Shown here one piece after another: positions 1 through 56,356 of a stretch of 56,356 nt of DNA. A program made the translations under genes and the position numbers. This stretch comes from Methanomicrobiales archaeon (lineage in GTDB: Archaea; Halobacteriota; Methanomicrobia; Methanomicrobiales; Methanospirillaceae), in the NCBI GenBank assembly GCA_012729535.1, contig JAAYCY010000016.1, forward strand, positions 1 to 56,356, read 5' to 3'. The number at the start of each line of letters is the position of its first letter. Position 1 is the first letter of the stretch. The notes under the pieces were generated by a model. That model was not told the DNA's origin, did no database searches, and worked only from the letters and a program-made list of their open reading frames with translations.

Positions 1-446
1 ATCTCGGCTGAGGCTTTTAACCTTTAATTCGCTTTTTTCTAAATATTTCAACGTAAAACGTCGCTACGCTTTTCTCACGTACACCGAGCCTTTCACTCAA
101 TGAGTTCTCCCTTCATAGTATCAAAGAGGACTATACAGGGTGTTCTTTCGAGAAACGCATCCGGACAGATAACAAAACAAGACACACATCTGATCCGTGA
201 GTTGGGTGCTGACTCAGGAGGTACCGCTCACCTTCATCATCGACACGTTCGGTCTTGACCATGAAGGTTAATGGGTGGTTGATGAAAATCTGGTCCGATC
301 ACTTACTTTCCATCGGCGATCAACTCGAAGGAGTAAAAGATCTCCATCATGGATGAGTCAGGGAAAGGGAAGCCTCATTCGGTTGTTCAGAACCTCCAAC
401 AGGTCTGGTAATCCCTGGCTTGAGGCCGGATGAGTGAGACCAGGAT
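1..446. other. Intergenic region with transposase scrap
   Basis: No intact gene is visible. On the minus strand an N-terminal transposase fragment lies at 131-262 (separate entry). Further along the same strand, about 41-125, a short open stretch reads LSERLGVREKSVATFYVEIF and then stops; it looks protein-like but is not recognised. The rest has stop codons in all frames. The region is best read as decayed mobile DNA downstream of the glutamine synthetase family gene. Confidence 0.5.
131..262 (-). pseudogene. Remnant of DUF4277/IS1634-type transposase N-terminus
   Basis: A 43-codon open stretch begins with ATG and reads MVKTERVDD, then a short altered segment, then LLSQHPTHG. DUF4277-type (IS1634-like) transposases start with a (M)VKTERVDDIPLL signature followed about 20 residues later by a P-T/R-H-G/W motif, so both pieces and their order fit from memory. 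The frame stops after 43 residues where the family runs to roughly 500, and the signature is interrupted by a charged insert. This is a decayed insertion sequence, not a functional gene. The assignment rests on one short motif. Confidence 0.5.
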
Positions 447-1958
447 TTACCGGATATGAATATATTCGTTCACAATGGTCATTATTTCATCCTCTTTTCC
501 ATAAATCCGCTCACTCATGCCCCGGTCCTTGTATTCTGTGAGACGCCTGGCAATAGAGTCTATCACGCTTGCCGGGAAAATTCCTTCTTTTTCAAATATT
601 GCTCGTTTTTCCAGTAGTGCCTCTGCCGACTCAACACAGGAACCCGGTAACTGCTTAAGTGATCGCAGTTTCTCCCGGTTTTTCTCATCAAAGATGTTCC
701 CATCAACGTAGAGTTCTCTGGCTTTCTCAAGTGCACCCGGCATCCGGATACCGTGCAGGCATGCAACAACGAGTCCGGCCCCGAGATTGTACACATCTGC
801 AGAACCGTCGGGAATACGAAACTCAATTGTCTGCTTGGACATTCGTTCAGGAACATCAGGGGGAAATTCGGGGTTTGCGGTCTGAATCATCGTGTTACCA
901 CCGATCCATCCAAGTGGAACACGGACGACCACGGAACGGTTTCTGTCTCCCCAGCATACATTCGTGGGTGCTTCCTGGTGCGGCACGAGGCGGAGGTATG
1001 AAGTGGGGATTGTATTTCCAAATGCGGTTAAGGGCCCAGAGCAATCGAGCAGACCTGCAATCATCTTCTGAGCAAGATCAGAGAGACCGGATTCTCCAAC
1101 CATCAGGTTTGTATTATCACAAACCGCCATCATATGAAAATGGAGCCCCGATCCTGCTTTTCCAATGGTTATCTTCGGGGCATAACTGATCGTTACGCCG
1201 GCCTTTTCTCCCAGCATCCTGACGATCCATTTTGCAATAATCAGCTGATCGATAGCGTCCTCGATCGGTTGTGGCAGAAACTCAACTTCATGTTGTTCAT
1301 AAAGGGTTCCATCCATGGTAAAACATCCGACTTCAGAATGGCCATATTTCACCTTCCCTCCAGCCTGTGCAATGAGGCGGAGGGCTTCAACCCGTAGATT
1401 TTCAGATTGTGAGAATGGGCGTGATTCGTGATACCCCCGCTGATTCATGCACGGGTAAAGCGGTTCAGATTGTGAAATGACGTAGTATTCCAACTCTGCA
1501 AGGGCAAAAAATCTGGCATTAGTCTCCCTGGTAAAAGCAGCATGTGCTTTTTTGATGATATTATAGGGATCACTTTCGAGAGGCTCACCTTCATTGTTGT
1601 AAAAAGAGCAGAGGAGTTCCATTGTCGGAATTTCAGAGAAGGGATTTATAAAGGCCGTTTTATATCGTGGAATAACATAGAGATCACTTGATCCTGCCTC
1701 AATTGATGAGAAGAGCTGTGATCCATCAATTCTCTCACCGTCGGTCAGGATCGTCTCAAGATGGTCCATACTGGAGATAATAAAGTTCAGGGTTTTGAGC
1801 CTGCCATCTTCCCCGAGATATCGAAAGTTGATCATCTGGACCCCAAGAGCCACCGATGCCTGAATTAAATCCTCACGGGTGAATTGTTCAGCCGGTTTTC
1901 CTAGTAAACGGACAATTTCATGGGGACTATGAAGGATTTGTGCCTGATTCATCAGCAT
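447..1958 (-). CDS. Glutamine synthetase family protein
   Basis: A 503-residue protein of the glutamine synthetase type I fold, the family that ligates ammonia or an amine to the gamma-carboxyl of glutamate with ATP. Metal and substrate motifs appear in the usual order: AELEYY (about 154-159), HSEVG (207-211), EVEF (224-227), GLHFHM (271-276), the RLVPHQEAP and WGDRNRS block (323-342), and EFRIPDGSADVYN near 380. Departures from canonical GlnA are VPHQEAP where VPGYEAP is usual and DGSADVYN where D-P-S-A-N-P-Y is usual. No NLYDLP adenylylation site is seen. It may be true GlnA or a paralogue acting on another amine, so no symbol is given. ATG codons at 1958 and 1952 are both possible; no clear Shine-Dalgarno precedes them. 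It is monocistronic, between decayed regions. Confidence 0.85.
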   Translation of the reverse strand: MLMNQAQILHSPHEIVRLLGKPAEQFTREDLIQASVALGVQMINFRYLGEDGRLKTLNFIISSMDHLETILTDGERIDGSQLFSSIEAGSSDLYVIPRYKTAFINPFSEIPTMELLCSFYNNEGEPLESDPYNIIKKAHAAFTRETNARFFALAELEYYVISQSEPLYPCMNQRGYHESRPFSQSENLRVEALRLIAQAGGKVKYGHSEVGCFTMDGTLYEQHEVEFLPQPIEDAIDQLIIAKWIVRMLGEKAGVTISYAPKITIGKAGSGLHFHMMAVCDNTNLMVGESGLSDLAQKMIAGLLDCSGPLTAFGNTIPTSYLRLVPHQEAPTNVCWGDRNRSVVVRVPLGWIGGNTMIQTANPEFPPDVPERMSKQTIEFRIPDGSADVYNLGAGLVVACLHGIRMPGALEKARELYVDGNIFDEKNREKLRSLKQLPGSCVESAEALLEKRAIFEKEGIFPASVIDSIARRLTEYKDRGMSERIYGKEDEIMTIVNEYIHIR

Positions 1959-2579
1959 TTAGGTTTGGGAAAAAAAGTAATAACCGTTGGTAGATGTATA
2001 TTAAATATCTAGAATTAGGAAGGCTTATTCCTTCACTATTCCCTTTTATGGAAGAGAAATATATTCCGCCACAACAGAATCTTACACTTCCCTGAGAAAA
2101 AGAGCAATTTGCCTTGTATTACCTGAGAGCTTAGGGGATCCAGTCCATCTCGCTTCTTGAGCAATTTATTGCGCTCTTGCATATAGTGTACAAAAATACC
2201 CATTGGATATTTCACCGGTGTTGCCCCAATCAGAATCAGGTAAGTTTTGCTTTAAAGACGCATTAATCATGAGCAACGCATGTTAAATCATGAACCTGCC
2301 TTTGCTATTCGTTTTATTTATGGTTCTCTTCCATCGAAGTATCATCGCTCTTCTCCTCACAGCATCGATTGATTCCGCATTTTTTTCTTCTTGCAGTTAT
2401 TATATCCCGAATAAAGTCAAACAATGCCCAGATAGCGAAGATTAGAAAATTTTTCTATCCTGATAATTACTAAATAGAGATTCGGACATATTGTCAGGTA
2501 TCTCGGCTGAAACTTGGGTATTGTTTTCTTCTCTTCCAGGGTCAACCGTTTAGCTCCCCTTGCGTTTTCATCTATAAAA
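1959..2579. other. Intergenic region with an orphan open stretch
   Basis: No functional gene is supported. On the minus strand 2036-2251 is open for 72 codons without a usable start near its beginning. It reads in protein-like fashion (PMGIFVHYMQERNKLLKKR) and ends in a stop at 2036. It resembles the tail of a decayed gene, but I do not recognise the family. The rest (2252-2579) is AT-rich with frequent stops. It continues the graveyard that includes the CotH remnant to its right. Confidence 0.4.
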
Positions 2580-3303
2580 TCATCGGGTAAAAGAAGGGAG
2601 CGGGTCTAAAAAAGGAATATGATACCGTGATTTTTCTGACTGGAGGTACTCCATGGCTTTGGTATATTGTGAATTGATGTGGGTTTTCTGTTCCTCAAAT
2701 GCTCTAATTAAGTCTGAATTGTCCGTCAGGTACGTTTATCCTTCCCGTTCTCCATCAGGACCAATAACTGATGATTCTATGAGATCATGATATGCATCAA
2801 ATTTTTCTGCAATTTTTAGGGTATTAAAACTAGAATCCAGAATATTTTTAAGACATCCTCGTATGCATCATGATAAACCGGGTTATCCATAAGGTATCTG
2901 ATAAGCGGCCACCTTTCGGTGATGTTTCCATACTAAAACTGACACTACTTCCCATACTTCCTGGTCTATTGCCGTTCTGAAACATATCTGGTGTATTGAA
3001 AATTTATTGTTTTAATACCTGGTGGGGAATATTTAGTTCTCTGATTCAGGTCTGTATCCATCTCCTAAATATCAGGGGGTACTGGCGAGGTATCCTCAAA
3101 GGTTCTGTTCTATCAAATACTCGGGTGTTGTGTATGGTATCCGGTCCTCTTTCTCCCAGGGATCCCTCCATTCCGTCTATTAATGCATAATTATTATCCC
3201 AGGGAATGCAGCTGAATGTTCCTATTTCCGGATTAAATCTTATTTCATTTTCCCTTCTGGCTATTAATATGAAATAACACATCGCTATATAGCGCACATG
3301 CAT
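2580..3303 (-). pseudogene. CotH-kinase family pseudogene (frameshifted, internal stop)
   Basis: Three pieces of one protein lie in order on the minus strand in different frames. The first (within 3046-3303) reads ENEIRFNPEIGTF then IPWDNNYALIDGM, matching the F-x-W-I-P-W-D-N-N block of CotH-like kinases. The second (about 2840-2925) reads ITERWPLIRYLMDNPVYHDAY, the P-L-I-R-Y-L-x-D-x-P-x-Y block. The third (about 2580-2855) reads KFDAYHDLIESSVIGPDGE, an in-frame TAA where a Tyr is expected, then TYLTDNSDLIRAFEEQ. The N-terminal part is not found. CotH-like proteins are often secreted or spore-coat kinases; in methanogens they are surface-associated proteins of unknown role. Two frame changes plus a nonsense codon make this a clear pseudogene. 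Confidence 0.75.
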
Positions 3304-3506
3304 CTGTTTTTCATAATCAAATGGGGCGACTTTGAAAAATCAGTAAAAAAAGAGCTGCTGAATAACAATTTTATCCAGAAGAATGGCGCTGATGAATTAT
3401 CATAAAAGCGGTTATACAATCAAGTCTTTTTACAATTTATTATATACTTTCTCCTCATTCCATTAATGTTAAAAAATTACCCTGATTTTTGGAAAATACG
3501 AATGAT

Positions 3507-3518
3507 TTTTATATATTT
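3507..3518 (+). promoter_or_regulatory. TATA box of the S-layer gene
   Basis: A TTTTTATATATT element precedes the S-layer gene. Archaeal transcription would start about 25 bases downstream, near 3540, giving a leader of about 160 nt before the start codon at 3703. A second AT-rich TATA-like stretch lies near 3437-3450. The leader contains a small hairpin (TACTC/GAGTA near 3614-3626). Assignment is by pattern only. Confidence 0.5.
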
Positions 3519-3690
3519 TGTGTTCTCTCTTCGTATTCAGACAAGGAATGGTCACCGGTGCGGATCACAAGAATATAAAGGATACCAGACAACTAAGTAA
3601 TGATACTTCAGAGTTACTCTCGGAGTATTCCATATCGGCAGTCATCATGATTGATAGCATGATGTCTGAAGGTATGGGTCGTATTCATTC

Positions 3691-3695
3691 GGAGG
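3691..3695 (+). promoter_or_regulatory. Ribosome binding site of the S-layer gene
   Basis: GGAGG lies seven bases before the ATG at 3703 and fixes this start over upstream in-frame alternatives. It is one of the strongest Shine-Dalgarno matches in the window, in keeping with high expression. Confidence 0.75.
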
Positions 3696-3702
3696 ACATG
3701 TA

Positions 3703-6210
3703 ATGAACGCACGATTTGCAGTTGTCATGATGGTGCTTGTTGCACTTGCAATCATGGCATTCCCCGCTACTGCAGCAATCAACAAGATTCCCGCCGGAGG
3801 AGAAGTCTTCCTTGGTGAGAGAGGTCTTGATATCTCTGCAGCTGCCGGAGGCGCCAGCCAGATTGCATGGTGGCAGCCAGGTACCAACACTGAAACTGAG
3901 CAGCCTGCAGATATTCAGCAGGTAACCAACGCACAGTCATTCTATGTATCTCCTGATATCTTCGTCGGAAAAACCGGCAACTGGTATCAGTGGAATGGCA
4001 GCGTAAAGGGCTCACTCGCATTTAACATCAAGGAACCTTCTCTTAACCTTAAGGTCTGGGATGGATCTGTTGATGAGGACGTCACTGGCAAGGCAATTCC
4101 AGTAGGAAACTACGGTAACTTTGTCATTGAAACCAACATGCAGAGCATCATCACCCGTCCAGGCTACCAGCCTGCAGATGCACCTTTCAAGATTAAAGTA
4201 AAGAGTGCAGACGGTGGTGTCTATACAAACCTCGTTGGTAACAACGGTAAGGAAATTGAGCTTACCAAGCTTGCAGTTAACCAGCAGCTCTGGTACTGGG
4301 TATCCCCAGACAACAAGCACACCGAACCGGCAACCAACGATGGATGGAACACTGCAGCCGAGGATCGGTACGGTAACCGCATGTACAAGGCAGGTACCTA
4401 CACGGTCTGGGCAGAGTGTAATGCCAACAGCATGAAGGATCAGTATACCGCACCTGATGGTTCTGATTACACCGGTAAGACTATCTCCTCAGTAAAGAGT
4501 GTTCAGATCGCCACCGACCAGGTGAAGATCGAAGCCAACAAGGACAATGTTGTCCGTGGCAACCCATTCTCCGTCACCATTACTGGTGTCCCAAATGCTG
4601 AGTATTACCTCTGGATTAAGGGAACCGGATCTATGACCGGCCAGCCTGATGACCAGCCGCCAATGGTTCTTGATACCCAGGCTGATGTCAAGCAGGATGC
4701 AGCAGCAGGTCCATACGAAATCGGTAAATACCAGTATGAGGGTGGAGCAGGGAAGAGCATCAAGCAGGATGTCCCCGATGACCCCGAATTCCACGGAACC
4801 AAGTTCTATGCACTCATAAAACTCAATTCCAGTGGAACCAGAACTGTTGAGTGGAAGTCTTCCAAAGACACCAAGGACAAGAAGTACACTATCCGTGTCG
4901 AACGCAAGTCCGGCAGCCAGTACAAGTCCGATGAGGTCGATGTCAAGGTAGAGAAGGGCGATGTAACCATCGTTGCCTCTGGTGACCAGAGCTACTATCT
5001 TGGTGAGGAAGTCAAGCTCTCCGGTACTAACTCCGAGACTGATATTACCTATCTGTTCATAACTGGACCAAACCTCCCAACAAACGGTGGTATGCTAAAA
5101 TCCCCACGTAAGGAAGTCAACAACGACCAGGCAGCATCCTTTGACCAGGCTGATGTCCAGGACGATGACAACTACGAATTCAAGTGGCAGACCGCCAACC
5201 TTGAGATGGATGCAGGTACCTACACCGTATACGCAGTAAGCGCACCACGCGATAAGGACCACCTCAGTGACGCACAGTATGACACTGTCTCACTGGTTGT
5301 CAAGAAACCATACATCCAGGCAACCGCATCTGCAAGTACTGTTGCAAAGGGTGACAAGATGTTCATCCGTGGAACTGCAGAAGGCGACCCATCAAAAGGT
5401 ATTGCAATGTGGATCCTTGGAAAGAACAAAGTACTCTACGCAACTGAAAGCGTGAACGATGACATGTCATTCGAACACGAAATTAAGGGCGCTGAGACTT
5501 CATCTCTCTATGCAGGACAGTACTTCGTTGTTATTCAGCATCCGATGTACAACAACGAATTTGATGTCTATCCAGACAATTCACTCGAACCGCAGAAAGT
5601 CCTTGGTGCATACCCAACCCGTGACTCTGAAGTCTTCAGAATCGGCGGTGCAGGAGCACTTCAGGGAACTGACGCAGCAGAGGCACTTGTCAAAGCAATC
5701 GACTCAGCAATGGTCGATGATATCTACACCAAGATGCAGTTCCTCGTAGAGGAGCCAAAGGTCACCATCAACCCAATCGCTGAGCAGGCCGTAGGCTCCA
5801 AGTTCGAGATTGCCGGTACCACCAACCTCATGTACGATGACAACGATCTGCTTGTCGAGGTAACTTCCTCTTCATTCAAGCCGACCGACAAGTCACAGAG
5901 TGGTGAGTTCAACGGTGCAACCGGAACTGTCAAGGTCCAGCAGGGCACTGACGGTCTGAACAAGTGGAGCTTTACCGTCGATGCAAGCACCTTCAAGCCG
6001 GATGAGTACATCGTCCGCGTCGCAGGTGTAACCACTGACGTCGTAGAGACCGCTATCTTCAATGTTGTTGAAGCAGGAGCAGCACCGGTAGCAGTTGTTA
6101 CCCCTGTTGTAACTGAAGCACCTGTTGAAGTAGTTGCAGAAGAAGTTGTTGAAGAAGCAGCTGAAGCAGCTGAAGCAGTTGTTGAAGAAGTAACCAACAA
6201 AACTGCATAA
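3703..6210 (+). CDS. S-layer glycoprotein (Methanomicrobiales type, DUF3821-like N-terminus)
   Basis: An 835-residue exported surface protein. Residues 1-25 are a Sec signal peptide ending in A-T-A-A. The N-terminal region (IPAGGEVFLGERGLDISAA) has the character of the DUF3821 domain of Methanomicrobiales S-layer proteins, and beta-sandwich repeats follow. Three N-glycosylation sequons are seen (NGS, NSS and a final NKT). The last 45 residues are rich in Ala, Val and Glu. No C-terminal transmembrane anchor or PGF-type sorting signal is present, which is unusual for the family. Codon choice is strongly biased to C-ending codons (AAC, TAC, ATC), unlike its neighbours, as expected for an abundant protein. 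It has its own promoter, a strong ribosome site and a terminator. At about 90 kDa it should not be confused with the smaller amyloid-like sheath protein of Methanospirillum. Confidence 0.88.
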   Translation: MNARFAVVMMVLVALAIMAFPATAAINKIPAGGEVFLGERGLDISAAAGGASQIAWWQPGTNTETEQPADIQQVTNAQSFYVSPDIFVGKTGNWYQWNGSVKGSLAFNIKEPSLNLKVWDGSVDEDVTGKAIPVGNYGNFVIETNMQSIITRPGYQPADAPFKIKVKSADGGVYTNLVGNNGKEIELTKLAVNQQLWYWVSPDNKHTEPATNDGWNTAAEDRYGNRMYKAGTYTVWAECNANSMKDQYTAPDGSDYTGKTISSVKSVQIATDQVKIEANKDNVVRGNPFSVTITGVPNAEYYLWIKGTGSMTGQPDDQPPMVLDTQADVKQDAAAGPYEIGKYQYEGGAGKSIKQDVPDDPEFHGTKFYALIKLNSSGTRTVEWKSSKDTKDKKYTIRVERKSGSQYKSDEVDVKVEKGDVTIVASGDQSYYLGEEVKLSGTNSETDITYLFITGPNLPTNGGMLKSPRKEVNNDQAASFDQADVQDDDNYEFKWQTANLEMDAGTYTVYAVSAPRDKDHLSDAQYDTVSLVVKKPYIQATASASTVAKGDKMFIRGTAEGDPSKGIAMWILGKNKVLYATESVNDDMSFEHEIKGAETSSLYAGQYFVVIQHPMYNNEFDVYPDNSLEPQKVLGAYPTRDSEVFRIGGAGALQGTDAAEALVKAIDSAMVDDIYTKMQFLVEEPKVTINPIAEQAVGSKFEIAGTTNLMYDDNDLLVEVTSSSFKPTDKSQSGEFNGATGTVKVQQGTDGLNKWSFTVDASTFKPDEYIVRVAGVTTDVVETAIFNVVEAGAAPVAVVTPVVTEAPVEVVAEEVVEEAAEAAEAVVEEVTNKTA

Positions 6211-6215
6211 AAAAG

Positions 6216-6258
6216 TCAGATTTAATATCTGATCCCTGGAATCTTCCAGGTTTTTTTT
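6216..6258 (+). terminator. Double hairpin terminator after the S-layer gene
   Basis: Two stem-loops follow the stop codon: TCAGAT/ATCTGA (6216-6232), then CCTGGAA/TTCCAGG (6235-6250), followed at once by eight T residues. A strong monocistronic terminator fits a highly transcribed gene. Confidence 0.75.
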
Positions 6259-6364
6259 ATTTTAGTATAATTTCTACGCTTTTGTGAATTACTCTTAATC
6301 AGACAAGGAAATTCAGGTATGACCGGAAGGCCAAAAAAGGATCCTTACCTACAGGTACGGGATT

Positions 6365-7546
6365 ATGGACTACCAGTTTGCTGACCGGATGAGTAAAACT
6401 CCTCGTTCTTTCATACGTGAAACACTTAAAGTTACTGAATGTCCTGATATTATTTCATTTGCCGGAGGGCTTCCAAATCCTACCTTGTTTCCTGTCCATG
6501 AACTTGCACAGGTAGCAAAAGATGTCATTTCTGATGAAGGTGCTGCGGTCCTTCAGTATGCAACAACAGAGGGATATCTGCCACTTCGAGAATGGGTTGC
6601 AGAACGGTATTCACGCCGGTATGATATGTCAGTCTCTCCGGATGAAATTCTTATCACTCATGGCTCACAACAATGCCTTGATTTGTGTGGGAAAATTTTC
6701 ATAGATAAAGGAACACCTGTCGGGATTGAAGAACCTGGATACCTGGGAGCGATACAGGCTTTTTCGTTATATGAAGCTGGTTTTGTCCCGGTAAAACTTG
6801 AGACGGATGGTCCAGTACTTGCTGATGTTGAAAATGCCATGAAGAAAAAATGCAGGTTCTTTTATGGTGTGCCAAACTCTCAAAATCCATCAGGACTTAC
6901 CTGGTCTGAATCTAAAAGAAAAGATGTTGCAGATATTATCAGGATTCATGATTCGGTATTCGTCGAGGATGATGCATATGGAGAGATCCGGTTCGACGGT
7001 GATGTTTCAAAGCCAGTGAAGAAACATATTCCTGACCAGGTAGTCATGAATGGATCTTTTTCAAAGATTATTACCCCCGGTATGCGGATGGGATGGGTCT
7101 GTGCGCCAGAGGATGTCATGAACAGACTTGTTACTGCCAAACAAGCCACCGATCTTCATTCTAGCATTCTTGCACAAAGGATTATTTTCCGGTATTTATC
7201 AGAATATCCAATTGACTCTTATATCCGGAAAATTACCGAAACCTACCGGAAACAATGTGGATGTATGATTAATGTAATTAAAAAAGAATTCCCTGATTCA
7301 GTTTCGTATACGATACCCGATGGGGGGATGTTTTTATGGGTAACTCTGCCTCAGGGATGTTCTTCTTTGGATGTGTTTAATAAAGCTTTAGAGAAAAAGG
7401 TTGCAGTTCTCCCCGGTATTCCGTTCTATACTCAAGGAGGGGGAGAAAACACCATTCGACTGAATTTTACGAATTCTTCATTTGAACAGATAGAAGAAGG
7501 TATACATCGTCTGTCTGAAGTCCTGAATATAATTACTATGAAATAG
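6365..7546 (+). CDS. PLP-dependent aminotransferase, class I/II (2-aminoadipate/aromatic type)
   Basis: A 393-residue fold-type I aminotransferase. The N-terminal half has ISFAGGLPNPTLFP and LQYATTEGYLPLREW, typical of the LysN/KAT II/MocR-like branch. The PLP lysine lies in NGSFSKIITPGMRMGW and the carboxylate-binding arginine in NTIRLNF near the C-terminus. The likely reaction is transfer of an amino group between a bulky or acidic amino acid and 2-oxoglutarate; the exact substrate cannot be read from sequence. No operon partner is seen. Its 3' end overlaps the convergent DUF6125 gene by 11 bp. The ATG at 6365 matches the family start. Confidence 0.85.
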   Translation: MDYQFADRMSKTPRSFIRETLKVTECPDIISFAGGLPNPTLFPVHELAQVAKDVISDEGAAVLQYATTEGYLPLREWVAERYSRRYDMSVSPDEILITHGSQQCLDLCGKIFIDKGTPVGIEEPGYLGAIQAFSLYEAGFVPVKLETDGPVLADVENAMKKKCRFFYGVPNSQNPSGLTWSESKRKDVADIIRIHDSVFVEDDAYGEIRFDGDVSKPVKKHIPDQVVMNGSFSKIITPGMRMGWVCAPEDVMNRLVTAKQATDLHSSILAQRIIFRYLSEYPIDSYIRKITETYRKQCGCMINVIKKEFPDSVSYTIPDGGMFLWVTLPQGCSSLDVFNKALEKKVAVLPGIPFYTQGGGENTIRLNFTNSSFEQIEEGIHRLSEVLNIITMK

Positions 7547-8048
7547 TTGTTTCAAGGAGAGTAAATCTCCATCCACAGAAATAAGAATCAGGCCGGGGAT
7601 CAGGAGGACAGGATATACATTCCGTTCTTATTGCAGGGTTTATCTGCCTGGCAAATGTTTCATAATCGACGATCCCTATTTTTTTGCAGGGAAAAAGGGG
7701 CAAATTTTTCCTGGTCCGTGCTGTCTGGGTCCGGCAGGTCTGCATGAATATCTCAAGTGTATTTTTATCCGGTCTTTTTATTGTGTACTCATCAAGATAG
7801 CAAAATAATCGGTGATGAAGAGCTTTTTCAAGATCGTCAAGGGTTCCAGTTTCTGGTAAATGTAACCGTTTTTTTATTCTATCTGCTTCTATTTTGGAAA
7901 AGTCCTTCCAGACTTTAACATCACAGGAGATGGCAGTCTCAAGTCCATATCGCTCTTCTATTGCTAAAAACCACAGGCCATCGATGGCAAGCCAGTTCTT
8001 TGCAGCATCCATCAGTTCCTTTTTCAGGTATTCTTCATGTTCAGTCAT
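7536..8048 (-). CDS. DUF6125 family cytosolic protein
   Basis: A 170-residue soluble protein with a Cys/Pro-rich C-terminal half: MQTCRTQTARTRK, then FPCKK, then CISCPPDPRPDSYFCGWRF. This fits DUF6125 as remembered, a family of unknown function with conserved C-R-x-Q-x-A-R, P-C-K and C-P-P-D motifs. The conserved cysteines suggest metal or substrate binding, which is inference. Its ATG overlaps the stop of the upstream ABC permease (ATGA), so it is the last gene of the protease-exporter operon and is probably translated by coupling. Confidence 0.7.
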   Translation of the reverse strand: MTEHEEYLKKELMDAAKNWLAIDGLWFLAIEERYGLETAISCDVKVWKDFSKIEADRIKKRLHLPETGTLDDLEKALHHRLFCYLDEYTIKRPDKNTLEIFMQTCRTQTARTRKNLPLFPCKKIGIVDYETFARQINPAIRTECISCPPDPRPDSYFCGWRFTLLETTIS

Positions 8049-8830
8049 ACAATCAGTCTCCGTTCAAATAACCGGATAGCAAGGAATGAAAATACGAGTA
8101 TTCCAACGAATATCCAAGTTATGTTGAGAGCCCAAAAGGTGTCACTTGTTCCGGTCAGAAGTGCCCTTGTCAGGCTTACAACATGGGTCAGGGGCAGAAA
8201 AATCAATGCAATATACTGGATAACCTGGGGAAGGAGATGTAATGGGAAGAATGTACCGGAAAAGAGGAACATCGGTGCAATAAAAAGTGTCGCAGGATAT
8301 GATATTGTGTCTATGGATGGAGATATTGCCGAAAAACATGCTGCTATGCCTGCGAATAACATCCCGGCAAAGAAAGAGAGGGGAAGAACAATAAGCAACC
8401 CTGATGGAGAAGCAAGACCGAGCACGAAAAGTATAATGCTGATGGATATTGCAGAAATTAATCCCCTGGTTGCACCCCACAGGATTTCACCAAGAATGAC
8501 TTCTTTGAGTGTTATGGGTGTTGCAAGAATTGCATCAAATGTTTTTTGATAATACATCCTGACATATGTCCCGTATGCACATTCAAAAAAGGATGCATTC
8601 ATTACCGAAGCAGCGAGTATTGCAGGAGCAATGAATCTGACATAAGGAAGTCCGTCAACATCGGTAATATACGCACCTATCCCAAATCCGATAGCTCCCA
8701 GGTATAAAAGCGGCTCAATGAATGGTGGCACCAGGTTTACCCTGATATTTTTCCGGAACACCAGAGCATTTCTAAGCCATACCCGGTATGAACCAGTAAT
8801 GAACTCCTTGCACCGCTTTATTTTCTTCAT
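8045..8830 (-). CDS. ABC-2 type transporter permease
   Basis: A 261-residue integral membrane protein with about six hydrophobic segments after a short basic N-terminus. The middle contains the ABC-2 permease signature region (FDAILATPITLKEVILGEILWG), a coupling-helix-like segment before the next membrane span. It pairs with the ATPase encoded 2 bp upstream, forming a DrrAB/NodIJ-type exporter in the cytoplasmic membrane. The substrate is unknown. The ATG at 8830 lies just after the ATPase stop. Confidence 0.88.
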   Translation of the reverse strand: MKKIKRCKEFITGSYRVWLRNALVFRKNIRVNLVPPFIEPLLYLGAIGFGIGAYITDVDGLPYVRFIAPAILAASVMNASFFECAYGTYVRMYYQKTFDAILATPITLKEVILGEILWGATRGLISAISISIILFVLGLASPSGLLIVLPLSFFAGMLFAGIAACFSAISPSIDTISYPATLFIAPMFLFSGTFFPLHLLPQVIQYIALIFLPLTHVVSLTRALLTGTSDTFWALNITWIFVGILVFSFLAIRLFERRLIV

Positions 8831-8832
8831 AT

Positions 8833-9744
8833 TCAGTCCCGAAGCCTCCTTCCGGTCAGGAGCAGGAATACATCCTCAAGTGATCCCGGGCGGGTAATAA
8901 TCCTGATACCCTGGAATGACTCGCGTAATTTATCTGTAATATCCTTTGGATTCTTTGTCCGGACCTGAAGGACTTCGCCCCCTGAATCATAATGAATACC
9001 GGCATTATCCAGGTATTGCACAACCTCGGGGATATTTTCTGTTTCTACAATATCCATTCCGATATAATGCTTCACCAGTGCATCAGGAGATCCGGTGACT
9101 AGGATGGAACCCTGGTCCATAATAACCAGCCTGTCACAAAGCCTGGCCGCTTCATCCAGGTAATGGGTGGTAAGAACAATAGTATGTCCTTCTGCACGAA
9201 GTTTGAGAAGTTTTTCCCAGATATGATGCCTGGCCTGCGGATCAAGTCCGATGGTCGGTTCGTCAAGGATAAGGAGTTCAGGACGGTTAATGAGAGCGCG
9301 TGCGAGTAACAGCCTTCTTTTCATACCACCGGATAATTTTTCAATAATTGTGTCCCTTTTTGTATCAAGTTCAAAAAAGGAAAGCAGCTCATCTGCCCTG
9401 ATTGCTGCTTCTCTGGATGAAATATCGTAAAACCGTGCATACACTGCAAGATTGTCAAAAACACTCAGGTCAGGATCAAGATTGGTTTCCTGGGGTACTA
9501 CACCGATACACTTCCTGATTTCCCGTCCGTCGGTATCAGGATCCATCCCAAAAATTTTCAGACTTCCCTGAGTCCTGGGTGATATACACTGGACCATCTT
9601 CATGGTAGTTGTTTTTCCTGCACCATTTGGTCCCAGAAATCCAAACAGTTCTCCTTTGGGTACAGAAAAATTGATAGAATTTACAGCAGTGAGATCCCGG
9701 TATTTTTTTATCAGGTTATTAGCTTCAATGACATAGTAATCCAT
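8833..9744 (-). CDS. ABC transporter ATP-binding protein (ABC-2/DrrA type)
   Basis: A 303-residue ABC ATPase. Walker A is GPNGAGKTTTMKM (about 39-51), the signature is LSGGMKRR, Walker B is LLILDEPTIGLDP and the switch histidine lies in TTHYLDEA. The C-terminal extension of about 80 residues is typical of DrrA-like exporters. It energises the neighbouring permease. The gene starts 25 bp after the presenilin-like protease gene ends, so the protease, ATPase, permease and DUF6125 genes form one leftward transcription unit. A GGGAGAT stretch precedes the ATG. Confidence 0.9.
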   Translation of the reverse strand: MDYYVIEANNLIKKYRDLTAVNSINFSVPKGELFGFLGPNGAGKTTTMKMVQCISPRTQGSLKIFGMDPDTDGREIRKCIGVVPQETNLDPDLSVFDNLAVYARFYDISSREAAIRADELLSFFELDTKRDTIIEKLSGGMKRRLLLARALINRPELLILDEPTIGLDPQARHHIWEKLLKLRAEGHTIVLTTHYLDEAARLCDRLVIMDQGSILVTGSPDALVKHYIGMDIVETENIPEVVQYLDNAGIHYDSGGEVLQVRTKNPKDITDKLRESFQGIRIITRPGSLEDVFLLLTGRRLRD

Positions 9745-9769
9745 TAAATATCTCCCTGATTTGCCATTA

Positions 9770-10696
9770 TTATAAAACCGTCACAGCCCATCCGATGAGA
9801 AAACCAAGGATTGCCCCCCCGTTTAATGGAGGAAGTCCTGCCTGTGGTCTTCCTGACTGCACAGACCGGAGAAGGATGAACAGGCCCAGTACAGATCCAA
9901 GAAGAGCTCCTATGGCAGGTGTACTCATCGGACCGATTCCTCCTCCAGGCATAAAAACTGCTGCAGAAGTGACAAGTATAGATGGCATGATAAGGTCACC
10001 AAGTCCCATCAGGTATGCAGCCCGGTCATGTTTTGATTCTTCTGTTTGATTATCTCCTTCAGGAGATATCGTTCCACCAACTCCATCCCTGATAAATGAG
10101 TATCCCTCCTTTTTAGGTACAACAACCATGATTGGCATTCGCCCTTCGATAACTCCGTTGGCAAGGGTTAGCATGTGTTTTGTCTTGTACACCGAGATTG
10201 CATCATACAAAGCAAGCAGGATTAAGAGCAAAATTACAGGCATCGGTTCTAATGATATGCCAAACATCGATGCAACTCCTGCAGCGAGCAGGACTCCGAG
10301 TATGTCCACCACATACCATTCAGGGTATTTCCAGAGAAGCAGGGTTGCCAGTCCTGCAGCGAGGATACCAAAAACAAGTGCGATATCCATGGTGCATACA
10401 AGACCGGCAAGTCCTGAAAATACATATATATATGCAATAAACAGTGAAATCCGGATTATCCAGTCTAGAATGAATTTATATTTAAATCTTATGAGAAGAA
10501 GGAGAAATGCCGTAAACAGCAGGAGCATCACAATAAACCACAGGGGATTTGTGAGAGATTCAGGGTCTTCAAATACGGCATATCCTGATGCAGTCATGGG
10601 AACTGCAAGAAGAACGGATCCTATTCCAACGGCAAGGAGCATTACCGGCATTGCTAGTAAGGCAAGAAACTCCCGGATTTGTTCCTTTGATATCAT
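9770..10696 (-). CDS. Presenilin-like intramembrane aspartic protease (A22 family)
   Basis: A 308-residue membrane protein with about nine hydrophobic segments. The two catalytic aspartates of GxGD proteases are present: Asp165 in LALYDAISV (YD motif) and Asp234 in MGLGDLIMPS (GxGD motif). A PAL-like motif (GLPPLNGG, 287-294) follows. A hydrophilic loop (about 194-224) separates the aspartates, as in the archaeal homologue from Methanoculleus used for structural work on presenilin. It should cleave transmembrane helices inside the membrane; the substrate is unknown. It heads the operon with the ABC-2 exporter and DUF6125 gene and diverges from a small membrane protein gene across only 44 bp. 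Confidence 0.88.
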   Translation of the reverse strand: MISKEQIREFLALLAMPVMLLAVGIGSVLLAVPMTASGYAVFEDPESLTNPLWFIVMLLLFTAFLLLLIRFKYKFILDWIIRISLFIAYIYVFSGLAGLVCTMDIALVFGILAAGLATLLLWKYPEWYVVDILGVLLAAGVASMFGISLEPMPVILLLILLALYDAISVYKTKHMLTLANGVIEGRMPIMVVVPKKEGYSFIRDGVGGTISPEGDNQTEESKHDRAAYLMGLGDLIMPSILVTSAAVFMPGGGIGPMSTPAIGALLGSVLGLFILLRSVQSGRPQAGLPPLNGGAILGFLIGWAVTVL

Positions 10697-10740
10697 GATA
10701 ACCAGTACTTAAATCATGGGAGAACCATCTATCTGAATAT

Positions 10741-11055
10741 ATGGATGATCGGATCCTTCTGGCAGGCATAATTCCCCTTCTCATCGTTGCATGCGGGTGT
10801 ATTCTTATCGGAACTGCATATTCCTTTCCATTCGAAGCGATTATCGGACTTCTTCTTATAACTCTTCCAATCATCTTCCTGATTTGGTATATCCTCATCA
10901 GGGTGGAAAATCTGATATCCGGGATAAAAGTTCAGGGAAAGGCAATTCATAAGGCATTTGATGACCATTCTTCAGAAATGAAACGAAAATATGAAGAGAC
11001 GATGCACCAGATTCTGGAACTGAATACTGATCTGACCAGAAGGGTATACCGGTAG
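10741..11055 (+). CDS. Small two-helix membrane protein with coiled-coil tail
   Basis: A 104-residue protein I do not recognise. Residues 5-30 and 33-53 are hydrophobic and likely span the membrane. Residues 55-104 are charged and helical ([20 protein letters not shown]) and could form a cytoplasmic coiled coil. The gene lies 44 bp from the divergent presenilin-like gene, so the two promoters must overlap, and it ends 7 bp before fen. It may be translated from a nearly leaderless message, since no Shine-Dalgarno precedes the ATG. Confidence 0.65.
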
Positions 11056-11062
11056 GCAAAGC

Positions 11063-12064
11063 ATGGGTGTAGCACTCAGGGACATTTTACAAGATTATAA
11101 ACATCCGGTAAGCCCGGATGATTTGAAGGGTACTGCTGCAATAGATGCATATAATGCTCTTTACCAGTTTCTCTCCATAATCAGGCAGCCGGATGGAACA
11201 CCTCTTATGGATGGAGAAGGAAGAGTAACTTCTCATCTGTCCGGGTTATTTTTCCGTACATCCAACCTTATGCAACAGGGAATCCGACCGGTATTTGTTT
11301 TTGATGGTGCACCTCCTGAAATGAAAAGCATTACTATCCAGGAGAGAAAAGAAACCCGTGTACAGTCACAGGTTAAATGGGATGAAGCAAAAAGAGAAGG
11401 TGATATGGCCCGGGCTTTCCGCTATGCAATGTCAAGCTCAGTTGTTGATAAAGACATAATATCATCATCAAAGAGACTTCTGGGCCTCATGGGACTTCCG
11501 GTAATTGATGCTCCATCAGAAGGTGAGGCGCAGGCTGCTTATATGGCGCTTGTTGGTGACGTTGATTATGTAGTCTCGCAGGACTATGATACCCTTCTGT
11601 TTGGAGCACCAATACTGGTGAGAAATCTTACTATCTCTGGTAAACGCCGTATTCATGGTCGGCAGGTTACTATTCAGCCTGAACGAATTGTGCTATCAGA
11701 AATCCTGGAAAAACTGGTAATTAGCAGGGAGCAGCTTGTGGATATTGCAATCCTTACCGGAACTGATTTTAATCCGGGGATAAAAGGGATAGGATCAAAG
11801 ACCGGTTTAAAAAAGGTTAAATCAGGAGATTTTGAAACAATAATCCGGGAAAAATCACCTGGGTTTGATCCTTGTCCAATCCGAGACTTTTTTCATAATC
11901 CTCCGGTATGTGATTCATATGATCTGAGTGCTTCTTTTATTGACAGAGACGGTTTATTTTCATTTTTATGTGATGAATATGGATTTTCACCCGAACGGGT
12001 AAATCCTGTTCTTGATAAAATCGCGAGGAAGGAGAAACAAAAAACCCTGGAGAGTTGGTTCTAA
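11063..12064 (+). CDS. fen: Flap endonuclease FEN-1
   Basis: A 333-residue structure-specific nuclease that removes 5' flaps during Okazaki fragment maturation and repair. The N-region ([31 protein letters not shown]) and I-region ([27 protein letters not shown]) carry the acidic metal ligands. The helix-hairpin-helix is in [20 protein letters not shown]. The C-terminus ends KQKTLESWF, a PCNA-interacting peptide (Q-x-x-L-x-x-W-F), so it should be recruited by the sliding clamp. Length matches archaeal FEN-1 (about 330-345). The upstream small membrane protein gene ends 7 bp before it and they may be cotranscribed. Confidence 0.95.
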
Positions 12065-12144
12065 TTCTTTTTCATCAGTAATTTTATAGTTTAATCACCT
12101 AACGGTACCTGTTTATCATCATTTCACAGGGGCTGATAAGTGCG

Positions 12145-14724
12145 ATGCGGTTTTTTGCTCAAATAAAATTGTGGTGCCTGATATCTCTTGTCATGTCTTT
12201 GCTTTGCATGACCCCTATCTGTCTCGCAGAATATGAGGAAATTCTGGAAAATGTATCAAATGATACAACAAACGTATCAGCAGAATGGACCGTTGACTAT
12301 ACTGCATCTCCGTTTGAAGGCTATCCTCCACTATGTGTTCAGTTTACCGTAACCGGTCCTGATGGGGATTATTCCTGGGATTTTGGGGACGGTACCTCAT
12401 CTAATGTAATGAATCCGGTGCATTGCTATCGGCAGAAAGGGAACTACTGGGTCAAACTGAAATATTTCTATGGTACCATATCCGGAGAAGTCTCAAAGCC
12501 GGATTGTGTGAAGGTTAATGATCCGGATTATTATGTGGATTTTTCTGCAGATCCCACGAATGGTTCTGCACCTCTTACAACCCGGTTTACCATTACCGGG
12601 AATCCGACAAACATTATCTGGCATTTTGGAGACGGAAGTGATGATTCTACGGAGAAAAATCCCAGTCACCAGTTTGTATATCCTGGTAACTACAGTCCCA
12701 CGCTGACCTACTGTCTTGCTGGTGCCTGTGACAAGATTTCAAAGTTCAACTATATTGAAGTCGAAGAAGGAAAGGATATTGATTTTCTGGCTGAAAGAGA
12801 AGCAGGGATTGCTCCGGTTTGTACCCGGTTTATTGTAACCGGGGAAGCAGATGCCTTCAAATGGGACTTTGGAGACGGGCAGGTCTCATATGAAAAAAGC
12901 CCTGTTCATTGTTTTGCTGAATCTGGAACATATACCATATCAATGACGTATACCATTGATGGAGCACCTTACACTCTTACAAAAAACAGATACCTTACCT
13001 ATACCCCAAGACAAAAACCGGATTTTACCATTGTTCCTTTGGAAGGTGTTGCCCCACTGTGTGTTGATTATAAAATAATAAATCCTTCCCAGTCATGGGA
13101 ATACCATTTTGGAGATAACAGTACAGGAACAGGGGCCCAGGATACCCATTGTTATGGAAAGTCTGGTACCTATTTCCCCTCCCTTACCTATTGTTCAAAT
13201 GATTATTGTGACATCATAGAAAGCCCATCACCGGTACTTGTTCATCAGCCAAGGATCCTGCTGGCAGCTGGAAAAACTCCAAATGAGTATTCATTCAGCA
13301 CTGATGCTCCCAAAGGCCTGAAATATTCCTGGGATTTTGGTGATGGAAGCAGGGGTGAAGGTGCAGCAGTTAAACATATCTACAGTACACAAGGCACATA
13401 CCGTGTTTCACTGGTGGTAAATGGTATCTGTGGTTGCAATGCTGTCACGACAAAAGAGATATCTGTAAAACCAAAGGAAAAACTTGGTTTTACTGCCACA
13501 CCGCTTTCAGGTTGTGCTCCCCACTGTGTACAGTTTAATGAACAGTCACCTGAAATACCCCTTTCAAGACTTTGGGAATTTGGTGACGGGGATACCAGTG
13601 AAGACAAAAATCCTTTCCATTGTTATCAGTTTCCTGGTCCTTATACGGTGACACTGACCGATGTCTTCACAAATGAGACTGAAAAGGTAGTTAAAGAAAA
13701 CTATATTACTGCCCATGCAGTGCCCCGCCCATCATTTACCGCCTACCCTCCAAATGGATATGCTCCGCTGACTGTCCACTTTTCTGATACTACCATTGAT
13801 TATTCTGAAAAAAGGTACTGGAATTTTGGTGATACCGTAACCAGTACAGAGAAGAACATTGATCACCGGTTTGATGAACCCGGTACCTATAATGTTACAT
13901 TGACAGTCTGGGGTGCCGGCAACTGCCGGGGAACAAAATCACAGGTTATCGAAGTACTCAAAAAGGAAAAAGACTTGTATGATTTTTCCGGATTACCGAG
14001 ACGGGGAGTTGCACCCTTGTGTACATCCTACAAGGTATCAGGAAACATCCAACAGTCTGAGCTTGATTTTGGTGATGGCCAGACAACTCCTGACCGGAAT
14101 CCCTTCCATTGTTATGAGACTGCTGGTGTCTACTCACCCACACTTCATGCCTGTGATTCTGTTTCCGGATGTGAAGATGTTAAAAAACCATCTTATATTG
14201 TTGCTGTTTCTCCCCATTATCTGAATATGACTCTCTATCCTGGTTGGAACCTCTTTTCCGTCCCGGTTACTCTGGAAAACGGATATAATACGATGAAAAT
14301 CCTGTCTGGGATCAATACTGCCGGACATTCTGTTCTTACCTGGAATAGTACTCACAGGTCATGGGAACGAATGAAACAAGATGATCCGGTTACTCCTCTC
14401 TCGGCATTTTTCATCTATGTATCTGATAAGGTAACAGTGCCCCTCGTAATCTCCTCCGAAGGTCCGGAAAACAACCTGACCCGAAATCTTGACGGTGGCT
14501 GGAACCTGGTAAGTTTTGCAGATATCATGACCGTTTCAGCAGATGAAGCATTCCGGCCGGTTGAAGAGTTCTGGAGCTATGCCATCGGGTTTGATGCGTT
14601 AAAACAGAGATATTATGGCCCGGTTACAAAAGGAGTTGACAGTGCTATATCAGAAATGGATCCAAAGCAGGGGTACTGGCTCTTTATGAATGGAAGTGTT
14701 CAGATGATTGGAAAGAAACTGTAA
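12145..14724 (+). CDS. Secreted PKD-repeat surface protein
   Basis: An 859-residue exported protein. Residues 1-28 are a signal peptide. Eight PKD-like beta-sandwich repeats follow, each marked by a W-D-F-G-D-G variant, at about residues 79, 160, 240, 321, 394, 476, 559 and 641. Five repeats (1, 3, 4, 6, 8) pair a Cys in P-L-C-V with a Cys in the H-C-Y motif; the other three (2, 5, 7) lack both. The C-terminal 170 residues contain two GWNL motifs (PGWNLFSVP and GGWNLVSFA), a module often found in Methanomicrobiales surface proteins. No membrane anchor is seen. It is probably a cell-surface adhesive or matrix protein. The ATG at 12145 follows a GGCTGAT site. Confidence 0.85.
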   Translation: MRFFAQIKLWCLISLVMSLLCMTPICLAEYEEILENVSNDTTNVSAEWTVDYTASPFEGYPPLCVQFTVTGPDGDYSWDFGDGTSSNVMNPVHCYRQKGNYWVKLKYFYGTISGEVSKPDCVKVNDPDYYVDFSADPTNGSAPLTTRFTITGNPTNIIWHFGDGSDDSTEKNPSHQFVYPGNYSPTLTYCLAGACDKISKFNYIEVEEGKDIDFLAEREAGIAPVCTRFIVTGEADAFKWDFGDGQVSYEKSPVHCFAESGTYTISMTYTIDGAPYTLTKNRYLTYTPRQKPDFTIVPLEGVAPLCVDYKIINPSQSWEYHFGDNSTGTGAQDTHCYGKSGTYFPSLTYCSNDYCDIIESPSPVLVHQPRILLAAGKTPNEYSFSTDAPKGLKYSWDFGDGSRGEGAAVKHIYSTQGTYRVSLVVNGICGCNAVTTKEISVKPKEKLGFTATPLSGCAPHCVQFNEQSPEIPLSRLWEFGDGDTSEDKNPFHCYQFPGPYTVTLTDVFTNETEKVVKENYITAHAVPRPSFTAYPPNGYAPLTVHFSDTTIDYSEKRYWNFGDTVTSTEKNIDHRFDEPGTYNVTLTVWGAGNCRGTKSQVIEVLKKEKDLYDFSGLPRRGVAPLCTSYKVSGNIQQSELDFGDGQTTPDRNPFHCYETAGVYSPTLHACDSVSGCEDVKKPSYIVAVSPHYLNMTLYPGWNLFSVPVTLENGYNTMKILSGINTAGHSVLTWNSTHRSWERMKQDDPVTPLSAFFIYVSDKVTVPLVISSEGPENNLTRNLDGGWNLVSFADIMTVSADEAFRPVEEFWSYAIGFDALKQRYYGPVTKGVDSAISEMDPKQGYWLFMNGSVQMIGKKL

Positions 14725-14730
14725 ATATTT

Positions 14731-15324
14731 TTACAGTTGTTTCCAGACATGCATGAACCGCTGTGCGGCAGTGATATGGCCAAAAATCCCAAAAATAACT
14801 AATACCCAGGCAAATATTGAGAGCCCGAGTATTACAACCGATGATATGAGAGTTACAATCCCGGCACCGATTAGAAGAATAAGCCGGTCAGCCCTGCCGA
14901 GAAATCCTCCATAAAATCTTCCGATTCCAACCGCCTGCGCCTGTGTTCCCAGGTATGATGCCATGAGGACTCCGGTCAGACCAAAAACGCCTATCTGCCA
15001 TGGACAGAGTGGCCCGGCAAATATCCCGCATATCATGAAGATATCAGCATAACGGTCAACAGTATGATCCAAAAAATCTCCCCTGAGGCTTTGCACTGAC
15101 ATTGCACGGGCGATGGATCCGTCAAGAGCATCAAAGACCGCATTAAGCATGATACAGATCGTTCCAATACCTGTTTCGTACAAGTAAAATCCGATTCCTG
15201 CTCCTGCTGCAGCTACCAGGGAAAGAATGGTGCAGGTATCTGGAGTTATGCCAATCCTGACGCATCTTGAAACAACGGGATCTATTATTGGTTTTATATG
15301 TTCACGGTATGAATCAAGTGTCAT
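14731..15324 (-). CDS. CDP-alcohol phosphatidyltransferase family protein
   Basis: A 197-residue membrane enzyme that moves a phosphoalcohol or lipid phosphate from a CDP-linked donor. The complete family signature D-x2-D-G-x2-A-R-x8-G-x3-D-x3-D is present, beginning DALDGSIARAM. About five hydrophobic segments follow. In archaea such enzymes make archaetidyl-inositol phosphate, -serine or -glycerol; the acceptor cannot be chosen from sequence. Its ATG overlaps the stop of the AK6-type kinase gene (ATGA), and it ends 6 bp from the convergent PKD gene. Confidence 0.88.
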   Translation of the reverse strand: MTLDSYREHIKPIIDPVVSRCVRIGITPDTCTILSLVAAAGAGIGFYLYETGIGTICIMLNAVFDALDGSIARAMSVQSLRGDFLDHTVDRYADIFMICGIFAGPLCPWQIGVFGLTGVLMASYLGTQAQAVGIGRFYGGFLGRADRLILLIGAGIVTLISSVVILGLSIFAWVLVIFGIFGHITAAQRFMHVWKQL

Positions 15325-15833
15325 AGCATGTCTCCACAGGCAGAAAGCCAGTCTACGGTTCCGGAGGAAGGTGAGGCTGTCCCTCTGATAACATCTTCAA
15401 CTATTCCAGTCACAAAAATAATTTCCTTTTCTGTTGTGTCTATCTCGTATATTTTTTCAAGACCATGTATCTCTGCAGCTTCTGCCAGGATTATATCGAG
15501 AAGTTCTGCCTCAACATTTTCAGCGACCTTGTCTTTTGAGTATCCTCTTTTCAAAAGTCTTTCACGCAGGATATCAGGTCTGCATCGTAAAATAATGATC
15601 CGGTCTGCAGGAAGGAGATGAGAAAGATGTCCTTCAACGACTCCATCTATGGGAAGGAACTCCTGAACCCATTTTTCATCATCGATTATGTCAGTATCCC
15701 TGTCAGGATCAGGGCCTAGTCGGTATGATCCTACGGTATTGGTGGCTCTTATTACAAAAATCCCCTTCTTTTCCAGGGCATCAGCAATTACGCTTTTTCC
15801 TGTTCCCGGGGTTCCGGACAAAGCGATCATCAT
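15321..15833 (-). CDS. AK6-type adenylate kinase (Fap7 family)
   Basis: A 170-residue P-loop kinase of the archaeal/eukaryotic AK6 (Fap7) type. Walker A is GTPGTGKS (7-14); a lid-like region with VEGHLSHLLPADRII and LRCRPDILRERL follows. These proteins phosphorylate AMP or dAMP and in eukaryotes also act in small-subunit ribosome maturation. Both ends overlap neighbours: its ATG overlaps the hisC stop and its stop overlaps the next start, so hisC, this gene and the CDP-alcohol transferase are translationally coupled. Confidence 0.85.
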   Translation of the reverse strand: MMIALSGTPGTGKSVIADALEKKGIFVIRATNTVGSYRLGPDPDRDTDIIDDEKWVQEFLPIDGVVEGHLSHLLPADRIIILRCRPDILRERLLKRGYSKDKVAENVEAELLDIILAEAAEIHGLEKIYEIDTTEKEIIFVTGIVEDVIRGTASPSSGTVDWLSACGDML

Positions 15834-16906
15834 AGTGAACGGATTACCTCAAAAAACCGTTTATTCTCCCATTCTTCTCCAGCACAAACCCTGATATAAT
15901 GGTCTGCAATTCCTGGGAAACTTCTGCAGGAACGGACCAGGACTCCGTTTTTTGCAAAATACTCTGTTGCCTGGTCTCCTGTCATTGGAGAGGTGTCTAT
16001 CATGACAAAGTTAGCTCCGCTTGGTAGAACGGGTTTAGGCGATTCCTTTGTTACTCTTTCACGCCATTCCCGGGTGTACCTAATGGTCTTTTTGATGTAT
16101 TCATGGTCTTGAAGAGCACCGGTTGCTGCTGCTGCAGATATTGAATTAAGAGTGAACGGTGTTGCAGCTTTTTCATATACCGGTTTAAACCAGGAAGGAA
16201 CGAAAGCATAACCCACCCTGCACCCGGCCAGGCCAAAAACCTTTGACATTGTCCGGCCGATGATAAGGTTATCATACCGTTTCATGAGCGGCCTGTAGTC
16301 CTCGTCTGAAAATTCAACGTAGGCATTGTCAAGAAAAAGTACCCCGTTTAGCTGTTCAAGGATTGTTTTGATGTCTTCTGGCGGCGTAACCGTTCCAGAT
16401 GGGTTATTCGGAGTGCAGAGAAATGCTATTTTTGCATCTTTAGCTCCTGCAATAAAACTCCGGGTATCAACTGAAAAATCTTTAGATCTGGGAATATTTC
16501 TGACATCTGCACCCTGGGCTTTTGCTGCGAGACCATAAAATGAGAAGGTCGGAGTGGAGAGTGCGACTGTTTCTCCGGGATTGACCAGTGCCCTTATGCA
16601 TGTTTCTATTACCCCGTCCATTCCAACACCGGTGACAAATGGAAAATCCCCGTGATAATCTACAAGAGTTTTCACAAGATCTGAGTGAATGGTATCCGGG
16701 TACCGGTGTATGGAAGAAATGGCCAGCTCCATCCCTTTCATGGCCATTTTTGATGGTCCGAAGGGATTTTCGTTACTTGCCAGTCTTGCAATTCTTTCAA
16801 ATCCGTACTCCTTTGCAAGTTCTTCCGGATTTCTCGCAAAAACGTAGGAGGTTCCCTCCCGGTACAAATCCCTGATTAATTTAACGGACTGCCCTGATTG
16901 CTGCAT
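15830..16906 (-). CDS. hisC: Histidinol-phosphate aminotransferase
   Basis: A 358-residue PLP enzyme that interconverts imidazole-acetol phosphate and histidinol phosphate. Seen are LASNENPFGPS (N-terminal substrate loop), YPDTIHSDL, FLCTPNNPSGT, FLDNAYVEFSD, the PLP lysine in IIGRTMSKVFGLAG, and a terminal arginine in YIRVCAG. I place the start at the ATG at 16906; an upstream TTG at 16909 is possible but needless. It overlaps the end of argD by 26 bp. hisD lies about 8 kb away rather than in the same operon. Confidence 0.92.
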   Translation of the reverse strand: MQQSGQSVKLIRDLYREGTSYVFARNPEELAKEYGFERIARLASNENPFGPSKMAMKGMELAISSIHRYPDTIHSDLVKTLVDYHGDFPFVTGVGMDGVIETCIRALVNPGETVALSTPTFSFYGLAAKAQGADVRNIPRSKDFSVDTRSFIAGAKDAKIAFLCTPNNPSGTVTPPEDIKTILEQLNGVLFLDNAYVEFSDEDYRPLMKRYDNLIIGRTMSKVFGLAGCRVGYAFVPSWFKPVYEKAATPFTLNSISAAAATGALQDHEYIKKTIRYTREWRERVTKESPKPVLPSGANFVMIDTSPMTGDQATEYFAKNGVLVRSCRSFPGIADHYIRVCAGEEWENKRFFEVIRSL

Positions 16907-18020
16907 CAATTACTCCGCATCCACTCTTTATCTCCTCTTCACTGATAACCAGGGGGGGTATTAACCGGAGATTCCCATGAGCAGCACAATTGACAAGTAA
17001 TCCCTGTTCCTTACATGATTGCAGAACCTGTGGACACGCATCGCCAATGGTAATCCCTACCATCAGACCAATTACCCGTGGATTATGTTCAGACAGCACC
17101 TTTTTTATCAGTTCTCCTTTCTTTGATACAGAAGGAAGCACTTCATCAATTACGTCAAGCGTTGCATTCGCTGCTGCACAGGCTAGGGGACCTCCGGCAA
17201 AGGTACTTCCATGTTCTGACTTTGAAAATTCAAGATCATCACGGGCAACGATTGCTCCCATGGGAAATCCGCTGGCAATTCCTTTTGCAATAGAGACAAT
17301 ATCCGGTAGAATTTCCTCATGCTGGTAGGCAAACCACTTTCCGGTCCGCCCCATTCCTGTCTGCACTTCATCAAGGATCAAAAGCGTGTCTGTTTCATCA
17401 CAAATCTCCCGGACTTCCCGAAGATATCCTTTTGGTGGAATAATTATACCTGCCTCCCCCTGTACTGGTTCCACAAATACTCCCGCCGTTTCTTTGGTTA
17501 TCGCCTTTCGGATGGCCTCAGCATCCCCATATGGGACAAAGGAGCACCTGGGATTTAAGGGGAGGAAAGGTTCCCTGATTGCAGGTTTATGGGTACAGGA
17601 GAGAGACGCCATGGTCCTGCCATGAAATCCGTCCTCACAAGCAACAAAGTCGGTTTTTCCTGTGCGGACGCGGGCGAGCTTGATTGCTGCTTCATTTGCC
17701 TCAGCTCCTGAGTTTGAGAAAAAGGCTTTTTTTAGGCCGGTTTTTTCTACAAGGCGTTTTGCCAGCATCCCCTGGTGAGGAACATAGTAGAGGTTTGAAC
17801 AGTGGATAAGTTCTGCTGCCTGTTCCTGTATTGCTTTTACCACCGTTGGATGACAGTGACCTGTGCTGCATACGGCAATTCCTGCAACAAAGTCCAGGTA
17901 TTTATTCCCTTCCGCGTCAATAACGGTAGATCCTGATCCTCTGACCAGCATCATGTCCCGGCTGAACGCGGGCATATAGTACGATGAATCCAGTTCGCGA
18001 TAATTTTTTTCGAAATTCAC
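16881..18020 (-). CDS. argD: Acetylornithine aminotransferase
   Basis: A 379-residue class III aminotransferase of arginine synthesis, converting N-acetylglutamate semialdehyde to N-acetylornithine. Seen are VRGSGSTVIDAEGNKYLDFVAG, CSTGHCHP, FFSNSGAEANEAAIKLAR, the LILDEVQTGMGRTGKW block and the PLP lysine in IAKGIASGFPMGA. The start is GTG at 18020, the only start codon consistent with family length. It lies between guaAB and hisC on the same strand, apart from the argCJB genes near 33-37 kb. A related omega-amino acid substrate cannot be excluded. Confidence 0.9.
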   Translation of the reverse strand: MNFEKNYRELDSSYYMPAFSRDMMLVRGSGSTVIDAEGNKYLDFVAGIAVCSTGHCHPTVVKAIQEQAAELIHCSNLYYVPHQGMLAKRLVEKTGLKKAFFSNSGAEANEAAIKLARVRTGKTDFVACEDGFHGRTMASLSCTHKPAIREPFLPLNPRCSFVPYGDAEAIRKAITKETAGVFVEPVQGEAGIIIPPKGYLREVREICDETDTLLILDEVQTGMGRTGKWFAYQHEEILPDIVSIAKGIASGFPMGAIVARDDLEFSKSEHGSTFAGGPLACAAANATLDVIDEVLPSVSKKGELIKKVLSEHNPRVIGLMVGITIGDACPQVLQSCKEQGLLVNCAAHGNLRLIPPLVISEEEIKSGCGVIDAAIRAVR

Positions 18021-18037
18021 AATATCAACTCAAATTT

Positions 18038-18955
18038 TTATTCATATTCAATGGTTGCAGGTGGTTTTGGGGTGATATCATATACAACCCGTGCAACACT
18101 CGGGATAGTTGATGTAATACGTTTTTCTATCTCCTGGAGGTCTGAGTATGCAATCTCTATGATATCTGCTGTCATTCCATCACGGGAATTGACTGCTCTT
18201 ACAGCGACTATCCAACCATGCAATCGGTTGTCACCCTTCACCCCAGTGCCATGTCCTACCAGAGCACCAAGACACTGCCATGGGCGGTATTTTTCAACAA
18301 GAACTTCTTCGATAATGGCATTTGCTTCTCTGATGACTTCGATTGACTCCCGGGTCACCTGCCCGACAACCCTGACAGAAAGACCCGGCCCGGGAAATGG
18401 CATCCGGTGGGCTATCTCTTTTGGCAGTTCGAGCGCTTCTGCAATCTCACGCACCTCATCTTTATAGAGTTCTCTGAGCGGTTCGATAACCTTTTCAAAC
18501 TCCATTGAAAGCGGAAGACCTCCAACATTATGGTGGCTTTTTATTCCTCCTTCACTTTCAATACAGTCCGGATAAATTGTTCCCTGGAGGAGATATTTTG
18601 CTCCGGTGGTCTTTGCTTCCCGTTCAAAGACACGGATGAACCTTTCCCCGACTATTTTACGTTTCTTTTCAGGATCCTGCTCCCCAGACAGGGCATCAAG
18701 AAATTCGTCTGCGGCATTCACAACTTTTAGTCCGAGATGACCAAAAATTTGTGATATCCGTGTAGTCTCTCCTTTTCTCATCAGGCCCGTATCCACGTAT
18801 ATCGGAATAAGACGGTCTCCAATGGCACGGGAAGCGAGTTCAGCGCATACTGAGCTGTCTACCCCGCCGGATAGAGCAATTACTACTTTTTCATTCCCGG
18901 ATTCTGACTGAATCCGGCTGATTGCTTCTTTGATAAATTTCTCTGTTTTAACCAT
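18038..18955 (-). CDS. guaAB: GMP synthase ATP-pyrophosphatase subunit (subunit B)
   Basis: A 305-residue subunit that activates XMP with ATP and aminates it to GMP. The PP-loop is [24 protein letters not shown] and the C-terminal dimerisation sequence [13 protein letters not shown] are typical. In archaea the glutamine amidotransferase is a separate protein, and none is encoded beside it here. I place the start at 18955: its ATG overlaps the pyrG stop (TAATG) and follows GGAAGGAGAG. An in-frame ATG 30 bases further upstream lies inside pyrG and would add an unusual extension. Confidence 0.92.
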
Positions 18956-20538
18956 TATTCTCTCCTTCCCCTGTATTTCAGGCATGCATCAACAAATCCA
19001 AGGAATGGTGGTGATGGACGGGTCGGCCTTGACCTGAATTCCGGATGAAATTGTGTTGTAAAGAAGAACGGATGATCTGTTATTTCTGCAATTTCCATTC
19101 TGTTTTTGTTGGTTCCGGAAAATACCAGGCCTGCAGTCTCCAGATTTTCAATAAACGAAGGATCAACTTCATACCGGTGCCGGTGCCTTTCGGTAATTTC
19201 ATGTTGTTTATAGAGTTCGAAAGCACGGGTTCCTGGTTTTATGGTTACCTGCCAGTCTCCAAGCCGCATGGTACCCCCAAGGTTTTCAATACCTTCCTGT
19301 TCCGGCAGTATGGTGATGACTGCAGTTCCGTCTCCGCATTCACTACTGCATGCATCAGCAATTCCTAGGACATTTCTAGCATATTCAACAACTGATAACT
19401 GAAACCCGAGACAGAGCCCCAGAAGCGGGATTTTTTCTTCCCGACACAACTGGATTGCACCGATTTTGCCTTCAATTCCCCTGATACCAAAACCACCGGG
19501 AATGAGAACTCCGTCACATTCCCGAAGGTCAGATGGATCTACCCGCTCTGCATCCAGCCACCTGATTGAAACCTCCGTCAAAAGAGCCCGGCCTGCATGC
19601 TTGAGCGCTTCTTTGATGGAGAGATAGACGTCTTCCTTTCCATACTTGCTGACAATACCCACGGTGATACGATGTGTATATTCCCGGGTTACTACCCGGT
19701 ACCACTCACGATCAGCTACTTCATTGTCAAGATGGAGTAATTGGCAGAGGACTGTTGCAAGCCCTTCCTTTTCCAGTTCCATGGGACACTGGTAAATATC
19801 AGAGAGGGTAGCTGCACTGATGATTCCGTTCTGAGGTATATCACAGAGTGATGCAAGTTTTTTCTTTGTATGAGAGTTTAAGGGTCTCTCGCTTCTTCCC
19901 ACGATGATGTCTGTAAAGAGACCCAGTTCCCGCAGCGCTTTTACCGAGTGTTGGGTTGGTTTTGTCTTCAGGTCACCCATTGAATCTGAGGGCATCAGGG
20001 TTACATGAACTAGAGCCCGATCAGATGTAGACAGTTCACTTCTCATCTGTCTGACCGCTTCAAGGAAAGGCATACTTTCAATATCCCCAACAGTTCCTCC
20101 TACTTCAACAATACAGATGTCCGCAGTTTTTCCTCCAAATGCCGGTTCTTCCGCTGCCGACCTGATACATTCCTTGATCTGATCAGTAATATGCGGGATA
20201 ATCTGGACCGTCTGGCCCAAAAAATCCCCTTTACGCTCTTTATTGATGACTATCCGGTATACTTTTCCAGTAGTGATATTGTGAGAAGAGTTGAGTTCTA
20301 TATCAAGGAAACGTTCATAGTTACCAAGGTCAAGATCCACTTCACCTCCGTCATGAAGGACAAAAACCTCTCCATGCTGAGCCGGGTTCATGGTACCTGC
20401 ATCAATATTCAGGTATGGATCGATTTTTACCGCTGTAATCAGGTACCCACGGTTTTTAAGCAAACGTCCAATGGATGCAGCAGTAATGCCTTTGCCAAGC
20501 CCGCTCATCACACCTCCGGTAACAAAAATATACTTCAC
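18955..20538 (-). CDS. pyrG: CTP synthase
   Basis: A 527-residue enzyme that aminates UTP to CTP. The N-terminal synthetase domain begins [17 protein letters not shown] and has [15 protein letters not shown]. The C-terminal glutamine amidotransferase has the catalytic Cys in [17 protein letters not shown] and the His/Glu pair in [11 protein letters not shown]. Length is normal. The start is GTG at 20538, preceded by a GGAG site seven bases away. Its stop overlaps the guaAB start, so the last steps of CTP and GMP synthesis are coupled. Confidence 0.95.
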
Positions 20539-20585
20539 TTATGCTCCTCTCAAAACCTGCTCAAATATTGATTGTAATAACACTT

Positions 20586-21017
20586 CTATTCTGTGCCCGG
20601 GGAAGACCGTACTATAAATGATGCTGAACATCTGGCCAGGAGACTGCCATCCTTCGCATTGGTTATGGAAGCTTCTGCAAAGATCATCTGTCTTCCTTTT
20701 CTGATAACCATCCCGTCTGCATGAATGGTTCCATTCTGAATACCCCTGATAAAATGTGTTGTGCATGATACCGTTGCAATTGTCTCTCCTTTGGAAAGAA
20801 GTGTATATATGGCAAGGGCAATTGCTTCATCACCGATTGCAGTAAAAATTCCTCCCTGCAGCCATCCTTCTCCATTTTTCATGTCATCCCTGACATCCAT
20901 TGCTAATCTTGCCTTTCCTTCACCAAATTCAACTGGTCTGATATTCATCAGACAGAAAAAAGGGTTAGCCTCCTGTCCACGCCCGCGAATTTCTTCAAGA
21001 TAATTCATATATATCAT
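20586..21017 (-). CDS. PaaI-type hotdog-fold thioesterase
   Basis: A 143-residue single hotdog-domain protein. GWLQGGIFTAIGDEAIALAI corresponds to the H-G-G-x-x-x-x-L-x-D active region of PaaI-like acyl-CoA thioesterases; the usual His is replaced by Gln (LQGG) while the downstream Asp is kept. The likely role is hydrolysis of an aromatic or other acyl-CoA; the substrate is unknown. A GGGAG site five to six bases before the ATG at 21017 supports this start over the ATG three codons later. It lies 47 bp upstream of pyrG on the same strand. Confidence 0.8.
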   Translation of the reverse strand: MIYMNYLEEIRGRGQEANPFFCLMNIRPVEFGEGKARLAMDVRDDMKNGEGWLQGGIFTAIGDEAIALAIYTLLSKGETIATVSCTTHFIRGIQNGTIHADGMVIRKGRQMIFAEASITNAKDGSLLARCSASFIVRSSPGTE

Positions 21018-21117
21018 TATTATCTCCCGAAGGATGATGATAACGCGTAAATTGGGGAATACATATGAGCATGTCAGATGTACCAGTTAAGGGAACGCAT
21101 TAATCCTGATATTGAAT

Positions 21118-21828
21118 ATGTTGACGCCTAGATTAAGTCTCGTAATACCTGCATATAATGAAGAAAACCGAATTAGTCCGCTTTTATTCGATCTGACTGA
21201 TTTGAATACCGAATATATCTTTATATGTGATGGAAGTGATTATACAGATAAAATCATTTGTGATTTTTCCATACATCACCGGGAACTCAATATTAAATGT
21301 TACTCTTATCCTGCCAGGCTTGGAAAAGGTGGTGGGGTATATACCGGTTTTCAGAAGGCAACTTCTTCCCTTGTAGGATTCATGGATGCTGATAATTCAA
21401 CTTCTGTCAGTGAATTAGTCAGGATGTCCTGTCTTATGGACGATAACGATGGAATCATTGGTTCAAGACATATGCCCGGTCAGTTGATCAAGAGAAAGCA
21501 ATCACTGATGAGAAGAATACAGAGTCGTATTTTCAATGGCATTATCCGCCTGATGTTTGGTCTCCCTTTCTATGATACCCAGTGTGGTGCAAAAATTTTT
21601 CGTAAAGAGGCAATCGATGCAGTTCTTCCCGAAATCCGCTCAAAAGGATTTGAATTTGATGTCGAACTTCTCTGGCGGCTGAAGAGAAAAGGATATTCTA
21701 TTGTTGAAGTTCCTGTTATCTGGAATGATACCCTTGATTCACGGCTTTGTCTCCACGACACCCTTTCAATGATTACCACTCTTATCCGGATAAGGACTAA
21801 TACCCTTCCATCTGACCATGATTCCTGA
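21118..21828 (+). CDS. Family 2 glycosyltransferase (DPM1/ALG5-like)
   Basis: A 236-residue GT-A enzyme with no transmembrane segment. LSLVIPAYNEENRI is the nucleotide-sugar binding start; RLGKGGGVYTGF and the metal site MDADNST (89-95) follow, then DTQCGAKIFRKEAI and GFEFDVELLWRLKRKGY. The pattern is that of polyprenyl-phosphate glucose or mannose synthases (ALG5/DPM1 group), so it probably loads a sugar onto dolichyl phosphate for surface glycosylation. I use the ATG at 21118; the codon two before it is TTG. Its last 11 bp overlap the following TPR gene, so it appears to be in an operon with that gene and the BrxD-like ATPase. Confidence 0.85.
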   Translation: MLTPRLSLVIPAYNEENRISPLLFDLTDLNTEYIFICDGSDYTDKIICDFSIHHRELNIKCYSYPARLGKGGGVYTGFQKATSSLVGFMDADNSTSVSELVRMSCLMDDNDGIIGSRHMPGQLIKRKQSLMRRIQSRIFNGIIRLMFGLPFYDTQCGAKIFRKEAIDAVLPEIRSKGFEFDVELLWRLKRKGYSIVEVPVIWNDTLDSRLCLHDTLSMITTLIRIRTNTLPSDHDS

Positions 21829-23578
21829 CCCGATTCATACCACTGCTCTTGAACTTTTTGAAAAAGGCCAGTATACTGAGTGTCTTGGTTTTATTCATAG
21901 TCTCTCTCCCCGGGAGAGGGTTGTTCCCATTCGAATTCTTGAGGCGGTATCTCTTATTGAAACCGGTTCACGGGAAGATGCAGAAGTCTGCCTTCGTGAT
22001 TTGAGAATAACTGTTCCGGATTCGGCTGAAGTGTGTATCTATCTTGGCCGTATACTTCGTGAACGTGATGATGATGAAGCCAGGGCAGCATTTTCAGAAG
22101 CAGTGCGTCTAGATCCTGATAACAAGGACGGGCTCTCATGGTATGCAGATCTCTTAATGGAACAGGATGATTATAATGCAGCAATACCTGTTTTGATCCG
22201 GTTATATTCTCTCTTTTTAGAACCCCGTATCTTATGTCTGCTGATGCAGGCATATGTGAAAGCTGGAATGCCTGAAAAAGCAGTTGATATGTTCATATGC
22301 AATAATCGTCCTGTATGTTGTAGAATCGAATATCTCAGGGCCTTATCTGATTCAGGCAGAGATGATGAAATTTTATCCCTTGTGCAGGCTGATCCACATT
22401 CTCCCCCTGATGAATTTGTGTTCCTTGTCCGTTCCCTGGTAAAAACTGCACCAGAGGTTGCAGACCCGATAATATTGCCGCGAATAAAATCATCTGGTTC
22501 GACACTGGTAAGTGCTGAATATGTTCGGCTGTTATTGAAACAAAAAAGGTACCGGGAAGCTGTCGGGGTATGGTCATCCTATCTTTCTTGTGAACAGGAA
22601 ACCCAGTTGAAAACTCTGATATGTCCGGCACTTTGCAATATTGGTGAATTCTCCCGAGCTGGAGAGATATATGATTCAGTTCTTTTTCCAAATCCTCCTG
22701 ATGCTCATGTATCTGACATCCTTGAACTGTTAAAAGCCTATGGCGATGTCATCAGATCACAATATGGATCAGTTGATGAACTTATGGAAAAAGCAGGGCA
22801 GGTGATGCATCCATCATATGCGGCTTTTGCAGGCCATTGCGCAAAAGAGTCCGGCAGGCATCATGAAGCCCAGGTGTATTACCAGAAAGCGTTTCGATAT
22901 GATATTGTTCATGGTGGTCTTTTATATGCGGATTTCCTGGCAGAAAGTGGTAATAATCGCGAGTGGGAAAAAATCATGCTGTACATTCTGAAAAATACCG
23001 GAAAAATAACGGATATTGAGCACGTTGCATCATCCTGCATCCAGGATATAAGTTCTCATATCCCTCTCATCAGGTTTCTGCATGAAAAACTTCAGAAAAA
23101 ACTTCCGCTCCTTTCAAGCAAAGGAAAAAGTATCTATTGTCAGGCTGCCAGCCTGATTGCCACAGAAGAGTTACATAACGGGAGATACAGTGATGGTCTT
23201 ACCCTTTGTCTTGATGCGCTGGAAAAAGTCCCCCCTCATGACCAGAAAATGGCTGAAAATCTGTTTTCTGTTCTGATGGCATGCAAAACGCCCGGCCTTC
23301 CGGTTAGGTATACTATTCATGATCAAACTCGTGATAATTATCCATCCGGAAAGCCTCTGGCAATTCCGGGTCTTACTCCTGCTGAGGAGTCTGTGCTGAC
23401 GTATATCAGGAGACACCGGGTGTGTTCTGAGCTTGAACTTCGGTCTGTTTGTGGCACAAAAAGAGTAGCAGGTCTTATGAACCGCCTGATGAGAAAGACT
23501 ATGGCAGGAGGATGGCAGGTGCTTATGAAAGAAGGAGTATCCGAATCCGGAGAGGTATATCGATATGAAGGTCCCTGA
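21818..23578 (+). CDS. TPR-repeat protein with C-terminal winged-helix-like domain
   Basis: A 586-residue soluble protein with no signal peptide. Residues 1-500 are helical tetratricopeptide-like repeats (AEVCIYLGRILRERDDDEAR and LDPDNKDGLSWYADLLMEQD are clear). The last 70 residues look like a winged helix: TPAEESVLTYIRRH, then SELELRSVC, RVAGLMNRLMRK, and a two-strand wing ending SGEVYRYEGP. It overlaps the glycosyltransferase gene by 11 bp upstream and the BrxD-like ATPase gene by 14 bp downstream. Strict coupling suggests that this protein and the ATPase work together, the TPR part as scaffold and the winged helix as DNA or protein binder. I do not recognise a named family. Confidence 0.75.
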   Translation: MIPDPIHTTALELFEKGQYTECLGFIHSLSPRERVVPIRILEAVSLIETGSREDAEVCLRDLRITVPDSAEVCIYLGRILRERDDDEARAAFSEAVRLDPDNKDGLSWYADLLMEQDDYNAAIPVLIRLYSLFLEPRILCLLMQAYVKAGMPEKAVDMFICNNRPVCCRIEYLRALSDSGRDDEILSLVQADPHSPPDEFVFLVRSLVKTAPEVADPIILPRIKSSGSTLVSAEYVRLLLKQKRYREAVGVWSSYLSCEQETQLKTLICPALCNIGEFSRAGEIYDSVLFPNPPDAHVSDILELLKAYGDVIRSQYGSVDELMEKAGQVMHPSYAAFAGHCAKESGRHHEAQVYYQKAFRYDIVHGGLLYADFLAESGNNREWEKIMLYILKNTGKITDIEHVASSCIQDISSHIPLIRFLHEKLQKKLPLLSSKGKSIYCQAASLIATEELHNGRYSDGLTLCLDALEKVPPHDQKMAENLFSVLMACKTPGLPVRYTIHDQTRDNYPSGKPLAIPGLTPAEESVLTYIRRHRVCSELELRSVCGTKRVAGLMNRLMRKTMAGGWQVLMKEGVSESGEVYRYEGP

Positions 23579-24866
23579 ACCGTACGACCCGGTTGTCCTT
23601 GAAAGTATCGGGATCATCAATGCACTCAGAAGAGGGACAGTGCCCGGCCAGGGTCTTTCAAGATTTGCGGTAGGCCTTGAATCAGAAGAACAAGCCATAC
23701 GTGACCAGCTCAGACTGGTTGCGAATAAGGGTGCGGATATTAAGGCTGTTCGGGGAGAATATGGATCAGGAAAGACCTTTTTTATCTCACGTTCTCTTGA
23801 AATTGCGCGGGAAGAAGGCTTTGTTACCTCCCGGGTTCCGCTCTCTCCGACAAATCCCCTGTATAAGTTAAGCACGGTATACAGCCGGATGGCTTCCTCC
23901 CTGGTTGCAGGTGGAGAGGAGAATGCTCTCCGGTCCCTCATTGACGGCTGGCTTTTTGCTATTGAGGAACGAGTATTAAAAAGGGCTGACCTTACCCCGG
24001 AAGATACGCCGGGGATTCAGGAGATGGTAATACATGAAGTTGAGCATGCCCTTTCTGAAATCAGTGAAATACATTCTGCCCTTGCTGCGGTCATAAGAAC
24101 ATATTACCTTGCTTGTGACTGCGGAGATTTTAAAACTGCACAGGCTGCAGTTGGCTGGCTGGCAGGAGAAACACAGGTTGGAAGAGCAGTAAAACAACGG
24201 GCCGGAATCAGGGGAGAAGTAGATGATGCCTCGGTTCTTTCGTTCATGCAGGCGCTTTCGGTTATCGCCCGTGGTGCAGGATACATGGGTTGTGCTCTTG
24301 CTCTTGATGAAATGGAAATTACTCAAAGTCTTCCGAGAAATCTTCGTGACCGGGGATACAGAAATCTTGTCCAGATTATTGATGCCCTGGATGGTGGACT
24401 GCTCCCGTACTGGTTTATTGTCATCGGGGGGACACCCTTGCTGTATGATGGTGCCCGGGGGATGAAATCTGTCCCGCCTTTGTATGAACGGATTGGAATG
24501 GTCCCAGAGCATGCCGGCTTTCCAAACCCCCGGCAGACACAGATAGTCCTGAAACCATTTGATGCCAGAAAGCTCGAAGAAGTAGCCATGAGAGTTACCG
24601 GGGTATATGCTTCGGCATATGGTGAGATTGACCGCACGCGGATATCGCACCGGTTCATTAGAACCATGGTTGAACGTATCTGCAGCCATTTTGGCGGAAG
24701 AATAGATGTTATGCCCCGGATATTCCTCCGGGAATTTGTAGACATCTTGGACAAGTGTGACCTGTATCCTGATTTCGATCCCATAGCCGGATATGATATG
24801 AGTCCTGAATCATTAGAGCCGGTACTAACCGAGGAAGAAAAAGCGGTAATACGGATCAGCTGGTAG
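23565..24866 (+). CDS. BrxD-like ATPase (DUF2791, P-loop)
   Basis: A 433-residue ATPase of the DUF2791/BrxC-BrxD family. The N-terminus IINALRRGTVPGQGLSRFAVG followed by KAVRGEYGSGKTFF (Walker A GEYGSGKT, 64-71) is the family hallmark. Walker B is ALALDEME (244-251) and a sensor-like strand is WFIVIGGTPLLYD (283-295). In phage defence, BrxD accompanies PglX, PglZ and PglY or BrxHI in type 2 BREX; none of those lies in this window. Here the ATPase is fused by overlap to a TPR/winged-helix gene, pointing to a different, stand-alone role. Its last 11 bp overlap convergent hisD. Confidence 0.85.
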   Translation: MKVPEPYDPVVLESIGIINALRRGTVPGQGLSRFAVGLESEEQAIRDQLRLVANKGADIKAVRGEYGSGKTFFISRSLEIAREEGFVTSRVPLSPTNPLYKLSTVYSRMASSLVAGGEENALRSLIDGWLFAIEERVLKRADLTPEDTPGIQEMVIHEVEHALSEISEIHSALAAVIRTYYLACDCGDFKTAQAAVGWLAGETQVGRAVKQRAGIRGEVDDASVLSFMQALSVIARGAGYMGCALALDEMEITQSLPRNLRDRGYRNLVQIIDALDGGLLPYWFIVIGGTPLLYDGARGMKSVPPLYERIGMVPEHAGFPNPRQTQIVLKPFDARKLEEVAMRVTGVYASAYGEIDRTRISHRFIRTMVERICSHFGGRIDVMPRIFLREFVDILDKCDLYPDFDPIAGYDMSPESLEPVLTEEEKAVIRISW

Positions 24867-26118
24867 GGGTCTTTCTCCTGATCCTGACTGAATTTGCATG
24901 TGCAGTCAGACCTTCGGCATCTGCAATAGTCTCGACAATGTCTCCAATCTGTTCCAGGCCCTCTTTTTCAATGATCTGGATGGTAGATGTTTTTGTAAAG
25001 TGGGCTACATTCAGTCCTGAAAAAAACTTCGCATTGCCGGCAGTCGGGAGGACATGGTTTGTTCCGGTTGCATAATCACCACAGGCGACAGCAGCGTACG
25101 GACCAACAAATATTGAACCGGCATTCCTTATTTTTCCGATGAGGGAGAGTGAATCCTGCACCTGGATGGCCAGGTGTTCAGGAGCGATGCAATTGGATGC
25201 ACTGGCAGCCTCATTCATGTCTTTTACCAGCATGTACCCTGACCGTATGAGGGACTCATTGATGATCTCCTTTCGGTCTGCCTCTTCGGATAATTTCACG
25301 ATCCACTCTCCAACTTTTTCTGCCATTCCGGCGCTTGTTGTTATTAATAATGATGCAGAAAGCGGATCATGTTCGGACTGAGCGATGATGTCAGCAGCAA
25401 TATAATCAGGTCTTGCACTTTCATCGGCAATGATGGCTATCTCTGATGGTCCGGCTGGAAAGTCTATCTCAACGGTATTACGAAGGATCGTTTTGGCAGT
25501 AGTCACATACCGGTTTCCAGGACCTACGATCTTTTCCACCGGTTCGATGCTCTCAGTTCCATAGGTCATCGCAGCAATGGCCTGGGCCCCACCGGTCAGG
25601 TAAATATCATCAACATCAGCGATATCGCAGGCAATAACAGTAAGAGGGTTTACCGGTGGAGGAGTACAGCAGATAACCTTCTCCACACCGGCCACTTTTG
25701 CGGGAACAGCACACATGAGGACCGTTGAAGAGTATGAAGCACGACCTCCGGGAACATATATGCCAACCCGTGAAAGAGGGGTTGTCTTAACCCCCAGGCT
25801 GATACCTGGTTCGGTAGATGATAACCAGATATCATCCCGGCGCTGTAGTTCGTGAAACCGGCTGATCCGTGCATATGCTTCTGAAAGAGCTTCTGTAATG
25901 TCTGGTGAGACATGTTCATACGCAGCATCCCTGTCTGCGTTGCTCATCCTCACGCAGGCGGGCCTTATACCATCAAACTTCTCCGCATAATCCAGCAGCG
26001 CTGAATCTTTTCGATCTCTGACCTCGCTTATTATTGATTCTACAGAACTTCTGACTTCATCAAGAGTACTTTTTTGGCGGGCCAACCAATCCTCAAGATC
26101 TACCGGACTCCAGTTCAT
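24856..26118 (-). CDS. hisD: Histidinol dehydrogenase
   Basis: A 420-residue zinc enzyme that oxidises histidinol to histidine with two NAD molecules, the last step of the pathway. Seen are [55 protein letters not shown] and the Zn and catalytic residues in [11 protein letters not shown]. Length is normal. It stands alone, apart from hisC, and its end overlaps the convergent BrxD-like gene by 11 bp. Confidence 0.95.
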
Positions 26119-26181
26119 GGGTAGTACATAGTCATAATTTTAAAAAAAGTGGTTGGAAGGTTCACCCGGTAAAAGATGAGA

Positions 26182-26718
26182 TCAGGTTTTATTTGTCGTA
26201 CCTGAATTCTCCCACCGCCATACATAGAAATCAGGGGATGGCCGCGCAATTCTGCCACGCAACAAATTGGTCAGCATTTTTTGAAGGTTCAGATACAAAA
26301 GAAGAAGGTCTTCTTCAATGTCTTCAGTGTAGGTTTTCAGGCGAATTAATCCCTTGACATATTCTTCCATTCCCTTGCAGGCAGAAATTTCTGCAGGCAT
26401 AATATCAGCAGGAAGCACTGCCCTGATATTATACACATCATCAACAGAAACAGCCATCTCATACTCGCTTACTGTTCCCCGGTGAACAATGAGGGTCCTC
26501 TGTTTATTGGCCACGGTTTTTTCCATTCCCAATAAAGGAGCGATATTAATGACTGGAATCATCTCTTCTCCCCACTTAGCCATTCCCTCAATATAATCGG
26601 GTGAATCATATACAGAAATAGTCTTAAGGGGTCTGACAAATTTATCGATAATATCACCGTCGATTAGGTAATGATCCCTTCCAAGTAAAATTTCGACAAG
26701 AGTCAGATGGCTTTGCAT
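26182..26718 (-). CDS. CheW-like chemotaxis protein
   Basis: A 178-residue CheW-fold protein. VEILLGRDHYLIDGDIIDKFV, YIEGMAKWGEEMIPVINIAPLLG and MAVSVDDVYNI show the two-subdomain beta-barrel pattern of CheW, which couples methyl-accepting receptors to CheA. The usual G-x-I-x-L-R-G-x-x-x-P motif is altered to EGMAKWGEEMIPV. It diverges from a second CheW gene across about 170 bp; no receptor or CheA gene is in the window. Confidence 0.75.
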   Translation of the reverse strand: MQSHLTLVEILLGRDHYLIDGDIIDKFVRPLKTISVYDSPDYIEGMAKWGEEMIPVINIAPLLGMEKTVANKQRTLIVHRGTVSEYEMAVSVDDVYNIRAVLPADIMPAEISACKGMEEYVKGLIRLKTYTEDIEEDLLLLYLNLQKMLTNLLRGRIARPSPDFYVWRWENSGTTNKT

Positions 26719-26828
26719 GATAATCGGGGAAGCTGCAGATGATATCTTCGGAGTTCCCCCTATTCATATTCTTCGATCACTGGCCATATGTGATGCAAAA
26801 TCCTATCCCTTATCCTGTTCATACGATA

Positions 26829-26837
26829 CATATAAAG
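26829..26837 (+). promoter_or_regulatory. TATA box of the second cheW gene
   Basis: CATATAAAG in the divergent CheW intergenic region. Transcription would start near 26860, which makes the upstream in-frame ATG at 26717 unreachable and supports the start at 26891. Confidence 0.45.
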
Positions 26838-26890
26838 TCAGACCGGCTCTTATTGGTTTTTGGACTGGTCACCCCTGGAGATTGGAATTG

Positions 26891-27478
26891 ATGCCAGCAG
26901 AAAAGGAAATTCTTCACCGGTTATTATTATTTGCCCTGGGAGACGGGCTTTACGGAGCCCAGGTTTCTTATATTCGTGAGATCGTCCCGGACCAGGAGAA
27001 AATTCCTCTTCCCGGTGCACCTGATTTTATCCCCGGAATCATTCATATTCGTTCCGAAGTTGTGAAAGTAATTGATATCCGAAGAATTATTCCTCTCGGA
27101 CAGGAAAAACCCAAAAAGAAGATCATAGTTTTTGTTCCTGAAAATAAGGATGCGACCAGGTTTGGGATGCTTGTTGATGAGGTCTATGGGATAATGGAGG
27201 TTCCAGATACCGTTGTCTCCCATCTGGATCGGTCGGATACAAAAATCCAGAATAATTTCATGTTAGGTTCGTTAAAATGCTCCCTTGATACGTTTTTGCA
27301 TCAGAATGGAAGACAATATGCAGCAGGTAATGATGACATGGTCTGGATTGATTTTGAAGATCTCATCCGGACAATAACTGATGACGGGCAATCAGATTCG
27401 ATTGTTTTCCGCCTGACTGCATTGTTTAACCCCGGGTACCTGCTTTCAGGGGAATGGAAGATAAAAAAAGAGAAATAA
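26891..27478 (+). CDS. CheW-like chemotaxis protein
   Basis: A 195-residue CheW-fold protein: LLLFALGDGLYGAQVSYIREI, PGAPDFIPGIIHIRSEVVKV, DIRRIIPLG and FGMLVDEVYGIMEV. It should link receptors to the CheA kinase at the cell pole. The open frame extends back to 26717, but that part does not resemble CheW and lies before a TATA box at 26829, so I place the start at 26891, after a weak GGAG at 26877. A C-terminal tail of about 40 residues beyond the CheW core is of unknown use. Confidence 0.8.
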   Translation: MPAEKEILHRLLLFALGDGLYGAQVSYIREIVPDQEKIPLPGAPDFIPGIIHIRSEVVKVIDIRRIIPLGQEKPKKKIIVFVPENKDATRFGMLVDEVYGIMEVPDTVVSHLDRSDTKIQNNFMLGSLKCSLDTFLHQNGRQYAAGNDDMVWIDFEDLIRTITDDGQSDSIVFRLTALFNPGYLLSGEWKIKKEK

Positions 27479-27486
27479 TTACTTTT

Positions 27487-28416
27487 TCAGGAGATTACTA
27501 CCTTCAGTTTGGAGTCTTTTCCTTTTAATATTCCGATTTTTTTCAGATCGTCAATTACTCCGAGGATAAATCTCGGAGAAAGGCGCAGACCGATGCTGAC
27601 CTGGTTTCCCTCAATAGGCAATTCTTTGTGTAAAAATTCTGAAGCCAGTTCTTCCCTGGATAATTTTTTTTCTTTTTGAATCATACTGATGATTTCTGCA
27701 ACAAGGACCTGTTTAACCTGAATATTAGAGAAAAATGATAAATTTTCTTCATCATATTCTATTTTTTCAAAAAATCGCTCTAGTTCAGAAGTGTCTTCCA
27801 GGAATACTACATCCGGGCTTGTTGTTACGATATATGATATGATGTCTCTGGAATCAAGGATTCTTTTTACCTGCCATTTTTTCAATGATTCTTCTTTTAA
27901 AGGGGGCATTTCATCTCCATACTGTGCCATTATTGCATCATCTGGAGAAATGATCCTGGCAAGTATTAGTCCCTCATCATCAATATCCAGTAAATCATTC
28001 ATTTCTAACAGGTTGGTCAATGTTGCTTCCTGCAAAAATGAATCCATCCGCTCTTTTGTATACGGAACTTGTCCGTCTTTTATGAGAAAATCATATATTG
28101 TCGATCCTATTCGAGTCCCGGCAGATTTCTCTGCAAATGTTTTTTCCAGGAGATCATGTTTGACTTTCAGATTGTCCAGAACTTCCTGGAAAACTGCAAT
28201 GAGTTCATCTGATTCCTCTTCGCCTGTATTTTGTATCCGGGAAATTTCTTCTTCAATAATTCCTTTCAATATCGTATACGTTGCCTTGTACTGGACCCGG
28301 CTTTCAAGATCAACTTTAGTCCTGATGTGGGCAGAAATATTTAGTTTTCTGAATATTCTGGAACATTCCTGTGCATCATCTTCAGATGAAAACCAGATCT
28401 CTTCTTCAAGTACCAT
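27487..28416 (-). CDS. Unknown protein with C-terminal winged-helix-like region
   Basis: A 309-residue soluble, acidic protein I do not recognise. It starts MVLEEEIWFSSEDDAQECSR; an ATG at 28416 is preferred because the longer frame to 28548 adds a hydrophobic stretch that looks untranslated. The middle is helical with many Glu and Asp. The C-terminal 60 residues (KKLSREELASEFLHKELPI, then LSPRFILGVIDDLKKIGIL) have the helix-helix-wing spacing of a winged helix, so a regulatory role is possible. It lies between a CheW gene and an M50 protease gene on the same strand as the protease, 88 bp downstream of it. Confidence 0.65.
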   Translation of the reverse strand: MVLEEEIWFSSEDDAQECSRIFRKLNISAHIRTKVDLESRVQYKATYTILKGIIEEEISRIQNTGEEESDELIAVFQEVLDNLKVKHDLLEKTFAEKSAGTRIGSTIYDFLIKDGQVPYTKERMDSFLQEATLTNLLEMNDLLDIDDEGLILARIISPDDAIMAQYGDEMPPLKEESLKKWQVKRILDSRDIISYIVTTSPDVVFLEDTSELERFFEKIEYDEENLSFFSNIQVKQVLVAEIISMIQKEKKLSREELASEFLHKELPIEGNQVSIGLRLSPRFILGVIDDLKKIGILKGKDSKLKVVIS

Positions 28417-28504
28417 AAATAGCACATACCTTAACCTGATAACTGATATTTTTACTGGCCGGAAAAAAAGAAAAACCAGGGAGAATATTGCTGCAGGTCC
28501 CCGG

Positions 28505-29122
28505 TTAGAAGAAACCAATGAGTGATCCAAAGAGGATACCAAAAGCAATTAGAAATACTCCTGCAAATATTGCCGGATTCCAGCTGAGAATCTTTGCACC
28601 GTCAAGCGGGCCAATGGGGAGAAGGTTAAAGGCTGCAATCATTGCGTTTACCTTGACTCCGACAATACCGATGAGAGCGAGCAGGTAAAGGCCCGGAGTA
28701 TGACCTATGAAGGCCAGGGCTGCAAACGGAATGATGAGAATAAGATTACTAACCGGTCCTGCAAGTGAGATCTTTCCATTTTCTTCCCTTGATATAGAAT
28801 TGCCGTATATCATGGTTGCACCTGGTGCTGCAAACACTATTCCTGCCAGAGCAGCCATGGCAACCGCAACAACCAGCATCATGCTATTCATCTGGAATTC
28901 AGCCCAGTACCCGTACTTCATCGCGGTAAATTTGTGTGCCATCTCATGAACAATAAATGCGATACCTGCGGTAACGAGTGATATAATAAAGAACTGTAAG
29001 AAAACCAGAGGATCTAACCGCTGTCCCCAGACCATTGCCAGGGTGAATGCAGCGGAAAGGGCTAGCCATGCAATGAGCAGATCTTTTCTTTCACGAAGGG
29101 GTATTTGATCCCATATGTGCAT
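28505..29122 (-). CDS. Site-2 protease family (M50) membrane metalloprotease
   Basis: A 205-residue membrane protein with about six hydrophobic segments. The zinc site is HEMAH (59-63) in IAFIVHEMAHKFTAMKYG and the third ligand is in NLLPIGPLDGAKI (LDG at 173-175). No PDZ or CBS domain is attached, so it is a minimal archaeal S2P homologue that cleaves membrane-embedded substrates. It is encoded upstream of the unknown 309-residue protein and diverges from a CheW gene. Together with the presenilin-like gene at 9770 the window holds two unrelated intramembrane proteases. Confidence 0.88.
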   Translation of the reverse strand: MHIWDQIPLRERKDLLIAWLALSAAFTLAMVWGQRLDPLVFLQFFIISLVTAGIAFIVHEMAHKFTAMKYGYWAEFQMNSMMLVVAVAMAALAGIVFAAPGATMIYGNSISREENGKISLAGPVSNLILIIPFAALAFIGHTPGLYLLALIGIVGVKVNAMIAAFNLLPIGPLDGAKILSWNPAIFAGVFLIAFGILFGSLIGFF

Positions 29123-29290
29123 ATCATATTATTTGTATCACTCATACAATGGTTTGACGGATGGCTGATGACCCAATGCATCGGATCATCATGACCCCTT
29201 AATTTCCAATGGAATTATTTAAATTTTTGGTCATACCTGTCAGTTGACAACAGTTCTCATGATATCTCCACTGGAAGTGATCTTGTTTAT

Positions 29291-29908
29291 ATGGGTAAGT
29301 TTAATGCTTATCAGACTAAGGATCAGCAGAGGATTATTATGGCGACCTATAGTGTAGAGGCCCAGGCAGCACCAGAAGAAGAGGGACATGCATTTTCGGC
29401 CCCTGTTCAAACACAATCACGTATCAGGACTAAAGGAGCAGGAACTATCCAGGTTGTGGAATTTATTCTGGGGAATGAATTATTTGCTATTGACCTGTTT
29501 GATACCCGTGAAGTTATTACCCAAACTGAAGTGACTCCTCTTCCCAGCACTCCTTCATATCTGAAAGGTATTATTGACCTTAGGGGTATGATCACCACCA
29601 TTATCGATCTCAAGGATCTCATGCATATTACGACTGAAGCATCCGGAAAGAATAAGTCACGAATTATTGTCTTGGATCGTTCTATCACAGATAAACCCAT
29701 TGGCATCCTGGTGGATGACGTGTTTTCTGTTACAACCTATAGCCAGGAAGATATTGACAAGGACAACACTGCATCGCAAAAATCACACCGTGACATTCTG
29801 GGAGTAATCCGAAAAAAAGCCAAGGTTGTTGGAGAAAAGGATAAAAGCGGCCTTATTGTCTGGCTGGATATCCGGACAATGATAACAAAGATAGAATCAG
29901 ATCTTTGA
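29291..29908 (+). CDS. cheW: CheW-like chemotaxis protein with N-terminal extension
   Basis: A 205-residue protein. After about 55 poorly ordered residues comes a CheW domain: VVEFILGNELFAIDLFDTREV, PSTPSYLKGIIDLRGMITTIIDLKDLM (with the canonical G-I-I-D-L-R-G motif), and IGILVDDVFSVT. Of the three CheW proteins here it is closest to the classic sequence. Two starts are plausible: ATG 29291, nine bases after GGAAGTGAT, and ATG 29339, five bases after AGAGGA. A TATA-like TTATTTAAATTT lies near 29214. No cheA, cheY or receptor gene is adjacent. Confidence 0.85.
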   Translation: MGKFNAYQTKDQQRIIMATYSVEAQAAPEEEGHAFSAPVQTQSRIRTKGAGTIQVVEFILGNELFAIDLFDTREVITQTEVTPLPSTPSYLKGIIDLRGMITTIIDLKDLMHITTEASGKNKSRIIVLDRSITDKPIGILVDDVFSVTTYSQEDIDKDNTASQKSHRDILGVIRKKAKVVGEKDKSGLIVWLDIRTMITKIESDL

Positions 29909-30311
29909 ATCCTGAATTGAATATCGGAATGCTGTTTCCTTTTAGGTTTCTCTGTCCGGTTAAAATTCTGGGTAATACAATAATTGCGATTTGCCCTCAA
30001 TAATCTTATTTTATGGTGTAAATCTGCACCTTTACACTACGCCATGCACTAATGCTTTGCATACCTGATTGGCATATTTTTATCAAATAATCTGATAAAA
30101 GTCATGTACCTCAAGATGACAAAGATATAGACAATTCGTCAGACTTTCATCGTCACCAAATGGACAGGAGAATCGCTGATAAGTCTGGATTGTTTGTATC
30201 TTGTTTTACTATCTGGCGACTTGGGATTTTTAGGGAATTATTATCCATGTGTGTGTTTAGCGTCTTGGGGGAATATCTCCCGGGTCGCTGTTTTTTTAGG
30301 GAAAGATTAAG
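29909..30311. other. Intergenic region with two hairpins
   Basis: No gene is seen. Two perfect stem-loops lie downstream of the CheW gene: GTGTAAA/TTTACAC (30016-30037) and TTTTATCA/TGATAAAA (30078-30100). They could act as terminators. The remaining 200 bases before the TPR gene hold its leader, including a G-rich stretch near 30267 and a T run near 30291. Confidence 0.5.
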
Positions 30312-30692
30312 ATGGTAACAGAGGGGAAGACAACATATAATCGGATTTTTAGAGAACTTAATCCGATGAATGAGACAATTTTTTATAAAGCCGGAGTATA
30401 TCAGACGAATGGGGAATTTTCTATTGCCCTCCAGTTATACCGGGAAATTATTGAAAAAGAGCCGGATAATAGTAAGGCTCTTCAGGGTATCGCAGATGTC
30501 TATTGCCATATGGGAAACCACAAAGAGGCATTGAACTGGTATAACAAAGCCCTGGATAATGATCCAAAAAATCCAGAGATCTGGTATAATAAAGGATTAA
30601 CTCTTCGAAAGATGGGACACCAGGAAGAAGGATTATCCTGTATCCGAAAAGGATTTTCTTTTGCGAATGAATCCTCCTTCACCCCGGTTTAG
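30312..30692 (+). CDS. Small TPR-repeat protein
   Basis: A 126-residue soluble protein with about three tetratricopeptide repeats: FYKAGVYQTNGEFSIALQLY, ALQGIADVYCHMGNHKEALN and IWYNKGLTLRKMGHQEEGLS. Such short TPR proteins mediate protein-protein contacts; no partner is evident. It stands alone after a 400-bp region with hairpins and before a decayed region. The ATG at 30312 follows AGGGAAAG. Confidence 0.75.
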   Translation: MVTEGKTTYNRIFRELNPMNETIFYKAGVYQTNGEFSIALQLYREIIEKEPDNSKALQGIADVYCHMGNHKEALNWYNKALDNDPKNPEIWYNKGLTLRKMGHQEEGLSCIRKGFSFANESSFTPV

Positions 30693-30975
30693 GGTTGAAA
30701 AATATACTAATACGGACTTTTTTCTGCTTGTATTTATTCACTCCCAACCATCTAAGAAACAAATTAATAATGGACAATCCAGGAATGCATAGCGAATTTG
30801 CGATGCAGATTCCTATGGTTCGAAGCAAAAGAAAGTGGACATTTGGGGATGCCCATAGGTTGCCTGGGAAAGGTTGGTTTTTAAGACGCTCCGCCTGCCA
30901 TCCTAGCAGGTTTAAATGCCCCGTGAAGCAGATCCCGCTTTTGAGCTAAATTCTGGAAAACTTAAAATTTTAAAA
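30693..30975. other. Intergenic region, no gene seen
   Basis: There are open frames but none looks like protein. A short hairpin CCTGC/GCAGG lies at 30894-30910 in a locally GC-richer stretch, followed by an AT-rich tract. No RNA family is recognised. Confidence 0.4.
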
Positions 30976-31320
30976 TTATTTGTAATATTGGGGTATTTCA
31001 TCCTCTATAGTGTGAAATAAGGGTAAATCAGGCGATAAAAAAATGTTCATGTGGCGGGACGCTATTACCCGATCACTCTCTGAGCCATAGGTTAGCTCCC
31101 CTTTAAAAAGATAGAGGGATAGCGAGCCGTTATATCTCTGCAAATTACCATTTTTTTCAAAAAATAAGTAATATTCTCTTGAATCTCTAACCCGCCCATT
31201 TGAAGGATAAAATAACGGGTATTCCAGCCCTGAATTCCGGGGATTTAGATCAATTCAGGTATTGGAACAGAACCTCAGGGTATCGTGTGAATCTGTCAGG
31301 TTCGAATATTCTTATTTAAC
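30976..31320 (-). pseudogene. Decayed gene, unknown family
   Basis: On the minus strand 30976-31254 is open for 92 sense codons with protein-like composition (REYYLFFEKNGNLQRYNGSL, then FLSPDLPLFHTIEDEIPQYY) but has no ATG or GTG near its beginning. A preceding stretch in another frame (about 31258-31320) reads FEPDRFTRYPEVLFQYLN and looks like its natural continuation across a frameshift. I read this as the 3' part of a decayed gene; the family is not recognised. It lies just downstream of the small membrane protein gene on the same strand. Confidence 0.5.
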
Positions 31321-31333
31321 GCCTTTTTTACAT

Positions 31334-31735
31334 TTAGGATGATATGTGTGAATTATGTGATGCATTCTCTGCGATATATCCTGCCAATATACTCATGATC
31401 AGGATCATGAGGTACCGAAGTCCGATCTGGCCAAAGTAGGTGAGGATATCCATGCCGTTTAATGGAAGGAGGATACCTGCGTCAAGAATCCAGTTGATGA
31501 TGAGCCATGTGATCCCGATTATCCAGCCGTTTCTTTTATAATCCCGTGGTATCTCTTTGAAAAGCAATATAAGAAACAACGCTCCGATAAGCCCTCCGGT
31601 GATGATCATTACGGTCTTAAAAAAATGCACATCTACCTGAAGTGCTCCTTCGGGTGAATAGAAGGGTATAGCGACAAGAAATGGAACAAGCCAGATAAGA
31701 ATGCCAGACAGGATAGTTTTGCCTGTGAACTTCAT
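31334..31735 (-). CDS. Small four-helix membrane protein
   Basis: A 133-residue protein with four predicted membrane helices (about 8-26, 41-60, 71-88, 100-120), joined by short loops, the second cytoplasmic-looking loop being basic (DYKRNGW). I do not recognise the family beyond a general resemblance to small archaeal membrane proteins of unknown function. It is monocistronic, diverging from chorismate mutase across about 120 bp. Confidence 0.65.
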   Translation of the reverse strand: MKFTGKTILSGILIWLVPFLVAIPFYSPEGALQVDVHFFKTVMIITGGLIGALFLILLFKEIPRDYKRNGWIIGITWLIINWILDAGILLPLNGMDILTYFGQIGLRYLMILIMSILAGYIAENASHNSHISS

Positions 31736-31855
31736 ACTCTGGTATTTATTGGTTCGTTCTAATAAAAGGTACGAGTTTTCTAAGGGGGAGAATATTAGGA
31801 AAAAATTTCATCACATCCATCAATTTTTCTTAGTGAACTATCTGTTTCTCCTATT

Positions 31856-32161
31856 ATGTATCAAAACCAATTCTATACAGACATGTCACTTGACCAGCTC
31901 CGGTTATCTATCGAAGATAAAGATCGTGCAATTATCATGCTTGTAGCAGAACGAATGAGCATTGTGCAGGACATAGCCCGTGAAAAAGAAAAACAGGGTC
32001 TCCCGATCAGGATTCCAAAGCAGGCCAGTGCAGTCCTTGATCGGGCCACAGCAGAATCTGAAAAACTCGGCCTGGATCCTGCACCCATCAGGGAGATATT
32101 TCAGATACTGGTCAGAATGAGCGAGGAATTCCAGGAACATTGGAGGGAAAAAAGGGATTAA
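31856..32161 (+). CDS. Chorismate mutase (AroQ fold)
   Basis: A 101-residue all-helical AroQ-type enzyme converting chorismate to prephenate for Phe and Tyr synthesis. LRLSIEDKDRAIIMLVAERM, then ARKxK-like spacing (AREKEKQGLPI), and IREIFQILVRMSEEFQ match helix 1 and the long C-terminal helices. ATG codons at 31856 and 31883 are both possible; the shorter start (MSLDQLRLSI) looks more like relatives. It ends 5 bp from the convergent thioredoxin-CcdA gene. Confidence 0.82.
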   Translation: MYQNQFYTDMSLDQLRLSIEDKDRAIIMLVAERMSIVQDIAREKEKQGLPIRIPKQASAVLDRATAESEKLGLDPAPIREIFQILVRMSEEFQEHWREKRD

Positions 32162-32166
32162 TCCCG

Positions 32167-33324
32167 TCAGAATATCTCCATCAGAATGATAGCAGCAAAG
32201 AAAAACATAATACACCCGATAATAATCCGGATAACTCTTTTTTGTTCAATCCTGAATTCGTTTACCCGCTCCGGAGAAAGACCCCATGCAACCAGGGCGA
32301 TGATGACCAGAAGCGGAAGAATGAATGCAATGGTATAGATGAGAAGGTAACCAAGGCCGGTACCGATATCTGTTCTGAGAGATATCATCGAGATAATGGC
32401 ATGGAAAACACCACCTGTGCAGAGAATTTCAAAAATTCCTATGAGGATACCGAGAACAAATGCTAATAGAATTGATGCCTTTTCAATAAGCTTCTGAATT
32501 GTTCCATCTCTCTTTTCTGGAATAGCAAGAGACGGGCCTCTTTCTGGATAAATAGTATCTTTTATCAGCAGAATGCCGGTAATAATGGTTAAAATCCCCG
32601 CAACAAATAAAAAACCTTTAACCAGTTCCGCCGTCCGGATTATCATGATAAGACCTGTGCCGGAGAGGAAAAATAAGAAAACCAATGCAGCTGAATAGAC
32701 AATCCCGGCAAGTATCATCTTTTGTCGGCTGCCAAGACTGAGTAGATATATCAACAGAATTACTAGTCCCGTAATAGCACAGGGATTGATGCCATCAAGA
32801 AGTCCTGCTTTCAGAATGAGGGGAATGTTGAAGCTTTCTGTTTCTTTGGCAGAAGGAGTGGTATTTGCAGGTACAATAGTATGCCGGGATCCATTGGCAT
32901 TCAGTTCGTTATATCCTTTAATCAGGTGATCCAGGTTAGACCGGATGGCTTCGTTTCCTTCAAGTACTGCATTGCCCATGAAAATAACTGGCACTGATAC
33001 ATACTGCCTGTTATACTCGCTTTTAAATCCTTCAAACAGTTCCCTGGTTCCGGTATTATTGAAAAGGTCATAATATGAAATTTCCACGTCGGGATTCGCT
33101 TTTTGATACTCATCAAGATAAGCCATGGCAGTATGGCAGGCACCACAATGAGTATTGTAAAAAAAGATGACTGAGATGTCTTCCGGAGTGGTATTGGAAT
33201 CCTGTAATATGGTGATGTAAGGATTCTCTTCATAAATTTCTGTTCCGTTTTTTATGTATACGGAACCACTCACCTGGCCTGCGAAACAAAAGATGAGAAT
33301 AAATGCAATTATTGTGGAATAAAT
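32167..33324 (-). CDS. Thioredoxin-fold/CcdA-like thiol-disulfide transporter fusion, ATT start
   Basis: A 385-residue protein. Residues 1-20 form a hydrophobic signal peptide. An external thioredoxin-like domain carries FYNTHCGACHTAMAYLDEY, a C-x-x-C redox site. The C-terminal half has about six membrane helices with CcdA/DsbD-type cysteines in DGINPCAITG and EILCTGGVF. It should pass reducing power across the membrane to surface or periplasmic thiols. The signal peptide is in frame but has no ATG, GTG or TTG; the reading frame is closed by a TGA inside argB. A perfect GGTGAT site (33331-33336) lies six bases before an ATT codon at 33324, so I place the start there. The alternative GTG at 33273 would remove the signal peptide. 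It follows argB by 23 bp. Confidence 0.75.
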   Translation of the reverse strand: MYSTIIAFILIFCFAGQVSGSVYIKNGTEIYEENPYITILQDSNTTPEDISVIFFYNTHCGACHTAMAYLDEYQKANPDVEISYYDLFNNTGTRELFEGFKSEYNRQYVSVPVIFMGNAVLEGNEAIRSNLDHLIKGYNELNANGSRHTIVPANTTPSAKETESFNIPLILKAGLLDGINPCAITGLVILLIYLLSLGSRQKMILAGIVYSAALVFLFFLSGTGLIMIIRTAELVKGFLFVAGILTIITGILLIKDTIYPERGPSLAIPEKRDGTIQKLIEKASILLAFVLGILIGIFEILCTGGVFHAIISMISLRTDIGTGLGYLLIYTIAFILPLLVIIALVAWGLSPERVNEFRIEQKRVIRIIIGCIMFFFAAIILMEIF

Positions 33325-33347
33325 GCACCTATCACCAGTTACCGTGA

Positions 33348-34232
33348 TTACACCCCATCTTTCCTGTCAGTAATCATGGTCCCGACTCCTTCAGCGGTGA
33401 AAAGTTCCATGATCAGGTTGTGTGCAAGGTTTCCGTTTATGATATGGGCAAATGGGACTCCTCCATGAAGGGCCCGCAGCACAGCGAGGACTTTTGGTAT
33501 CATTCCTTCTGATACTACTCCTGATGCTATCAGGTCCTCAGCATCCTGAGGGGTCATCCGGTGGTATACTTTGGTCCGTTCACGGTCCATGATGCCGTCA
33601 ACATCAGTCATACTGATGAGTTTGTATGCACCAAGAGCAATTGCAAGTTCCCCTGCAGCAGTATCGGCATTAATATTCAGATCATTTCCGGCCCGGTCAA
33701 TTGCCAGTGGTGAAATGACCGGAATAAACTGATTATCAAGGAGGGTATGAAGGAGAGCGGGTTTTATCTCTTCTATTTCTCCTACATGCCCAAGGTCGAC
33801 TTCCTCTTCGCGGTTGTCAATTTTCACCTTCTGCCTGTCCATTTTTTTGGCGATGATGAGGTTTGCATCATTCCCTGAGATACCTACAGCTCTCCCTCCT
33901 GCCCGGGAGACCAGGGATACTATTTTTGAATTAATCTTCCCAACAAGGACCATCTGGGCAACTTCAAGGGTGTCATCATCGGTGATACGAAGTCCGGAAA
34001 CAAAGCGGGGTTCTTTCCCAAGTGCTTTCATCTTCTCGGTAATTTCAGGACCGCCTCCGTGGACTATGACACATTTTATCCCGACAAGCTGGAGCAGCAC
34101 TACATCACGGATGACGGTATCCATGATACTGGTATCAACCATGGCGTGACCACCAAGTTTAATGACCATGCTCCTGCCATGAAATTTCTGGATGTATGGC
34201 AGGGCCTGCATCAGGACTTCTTCACGCTTCAT
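33348..34232 (-). CDS. argB: Acetylglutamate kinase
   Basis: A 294-residue amino acid kinase that phosphorylates N-acetylglutamate. [35 protein letters not shown] and the late [17 protein letters not shown] and [10 protein letters not shown] motifs give the full ATP and substrate site. No long N-terminal helix typical of arginine-inhibited hexameric forms stands out. Its ATG overlaps the argJ stop (ATGA). Confidence 0.95.
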
Positions 34233-35380
34233 GTTGTGTATTTCCCGTTAATTTCAACATATTTTTCGGTCAGGTCACATCCCCACGCTGATGCATGTTC
34301 TGTTCCTAAGGAAAGATCCAGTTCAATTATGACCTCGCTACCAGAAAGGGCAGCCTTTGCACTCGAAAGGTCTGGAGAAATCATTCCGCGGTCACAAACC
34401 TGTGCACGAATATTCCTGTTCGCTATCCAGCAGGAGACGATTTCAGGATCGATGTCAGCACCTGACCTGCCAGCTGCTGCTACTATCCTGCCCCAGTTTG
34501 GATCTTCTCCATACACAGCAGTCTTTACCAGAGGGGATCCGACAATGGTTCTGGCAATGAGATCTGCATCATCCTCAGTCCTGGCATTTCTCACGATGAC
34601 TTCTATCATCTTGGTTGCCCCTTCACCATCTTTGGCAACCTGTTTTCCTAAGATCATGCAGCATTCCTCGAGTGCTTTGGAAAAATCATCTTTTGGGACT
34701 TTTCCGGCTTTCCCTGTAGCGGTGAGAAACACTACGTCATTGGTACTGGTATCACCATCAACGACAACCCGGTTAAAGCTACGACGGACAGCGGATTTCA
34801 AGGCATCCTGAAGGTCAGGCTGGCTGATTTCTGCATCGGTGTAGATATATCCAAGCATAGTTCCCATATTCGGAGCAATCATTCCGGAGCCTTTACAGAT
34901 CCCCCCGATAACAAACCCGTCACGCTCCACCAGGGCATGCTTTTCGGTCAGGTCTGTTGTCATAATAGCCCGTGCAGCGGCGATTTCTGCATCCGGGCTG
35001 TGAGATAAAGATGGAACAACCCGTGAACACTGGTCGCGGATCAGGGGCAGGTCTAGGTACCTGCTAATAACCCCGGTACTTGCCACACCAACTGTTTCAG
35101 GTTCCACTCCCAGGTATTCGCCGGCTATTGCTGCCATATGCATTGCATCAGATATGCCCTGTTTCCCGGTGAGGGCATTTGCACAACCGCTGTTAGTAAT
35201 GGTAGCAGTAAGGTATCCTTTTCTCATACGCTCACGCATCAGAATTATCGGGGCTGCACTAGCCTTGTTCATGGTAAATACTGCAGCAGCGGTTCCTTCT
35301 GCTTTAATCAGGGCGAGACCAAACTTCCCTTCTTTTATTCCTGCTGCAGATACACCTTCGATTGCACAAATTGACTGCAT
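34229..35380 (-). CDS. argJ: Glutamate N-acetyltransferase (ornithine acetyltransferase)
   Basis: A 383-residue self-cleaving enzyme that moves acetyl groups from N-acetylornithine to glutamate, recycling the acetyl group in arginine synthesis. The autocleavage Thr lies in [29 protein letters not shown] and [16 protein letters not shown] are also typical. The start is placed at ATG 35380 ([10 protein letters not shown]), after an AGGAAAT site. The longer frame to 35428 overlaps the CBS gene and adds an untypical N-terminus. Confidence 0.93.
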
Positions 35381-35399
35381 GGTATTTCCTGTCTTTTCC

Positions 35400-35870
35400 T
35401 TACTTTCCACCCGCAAGTGACCATACAATATCCTCGCGGGTAATAATCCCGATAAGCTGGTTTTTTTCTACGACACAAAGCCGGTCAATCTTTTTATCAA
35501 GCATTTGTTGGGCGGCTGTTTCGATATCATCACCGGGGGAGATAGTGACAACCGGTCTGCTCATGATATCCCCGATCTTCTTCTGCCTGATATCAGTCAG
35601 TGCTTTTTTTGTATTCTCCCAGTTGATAAATTCCCTGACCGGGAGTTCAATTATCTCCAGGGGAGACGGGAGCCACAGGTCGTCAGAGGGTCCTTTTGTC
35701 ATCAGTAATTTAATGATGTCTGTCTCCGTGACTATCCCTGCAAGTCTGTCTCCTTCAAGTATGGGAATCCCTCCGATTTTTTTACTTCGCATTACTCCGG
35801 CGACATCTGCGATTGAATCTCCCGTCTGACTGGTTACCGGATTTTTAGTCATTGCTTCGCTTACCTTCAT
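35400..35870 (-). CDS. CBS-domain pair protein
   Basis: A 156-residue protein made of two CBS domains: VSEAMTKNPVTSQTGDSIADVA with GGIPILEGDRLAGIVTETDI, then IGDIMSRPVVTISPGDDIETAA with IDRLCVVEKNQLIGIITREDI. Such Bateman modules bind adenosine nucleotides. The gene sits between argC and argJ on the same strand, with GGAGG three bases before its ATG. A role in sensing energy state for arginine synthesis is suggested by position only. Confidence 0.9.
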   Translation of the reverse strand: MKVSEAMTKNPVTSQTGDSIADVAGVMRSKKIGGIPILEGDRLAGIVTETDIIKLLMTKGPSDDLWLPSPLEIIELPVREFINWENTKKALTDIRQKKIGDIMSRPVVTISPGDDIETAAQQMLDKKIDRLCVVEKNQLIGIITREDIVWSLAGGK

Positions 35871-35885
35871 TGTTCCTCCAAAATT

Positions 35886-36872
35886 TCAGGGAAGCATCCC
35901 CGGGTTCATCAGCCCAAGTGTTTCGTCCCACCCGCACATCAGATTCATATTCTGTATCGCCTGCCCGCTTGCTCCCTTTACCAGGTTATCAATGACTGAT
36001 ACCGCAACAACCCGGTTTTCCGAAGCTTCAACCATCAGGTCACAAAAGTTTGACCCCCGGACGGCATTTAGAGACGGGCGCTGGTACCTGACAAATGGCT
36101 CATTCCGGTAATAGTCCTGGTATAATTTCTCAACCTCTTTCTGCCCGAGTGGTTCATCGAGCAGGATGTGAGCCGTGGTCAGGATTCCCCGGTTGACGGG
36201 AAGCAGGTGGGGGGTAAAGAAACACTGTGCCTTTGATCCCAGGGATGAGAGTTCCTGCCGCATTTCAGCAAGGTGCCTGTGACTGGTCCACTTGTATGCA
36301 GTAAAGGTGTCACCGACATTGGGATAGTGGGTGGTTGCAGAGGGACTGTCTCCTGCACCTGAAACCCCCGTTTTTGAGTCATATATGATGGTGTGTGCCT
36401 TTTTGGCAAGGGGTGCTGCTGCAAGGGTTGCTCCGGTTGGAAAACAACCAGGATTTGAAACAAATTCTACATTTCTGCATGCATCACGATGTAGTTCGCA
36501 CAGGCCATACGGGACATCTATCCATGCGGTATGGGGGACAGCATAGACCTCTTCAAAAATTGCCTGAGGAAGGCGGTAATCTGCAGAAAGGTCAATTACC
36601 TTTATTCCTTTATCAAGAAGCCCTGGAACGTACTCCATTGCTGCCGTGTGGGGGACAGCCAGAAATGCAATATCTGTATCGATGGCAGATATTTCCGGAT
36701 TTTCAAACTTAAGGTTACAAAAACCCTTCAGGTGAGGATGTTGATCAGTTACCGGCTTTCCTGCCAGTTGTCTTGATGTTGCGACATCAATCGTCACATG
36801 CGGATGTGAATGCATCAGTCGGATCAGTTCGCCCCCGGTATATCCGGATGCGCCGATGATTGCAGCTTTCAT
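35886..36872 (-). CDS. argC: N-acetyl-gamma-glutamyl-phosphate reductase
   Basis: A 328-residue NADPH enzyme of arginine synthesis. The nucleotide-binding start is [18 protein letters not shown], the catalytic Cys is in [15 protein letters not shown], and the substrate region includes [12 protein letters not shown] and HRHLAEM. Length is normal. It is the first gene of the leftward arg operon (argC, CBS, argJ, argB, thioredoxin-CcdA). Confidence 0.95.
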
Positions 36873-37015
36873 ATAAGAATTTCTGGTCTGTAGAGGTTTA
36901 ATACTATCATTATCCTTACTGAAATGCGTTAAATTGATTTTTCAAAGAGTAGGGGGATGGTTTTGACAGATGAGGTTACTCTTTTGGTCTTCTTCTTCTA
37001 AACCTGTATCTACTC

Positions 37016-39697
37016 ATGAGTGATCCTAAAGCCCTGAAAGAGGACAGGGAAAAGGAAGTGAAAGGTAAACCTGGTAGAATTACTCCAGCGATGCAGCAGT
37101 TCTACGATGCCAAACGGCAGTATCCTGATTGTGTAATTTTTTTCCGGATGGGTGATTTCTATGAGACATTTTGCGAAGATGCACAGATCTGTGCAAGGGT
37201 TCTTGACATTACCCTGACTACCCGGGGACGGATGCCTGACGGCCAGGATATCCCACTCGCCGGGGTTCCATACCATGCAGTTGATACATACCTTTCCCGG
37301 ATGATTACCAGGGGATACAAGGTTGCTATCTGTGAACAGGTTGAGGATCCTAAAAAAGCGAAAGGGATTGTGAAGCGTGCTGTTGTCAGGGTCGTTACTC
37401 CTGGCACGGTCATAGATGCTGCACTCCTTTCAACCGAGCAGGCAAGGTACCTGATGGCTGTATTTATAGATCCAAAAAAAAGGCGTGTTGGACTTTCTTT
37501 TATTGATATTTCCACCGGTGATTTTCTGTTTACTGAGATTGCATCCCCGGATATGCATGATATAATCCGATCAGAGGCTGCCAGATACGCTCCCACTGAA
37601 TGCATCATCCCTGCAGGTTCAGGTGAAGACCTGGCACGGTTCATACACCAGTTTGTTCCACTGGTTTCATTCCAGGACTCTTCAATATTTACCCGGACAT
37701 CTGCTGAAGAACTTCTTTGCAGGCAGTTCAATATTGCTGAGTCAGATGATCTCACCTGCTTTGGATATCCTGCCGGGACTATCGCAGCAGGTGCTGCACT
37801 TGCATATGCCCAGAAGACACAATTTGATTCATTATCTCATATCAGGTCACTGAATAGGTCAGATACCTCATCTCACCTCGTTTTAGATGCGGTAACGCTC
37901 AGAAACCTTGAGGTTCTGCAAAATATCAGGGACAGGACTGAGGAGGGTACCCTGGTTGCAACCATTGATATGACGCTTACCCCGATGGGTCGGCGGCTTC
38001 TTCGAAAGAGGATTGCTGCCCCTCTTTTATTTCCTGATGATATTAACCGGAGACTCGATGCGGTTTCATATTTCATTGACCGGTCCGGTAAACGAACCGA
38101 AATCAGGAGTCACATTCAAAGGTTCCCTGATTTGGAAAGAATTGCCGGGAGAATTAGTTATGGTAATGCAAGTCCCCGCGACCTGGTTACCCTGATATCT
38201 GCAATAGAATCCGTTGAGAACCTGAAAAAACTCCTGGCAGGCGAGAACGATCTTCCAGAGGAGATTTCTGTTGCATTATCAGGAATCAGGGATGTAACCG
38301 GGCTGACCGATCTGATTAGAAGAGCTATTGTAGAAGACCCCCCGGTTCTTGTAAGAAAAGGAGGGGTTATCAGGGATGGATATCATGAAGAACTTGACCG
38401 GCTCCGCATGATATCCCGGAATGGGAAACAATGGATTGTGGACCTGGAACAAAAGGAGAAGGAACGAACCGGGATAAAATCTTTAAAAATAAAATACAAC
38501 GCGGTTTTTGGATATTATATTGAAATTACCCGGGCAAACCTTGCAAGTGTTCCACCAGATTATGAACGGAGGCAGACGACAGCAAATGGCGAGAGGTATA
38601 CGGTTCCTGCACTCAGGGAGATGGAGTCCCAGATAGCGACTGCCGATGAACGGCTGCTTGGGCTTGAAGAAGAGATATTCCGTGATATTCTTGAGCATGC
38701 AGGGAGGGAGATTGCTACACTCCAGGATATCGCACAGGCCATTGGAAAGATTGATCTGTATGCCGGACTTGCTGAAATAGCACTCAAATATCAGTATGTG
38801 AGGCCTGAGCTCGTTGATGAACCAAATCTTCTCATCAGGGAAGGCAGGCACCCGGTAGTGGAGAGTAGTCTTAGAGGGGGCTTTGTGCCCAATGATGCAG
38901 AGCTCTCTGCAGGTTCTGACCAGATTCTTATCATTACCGGTGCAAACATGGCAGGAAAGTCGACCTACATGCGGAGTGTAGCGCTTACAGTCATTCTTGC
39001 CCAGACAGGGAGTTTTGTCCCGGCTGCCTATGCAAAAGTAGGCGTCGCTGACCGGATATTTACCCGTGTCGGGGCATTTGATGACCTTGCATCAGGGCAG
39101 AGTACTTTCATGGTTGAGATGATGGAGCTTGCCACTATCTTAAACCATGCCACAGATAAGAGCCTTGTAATTCTAGATGAAATCGGTCGGGGCACCAGTA
39201 CTCTTGATGGATATTGTATTGCTAAGGCAGTTCTCGAACATCTCCACGGAAGAAGATCAAAAGGTCCGAGATGTCTTTTTGCAACGCATTTCCACGAGAT
39301 AGTCGGAATAGAGGCAGATCTAAAGCGGGTCCGGAATTGTCATTTTGCGGTGAAAGAGACCGATAAGGATGTAATTTTCCTTCGAAAACTGGTCCCCGGA
39401 GCAACTGATCGCAGTTATGGTATTCATGTGGCCCAGCTTGCAGGCGTTCCAGTATCAGTGGTTGAACGGTCTGAAGAACTGATGAAACGGATAATTAGTG
39501 GTGAAGATCTCATGGGGGGCGGAGTCAAGCGGTACACCCAGATGATCCTGCTTGATAGTGGTCTTCAGCCGCAGGAAAGTGCGGGATCTGATCTTCTCCT
39601 TGAAGAGATCCGAAGTATTAATGTGAATGGGATAACCCCGCTTGAGGCGCTTGGAATTCTTTCAAATCTCCAGGAAAAAGCACGAAAAAATGAATGA
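37016..39697 (+). CDS. mutS: DNA mismatch repair protein MutS
   Basis: An 893-residue mismatch-recognition ATPase of the MutS1 type. The mismatch-reading F-x-E motif is in FRMGDFYETF near the N-terminus. The ATPase has TGANMAGKSTYMR, VLDEIGRGTSTLDG and FATHFHEI. Full length, with a C-terminal segment that ends in the MutL start. MutS/MutL are patchily present in archaea and in Methanomicrobia are usually thought to come from bacteria. The mutL ATG overlaps the mutS stop by 8 bp. Confidence 0.96.
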   Translation: MSDPKALKEDREKEVKGKPGRITPAMQQFYDAKRQYPDCVIFFRMGDFYETFCEDAQICARVLDITLTTRGRMPDGQDIPLAGVPYHAVDTYLSRMITRGYKVAICEQVEDPKKAKGIVKRAVVRVVTPGTVIDAALLSTEQARYLMAVFIDPKKRRVGLSFIDISTGDFLFTEIASPDMHDIIRSEAARYAPTECIIPAGSGEDLARFIHQFVPLVSFQDSSIFTRTSAEELLCRQFNIAESDDLTCFGYPAGTIAAGAALAYAQKTQFDSLSHIRSLNRSDTSSHLVLDAVTLRNLEVLQNIRDRTEEGTLVATIDMTLTPMGRRLLRKRIAAPLLFPDDINRRLDAVSYFIDRSGKRTEIRSHIQRFPDLERIAGRISYGNASPRDLVTLISAIESVENLKKLLAGENDLPEEISVALSGIRDVTGLTDLIRRAIVEDPPVLVRKGGVIRDGYHEELDRLRMISRNGKQWIVDLEQKEKERTGIKSLKIKYNAVFGYYIEITRANLASVPPDYERRQTTANGERYTVPALREMESQIATADERLLGLEEEIFRDILEHAGREIATLQDIAQAIGKIDLYAGLAEIALKYQYVRPELVDEPNLLIREGRHPVVESSLRGGFVPNDAELSAGSDQILIITGANMAGKSTYMRSVALTVILAQTGSFVPAAYAKVGVADRIFTRVGAFDDLASGQSTFMVEMMELATILNHATDKSLVILDEIGRGTSTLDGYCIAKAVLEHLHGRRSKGPRCLFATHFHEIVGIEADLKRVRNCHFAVKETDKDVIFLRKLVPGATDRSYGIHVAQLAGVPVSVVERSEELMKRIISGEDLMGGGVKRYTQMILLDSGLQPQESAGSDLLLEEIRSINVNGITPLEALGILSNLQEKARKNE

Positions 39698-41486
39698 AAC
39701 TGCTCATATCCAGGTTCTTGATGAATCAACCATCCACCTCATAGCGGCAGGTGAGGTTGTTGACCGGCCCGTTTCGATTGTAAAGGAGCTGGTTGAGAAT
39801 GCAATCGACGCCTCAGCCACGAGAATCACCATTGAAGTAACAACAGCCAGGGTAACTATCACCCGGATCAGGATCTCCGATGACGGGATTGGCATTCCTT
39901 CTGATCAGGTTACTATAGCCTTTCTTCCTCATGCCACGAGCAAAATCAGAACCGGTGATGACCTCCTGACATGCCGGACGCTGGGGTTTCGGGGTGAAGC
40001 CCTCGCAAGCATTGCAGCCGTCTCTTACGTTACTATTGTTTCTAAAACCAGGAGTTCTGATTTTGCAACCCGGTTTCGGATCACTGGTGGAGAAGTTGTT
40101 GAACATACCGATATTGGTGCACCTGATGGAACCTCGATTACGGTTGAAGAAATATTTTTTAATACTCCGGCACGACGCAAGTTCCTGAAAAGTCTCCATA
40201 CAGAAATCGCACATATCACCTCTCTTCTGGAATCTTTTTCCTGTCTGTATCCGGATATTACCTTCAGGTACCTGGTCAATGGCCAGGAGAAATTTTCTAC
40301 CCATGGAGGTTCTGCCCTCTTAGATATTTTCAGGGCACTGTATCCAGCTGATGCCCGGATGATGATCCCGGTATCCGGAGAGGATGGAGAAATTACAGTG
40401 ACCGGACTTATTTCCCTACCGGGTCTGGTAAAACAGAATCGTCAAAGGTTTCTGATTGCAGTAAATGGCAGGCTTGTTCAGGCTCCAACGGTAATATCTG
40501 CTGTAAAACGGGCCTATGGCACATTGATACCCGGCAATGTCTGGCCGGTTGCGGTCCTGATGCTTGAAATTCCTCCATCAGAAGTTGATGCAAATATCCA
40601 TCCAACCAAGCGTGAGGTCAGATTCTCTGCAGAACGAAAGATCCTTGATCTGCTTGTCCAGACGGTCAGAAGGGCACTTGACGATGCAGATCTCCTTGAC
40701 CTCCCAGCCGGGCCGGATGAAGATACCCAGATATCTTTCAATGATATTCCTTCTCCGTCGCCAGTTCTTGTCCGGTATGGAGCTATTGCCGCAGCTCCTG
40801 CTGCACGACAGGTATGTGAAGCAACCCTTGCCGGGTACCGGACCACATCACGCCAGCTCCTGCAGACAAGGTTACAGGAGAGTGCAGATGAGGGTCCGGG
40901 CAGGGACGAGCGGTTTCCTGAACTCTTCTGGATTGGGCAGGTTGGCGGGACCTATATTATTGCAGGTGATAAGACCGGGGCACTATTTCTCATTGATCAA
41001 CATGCAGCCCATGAACGGGTCAGGTATGATCAGTTAAAACAGCGGGAATCTGTGCATCTTAAGACCCAGGAACTGATTGCCCCGGTTGTATTAACCCTGA
41101 GTCCTTCAGAGGCCGGATTTATCCCGTCTGTTCTTCCGGTTCTCACCGATGAAGGATTTATTATTGAGCCCTTTGGTCAGGATACCTGGTGTGTGCGGGG
41201 TGTTCCGGTGGTTCTTGGAAGGTATGAGGATCCTGAAACGGTCAGGGAGATAATTGGATCGATCCTTTCAGAGGATGAGGGGCCGGCCAGGTTAAAAGAA
41301 CAGGTTCTCCGGCTGGTTGCATGCAGAAGTGCTGTTAAGGCAGGAGCAATGCTCACCCCGGAACAGGGGATGGATATAATCACCCAGTTGTCACAGACAG
41401 AAGATCCCTGGACCTGTCCGCATGGCCGGCCAACGATAATCTCGTTCTCATGCCAGGAACTAGGAAAAATGTTTAAGAGGGTATAA
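39690..41486 (+). CDS. mutL: DNA mismatch repair protein MutL (endonuclease type)
   Basis: A 598-residue GHKL ATPase that links MutS to strand cleavage. N-terminal motifs: ELVENAIDASAT, ISDDGIGIP, LGFRGEALASIAAV and FFNTPARRKFL. C-terminal metal motifs of nicking MutL proteins are present: DQHAAHERVRYD (the last position Asp where Glu is usual), ACRSAVKAG, CPHGRP and a final FKR. So it should nick DNA itself, in keeping with no MutH here. The start is ATG 39690, overlapping mutS; an upstream frame to 39642 lies inside mutS. Confidence 0.95.
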   Translation: MNETAHIQVLDESTIHLIAAGEVVDRPVSIVKELVENAIDASATRITIEVTTARVTITRIRISDDGIGIPSDQVTIAFLPHATSKIRTGDDLLTCRTLGFRGEALASIAAVSYVTIVSKTRSSDFATRFRITGGEVVEHTDIGAPDGTSITVEEIFFNTPARRKFLKSLHTEIAHITSLLESFSCLYPDITFRYLVNGQEKFSTHGGSALLDIFRALYPADARMMIPVSGEDGEITVTGLISLPGLVKQNRQRFLIAVNGRLVQAPTVISAVKRAYGTLIPGNVWPVAVLMLEIPPSEVDANIHPTKREVRFSAERKILDLLVQTVRRALDDADLLDLPAGPDEDTQISFNDIPSPSPVLVRYGAIAAAPAARQVCEATLAGYRTTSRQLLQTRLQESADEGPGRDERFPELFWIGQVGGTYIIAGDKTGALFLIDQHAAHERVRYDQLKQRESVHLKTQELIAPVVLTLSPSEAGFIPSVLPVLTDEGFIIEPFGQDTWCVRGVPVVLGRYEDPETVREIIGSILSEDEGPARLKEQVLRLVACRSAVKAGAMLTPEQGMDIITQLSQTEDPWTCPHGRPTIISFSCQELGKMFKRV

Positions 41487-41490
41487 TTGG

Positions 41491-42837
41491 ATGATCCATG
41501 CTGAACGCATTACTTCATTCAATAATCAGGAACCGAAGGGTTCGTACATTCTTTACTGGATGCAATCAGCGGTCAGGACCCGGTATAACCATGCCCTTGA
41601 ATATGCAATTGAAAAATCGAATGAACTAAAAAAAACTCTCATTGTTGTTTTCTGCCTTGCCCACTCCTATCCTGATACAGTACCGGCCCATTACCGGTTT
41701 TTATGGGAAGGTCTTCAGGACGTGAACCGTTCTCTTACTGGGCGGGGTATCGGATTTCAGATCCTGTCCGGGAGTCCGGGTGATATCATTCCCCGGATTG
41801 CTGACGATGCCTGTATGATTGTAACGGATCAGGGCTGGACACAGCTTCAGCGGGAATGGAGGCAGCAGGTTATTGATACCGTTCACTGTAAGGTTGCGGT
41901 TGTCGAGACCAACCTTATCGTGCCGGTTCATGTTGCTTCACCAAAAGAAGAATGGTCGGCAGGAACATTCAGACCAAAAATTACCCGGCAATTGTCCACC
42001 TTTCTGCACACCCTCACTCCCCGGAATGTGCAGGTTGAATCCACGGACTACCCACTATTCACTGGGGTCCGGGTCGCAGCAGAGTATCAGTTCACACCAG
42101 AATCTACGACCGGGGATACATTTTCTCACTTTCTCCCTGGGGGAGAGACCGCTGCAGAGCATTATCTCTCTGCATTCCTCTCCGGGACTATCGACCGGTA
42201 CGAGGCAACCCATCATGATCCGACCGCCCGTGCGACATCATATTTGAGCTCATACCTTCATTTCGGCCATATTTCTCCGCTTGCTATCGCTCTCCGGGTG
42301 ATGGAACATCCCGGGCCAGGAACGAATGCATTCCTGGAACAACTGATCGTTCGAAGGGAGTTATCACATAACTTTGTCTGGTATAATGCCCGGTATGATC
42401 ACTATGAGGGACTTCCGGAATGGACGAGGAAGACCCTTGAAAAACACCGGACTGATCCTCGGGAATATTCATACACGCTGGAAGATTTTGAAAAGTGCAG
42501 GACGCATGATACAGCATGGAATACTATGCAACTTTCGATGATTCGGACCGGGTACCTGCATGGGTATCTCCGCATGTATTGGGGGAAAAAGATCCTTGAA
42601 TGGACCGAATCACCGGAGGAAGGGTACCGGATCGCGCTGTCTCTCAATAATCGGTATGAACTGGACGGGCGTGACCCGAACGGGTTCTGCGGGGTTGCCT
42701 GGTGCTTTGGCAAACATGACCGGCCATGGAAGGAGCGACCAATTTTCGGAACCATCCGGTACATGAATGAGGCAGGGCTCAGGCGGAAGTTCAGGCTGGA
42801 CGGCTGGATTGATCGGACGCTTGAGTTGTATTCCTGA
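41491..42837 (+). CDS. Class II deoxyribodipyrimidine (CPD) photolyase
   Basis: A 448-residue FAD photolyase that splits cyclobutane pyrimidine dimers with light. YWMQSAVRTRYNHALEYA, TFRPKI, YLSSYLHFGHISPLA, FLEQLIVRRELSHNFVWYN and the late RYELDGRDPNGFCGVAWCFG with HDRPWKERPIFGTIRYM are typical of class II. It starts 4 bp after mutL and is surely in the same operon. A light-dependent enzyme in a strict anaerobe points to occasional surface exposure. Confidence 0.92.
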   Translation: MIHAERITSFNNQEPKGSYILYWMQSAVRTRYNHALEYAIEKSNELKKTLIVVFCLAHSYPDTVPAHYRFLWEGLQDVNRSLTGRGIGFQILSGSPGDIIPRIADDACMIVTDQGWTQLQREWRQQVIDTVHCKVAVVETNLIVPVHVASPKEEWSAGTFRPKITRQLSTFLHTLTPRNVQVESTDYPLFTGVRVAAEYQFTPESTTGDTFSHFLPGGETAAEHYLSAFLSGTIDRYEATHHDPTARATSYLSSYLHFGHISPLAIALRVMEHPGPGTNAFLEQLIVRRELSHNFVWYNARYDHYEGLPEWTRKTLEKHRTDPREYSYTLEDFEKCRTHDTAWNTMQLSMIRTGYLHGYLRMYWGKKILEWTESPEEGYRIALSLNNRYELDGRDPNGFCGVAWCFGKHDRPWKERPIFGTIRYMNEAGLRRKFRLDGWIDRTLELYS

Positions 42838-42853
42838 TCGTACTGTCGGTAAA

Positions 42854-43768
42854 TCACTCAAGACCTCTGATAAGGCCACATTCTTGTGCAATTCTGATTG
42901 CCCTGGTTACTTCATCCTCTGATACCCGGCGGAGGAGATCAGAATACTCGTCAGGGCAGGTTCTTCTGATATCACCTGCCGGTCGGTACTGATCCATGAT
43001 ATTAACCCAGGTATGTGGGGATATATTTTCGGCAATGAACCGGATAATTAGCTCTGACTCATCACCCCTTCCAGGAAGGAGAAGATGCCGGATGAGAAGC
43101 CCGTGTATTGCAATGCCATTCTCAAGGGTAAGGTCACCTACCTGGCGATGCATCTCACAAAGAGCCTCCTTACAAATCCGGGGGTAATCAGGTGTATGCG
43201 CCAGTATCCTGCCCGTCTCTTCGTCTGCAAATTTGAAATCAGGCATGTAGATGTCGATGATTCCTTCAAGAAGCCGGAGTGTATCAGGATCATCATATCC
43301 CCCCGTGTTATATACAATCGGGATTTCAAGGCCGGCATCCATTGCGATCAGGAGTGCTTCGAGGATAGCAGGGAGCTGATGGGTAGGGGTAACCAGGTTA
43401 ATGTTATGGCATCCCTTGTCCTGGAGTTTAAGAAAAACCTCTGCAAGGGCCTCTTCGGTCAGGCGATATCCTGTCTGATCATGGCTGATTTCATAGTTCT
43501 GGCAAAATTTGCATCCCATGGTGCATCCGGTGAAAAAAACCGTCCCTGATCCCCTGGTCCCTGATATTGGCCGCTCCTCACCTAAATGGGGGCCAAATGA
43601 TGCAACATGAGGATGCAAACCGGTCCTGCAATATCCATACTCCCCATCGGTGCGTAATGCCCTGCAATGGCGGGGACAGAGTATGCAGGGTGAAGAACGT
43701 TCACGTATTGCGTGAATTCGGGAAATGAACATGTCACGGGAGATGGTAAGGTATCCTGGGCTGGTCAT
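42854..43768 (-). CDS. Radical SAM protein, PflX/COG1313-like
   Basis: A 304-residue radical SAM enzyme. The cluster motif is FTGCTMGCKFCQNYEIS (C-x3-C-x2-C). An N-terminal cysteine set (CILCPRHC and GYCRTG) precedes it, as in PflA-like activating enzymes without a ferredoxin insert. The group (COG1313) is widespread in methanogens but its substrate is unknown. ATG 43768 and ATG 43732 are both possible; no Shine-Dalgarno decides. It converges on the photolyase gene and diverges from mutY. Its presumed leader contains a long hairpin (43802-43867). Confidence 0.85.
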   Translation of the reverse strand: MTSPGYLTISRDMFISRIHAIRERSSPCILCPRHCRALRTDGEYGYCRTGLHPHVASFGPHLGEERPISGTRGSGTVFFTGCTMGCKFCQNYEISHDQTGYRLTEEALAEVFLKLQDKGCHNINLVTPTHQLPAILEALLIAMDAGLEIPIVYNTGGYDDPDTLRLLEGIIDIYMPDFKFADEETGRILAHTPDYPRICKEALCEMHRQVGDLTLENGIAIHGLLIRHLLLPGRGDESELIIRFIAENISPHTWVNIMDQYRPAGDIRRTCPDEYSDLLRRVSEDEVTRAIRIAQECGLIRGLE

Positions 43769-44153
43769 CTGTCAGGGGAATAGTCATCATGGCAGGAGAA
43801 AATATGTGAGGAAGAATCCAGGACGGATTTCGGAGACCTGGTCCAATCTTCCTTAACTCTCACATATGACTCATACGTGATAATTTATGTATCTCAAAAG
43901 AGTTGAAATGGATAGGATTTATGGATTGATGGTTCAATCTGTGTCACCAAATTGAATCTCTTGTTGCCGATGAGAGAACCACCATAAATTGTTTCTATTT
44001 TTAAATCCCAATTCTTGGACAATGCAGAATAGAAAGTAATAGGCAGAGTCATCGAATTTTATTGGTTCAGATTATACTGAATTTGCCAACAATTTTAGAT
44101 GTCCTGAACCCCTAGGATATACCTGATTTTTGGGATACTGGCTGACTGGTTAT
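43769..44153. other. Divergent intergenic region with long hairpin
   Basis: No complete gene. It holds the hairpin described separately and, on the minus strand, an open stretch 43934-44071 with protein-like sequence (DDSAYYFLFCIVQELGF) but no start codon, probably a gene scrap. The rest is AT-rich and would carry the promoters of the radical SAM gene and mutY. Confidence 0.4.
43802..43867 (-). promoter_or_regulatory. Long hairpin in the leader of the radical SAM gene
   Basis: A 66-base imperfect palindrome with three stacked stems: ATATGTGAG/CTCACATAT, GGAAGA/TCTTCC and CCAGG/CCTGG. A TATA-like ACATAAATT on the minus strand near 43882-43890 would place transcription start at about 43861, so the hairpin would be the first part of a leader of about 95 nt. 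No known riboswitch class is recognised. Confidence 0.5.
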
Positions 44154-44987
44154 ATGGACGAATTTTACAACGCTGATGATCCTGCATCAATACACCGGTT
44201 CAATGCAATGCTTTCAGAGTATTATCTGAATAACCAACGACCGATGCCATGGCGGGAGTATATCACACCATACCGGGTGGTGGTGTCTGAGATCATGCTT
44301 CAACAGACACAGGTATCCCGGGTGATTGATAAATTCCCCCGGTTTATCCAGACTTTTCCTGATTTTCATGCGCTTTCCTGTACATCCCTTGAAGATGTCA
44401 TGAGGGCCTGGCAGGGTCTTGGGTATAACCGCCGGGCTAAATATCTTCGGGAGATTTCCGGGGTAATTGTGGAGCAATGGAATGGAATTGTGCCGGACGA
44501 TCCTGACATTTTAAAAACCTTTCCTGGTATCGGGGCTGCTACCGCTGGTTCTATTACAGCCTTTGCATACAACCGTCCGATTGTTTTCATTGAAACTAAT
44601 ATTAGACGGGTATTTATTCACCATTTTTTTCGTGACCGTGTGGGGGTACCTGACAAGGAAATTATTCCGGTTGTTAGCCGTGCCCTTAATGGGCATACCC
44701 CCCGGGAGTGGTATTACAGCCTGATGGATTATGGAACATTTCTTGCCGGGCGGGTAGTAAATCCAAATCGGCGGAGCAGGCATTATGTGGTCCAATCCCC
44801 CTTTCCTGGTTCAGACCGCGAGATGCGGGGACAGATCATAAAATACCTGCTAGAGCACGGACCGATAAGATATCAATACCTTATTGAAAAAATTGGAGAT
44901 CAGGAATCAAGAACAAGGACAATTCTGTCCCAAATGATTACTGAAGGATTGATTATACAAGATCACACAATCATCCGGTTCCCTTGA
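44154..44987 (+). CDS. MutY-like adenine DNA glycosylase without Fe-S cluster
   Basis: A 277-residue helix-hairpin-helix glycosylase that should remove adenine opposite 8-oxoguanine. MPWREYITPYRVVVSEIMLQQTQ contains the catalytic Glu46; the hairpin is LKTFPGIGAATAGSI. The position of the catalytic Asp is Glu147 (FIETNIRRV). The four cysteines of the usual C-x6-C-x2-C-x5-C cluster are absent: region 202-220 has none and the protein has one Cys in all (Cys76). The NUDIX-like 8-oxoG domain is also missing; instead residues 225-277 look like a winged helix. ATG 44154 is used rather than the TTG at 44130. It belongs to the repair island with mutS, mutL and the photolyase gene. Confidence 0.85.
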   Translation: MDEFYNADDPASIHRFNAMLSEYYLNNQRPMPWREYITPYRVVVSEIMLQQTQVSRVIDKFPRFIQTFPDFHALSCTSLEDVMRAWQGLGYNRRAKYLREISGVIVEQWNGIVPDDPDILKTFPGIGAATAGSITAFAYNRPIVFIETNIRRVFIHHFFRDRVGVPDKEIIPVVSRALNGHTPREWYYSLMDYGTFLAGRVVNPNRRSRHYVVQSPFPGSDREMRGQIIKYLLEHGPIRYQYLIEKIGDQESRTRTILSQMITEGLIIQDHTIIRFP

Positions 44988-45037
44988 GTATAACCGCGTT
45001 CCCCTGGTACCGGTAGTGCATGCCTAAACATAAATCT

Positions 45038-45063
45038 GGCATGGTTTTTTTGAAAAAAATGCC
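45038..45063. terminator. Hairpin between mutY and the transposase-like gene
   Basis: GGCA and TGCC arms enclose a T7/A7 stem with a small bulge. It lies between the ends of two convergent genes and could end transcription from both sides. Confidence 0.45.
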
Positions 45064-45093
45064 TAATTAGAATTGAAAAAAATGAGATTCCTT

Positions 45094-46623
45094 TTAAAAA
45101 TCAACATCCCATTTGAGTGCATCAAGGATTTCTTTTTGTCGTGATGCAAGCCCGGTTGCTATAACCCTGTCATTTCCAAGGCCAATAAGTCGTATCTTCA
45201 TTAATTCAAGTAGAATTTTTTCAGGTGTATATATAGAGAGAAGGCCTGACCTGACATATTGCTCATTGACCCATCGTTCAACAACATGGGCGATGAATGC
45301 AATAAGAAATGCTCCGTTCTCCATGATGTCGCTGTCAACCGAGAGGGGGAAGATTTGGAAATTTTTTAGAAAGGTGGTGAGAAATTGTTCTGCTTCTGCA
45401 CGTTCCTCAATCCATTCCAGGCAGGTGTCCCACTGGTATTCCGGATCTCCGGTGACTATCACGGAGATACCACTGTTTTTCAGGTATTTACCCAGCGTTT
45501 TTCTTTTCACATCTATAACCATGCGATTCTCTTCTACCTTCCACTGAAAAAAGGGAGCATACATACCTGCGACATCAGCAAGTGCCTCTGCCGGATTGAC
45601 CCATCGATATACCGGTTTATCATTGAGATTTTCTAAAATATTCTCTATATCTTCGGCATAACGTCCCCTGATCTCTTCTTCCTGCCTGGGGCTGTATATA
45701 ATATAAGCTTTCAGGTGCACCGTCTCAAGAGTGATGTTCGCGGGGATTACAAACAATGTTTCACCACGGAATATTTTCAGGTTTTTCGGGTGCATGAGCT
45801 CAGAACGTAATTGTTTTATCTCATTTTTAATCAGCTCATGTTCAGGGTCAAGTGGGAAGATCATGGGTATTTCACCATATATCGCTCCATACAAATTCAT
45901 GGAGGATTCAAATTTTTTCCCGGATACAATCACACTTTTTTTCCCTGAAAAAAGGCTCATTCCTGCGCTTATTGCTTTAACAAGGTCTGATGTTATCAGG
46001 TATTGGGCTGATGAGAGGTACCCGACCGGAAAGTTGTCTGTGTTGTCATAAAAGAGAGCAAGCGATTCAGTTCCATGGTGATTGACTCCCTTATTCCATG
46101 ATGGTTGGTGAGATGTCGAAATTTCAATATTTAATGCCCGCAAATTTCCGCTATCAGGGATTTGGGAAAGTGATCTGCAGATTGCAAGGTGAATAGATCC
46201 TTCTCCGAGTTTTTTCAAAAGACGGGTAATGCTCTGAGTATTGATCTTAAGGCCGGAATACACTCGTGGAAGAACCGTGCTCTCATACCAGGAAGATGGC
46301 GAATGCAAAGCATCAGGGTGATGAATTCCAGCAAACATGAGTGCCAGGAATAATCGCACTTCATGGTCGGTCAGGTGTTCGCTAAGAATTTCCTGGATTC
46401 GGAGGTTTTTCACCGCCTGAAGGTAGGGAATAAATTCTCCATATGCATAAGCACGTTCAGGAGTTTTTGCCTTTTCCCTGACCCTTACTGGTTGTCCGTC
46501 AACATTTTTTCCAAGATATCTGGATTTCTGCCTGGTTCTTCGTGATTCTTTATCGTAATAATAGGTGATCTCATACAGGTATTCATGCCCGTTTATCTTT
46601 TTAATCCGGGTAGTAGTTTTCAC
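45094..46623 (-). CDS. IS1634-like transposase, probably catalytically inactive
   Basis: A 509-residue protein with the layout of IS1634-group DDE transposases: an N-terminal segment (RQKSRYLGKN, KTPERAYAYGE), the RNase H-like core, and a C-terminal ERWVNEQYVRSGL region matching the R-x-x-I-E-x-x-F end of the family. At the first catalytic position the expected D-x-T/S is replaced by LNIEISTSH (about 164-172). At the second, the expected V-A-D-x-G is VIVSGKKF (231-238). Two catalytic aspartates therefore seem lost though the frame is intact. Start is GTG 46623, with ordinary spacing but no Shine-Dalgarno. No convincing terminal repeats or target duplication are found. It may be a fossil or a domesticated transposase. 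Confidence 0.7.
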   Translation of the reverse strand: MKTTTRIKKINGHEYLYEITYYYDKESRRTRQKSRYLGKNVDGQPVRVREKAKTPERAYAYGEFIPYLQAVKNLRIQEILSEHLTDHEVRLFLALMFAGIHHPDALHSPSSWYESTVLPRVYSGLKINTQSITRLLKKLGEGSIHLAICRSLSQIPDSGNLRALNIEISTSHQPSWNKGVNHHGTESLALFYDNTDNFPVGYLSSAQYLITSDLVKAISAGMSLFSGKKSVIVSGKKFESSMNLYGAIYGEIPMIFPLDPEHELIKNEIKQLRSELMHPKNLKIFRGETLFVIPANITLETVHLKAYIIYSPRQEEEIRGRYAEDIENILENLNDKPVYRWVNPAEALADVAGMYAPFFQWKVEENRMVIDVKRKTLGKYLKNSGISVIVTGDPEYQWDTCLEWIEERAEAEQFLTTFLKNFQIFPLSVDSDIMENGAFLIAFIAHVVERWVNEQYVRSGLLSIYTPEKILLELMKIRLIGLGNDRVIATGLASRQKEILDALKWDVDF

Positions 46624-46858
46624 ATATGCTAATAGGCATGCATTATAATTTAAAATTTTGGTTTTATTGGATGTTAAAAAATCTATTTGCCGATAAAATC
46701 GGTTGCCTAATTTAAATAAATGAAATAAAAATCAAATTTACTTTTCCAAAGGTCAATGTGGCTAAATTTAATATATCTCGACGCTAACCTATAATTACCT
46801 CTCTGCATTAGAACCTGCATGAAGACACCCCCCATCCGAATAACACCTGACGCATACA
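46624..46858. other. AT-rich region upstream of the transposase-like gene
   Basis: No gene is seen. It contains a small hairpin CCGAT/ATCGG (46690-46702) and, on the plus strand, a TATA-like TTTAATATA at 46767-46775 that could start a transcript near 46798 into the structured region that follows. Confidence 0.4.
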
Positions 46859-47006
46859 TGTGAAATGCCTCATTTCACACCCCCCATCAAAATGTGTGTA
46901 TCATATTCATGAGGTTCTTGTAGGAGGAGAATGTTCGATGAAGACCCCATTGGTCTCTGTGATCCCGATATCACTGGTTGACTGCCCCAAGGGTGCAGAG
47001 ACCAAT
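46859..47006 (+). ncRNA. Candidate structured RNA element
   Basis: Two strong structures lie here. GTGAAATG/CATTTCAC (8 bp, three-base loop) is at 46859-46877. ATTGGTCTCTG at 46949-46959 pairs with CAGAGACCAAT at 46996-47006 (11 bp, perfect); inside this stem are a GTGAT/ATCAC hairpin (46959-46974) and a weaker GC hairpin (about 46984-46996), suggesting a three-way junction. CACCCCCCATC occurs twice (near 46826 and 46881). A strong AGGAGGAGA (46922-46930) precedes ATG codons at 46931 and 46937 that open 16- and 51-codon frames. A plus-strand TATA lies upstream. Strand and function are inferred; it could also be the 3' end of the cbi transcript read from the other strand. Confidence 0.4.
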
Positions 47007-47017
47007 CCCCTTTTCCA

Positions 47018-47614
47018 CTATTCTTTCAGATTTACTACATTTGTAACGAAAAGAATGTACATGTTCCCTTTTGAAACCGGAGGGTTTTGAGAAGTTCCTT
47101 CATCTATTCGTTCATCGGGATAGCCAAGGTTTTCACAGATAATAATTCGTGCGGGAGCAGAGAGTTCTGAAAGCCGATGGCACAGGGTTATTATCGGAAA
47201 CTGCGGGTCAGCGATGATGCAGGTTTTTCTTCCCTTTTGATGCATTTCACAACAATCGTTGATCGCTTTATCGTGGTCTCTTCCATGTGCTGTGATAATA
47301 AACAGATTTGTTAATGATATCCCTGTTTTAGCAGCTCCAAGCTGGATTGATGATATACCTGGTGTAATATCTCCCCTGAGGTATCCAAGTCCGGATATCA
47401 TGGGATCACCGGTTGAGAGAACAATCGCATCCTCCGGGAGTTGGTGCAGTAATGAATAGTCTTCAATGATCCTGACCTGAGCATTTCCGGATATGTGGGA
47501 TTTTGCATGATTTATTGCCCGCTCCGATCCCACGATAAGACGGGCGGATCGTATTACCGTTATTGCTTCTTCAGTGAGCATTCCCGGTCCACAACCAACT
47601 CCGACGATTTTCAT
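47018..47614 (-). CDS. cbiE: Cobalt-precorrin-7 (C5)-methyltransferase
   Basis: A 198-residue SAM-dependent methyltransferase of the corrin tetrapyrrole fold. KIVGVGCGPGMLTEEAITVI and IVLSTGDPMISGLGYL are the family motifs. It methylates C5 late in the ring pathway together with CbiT, which is encoded separately upstream. It is the last gene of the cbi operon; its ATG overlaps the cbiD stop. Confidence 0.9.
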   Translation of the reverse strand: MKIVGVGCGPGMLTEEAITVIRSARLIVGSERAINHAKSHISGNAQVRIIEDYSLLHQLPEDAIVLSTGDPMISGLGYLRGDITPGISSIQLGAAKTGISLTNLFIITAHGRDHDKAINDCCEMHQKGRKTCIIADPQFPIITLCHRLSELSAPARIIICENLGYPDERIDEGTSQNPPVSKGNMYILFVTNVVNLKE

Positions 47615-48624
47615 CCTGAATCTCCTAGCATTCTTCCCTCCCGGCTGAGAACGACCACTCGTATCTCTGGATGCTCTTTTTTATAATTTGTAAAAGCGGT
47701 ATGCATTGCCGGCGTGAAAAGATCTGAACTCATCATCTCCTCAACAGTGAGAAATCCTGTTTTATCCAGGAAATGAGGGTTAATATATTTCAGGACCAGT
47801 GCAGGTAGTCCACAGATGATCAGAGTTCCGGTCAAATGGGGAATTATGTTTCCTAACCGAGAACCAGCAAGAATGACTTCATGGCCAGGAAACAGCATCC
47901 TGGCATATTTCATACCAATCCTGCCAGTTGTGAGGACAACCCGTTCTGCGCCTGCTGCACGCGTAAATACGGTCTGCTCAAGGTGGTCATCCCAGGGCTC
48001 GACAAATCCTGTGGTCCCCAGGACAGATATCCCGCCTGCAACTCCCACCATCCGGTTTAATGTTTTTTCTGCGACATCAACACCACGAGGGGCATATATC
48101 ATGATTGAAATTCCTGATACTCCGGTTTCTTCAATTGCTTCGTTTATCGCATTTTTAATCTCTTTCATAGCCTGAACTGATACAGCAGGTTCCCCTTTTT
48201 TGTTCCGGGGAGTATCCCGTTCCCACCTGCCAATACCAGGACCAAATATAAGTGCCTCGCGGTTTTCATTTTCGGATGGTGATATACATGCGATAAATTC
48301 CAGTCCCGCTGTTACATCTCCCGGGTAATCTCCAGAATACTTGTAGCAGTGTCCGATCCCGCTGCCAGTTTCAACGGGAACCTGAACACTAATGCCTGAT
48401 GGTGTTAGGATTGTAACCTCCCTGATATCATTTTGTTTCAGGGATAATACTGCAGCTTTTGCAGCAGCAGCAGCGGTAGTTCCGGTAGTAAATCCCCGTT
48501 TTCGTATCTTCCCATCAGCCGTCAGCACAGCAAGACCTTTTTGAGCCAGTGCCAGGTTCCTCCGGTCATTACAAAGATATACCCATGATTCCGGATATTC
48601 AAATCCACTAACCGGATCCTGCAT
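47611..48624 (-). CDS. cbiD: Cobalt-precorrin-5B (C1)-methyltransferase
   Basis: A 337-residue enzyme of the anaerobic cobalamin route, methylating C1 after ring opening. RKRGFTTGTTAAAAAKAAV is the diagnostic N-terminal motif; GFVEPWDDHLEQTV and VVLTTGRIGMKYA are also typical. Start is ATG 48624; the longer frame begins with TTG at 48654 and overlaps cbiC. CbiD exists only in the cobalt-early pathway, so it fixes the route used here. Confidence 0.92.
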   Translation of the reverse strand: MQDPVSGFEYPESWVYLCNDRRNLALAQKGLAVLTADGKIRKRGFTTGTTAAAAAKAAVLSLKQNDIREVTILTPSGISVQVPVETGSGIGHCYKYSGDYPGDVTAGLEFIACISPSENENREALIFGPGIGRWERDTPRNKKGEPAVSVQAMKEIKNAINEAIEETGVSGISIMIYAPRGVDVAEKTLNRMVGVAGGISVLGTTGFVEPWDDHLEQTVFTRAAGAERVVLTTGRIGMKYARMLFPGHEVILAGSRLGNIIPHLTGTLIICGLPALVLKYINPHFLDKTGFLTVEEMMSSDLFTPAMHTAFTNYKKEHPEIRVVVLSREGRMLGDSG

Positions 48625-48628
48625 CTTA

Positions 48629-49303
48629 TCAGCCTGTGCCGTATTCTTCTGCAAACATGGTGATTATCTCATTCATTGCAGCAACCGCAACCGGAGTACC
48701 TCCCCGGGTTCCTTCATTTGATATGGATGGGATATCCAGGGTGCGAAGCAGTTCCTTTGACTCCGCGGCATTCACAAACCCTACCGGTATCCCGATTACA
48801 AGAGCAGGGATGGTTCCCTTCTTTATAAGATCACAAAGGGCCAGAAGTGCAGATGGTGCATTTCCTATCACGATTATTGAACCGTCTAGCTGCTTTCCAA
48901 GCGCCATAAGTGCAAGAGATGTCCGGGTTTTTCCGGTTGAATCAGGAGTAAAAGGGGTATCGAGGATACATTTAACTTCACTAAAATGACCTTTTTTCTG
49001 GATACCGGTCTGGACCATCCTGATATCCGTGTATATTGTGGATCTGTTTTTCAGAGCAGAGAGTCCGGCCTTTACAGGGTCGCCATGAAATCTCATGAGG
49101 TCAGCCATGGCAAAGTCACCCACCGCTATTGAACAGCGCTGGCGTATCCGGTCAAGAGGGCCGTTATTCCCAATCATCCTTCTGGCTAGTTCTCGTGATT
49201 TGCTTGATATAGCATATCCTTCAGCAGTATCGGCACCGATGTCAGTATAATCAGTATTCATATTTTCTGTGGTATCCCCGGGGGGTGAACATTCCTCTGG
49301 CAT
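48629..49303 (-). CDS. cbiC: Cobalt-precorrin-8 methylmutase
   Basis: A 224-residue mutase that moves a methyl group from C11 to C12 to form cobyrinate. DIGADTAEGYAISSKSRELARR, CSIAVGDFAMADLMRF and the active-site region PALVIGIPVGFVNAAESKE are typical. ATG 49303 is preferred because AGGAGA lies seven bases before it; ATG 49261 would give a length closer to relatives and also overlaps the cbiH stop. The first 14 residues would then be an extension. Confidence 0.9.
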   Translation of the reverse strand: MPEECSPPGDTTENMNTDYTDIGADTAEGYAISSKSRELARRMIGNNGPLDRIRQRCSIAVGDFAMADLMRFHGDPVKAGLSALKNRSTIYTDIRMVQTGIQKKGHFSEVKCILDTPFTPDSTGKTRTSLALMALGKQLDGSIIVIGNAPSALLALCDLIKKGTIPALVIGIPVGFVNAAESKELLRTLDIPSISNEGTRGGTPVAVAAMNEIITMFAEEYGTG

Positions 49304-50039
49304 TGTTATGTCTCCTGAGCATGCGTGTTTCTTCTCCGCCAATAAAAACGACAGTATGCATATCAACACTGTCTTCAACATCCATTACTTCGCGGAGTGT
49401 TGTAACAATTATCGTCTGATCCGGTCTGTATGCATCTTTTACAATGCCTACCGGAGTGTCATCTGAAAGGTGTTTTCGGGCAATGGCAATGGCATCTTCA
49501 AACAGGCTTGTACGTGTTCTGCTTTTCGGGTTATAGAGTACCATCGGAATTCCGGCAGTGCATATTGCCCGGATTCTCTTTTCGATAATCTCCCGTGGTG
49601 TGAGCAGATCTGAAAGACTGATAACTGCAAAGTCATTGGTGAGGGGAGCCCCAAGAAGTGCTGCTCCGGCGCTGGCTGCCGTAACACCGGGGATTACCTC
49701 AACTGTAAGGTCAGGAGAAGTTTGTTCAGCCATTTCAAGGATAAGCCCGGCCATTCCGTACACGCCCGGGTCCCCTCCGGAAATCATGACCACGTGTTTT
49801 TCCTGCGCAAGACTGATTGCTTGTTTTGCACGGTCAACCTCCTTTCCCATCCTGCTTTTGATGACTTCCTGTTCTTTTAGCAGGTCCGGAATCTGGTCGA
49901 TATAAAAATCATTTCCAATAACAATATCTGCCTGGCTTATTGCCAGTTCTGCGGCCCTGGTGAGCATTTCCGGGCTTCCCGGACCAATCCCGACAACCGT
50001 CAGGGAACCGGGTTTATTCTGCGATGGCGACGGTGACAT
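49251..50039 (-). CDS. cbiH: Cobalt-precorrin-3 (C17)-methyltransferase
   Basis: A 262-residue SAM methyltransferase that methylates C17 with ring contraction. GSLTVVGIGPGSPEMLTRAA, VMISGGDPGVYGMAGLI and VEVIPGVTAASAGAALLGAPL match the CbiH/CobJ group. Start is ATG 50039 (the codon at 50045 is TTG); it overlaps the cbiG end by 26 bp. Confidence 0.92.
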   Translation of the reverse strand: MSPSPSQNKPGSLTVVGIGPGSPEMLTRAAELAISQADIVIGNDFYIDQIPDLLKEQEVIKSRMGKEVDRAKQAISLAQEKHVVMISGGDPGVYGMAGLILEMAEQTSPDLTVEVIPGVTAASAGAALLGAPLTNDFAVISLSDLLTPREIIEKRIRAICTAGIPMVLYNPKSRTRTSLFEDAIAIARKHLSDDTPVGIVKDAYRPDQTIIVTTLREVMDVEDSVDMHTVVFIGGEETRMLRRHNNARGMFTPRGYHRKYEY

Positions 50040-50889
50040 TTCCAAATACCTGTTTTTTCATTATTAACTGGTGACGGACGGATACTGCGAGAGCTGCTGG
50101 TTCTGCAACCCCGGCCAGCCCGAATCTGGTTGCTGCCGATTCTGAAAGAGAAAAATCGTTTTTCAGATCAGAGGGCTGTAAAAAGATGATATTTGCACCA
50201 AGGGTTCGTACAGCATCAAGGAGCCCTGGTTCGTGAGATTTTAGAGCAGCTGATGCATATATTGCCACGTCATTCTTTGCGATTCCTGCATTTTCAAATG
50301 CGCTGCTGAGTGCTGATATAATCTCATCAGCCGATGTTCCTAGACGACAACCTATCCCGACTGAGTACCTCCCATCTGCAACAAGGAAGGATACTCCCGG
50401 ACCCGCGATGACCATGCCTGGTTCGCTCACCCGGTAGATACCTGCTGTGCCGGTAAGAATTGCCGCGTTTGCCTGCCTGGTAGAGGATGTGTTGATAATC
50501 CGAAGATGCTCGCTTTTTGCAATGACTTCTACCGCATCTTTACCCGTTGCTTCGGTTGCGGTAGTAATGACCGGAATAAGGCCACATTTCTCCTGCAGGA
50601 GATATGCAAGATCATTCCCCCCATGATGCCCGCCCAATATGGGGATGGCATATTTCATATCCGGACTGATAACCACAACTGCAGGATCTGTCCATTTATC
50701 TGTCATAAGAGGTGCAAGACTTCTTATCACGATTCCTGCTGCCATGATGGCAATGATTCGTTCTGTTGAAGAGTACAATTCTGTAAAAAGGCCGGCTTTA
50801 TAGGGTATGAATCGGGCACCTACTGCCGTAGCAATCTGCTCTCCCTTCTCTCTGAAGTAGGGAAGTGCTGTAACAACCGTCCGGTTCAT
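50014..50889 (-). CDS. cbiG: Cobalt-precorrin-5A hydrolase
   Basis: A 292-residue enzyme that opens the delta-lactone of cobalt-precorrin-5A, releasing acetaldehyde. IAIMAAGIVIRSLAPL, VVVISPDMKYAIPILGGHHGGNDLA and IGCRLGTSADEIISAL (C-terminal domain) are family motifs. Start is ATG 50889, which overlaps the cbiF stop (ATGA). The long upstream frame to 51078 is a shadow of cbiF. Confidence 0.92.
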   Translation of the reverse strand: MNRTVVTALPYFREKGEQIATAVGARFIPYKAGLFTELYSSTERIIAIMAAGIVIRSLAPLMTDKWTDPAVVVISPDMKYAIPILGGHHGGNDLAYLLQEKCGLIPVITTATEATGKDAVEVIAKSEHLRIINTSSTRQANAAILTGTAGIYRVSEPGMVIAGPGVSFLVADGRYSVGIGCRLGTSADEIISALSSAFENAGIAKNDVAIYASAALKSHEPGLLDAVRTLGANIIFLQPSDLKNDFSLSESAATRFGLAGVAEPAALAVSVRHQLIMKKQVFGNVTVAIAE

Positions 50890-51602
50890 GAGTATAAGAC
50901 TGACCTGATGTGTCCTTTTGGGTGGTCGGAAAATACTTCCCCAATCAGAAGGAGCGCTGATTTGGTGATTCCTGCCTCTGCCGCTTTTTTTGCAATGTCC
51001 TGAACAGTTCCTCTGACAATTTTCTGGTCCGGCCAGGTGGCATGGTACACCACCACTGCGGTGGTATCTGGTGGACATGAAAGGCGCCGGGTGATATCTT
51101 CCAGTTTATCAGTACCAAGAAAAACTGCCATGGTCTCACCTGCCTTTGAGAGCTCCTCAATCTTGTCTTTTTCAAGGGTTGCCCCAGCAGGCCTTGTGAT
51201 GATGACAGATTCTGACACTCCCCGGAGGGTTAGTTGGGATGAAAGGGCTGCGGCAGCTCCAAAGAGTGATGAGACACCGGGAACTACTTCGACTGATATG
51301 CCCTCATTTTTTAGGAGTTCAATCTGTTCGACGATAGCACCATAGAGTGCAGGATCTCCAGAATGAAGCCTGACCACTGTCTTTCCCTCGCTGGTTCCTC
51401 TGATCATGATGGGAATCATTTCTTCAAGACTCATGCCATTACTGTCATACTTCTCGCTGGCAGGAGAACCTGCAACAAGTTCTGGGTTGACCAGTGATCC
51501 GGCATATATCAGGATGTCAGCGGAGTCAAGGAGTCTTCGTCCCTTCACAGTAATGAGATCGGGATCTCCGGGTCCGGCTCCAATAAACCAGATTTTATTC
51601 AT
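50886..51602 (-). CDS. cbiF: Cobalt-precorrin-4 (C11)-methyltransferase
   Basis: A 238-residue SAM methyltransferase. IWFIGAGPGDPDLITVKGRRLL, VRLHSGDPALYGAIVEQI and VVPGVSSLFGAAAAL are the CbiF/CobM motifs. It methylates C11 of cobalt-precorrin-4. Both ends overlap neighbours by ATGA (cbiL before, cbiG after). Confidence 0.93.
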   Translation of the reverse strand: MNKIWFIGAGPGDPDLITVKGRRLLDSADILIYAGSLVNPELVAGSPASEKYDSNGMSLEEMIPIMIRGTSEGKTVVRLHSGDPALYGAIVEQIELLKNEGISVEVVPGVSSLFGAAAALSSQLTLRGVSESVIITRPAGATLEKDKIEELSKAGETMAVFLGTDKLEDITRRLSCPPDTTAVVVYHATWPDQKIVRGTVQDIAKKAAEAGITKSALLLIGEVFSDHPKGHIRSVLYS

Positions 51603-52210
51603 ACATCACGCTCTGCATACAAGAGAGAAAAATAACTGCTATTTTCTGGAATTTCATCCCCATGGAGGACCTGCATACCTTCCATGTACATTCGTTCAAC
51701 CAGTGCAAACCTTGAGTATCCATCTTCCCTGAGTGATTCAGCAATTTCTCTGGGCTTTCTTACTTTCATTCGGATCTGTGATCTAATTCCGCTGCCATCA
51801 GTCACACAAAATCCGCCGGTTATCGGAAGTCCTGTTTCAGACATCAGTGCTGTTATCGAGGAAATTCCCGGGACAGTTCTGATGGTGATGTCGGGGTATT
51901 GTTCCTGCATAATCACTGAAAGTCGGGAGAATGTTGAAAAGATATTCGGATCTCCGATTATTGCAAAAACGATATTCCTTTCCCGCGCCTCTGCTGCAAT
52001 TGCTTCAGCATTCTGCCTGATCTGATCCCGGATCATATCTTCATTATGACTCATGGGAAAGGGAAGTTCAACAGGATCGCAATATGGTTCTACAAGCCTT
52101 CGCGCAAGACCACCGGGGATATAGACCCGGTCTGCTTCCTTAAGAAGCTTCACCGCTTTGAGTGTCAAAAGGTCCGGGTCGCCTGGTCCAAGACCCACTC
52201 CGGTAATCAT
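51599..52210 (-). CDS. cbiL: Cobalt-precorrin-2 (C20)-methyltransferase
   Basis: A 203-residue SAM methyltransferase acting first after cobalt insertion. ITGVGLGPGDPDLLTLKAVKLL, FAIIGDPNIFSTFSRL and VPGISSITALMSETGLPI match CbiL. Slightly short for the family (about 220-240). Its ATG overlaps the cbiT stop and its stop overlaps the cbiF start. Confidence 0.92.
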   Translation of the reverse strand: MITGVGLGPGDPDLLTLKAVKLLKEADRVYIPGGLARRLVEPYCDPVELPFPMSHNEDMIRDQIRQNAEAIAAEARERNIVFAIIGDPNIFSTFSRLSVIMQEQYPDITIRTVPGISSITALMSETGLPITGGFCVTDGSGIRSQIRMKVRKPREIAESLREDGYSRFALVERMYMEGMQVLHGDEIPENSSYFSLLYAERDV

Positions 52211-52755
52211 TGTGGAATTCCTCCCGTGATCAGGTAAACCGGATCCAGGGGTTTTAGCATGAGACCTCCGGCAAGATTAATAGTTTTGGAGACCTGAACA
52301 TGGACTACTTCCTGAAACATATCATGCTCCTGTAATGATTTTATTGCAATATTGAGTGTTTCTAAGAGGACTGCTGATACTACAACTGTCCTGACTCTGA
52401 GCCGTGACAGCTCTGAAATGACATCTGCAAGATCGCGGGAACCACCTACAAAGGCTGTATCAATTTTTTTAAGAGTTAATAAAACCTTGACTGCATTCTT
52501 GTGATGCAAAGTGACATTCTTTATATTTTTCTGCATTATTTCCCACTCTGTCCATCTGAATGCTTCTTCCCGTACATCGATAGCATGAACCTGCCTAACC
52601 AGTGATGCTGCAGTGAGGGTGACCTTTCCAGTGCCGCATCCAATATCTGCAAAAATGTCTTCAGGGCAGAGACTGAGTTTTTGCAGGGCTATTGCGAGGA
52701 TTTCATCCTTTGTGGGACCTCCTGTAGGTGGTTTTTCTGGTGGATCTGTTATCAT
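52207..52755 (-). CDS. cbiT: Cobalt-precorrin-6B (C15)-methyltransferase, decarboxylating
   Basis: A 182-residue Rossmann-fold methyltransferase that methylates C15 and decarboxylates the C12 acetate. GGPTKDEILAIALQKL precedes the SAM site IFADIGCGTGKVTLTAASLV; AFVGGSRDLADVISEL follows. Start is ATG 52755, after GGGAG, since MITDPPEK aligns with the start of the Methanothermobacter enzyme as remembered. TTG at 52788 would add 11 residues. CbiE and CbiT are separate proteins, unlike bacterial CobL. Confidence 0.9.
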   Translation of the reverse strand: MITDPPEKPPTGGPTKDEILAIALQKLSLCPEDIFADIGCGTGKVTLTAASLVRQVHAIDVREEAFRWTEWEIMQKNIKNVTLHHKNAVKVLLTLKKIDTAFVGGSRDLADVISELSRLRVRTVVVSAVLLETLNIAIKSLQEHDMFQEVVHVQVSKTINLAGGLMLKPLDPVYLITGGIPQ

Positions 52756-52825
52756 GTGCTCCCTAATCATATGCAATACGTTCTTCAAAAGGAGTGAGGT
52801 CTGGGGATCTGGTCATGAGAATCAT

Positions 52826-54016
52826 CTATTGATCGTCAGGTGTCTGAACAGAAATTTCCTGTACCGGTATTGAGCGGTTGTTGATGGCATTGAACTCATT
52901 TACTCGTTCTATCACCCGTGAAACCATGCCTTTAGAGGTAAAAATTGCACAGGTCTTTCCATTCATTGCCTGCAGTATACATTTGTCAATGACTGCATAC
53001 GAAATGTCAGGAGTTATACCCCATTGTCTGGAACATATCTTTGCCCTGCTCCCCATGACCCCGACGGTATCACAGCGCATATCATTCATGAAAGCTACTG
53101 CTTTTTTACCTGAAAGCAAGTCAACGTCTGCGACATGAATTGAACCGTATCCATTTTCAAAAAGGCGGATATTTCCGTGATGTTCATTCTCAATAATCCT
53201 GATAATGTCAAGGACGGTTGTCGGAAGTTTTCCCCCGTTTTTTATCCCCCTTGCTGCTAATTCCTGACATAATTCAAGTAATATTGGTGTTTTTAATCTA
53301 GCCCGTTTTACTAATTCCCTGTCTGAAAAAGCCTTTTCCGGTGTCCCTGACGCAGTGATTCTACCGTTTTCCATTAGGATTACCCTGTCAGCCCAGGGGT
53401 ATGCGAGTTCTACATCATGGGTTGAGATGATGATTGTTTTGCCATGCTGGTTGAGTTCATCCAGAAGATCCATGATATCTTCACTTCCTGCAGGATCAAG
53501 CATGCTTGTCGGCTCGTCTAATATCAGGACATCGGGGTCCATTGCAAGAACTCCTGCAATTGCGACCCTCTTTTTCTCTCCCCCGGACAGATGATAGGGT
53601 GGCCTTCTTTCAAATCCTTCCAGCCCGACTTTGTGCAAGGCTTCCTGAACAACCTCTTTTATTTTCTCTTCGGGATAATCAAGATTTACCGGTCCGAATG
53701 CTACATCCTGCCAGACTGTCGGGGCAATTATCTGAACATCAGGATCCTGAAAAACGAATCCCACTTTCTGCCTGAGTGTGCGAAGTGACTTCTTATCATA
53801 GAGAACGGGTTTTCCCTGGAAAGTTATTCTTCCATCAACTGGACGCAGCATACCATTCAGAGTAAGAAGAAGAGTGGATTTACCCGCCCCATTTGATCCG
53901 ACTATTGCAATCTTTTCTCCGGCATTAATGGTTTGGTTAATGTTCTGTATCGCAGGAGGGGCATAAGGATAGGCATACGAGAGGTTTGATAATTGTATAA
54001 GGGGTTTCATTTCCAT
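52826..54016 (-). CDS. cbiO: Cobalt ECF transporter ATPase with C-terminal extension
   Basis: A 396-residue ABC ATPase that powers cobalt uptake with CbiM, CbiN and CbiQ. Walker A is GSNGAGKST (40-48), signature LSGGEKKR (143-150), Walker B LILDEPT (164-170) and switch STHDVE (198-203). CbiO proteins usually end near residue 280; here an extra domain of about 115 residues follows (VADVDLLSGKKAVAFMND, VGVMGSRAKICSR, YAVIDKCILQAMNGKTCAIF). Four of the five cysteines of the protein lie in it. ATG 54016 and 54010 are both possible. Confidence 0.92.
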   Translation of the reverse strand: MEMKPLIQLSNLSYAYPYAPPAIQNINQTINAGEKIAIVGSNGAGKSTLLLTLNGMLRPVDGRITFQGKPVLYDKKSLRTLRQKVGFVFQDPDVQIIAPTVWQDVAFGPVNLDYPEEKIKEVVQEALHKVGLEGFERRPPYHLSGGEKKRVAIAGVLAMDPDVLILDEPTSMLDPAGSEDIMDLLDELNQHGKTIIISTHDVELAYPWADRVILMENGRITASGTPEKAFSDRELVKRARLKTPILLELCQELAARGIKNGGKLPTTVLDIIRIIENEHHGNIRLFENGYGSIHVADVDLLSGKKAVAFMNDMRCDTVGVMGSRAKICSRQWGITPDISYAVIDKCILQAMNGKTCAIFTSKGMVSRVIERVNEFNAINNRSIPVQEISVQTPDDQ

Positions 54017-54017
54017 G

Positions 54018-54806
54018 TTATCCCTGGTATCCTGATGCCAGCATGCTCGAGATGATGATAGATATAAGAAATAGAATTACCGGGGTCAGGCTTCTCCATT
54101 CGACTGGGTTATAAGAAACGTTCTTCGGATATTTTCCATTATAACAGCGGCATTCCATTGCGTTTATGAATTGTTCTCCTGCATCCCATGATGTGATGAA
54201 TATGCTTCCAAAGAGCATACTATATGATTTGACAGCTTCTTTCGGTTTGGAATAACCCATTCTCATTTGTTGTGCCAGGTAGATATCATGAGCCTTTTTT
54301 ATGAATATGAAAATGAACCTGTAAATTATCATTGAGAGATCGATAAAAAGATCCGGAACTTTCAATTGTTTCATCACACCGAAAAGATCTGTCATCGGGG
54401 TTGTGAGTGAAATAAAAAAGAGTGCACTCATTCCACCCATAATCCGGAAAAAAATTAATAGTCCTCTATTGAGACTTTCCTGTGAAATTGAGAGGGGAAG
54501 CCATGAAAGTACCTGCCAGGACCATATGGGCTCCTGACCCTTAGAGAGAAGGATGACTACCAAAACACTTAGTGTGGCAAATCCAAGTGGAATACTGAGA
54601 AGTGAAAGGTAAAATTTCAGGTTAATTTTCGCAATAAAAACAATTGTTATGCTTAAAACGAGGGATGCGATGAATGGTATCAGGAAGTGGGGGGCGAATA
54701 AAACAAGAAAAATGGTTCCCAAACCAAGGAATAACTTGGTATGGGGATGTATCTGAAGTAAGGCATTATTTTGAGCGGCTTCTTCCAGGAAATCGTGTGC
54801 AAACAT
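54018..54806 (-). CDS. cbiQ: Cobalt ECF transporter T component
   Basis: A 262-residue transmembrane coupling protein with about five helices. IHPHTKLFLGLGTIFLVL is the N-terminal motif; the C-terminal coupling helices carry the paired A-R-G-like motifs (LAQQMRMGYSKPKEA and NAMECRCYNGKYP). It connects CbiO to the CbiM/N substrate-binding part. The start is ATG 54806, overlapping the cbiN stop (TAATG); a longer frame to 54923 lies inside cbiN. Confidence 0.9.
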   Translation of the reverse strand: MFAHDFLEEAAQNNALLQIHPHTKLFLGLGTIFLVLFAPHFLIPFIASLVLSITIVFIAKINLKFYLSLLSIPLGFATLSVLVVILLSKGQEPIWSWQVLSWLPLSISQESLNRGLLIFFRIMGGMSALFFISLTTPMTDLFGVMKQLKVPDLFIDLSMIIYRFIFIFIKKAHDIYLAQQMRMGYSKPKEAVKSYSMLFGSIFITSWDAGEQFINAMECRCYNGKYPKNVSYNPVEWRSLTPVILFLISIIISSMLASGYQG

Positions 54807-55102
54807 TACTGAGTTGTTCGTTGTCCTATCAGGTACCCAAATCCAAGACCTAAAATGACCCCCCCGAATGCTGCCTGTAGAGCAAACAATCCTGATTCTA
54901 TCTCGCCGGATGGGGGAGCCCACTGGGGGATGAGGGGTTTTACATCATCTTCGGGAATACCGGTCAGTTCAGATACCACTGCCGAACCTACACCATCTGA
55001 TCCACCAAATTCTGCGTCCGGATTTATTGATGAGGTGTAGAGAAATGTACCAATAAAGAGTATCACAATTAGTCCTACAATTATTTCAAATTGATATTTC
55101 AT
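54806..55102 (-). CDS. cbiN: Cobalt transport protein CbiN
   Basis: A 98-residue protein with two membrane helices (about 8-24 and 70-92) and an external loop (DAEFGGSDGVGSAVVSEL) typical of CbiN, which helps CbiM load cobalt. Its ATG overlaps the cbiM stop. Confidence 0.9.
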   Translation of the reverse strand: MKYQFEIIVGLIVILFIGTFLYTSSINPDAEFGGSDGVGSAVVSELTGIPEDDVKPLIPQWAPPSGEIESGLFALQAAFGGVILGLGFGYLIGQRTTQ

Positions 55103-55794
55103 TGGATTTTCCCCCTTGCTGCGTGAATTTGTTCTTCTGAGAAAATTTTCATTTTTGTTATGATGTCAGGTTTGATATCAACTATGTATTTAAACACCAG
55201 TGCGAGCACTGCACCCTCAAGTATTGCCAGGGGTATCTGAGTAACTGCAAAAACGCCCAGAAATGTAATAAATAGTCCGATAAAACCGACCTCCCCGGCA
55301 GGTACTGCAAGAGCAAGTTCAAGTGCGGTGATTACATAGGTAAACAAATCCGCAAGAGCCACTGCAATAAACACGGTGATATATATGTTAATTTTAGTGT
55401 CCTTTAATGCCCGATATACATAATAACCGAGAAATGGCCCGCATATTGCCATGGAAAAGGTGTTTGCCCCAAGAGTTGAAAGTCCACCATGGGCGAGGAA
55501 AAGTGCCTGGAAAAGGAGGACAATAAAACCAATGATCGCTGTGATAAAGGGACCAAAAACAATCGCAGAAAGACCCGTCCCTGTTGGATGAGAGCAACTG
55601 CCTGTTACAGAGGGGAGTTTTAATGCTGACAGGATGAAGATTAGAGCACCACAAATTCCTAACAAGGGGAGTGCATCCTTATTCTCGTCAATAGTCTGTT
55701 TTAATCGGACAAATCCGTAAATTACAAATGGGAGGGCAACAATCCACCAGATTGCGGCCCATAACGGGGGGAGAAATCCTTCCATTATGTGCAT
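55099..55794 (-). CDS. cbiM: Cobalt transport protein CbiM
   Basis: A 231-residue membrane protein, the S component that binds cobalt. It starts MHIMEGFLPPLWAAIWW; the N-terminal Met-His-x-Met-E-G motif supplies metal ligands. About seven helices follow, with SVTGSCSHPTGTGLSAI and LGANTFSMAICGPFLG, both conserved in the family. It is the first gene of the operon, with AGGAG six bases before its ATG. Confidence 0.93.
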   Translation of the reverse strand: MHIMEGFLPPLWAAIWWIVALPFVIYGFVRLKQTIDENKDALPLLGICGALIFILSALKLPSVTGSCSHPTGTGLSAIVFGPFITAIIGFIVLLFQALFLAHGGLSTLGANTFSMAICGPFLGYYVYRALKDTKINIYITVFIAVALADLFTYVITALELALAVPAGEVGFIGLFITFLGVFAVTQIPLAILEGAVLALVFKYIVDIKPDIITKMKIFSEEQIHAARGKIQ

Positions 55795-55800
55795 TTTTTA

Positions 55801-55858
55801 CTCCTAAAATAATTTTGTATTATCACTAATAAATTTGATCAAATAATGTGTTTAAACA
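55801..55858 (-). promoter_or_regulatory. Promoter and possible operator of the cbi operon
   Basis: AGGAG at 55801-55805 is the cbiM ribosome site. AAATTTATTA (55827-55836, minus strand) is a likely TATA box. Two perfect 10-bp palindromes lie at and upstream of it: TTTGATCAAA (55834-55843) and TGTTTAAACA (55849-55858), with centres 15 bases apart. Such an arrangement could bind a dimeric metal-responsive repressor; no regulator gene is in view and no cobalamin riboswitch is seen. Confidence 0.45.
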
Positions 55859-56356
55859 TAAAGGAAAATTTCTTGAGTTCTCTGTCTTCATTGAACATTC
55901 AGGAAAAAATCCCCTGATTGATAAATCTCATAGAATTTGGTAAGATATATGTGGGTAAAGGAGGATTGAAGAAAACGCGCCAAGGCTCATTTCTTTTGTA
56001 TTTTTAAAAATAAATTACAAACCAAGGATTTTGGCCCGGTTATTTGGACGGTTGTTATTGCTGAGTGGTTTTCTTCGGTTCTCTTTCGGGTATTTCCCGA
56101 ATCAAATCGAAGTCTATATATGATGATCAATGCAACTTTGTTATCCCACACGCTTCCTGAATCATCAGGAGCCGGCGGCCGGGGTTTGTTGTTTCGAGGG
56201 GACTGATACAAAAGTATATAAGTTTCTGCGAGCAACGTAAGAGGCCGTTTTAATGGAGAGCCGACGAATGCACGAGTTGCAATATCGGTTCTGACATAGG
56301 AATACTGGTAATGTGGATATCTGTCTACATCTGCCAATACTTTAAGTGATACAGTG
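55859..56356. other. Hairpin-rich region at the window end, no protein gene supported
   Basis: On the minus strand a frame open from the window edge to 55987 has no ATG start and unlikely composition, so it is not called. The region has perfect hairpins: CCTGA/TCAGG at about 56156-56169 and TTCGGG/CCCGAA near 56085-56101. A locally GC-rich stretch lies near 56171-56184. A minus-strand TATA-like TTATATACTTTT is at 56211-56222. A non-coding RNA read leftward from about 56190 is possible. The first 120 bases (55859-55980) are AT-rich upstream DNA of the cbi operon. Confidence 0.4.

Follow-up and report, generated by a model that had tools for sequence, protein, structure and literature searches.

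Organization of the locus

The window, i.e., the whole analysed stretch of 56,356 nucleotides (contig JAAYCY010000016.1 of the Methanomicrobiales assembly GCA_012729535.1), carries between a transposase-derived gene and the end of a cbi operon a short interval in which the following features can be distinguished (the coordinates of the RNA and its helices being predicted):

45094..46623, minus strand: divergent gene for an IS1634-derived protein with a degenerate catalytic site, associated with the RNA but outside it
46760..46776, plus strand: archaeal promoter-like BRE/TATA element, TTTAATATAT at 46767-46776, conserved across genera
46797..47016, plus strand: proposed RNA gene, about 215-220 nt, conserved in 14 genomes, plus-strand z = -4.3
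46798..46823, plus strand: 5' arm of P1, pairing with 46906-46927 in the predicted fold
46828..46858, plus strand: core A, CCCCCCATCCGAATAACACCTGACGCATACA, near-invariant across two genera
46859..46879, plus strand: P2 hairpin, 9 bp with a 3-nt loop, z = -4.15
46880..46892, plus strand: core B, second CCCCCCATC copy, 11/13 positions invariant in Methanospirillum
46906..46927, plus strand: 3' arm of P1 in the predicted fold, including AGGAGG
46933..46948, plus strand: linker GTTCGATGAAGACCCC, beginning of a tiny reading frame, 16/16 positions invariant in Methanospirillum
46949..47006, plus strand: P3, 11-bp 3' stem with the conserved loop ACTGGTTGACTGCC, showing covariation, all cells paired
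47018..47614, minus strand: convergent tetrapyrrole methylase gene (PF00590), the last of the cbi operon and presumably CbiE-like, a name given by position

An initial annotation, made from the letters alone, had pointed to most of the elements in this interval, and they are indeed there: the TATA-like TTTAATATAT, the repeated CACCCCCCATC (46826-46836 and 46878-46888), the 8-bp hairpin GTGAAATG/CATTTCAC (46860-46878, extended to 9 bp by the pair 46859/46879), the AGGAGGAGA motif (46922-46930) and the perfect 11-bp stem ATTGGTCTCTG/CAGAGACCAAT (46949-46959/46996-47006). Its AGGAGG, taken as a Shine-Dalgarno site, is also present, but in the predicted fold it belongs to the 3' arm of P1, the largest helix (46798-46823/46906-46927), which had been overlooked. 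In the fold predicted for the plus strand of 46797-47013, P1 encloses the C-rich core, P2 and the second CCCCCCATC, with P3 lying downstream, so that both copies of CCCCCATC sit in the near-invariant core closed by P1 and both of these identical C-rich motifs fall in predicted unpaired segments. The RNA would start at 46797, about 26 bp past the centre of the TATA box, and end at about 47016, as predicted from the 3' stem and a pyrimidine run.

Distribution and sequence conservation

A DNA search located the RNA in 11 of the 12 genomes of Methanospirillum (the source genome included) and its core in a second genus, with two genomes; a third genus emerged with a covariance model (G006, E = 1.3e-6). 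With G006 included, the refined model matches 14/108 genomes of the family and 14/232 of the class, with one match in each: the 11 Methanospirillum genomes, two of the Ca. Methanofilum lineage (G001 and G018) and G006. The two models, R1 and R2, cover 46797-46941 of the RNA. The sole Methanospirillum genome without a match (G075) is 67% complete. Methanofilum is presented as the sister lineage of Methanospirillum in an excerpt of the source (PMC10684969). When named genomes were scanned with a pattern, eight records were obtained, corresponding to five Methanospirillum, one Ca. Methanofilum arcanum, one Euryarchaeota MAG and one Methanomicrobiales MAG. In G024 (C1, around 3518600, L053), some 9.5 kb separate the RNA from the closer one of two rRNA operons.

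The conservation is sharply delimited. Core A is invariant at 30/31 positions in the 11 Methanospirillum sequences, and at 29/31 once the two Methanofilum-lineage sequences are added, while core B is also found in both of these (L013 and L014) and in G006 (L032). The promoter region (46760-46777) keeps 11/18 positions invariant among the same 11 Methanospirillum genomes, in contrast to the spacer preceding the TATA box (0/39) and the 41 bases 3' of the RNA (0/41), and a TATA-like stretch occupies the equivalent place in L013, L014 and L032. The promoter-like element is thus conserved along with the RNA, as looked for in archaeal intergenic sRNAs, and would function as its promoter. The window RNA is 97% identical to that of G012, which belongs to another species. 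Between these two, the synonymous sites of the neighbouring gene have reached saturation (pS = 0.745), and therefore neutral sites have been randomised. Judged from these alignments, strong selection acts on the element, at the RNA or the DNA level.

Folding and covariation

The density of pairing proposed initially is above chance, both for the small hairpin (z = -4.15, 200 dinucleotide shuffles) and for the 220-nt plus strand, which folds at -67.0 kcal/mol, whereas its shuffles average -48.3 (z = -4.3, with 0/100 shuffles as low). The minus strand of the window RNA folds near chance (z = -1.1), and over six sequences tested the plus strand beats all 100 shuffles in 6/6 and the minus strand in 2/6.

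The comparative evidence is carried mainly by P3, whose pairing in relatives is fully kept: 100% of its cells are paired, 6/11 pairs have changed on both sides and 0/500 shuffles reach the covariation score, whereas controls in which the stem is slid are only 33-47% paired. This count was made on 9 of the 12 P3-bearing sequences, since those of G024, G058 and G067 duplicate kept rows, and the Methanofilum-lineage pair was excluded, the loop being missing from its 3' hairpin. Of the six pairs changed on both sides, five are due to the distant G006 alone and the sixth to the G039 group; as far as the sequences tell, G006 has replaced the stem (TTACCTCCTTT/AAAGGAGGTAA) while retaining the loop (GGYTGACTGCC, unchanged). 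P3 is, then, the helix that supplies the compensatory changes looked for in archaeal intergenic sRNAs.

The other helices are more uneven in this respect. P2 is paired in 99% of the cells across 14 sequences, its pairs being almost invariant, and lower P1 is paired nearly throughout and scarcely varies. P1 differs in sequence in the G039 group (L010-L012) and in Methanofilum, yet its pairing is maintained: shuffles pair as well as its variable part in 2/1000 cases for the window and 4/1000 for G039 (L010), the pairing being weak in G001 (L013, 39/1000) and at chance in G006 (L032, 545/1000). Upper P1 is hence supported by comparison in Methanospirillum and unsupported in G006. The three-way junction that the initial annotation had placed within the 11-bp stem does not survive the comparison, since neither of its two smaller inner hairpins is conserved (the first is missing in G039 and G006) and the minimum-energy folds of the window lack the junction; what the relatives have in common there is a possible mini-hairpin, GG(U/C)-UGACU-GCC, alone. 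A three-hairpin fold competes with P3 in several Methanospirillum sequences.

Genomic context and independence from the cbi operon

In Methanospirillum and G006 the RNA is flanked by the convergent end of the cbi operon and by the divergent transposase-like gene. That convergent order, together with the distance of only 11 bases between the end of P3 and the stop codon that closes the cbi operon, could suggest that the 3' stem merely terminates transcription of this operon or belongs to its 3' UTR. This is nevertheless highly improbable: the minus strand of the window folds near chance, the TATA box, the core and P1 would be left unexplained and, above all, the Methanofilum-lineage loci contradict it, because there the RNA, with a 3' hairpin of its own, is located in another neighbourhood, after a TPR-like gene (named by eye). 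Even less credit can be given to a cis-regulatory leader (a riboswitch) acting on a downstream gene, an idea that draws on the succession of a promoter and a compact fold next to vitamin B12 genes; the next gene on the plus side of the window is convergent, in L046 the next gene on the same strand begins about 1 kb past the RNA, and no Rfam family matches at its gathering score. Since the Methanofilum-lineage RNA lies among other genes and retains a TATA-like box, it is an independent gene, and neither a terminator nor a leader of the cbi genes.

Taken together, the conservation in three genera, the covariation of the 3' stem, the conserved TATA box and the altered gene context in Methanofilum bear out the first of the two options of the initial annotation, a functional RNA, and a structured noncoding RNA gene on the plus strand is very probably what the locus holds. 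The evidence from sequence supports its conservation at the RNA level, the pairing of P3, the promoter-like element and the independence from the neighbours, and from there the transcription and the exact ends of the RNA, as well as its base-pairing in trans, are inferred.

The IS1634-derived neighbour

The protein encoded at 45094-46623 has no match in Pfam and matches the IS1634 profile NF033559 only partially (50.7 bits, below the cut-off of 100), while its G006 ortholog reaches 117.5 bits. Its predicted fold (pLDDT 80.9) is similar to that of the Tn5 transposase (Z of 16.5 to 3ecp, rmsd 5.5, 337 residues aligned). With the positions of the DDE motif taken from aligned intact relatives (YDITSLSS, MDRGFFS), the second catalytic Asp is a Gly in 10/10 Methanospirillum orthologs and the first is retained in 3/10 (the G039 group), so that none of them has an intact DDE site; the G006 protein retains both residues. 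Purifying selection is strong, as indicated by a dN/dS of about 0.03 between L043 and L044, the two that have diverged least, and the N-terminus is very conserved (VKTTTRVKKINGHEYLYEITYYYDKE..RTRQKSRYLGK). G024 and G046 have partial matches (157 residues at 35%), but no further full-length copy with more than 30% identity was found in these genomes. In contrast to IS1634-family transposases, the gene has no mobile copies and has lost the second catalytic Asp; rather than an active element it is a host gene that has been conserved, and it looks like a domesticated transposase.

A 13-nt inverted repeat (92% complementary, 45014-45026 and 46633-46645) flanks this gene, and direct copies of TGCCTAAT are located at 45060 and 46704; they are possibly remnants of transposon ends or operators, or the product of chance.

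The proximity of a transposase-derived gene is also what could recommend the second option of the initial annotation, a small mobile structured repeat (MITE or REP-like). Its likelihood is practically nil: further copies were searched for in the source genome and the RNA was found to be single, the model matches once per genome in all 14 genomes that have the RNA, the core pattern has no match in viral contigs, and the neighbouring gene itself has no second full-length copy.

A different relation between both genes can be conceived, namely that the RNA is the partner of an exapted, catalytically degenerate IS1634-derived protein, forming a transposase-derived RNA-protein regulator. The spacer between the gene and the RNA start (46624-46796 in the window) spans 172-174 nt across 10 Methanospirillum genomes, with 177 nt in G006, a length that is kept though most of its sequence is unconserved (spacings and orthologs count 10 genomes and not 11 because the G067 assembly holds only a fragment of the gene), and each RNA-bearing genus, Methanofilum included, also has an ortholog of at least about 35% identity. 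In G001, the RNA and the ortholog are on different contigs, the latter beside a nucleoside-diphosphate-kinase-like gene (named by eye), and a possible ortholog in G009 (47 residues, 66% identity, at a contig end) has no RNA beside it. So far, simple vertical inheritance in one lineage accounts for the co-occurrence equally well, and the partnership is considered unlikely.

Candidate modes of action

How would such an RNA act? About an even chance is given to a stand-alone noncoding RNA, predicted on the plus strand, putatively transcribed from its own TATA-box promoter and acting in trans by base-pairing, which is the reading favoured here. P1 would join the 5' end of the RNA to its middle, displaying the near-invariant C-rich core with its two copies of CCCCCAUC, and the stable P3, whose loop is conserved, would probably delimit the 3' end and shield it. 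The exposed C-rich segments would most likely pair with G-rich stretches in particular mRNAs, altering their translation or decay, by analogy with the archaeal sRNA154 and sRNA41. The presence of the same C-rich motif in two segments predicted to be unpaired suggests trans base-pairing of the kind described for these two sRNAs, and the partner mRNAs would be expected to carry GAUGGGGG-type sites.

Searches for such partners do not prove this mechanism. Compared with the translation starts of 46 genes of the window, the C-rich segments showed no preference beyond that of shuffled segments, the anti-Shine-Dalgarno control being positive. Sites of the KGRTGGGGGG type outnumber those of a reversed-pattern control in G024 (33 vs 13), G039 (28 vs 7), G000 (15 vs 8) and G006 (18 vs 11). 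The RNA gene contributes to these counts, with two matches per genome in the three Methanospirillum and one in G006. In G024 and G039 the sites occur at 2.5 to 4 times the frequency of the reversed pattern and are also strand-skewed (24 to 9 and 19 to 9). Most of the 57 sites inspected in these two genomes (those of the RNA excluded) lie within reading frames and, due to this, no target is claimed.

A separate candidate, a guide RNA pairing with rRNA, was rejected, since the complementarity of the unpaired segments to 16S and 23S rRNA does not exceed that of shuffles (in the eight segment-rRNA pairs, between 3 and 27 of the 30 shuffled queries attained the best energy).

The main rival keeps the same RNA gene and reads its core as a protein-binding platform (scaffold, sponge or RNP) instead of an antisense seed. 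It is the less probable of the two, though still a substantial contender: the almost complete invariance of core A across genera is what a protein-bound RNA would also show, and the two identical copies of CCCCCATC and the lack of both a general preference for translation starts and rRNA pairing beyond shuffles fit it too, but the seeds of multi-target sRNAs may be just as conserved.

There is, in addition, the question of the tiny frame, which might make the locus a dual-function RNA also encoding a 14-residue peptide, starting at the ATG in 46938-46940 behind AGGAGG (MKTPLVSVIPDITG in relatives). The ATG and the linker are invariant in 11/11 Methanospirillum genomes and a frame of 14 codons closes at a conserved TGA in 8/11. 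However, the window and G071 have a shifted frame, G063 has a shortened one, that of G001 stops after two codons, the ATG is missing in G006, and the substitutions track the pairing of P3. In the window, the shift is due to one missing base in the P3 loop (46962-46968), which reads GATCCC where most relatives have GATACCC. A coding function is, in view of this, decidedly unlikely.

Few archaeal small RNAs have, to our knowledge, known structures or targets. Being present as a single copy across genera, with a clear promoter-like element and three helices, this RNA may well be a core RNA of the regulatory or RNP kind. Methanospirillum serves as a model of syntrophic methanogens, and the RNA occurs in complete genomes of cultured-type members of the genus, which makes its expression, ends and partners directly testable.

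Comparison with known archaeal RNAs

No family of Rfam 15 matches at gathering score in the whole window, and searches of open-licence papers yielded no description of this RNA. The closest comparison is with sRNA154 of Methanosarcina, likewise an archaeal intergenic RNA, whose members would be expected to be induced under nitrogen limitation. The model consensus of sRNA154 (RF02906) has the 14-mer GCCTCATTTCACAC in common with the window RNA, but this stretch forms half of a hairpin here and is mostly single-stranded in the sRNA154 model. The covariance score of 15.1 bits (E of 2.4) is far from the gathering score of 88, and 0/100 genomes of this order exceed the cut-off; the identity with sRNA154 was rejected, the 15-bit match being likely due to chance. 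The likeness to sRNA41 of Methanosarcina mazei concerns the described mode of action. In the excerpted text of the source, which describes the masking of ribosome binding sites by archaeal sRNAs, sRNA154 is said to act through its loops on mRNAs and such masking is proposed for sRNA41 (PMC5867862).
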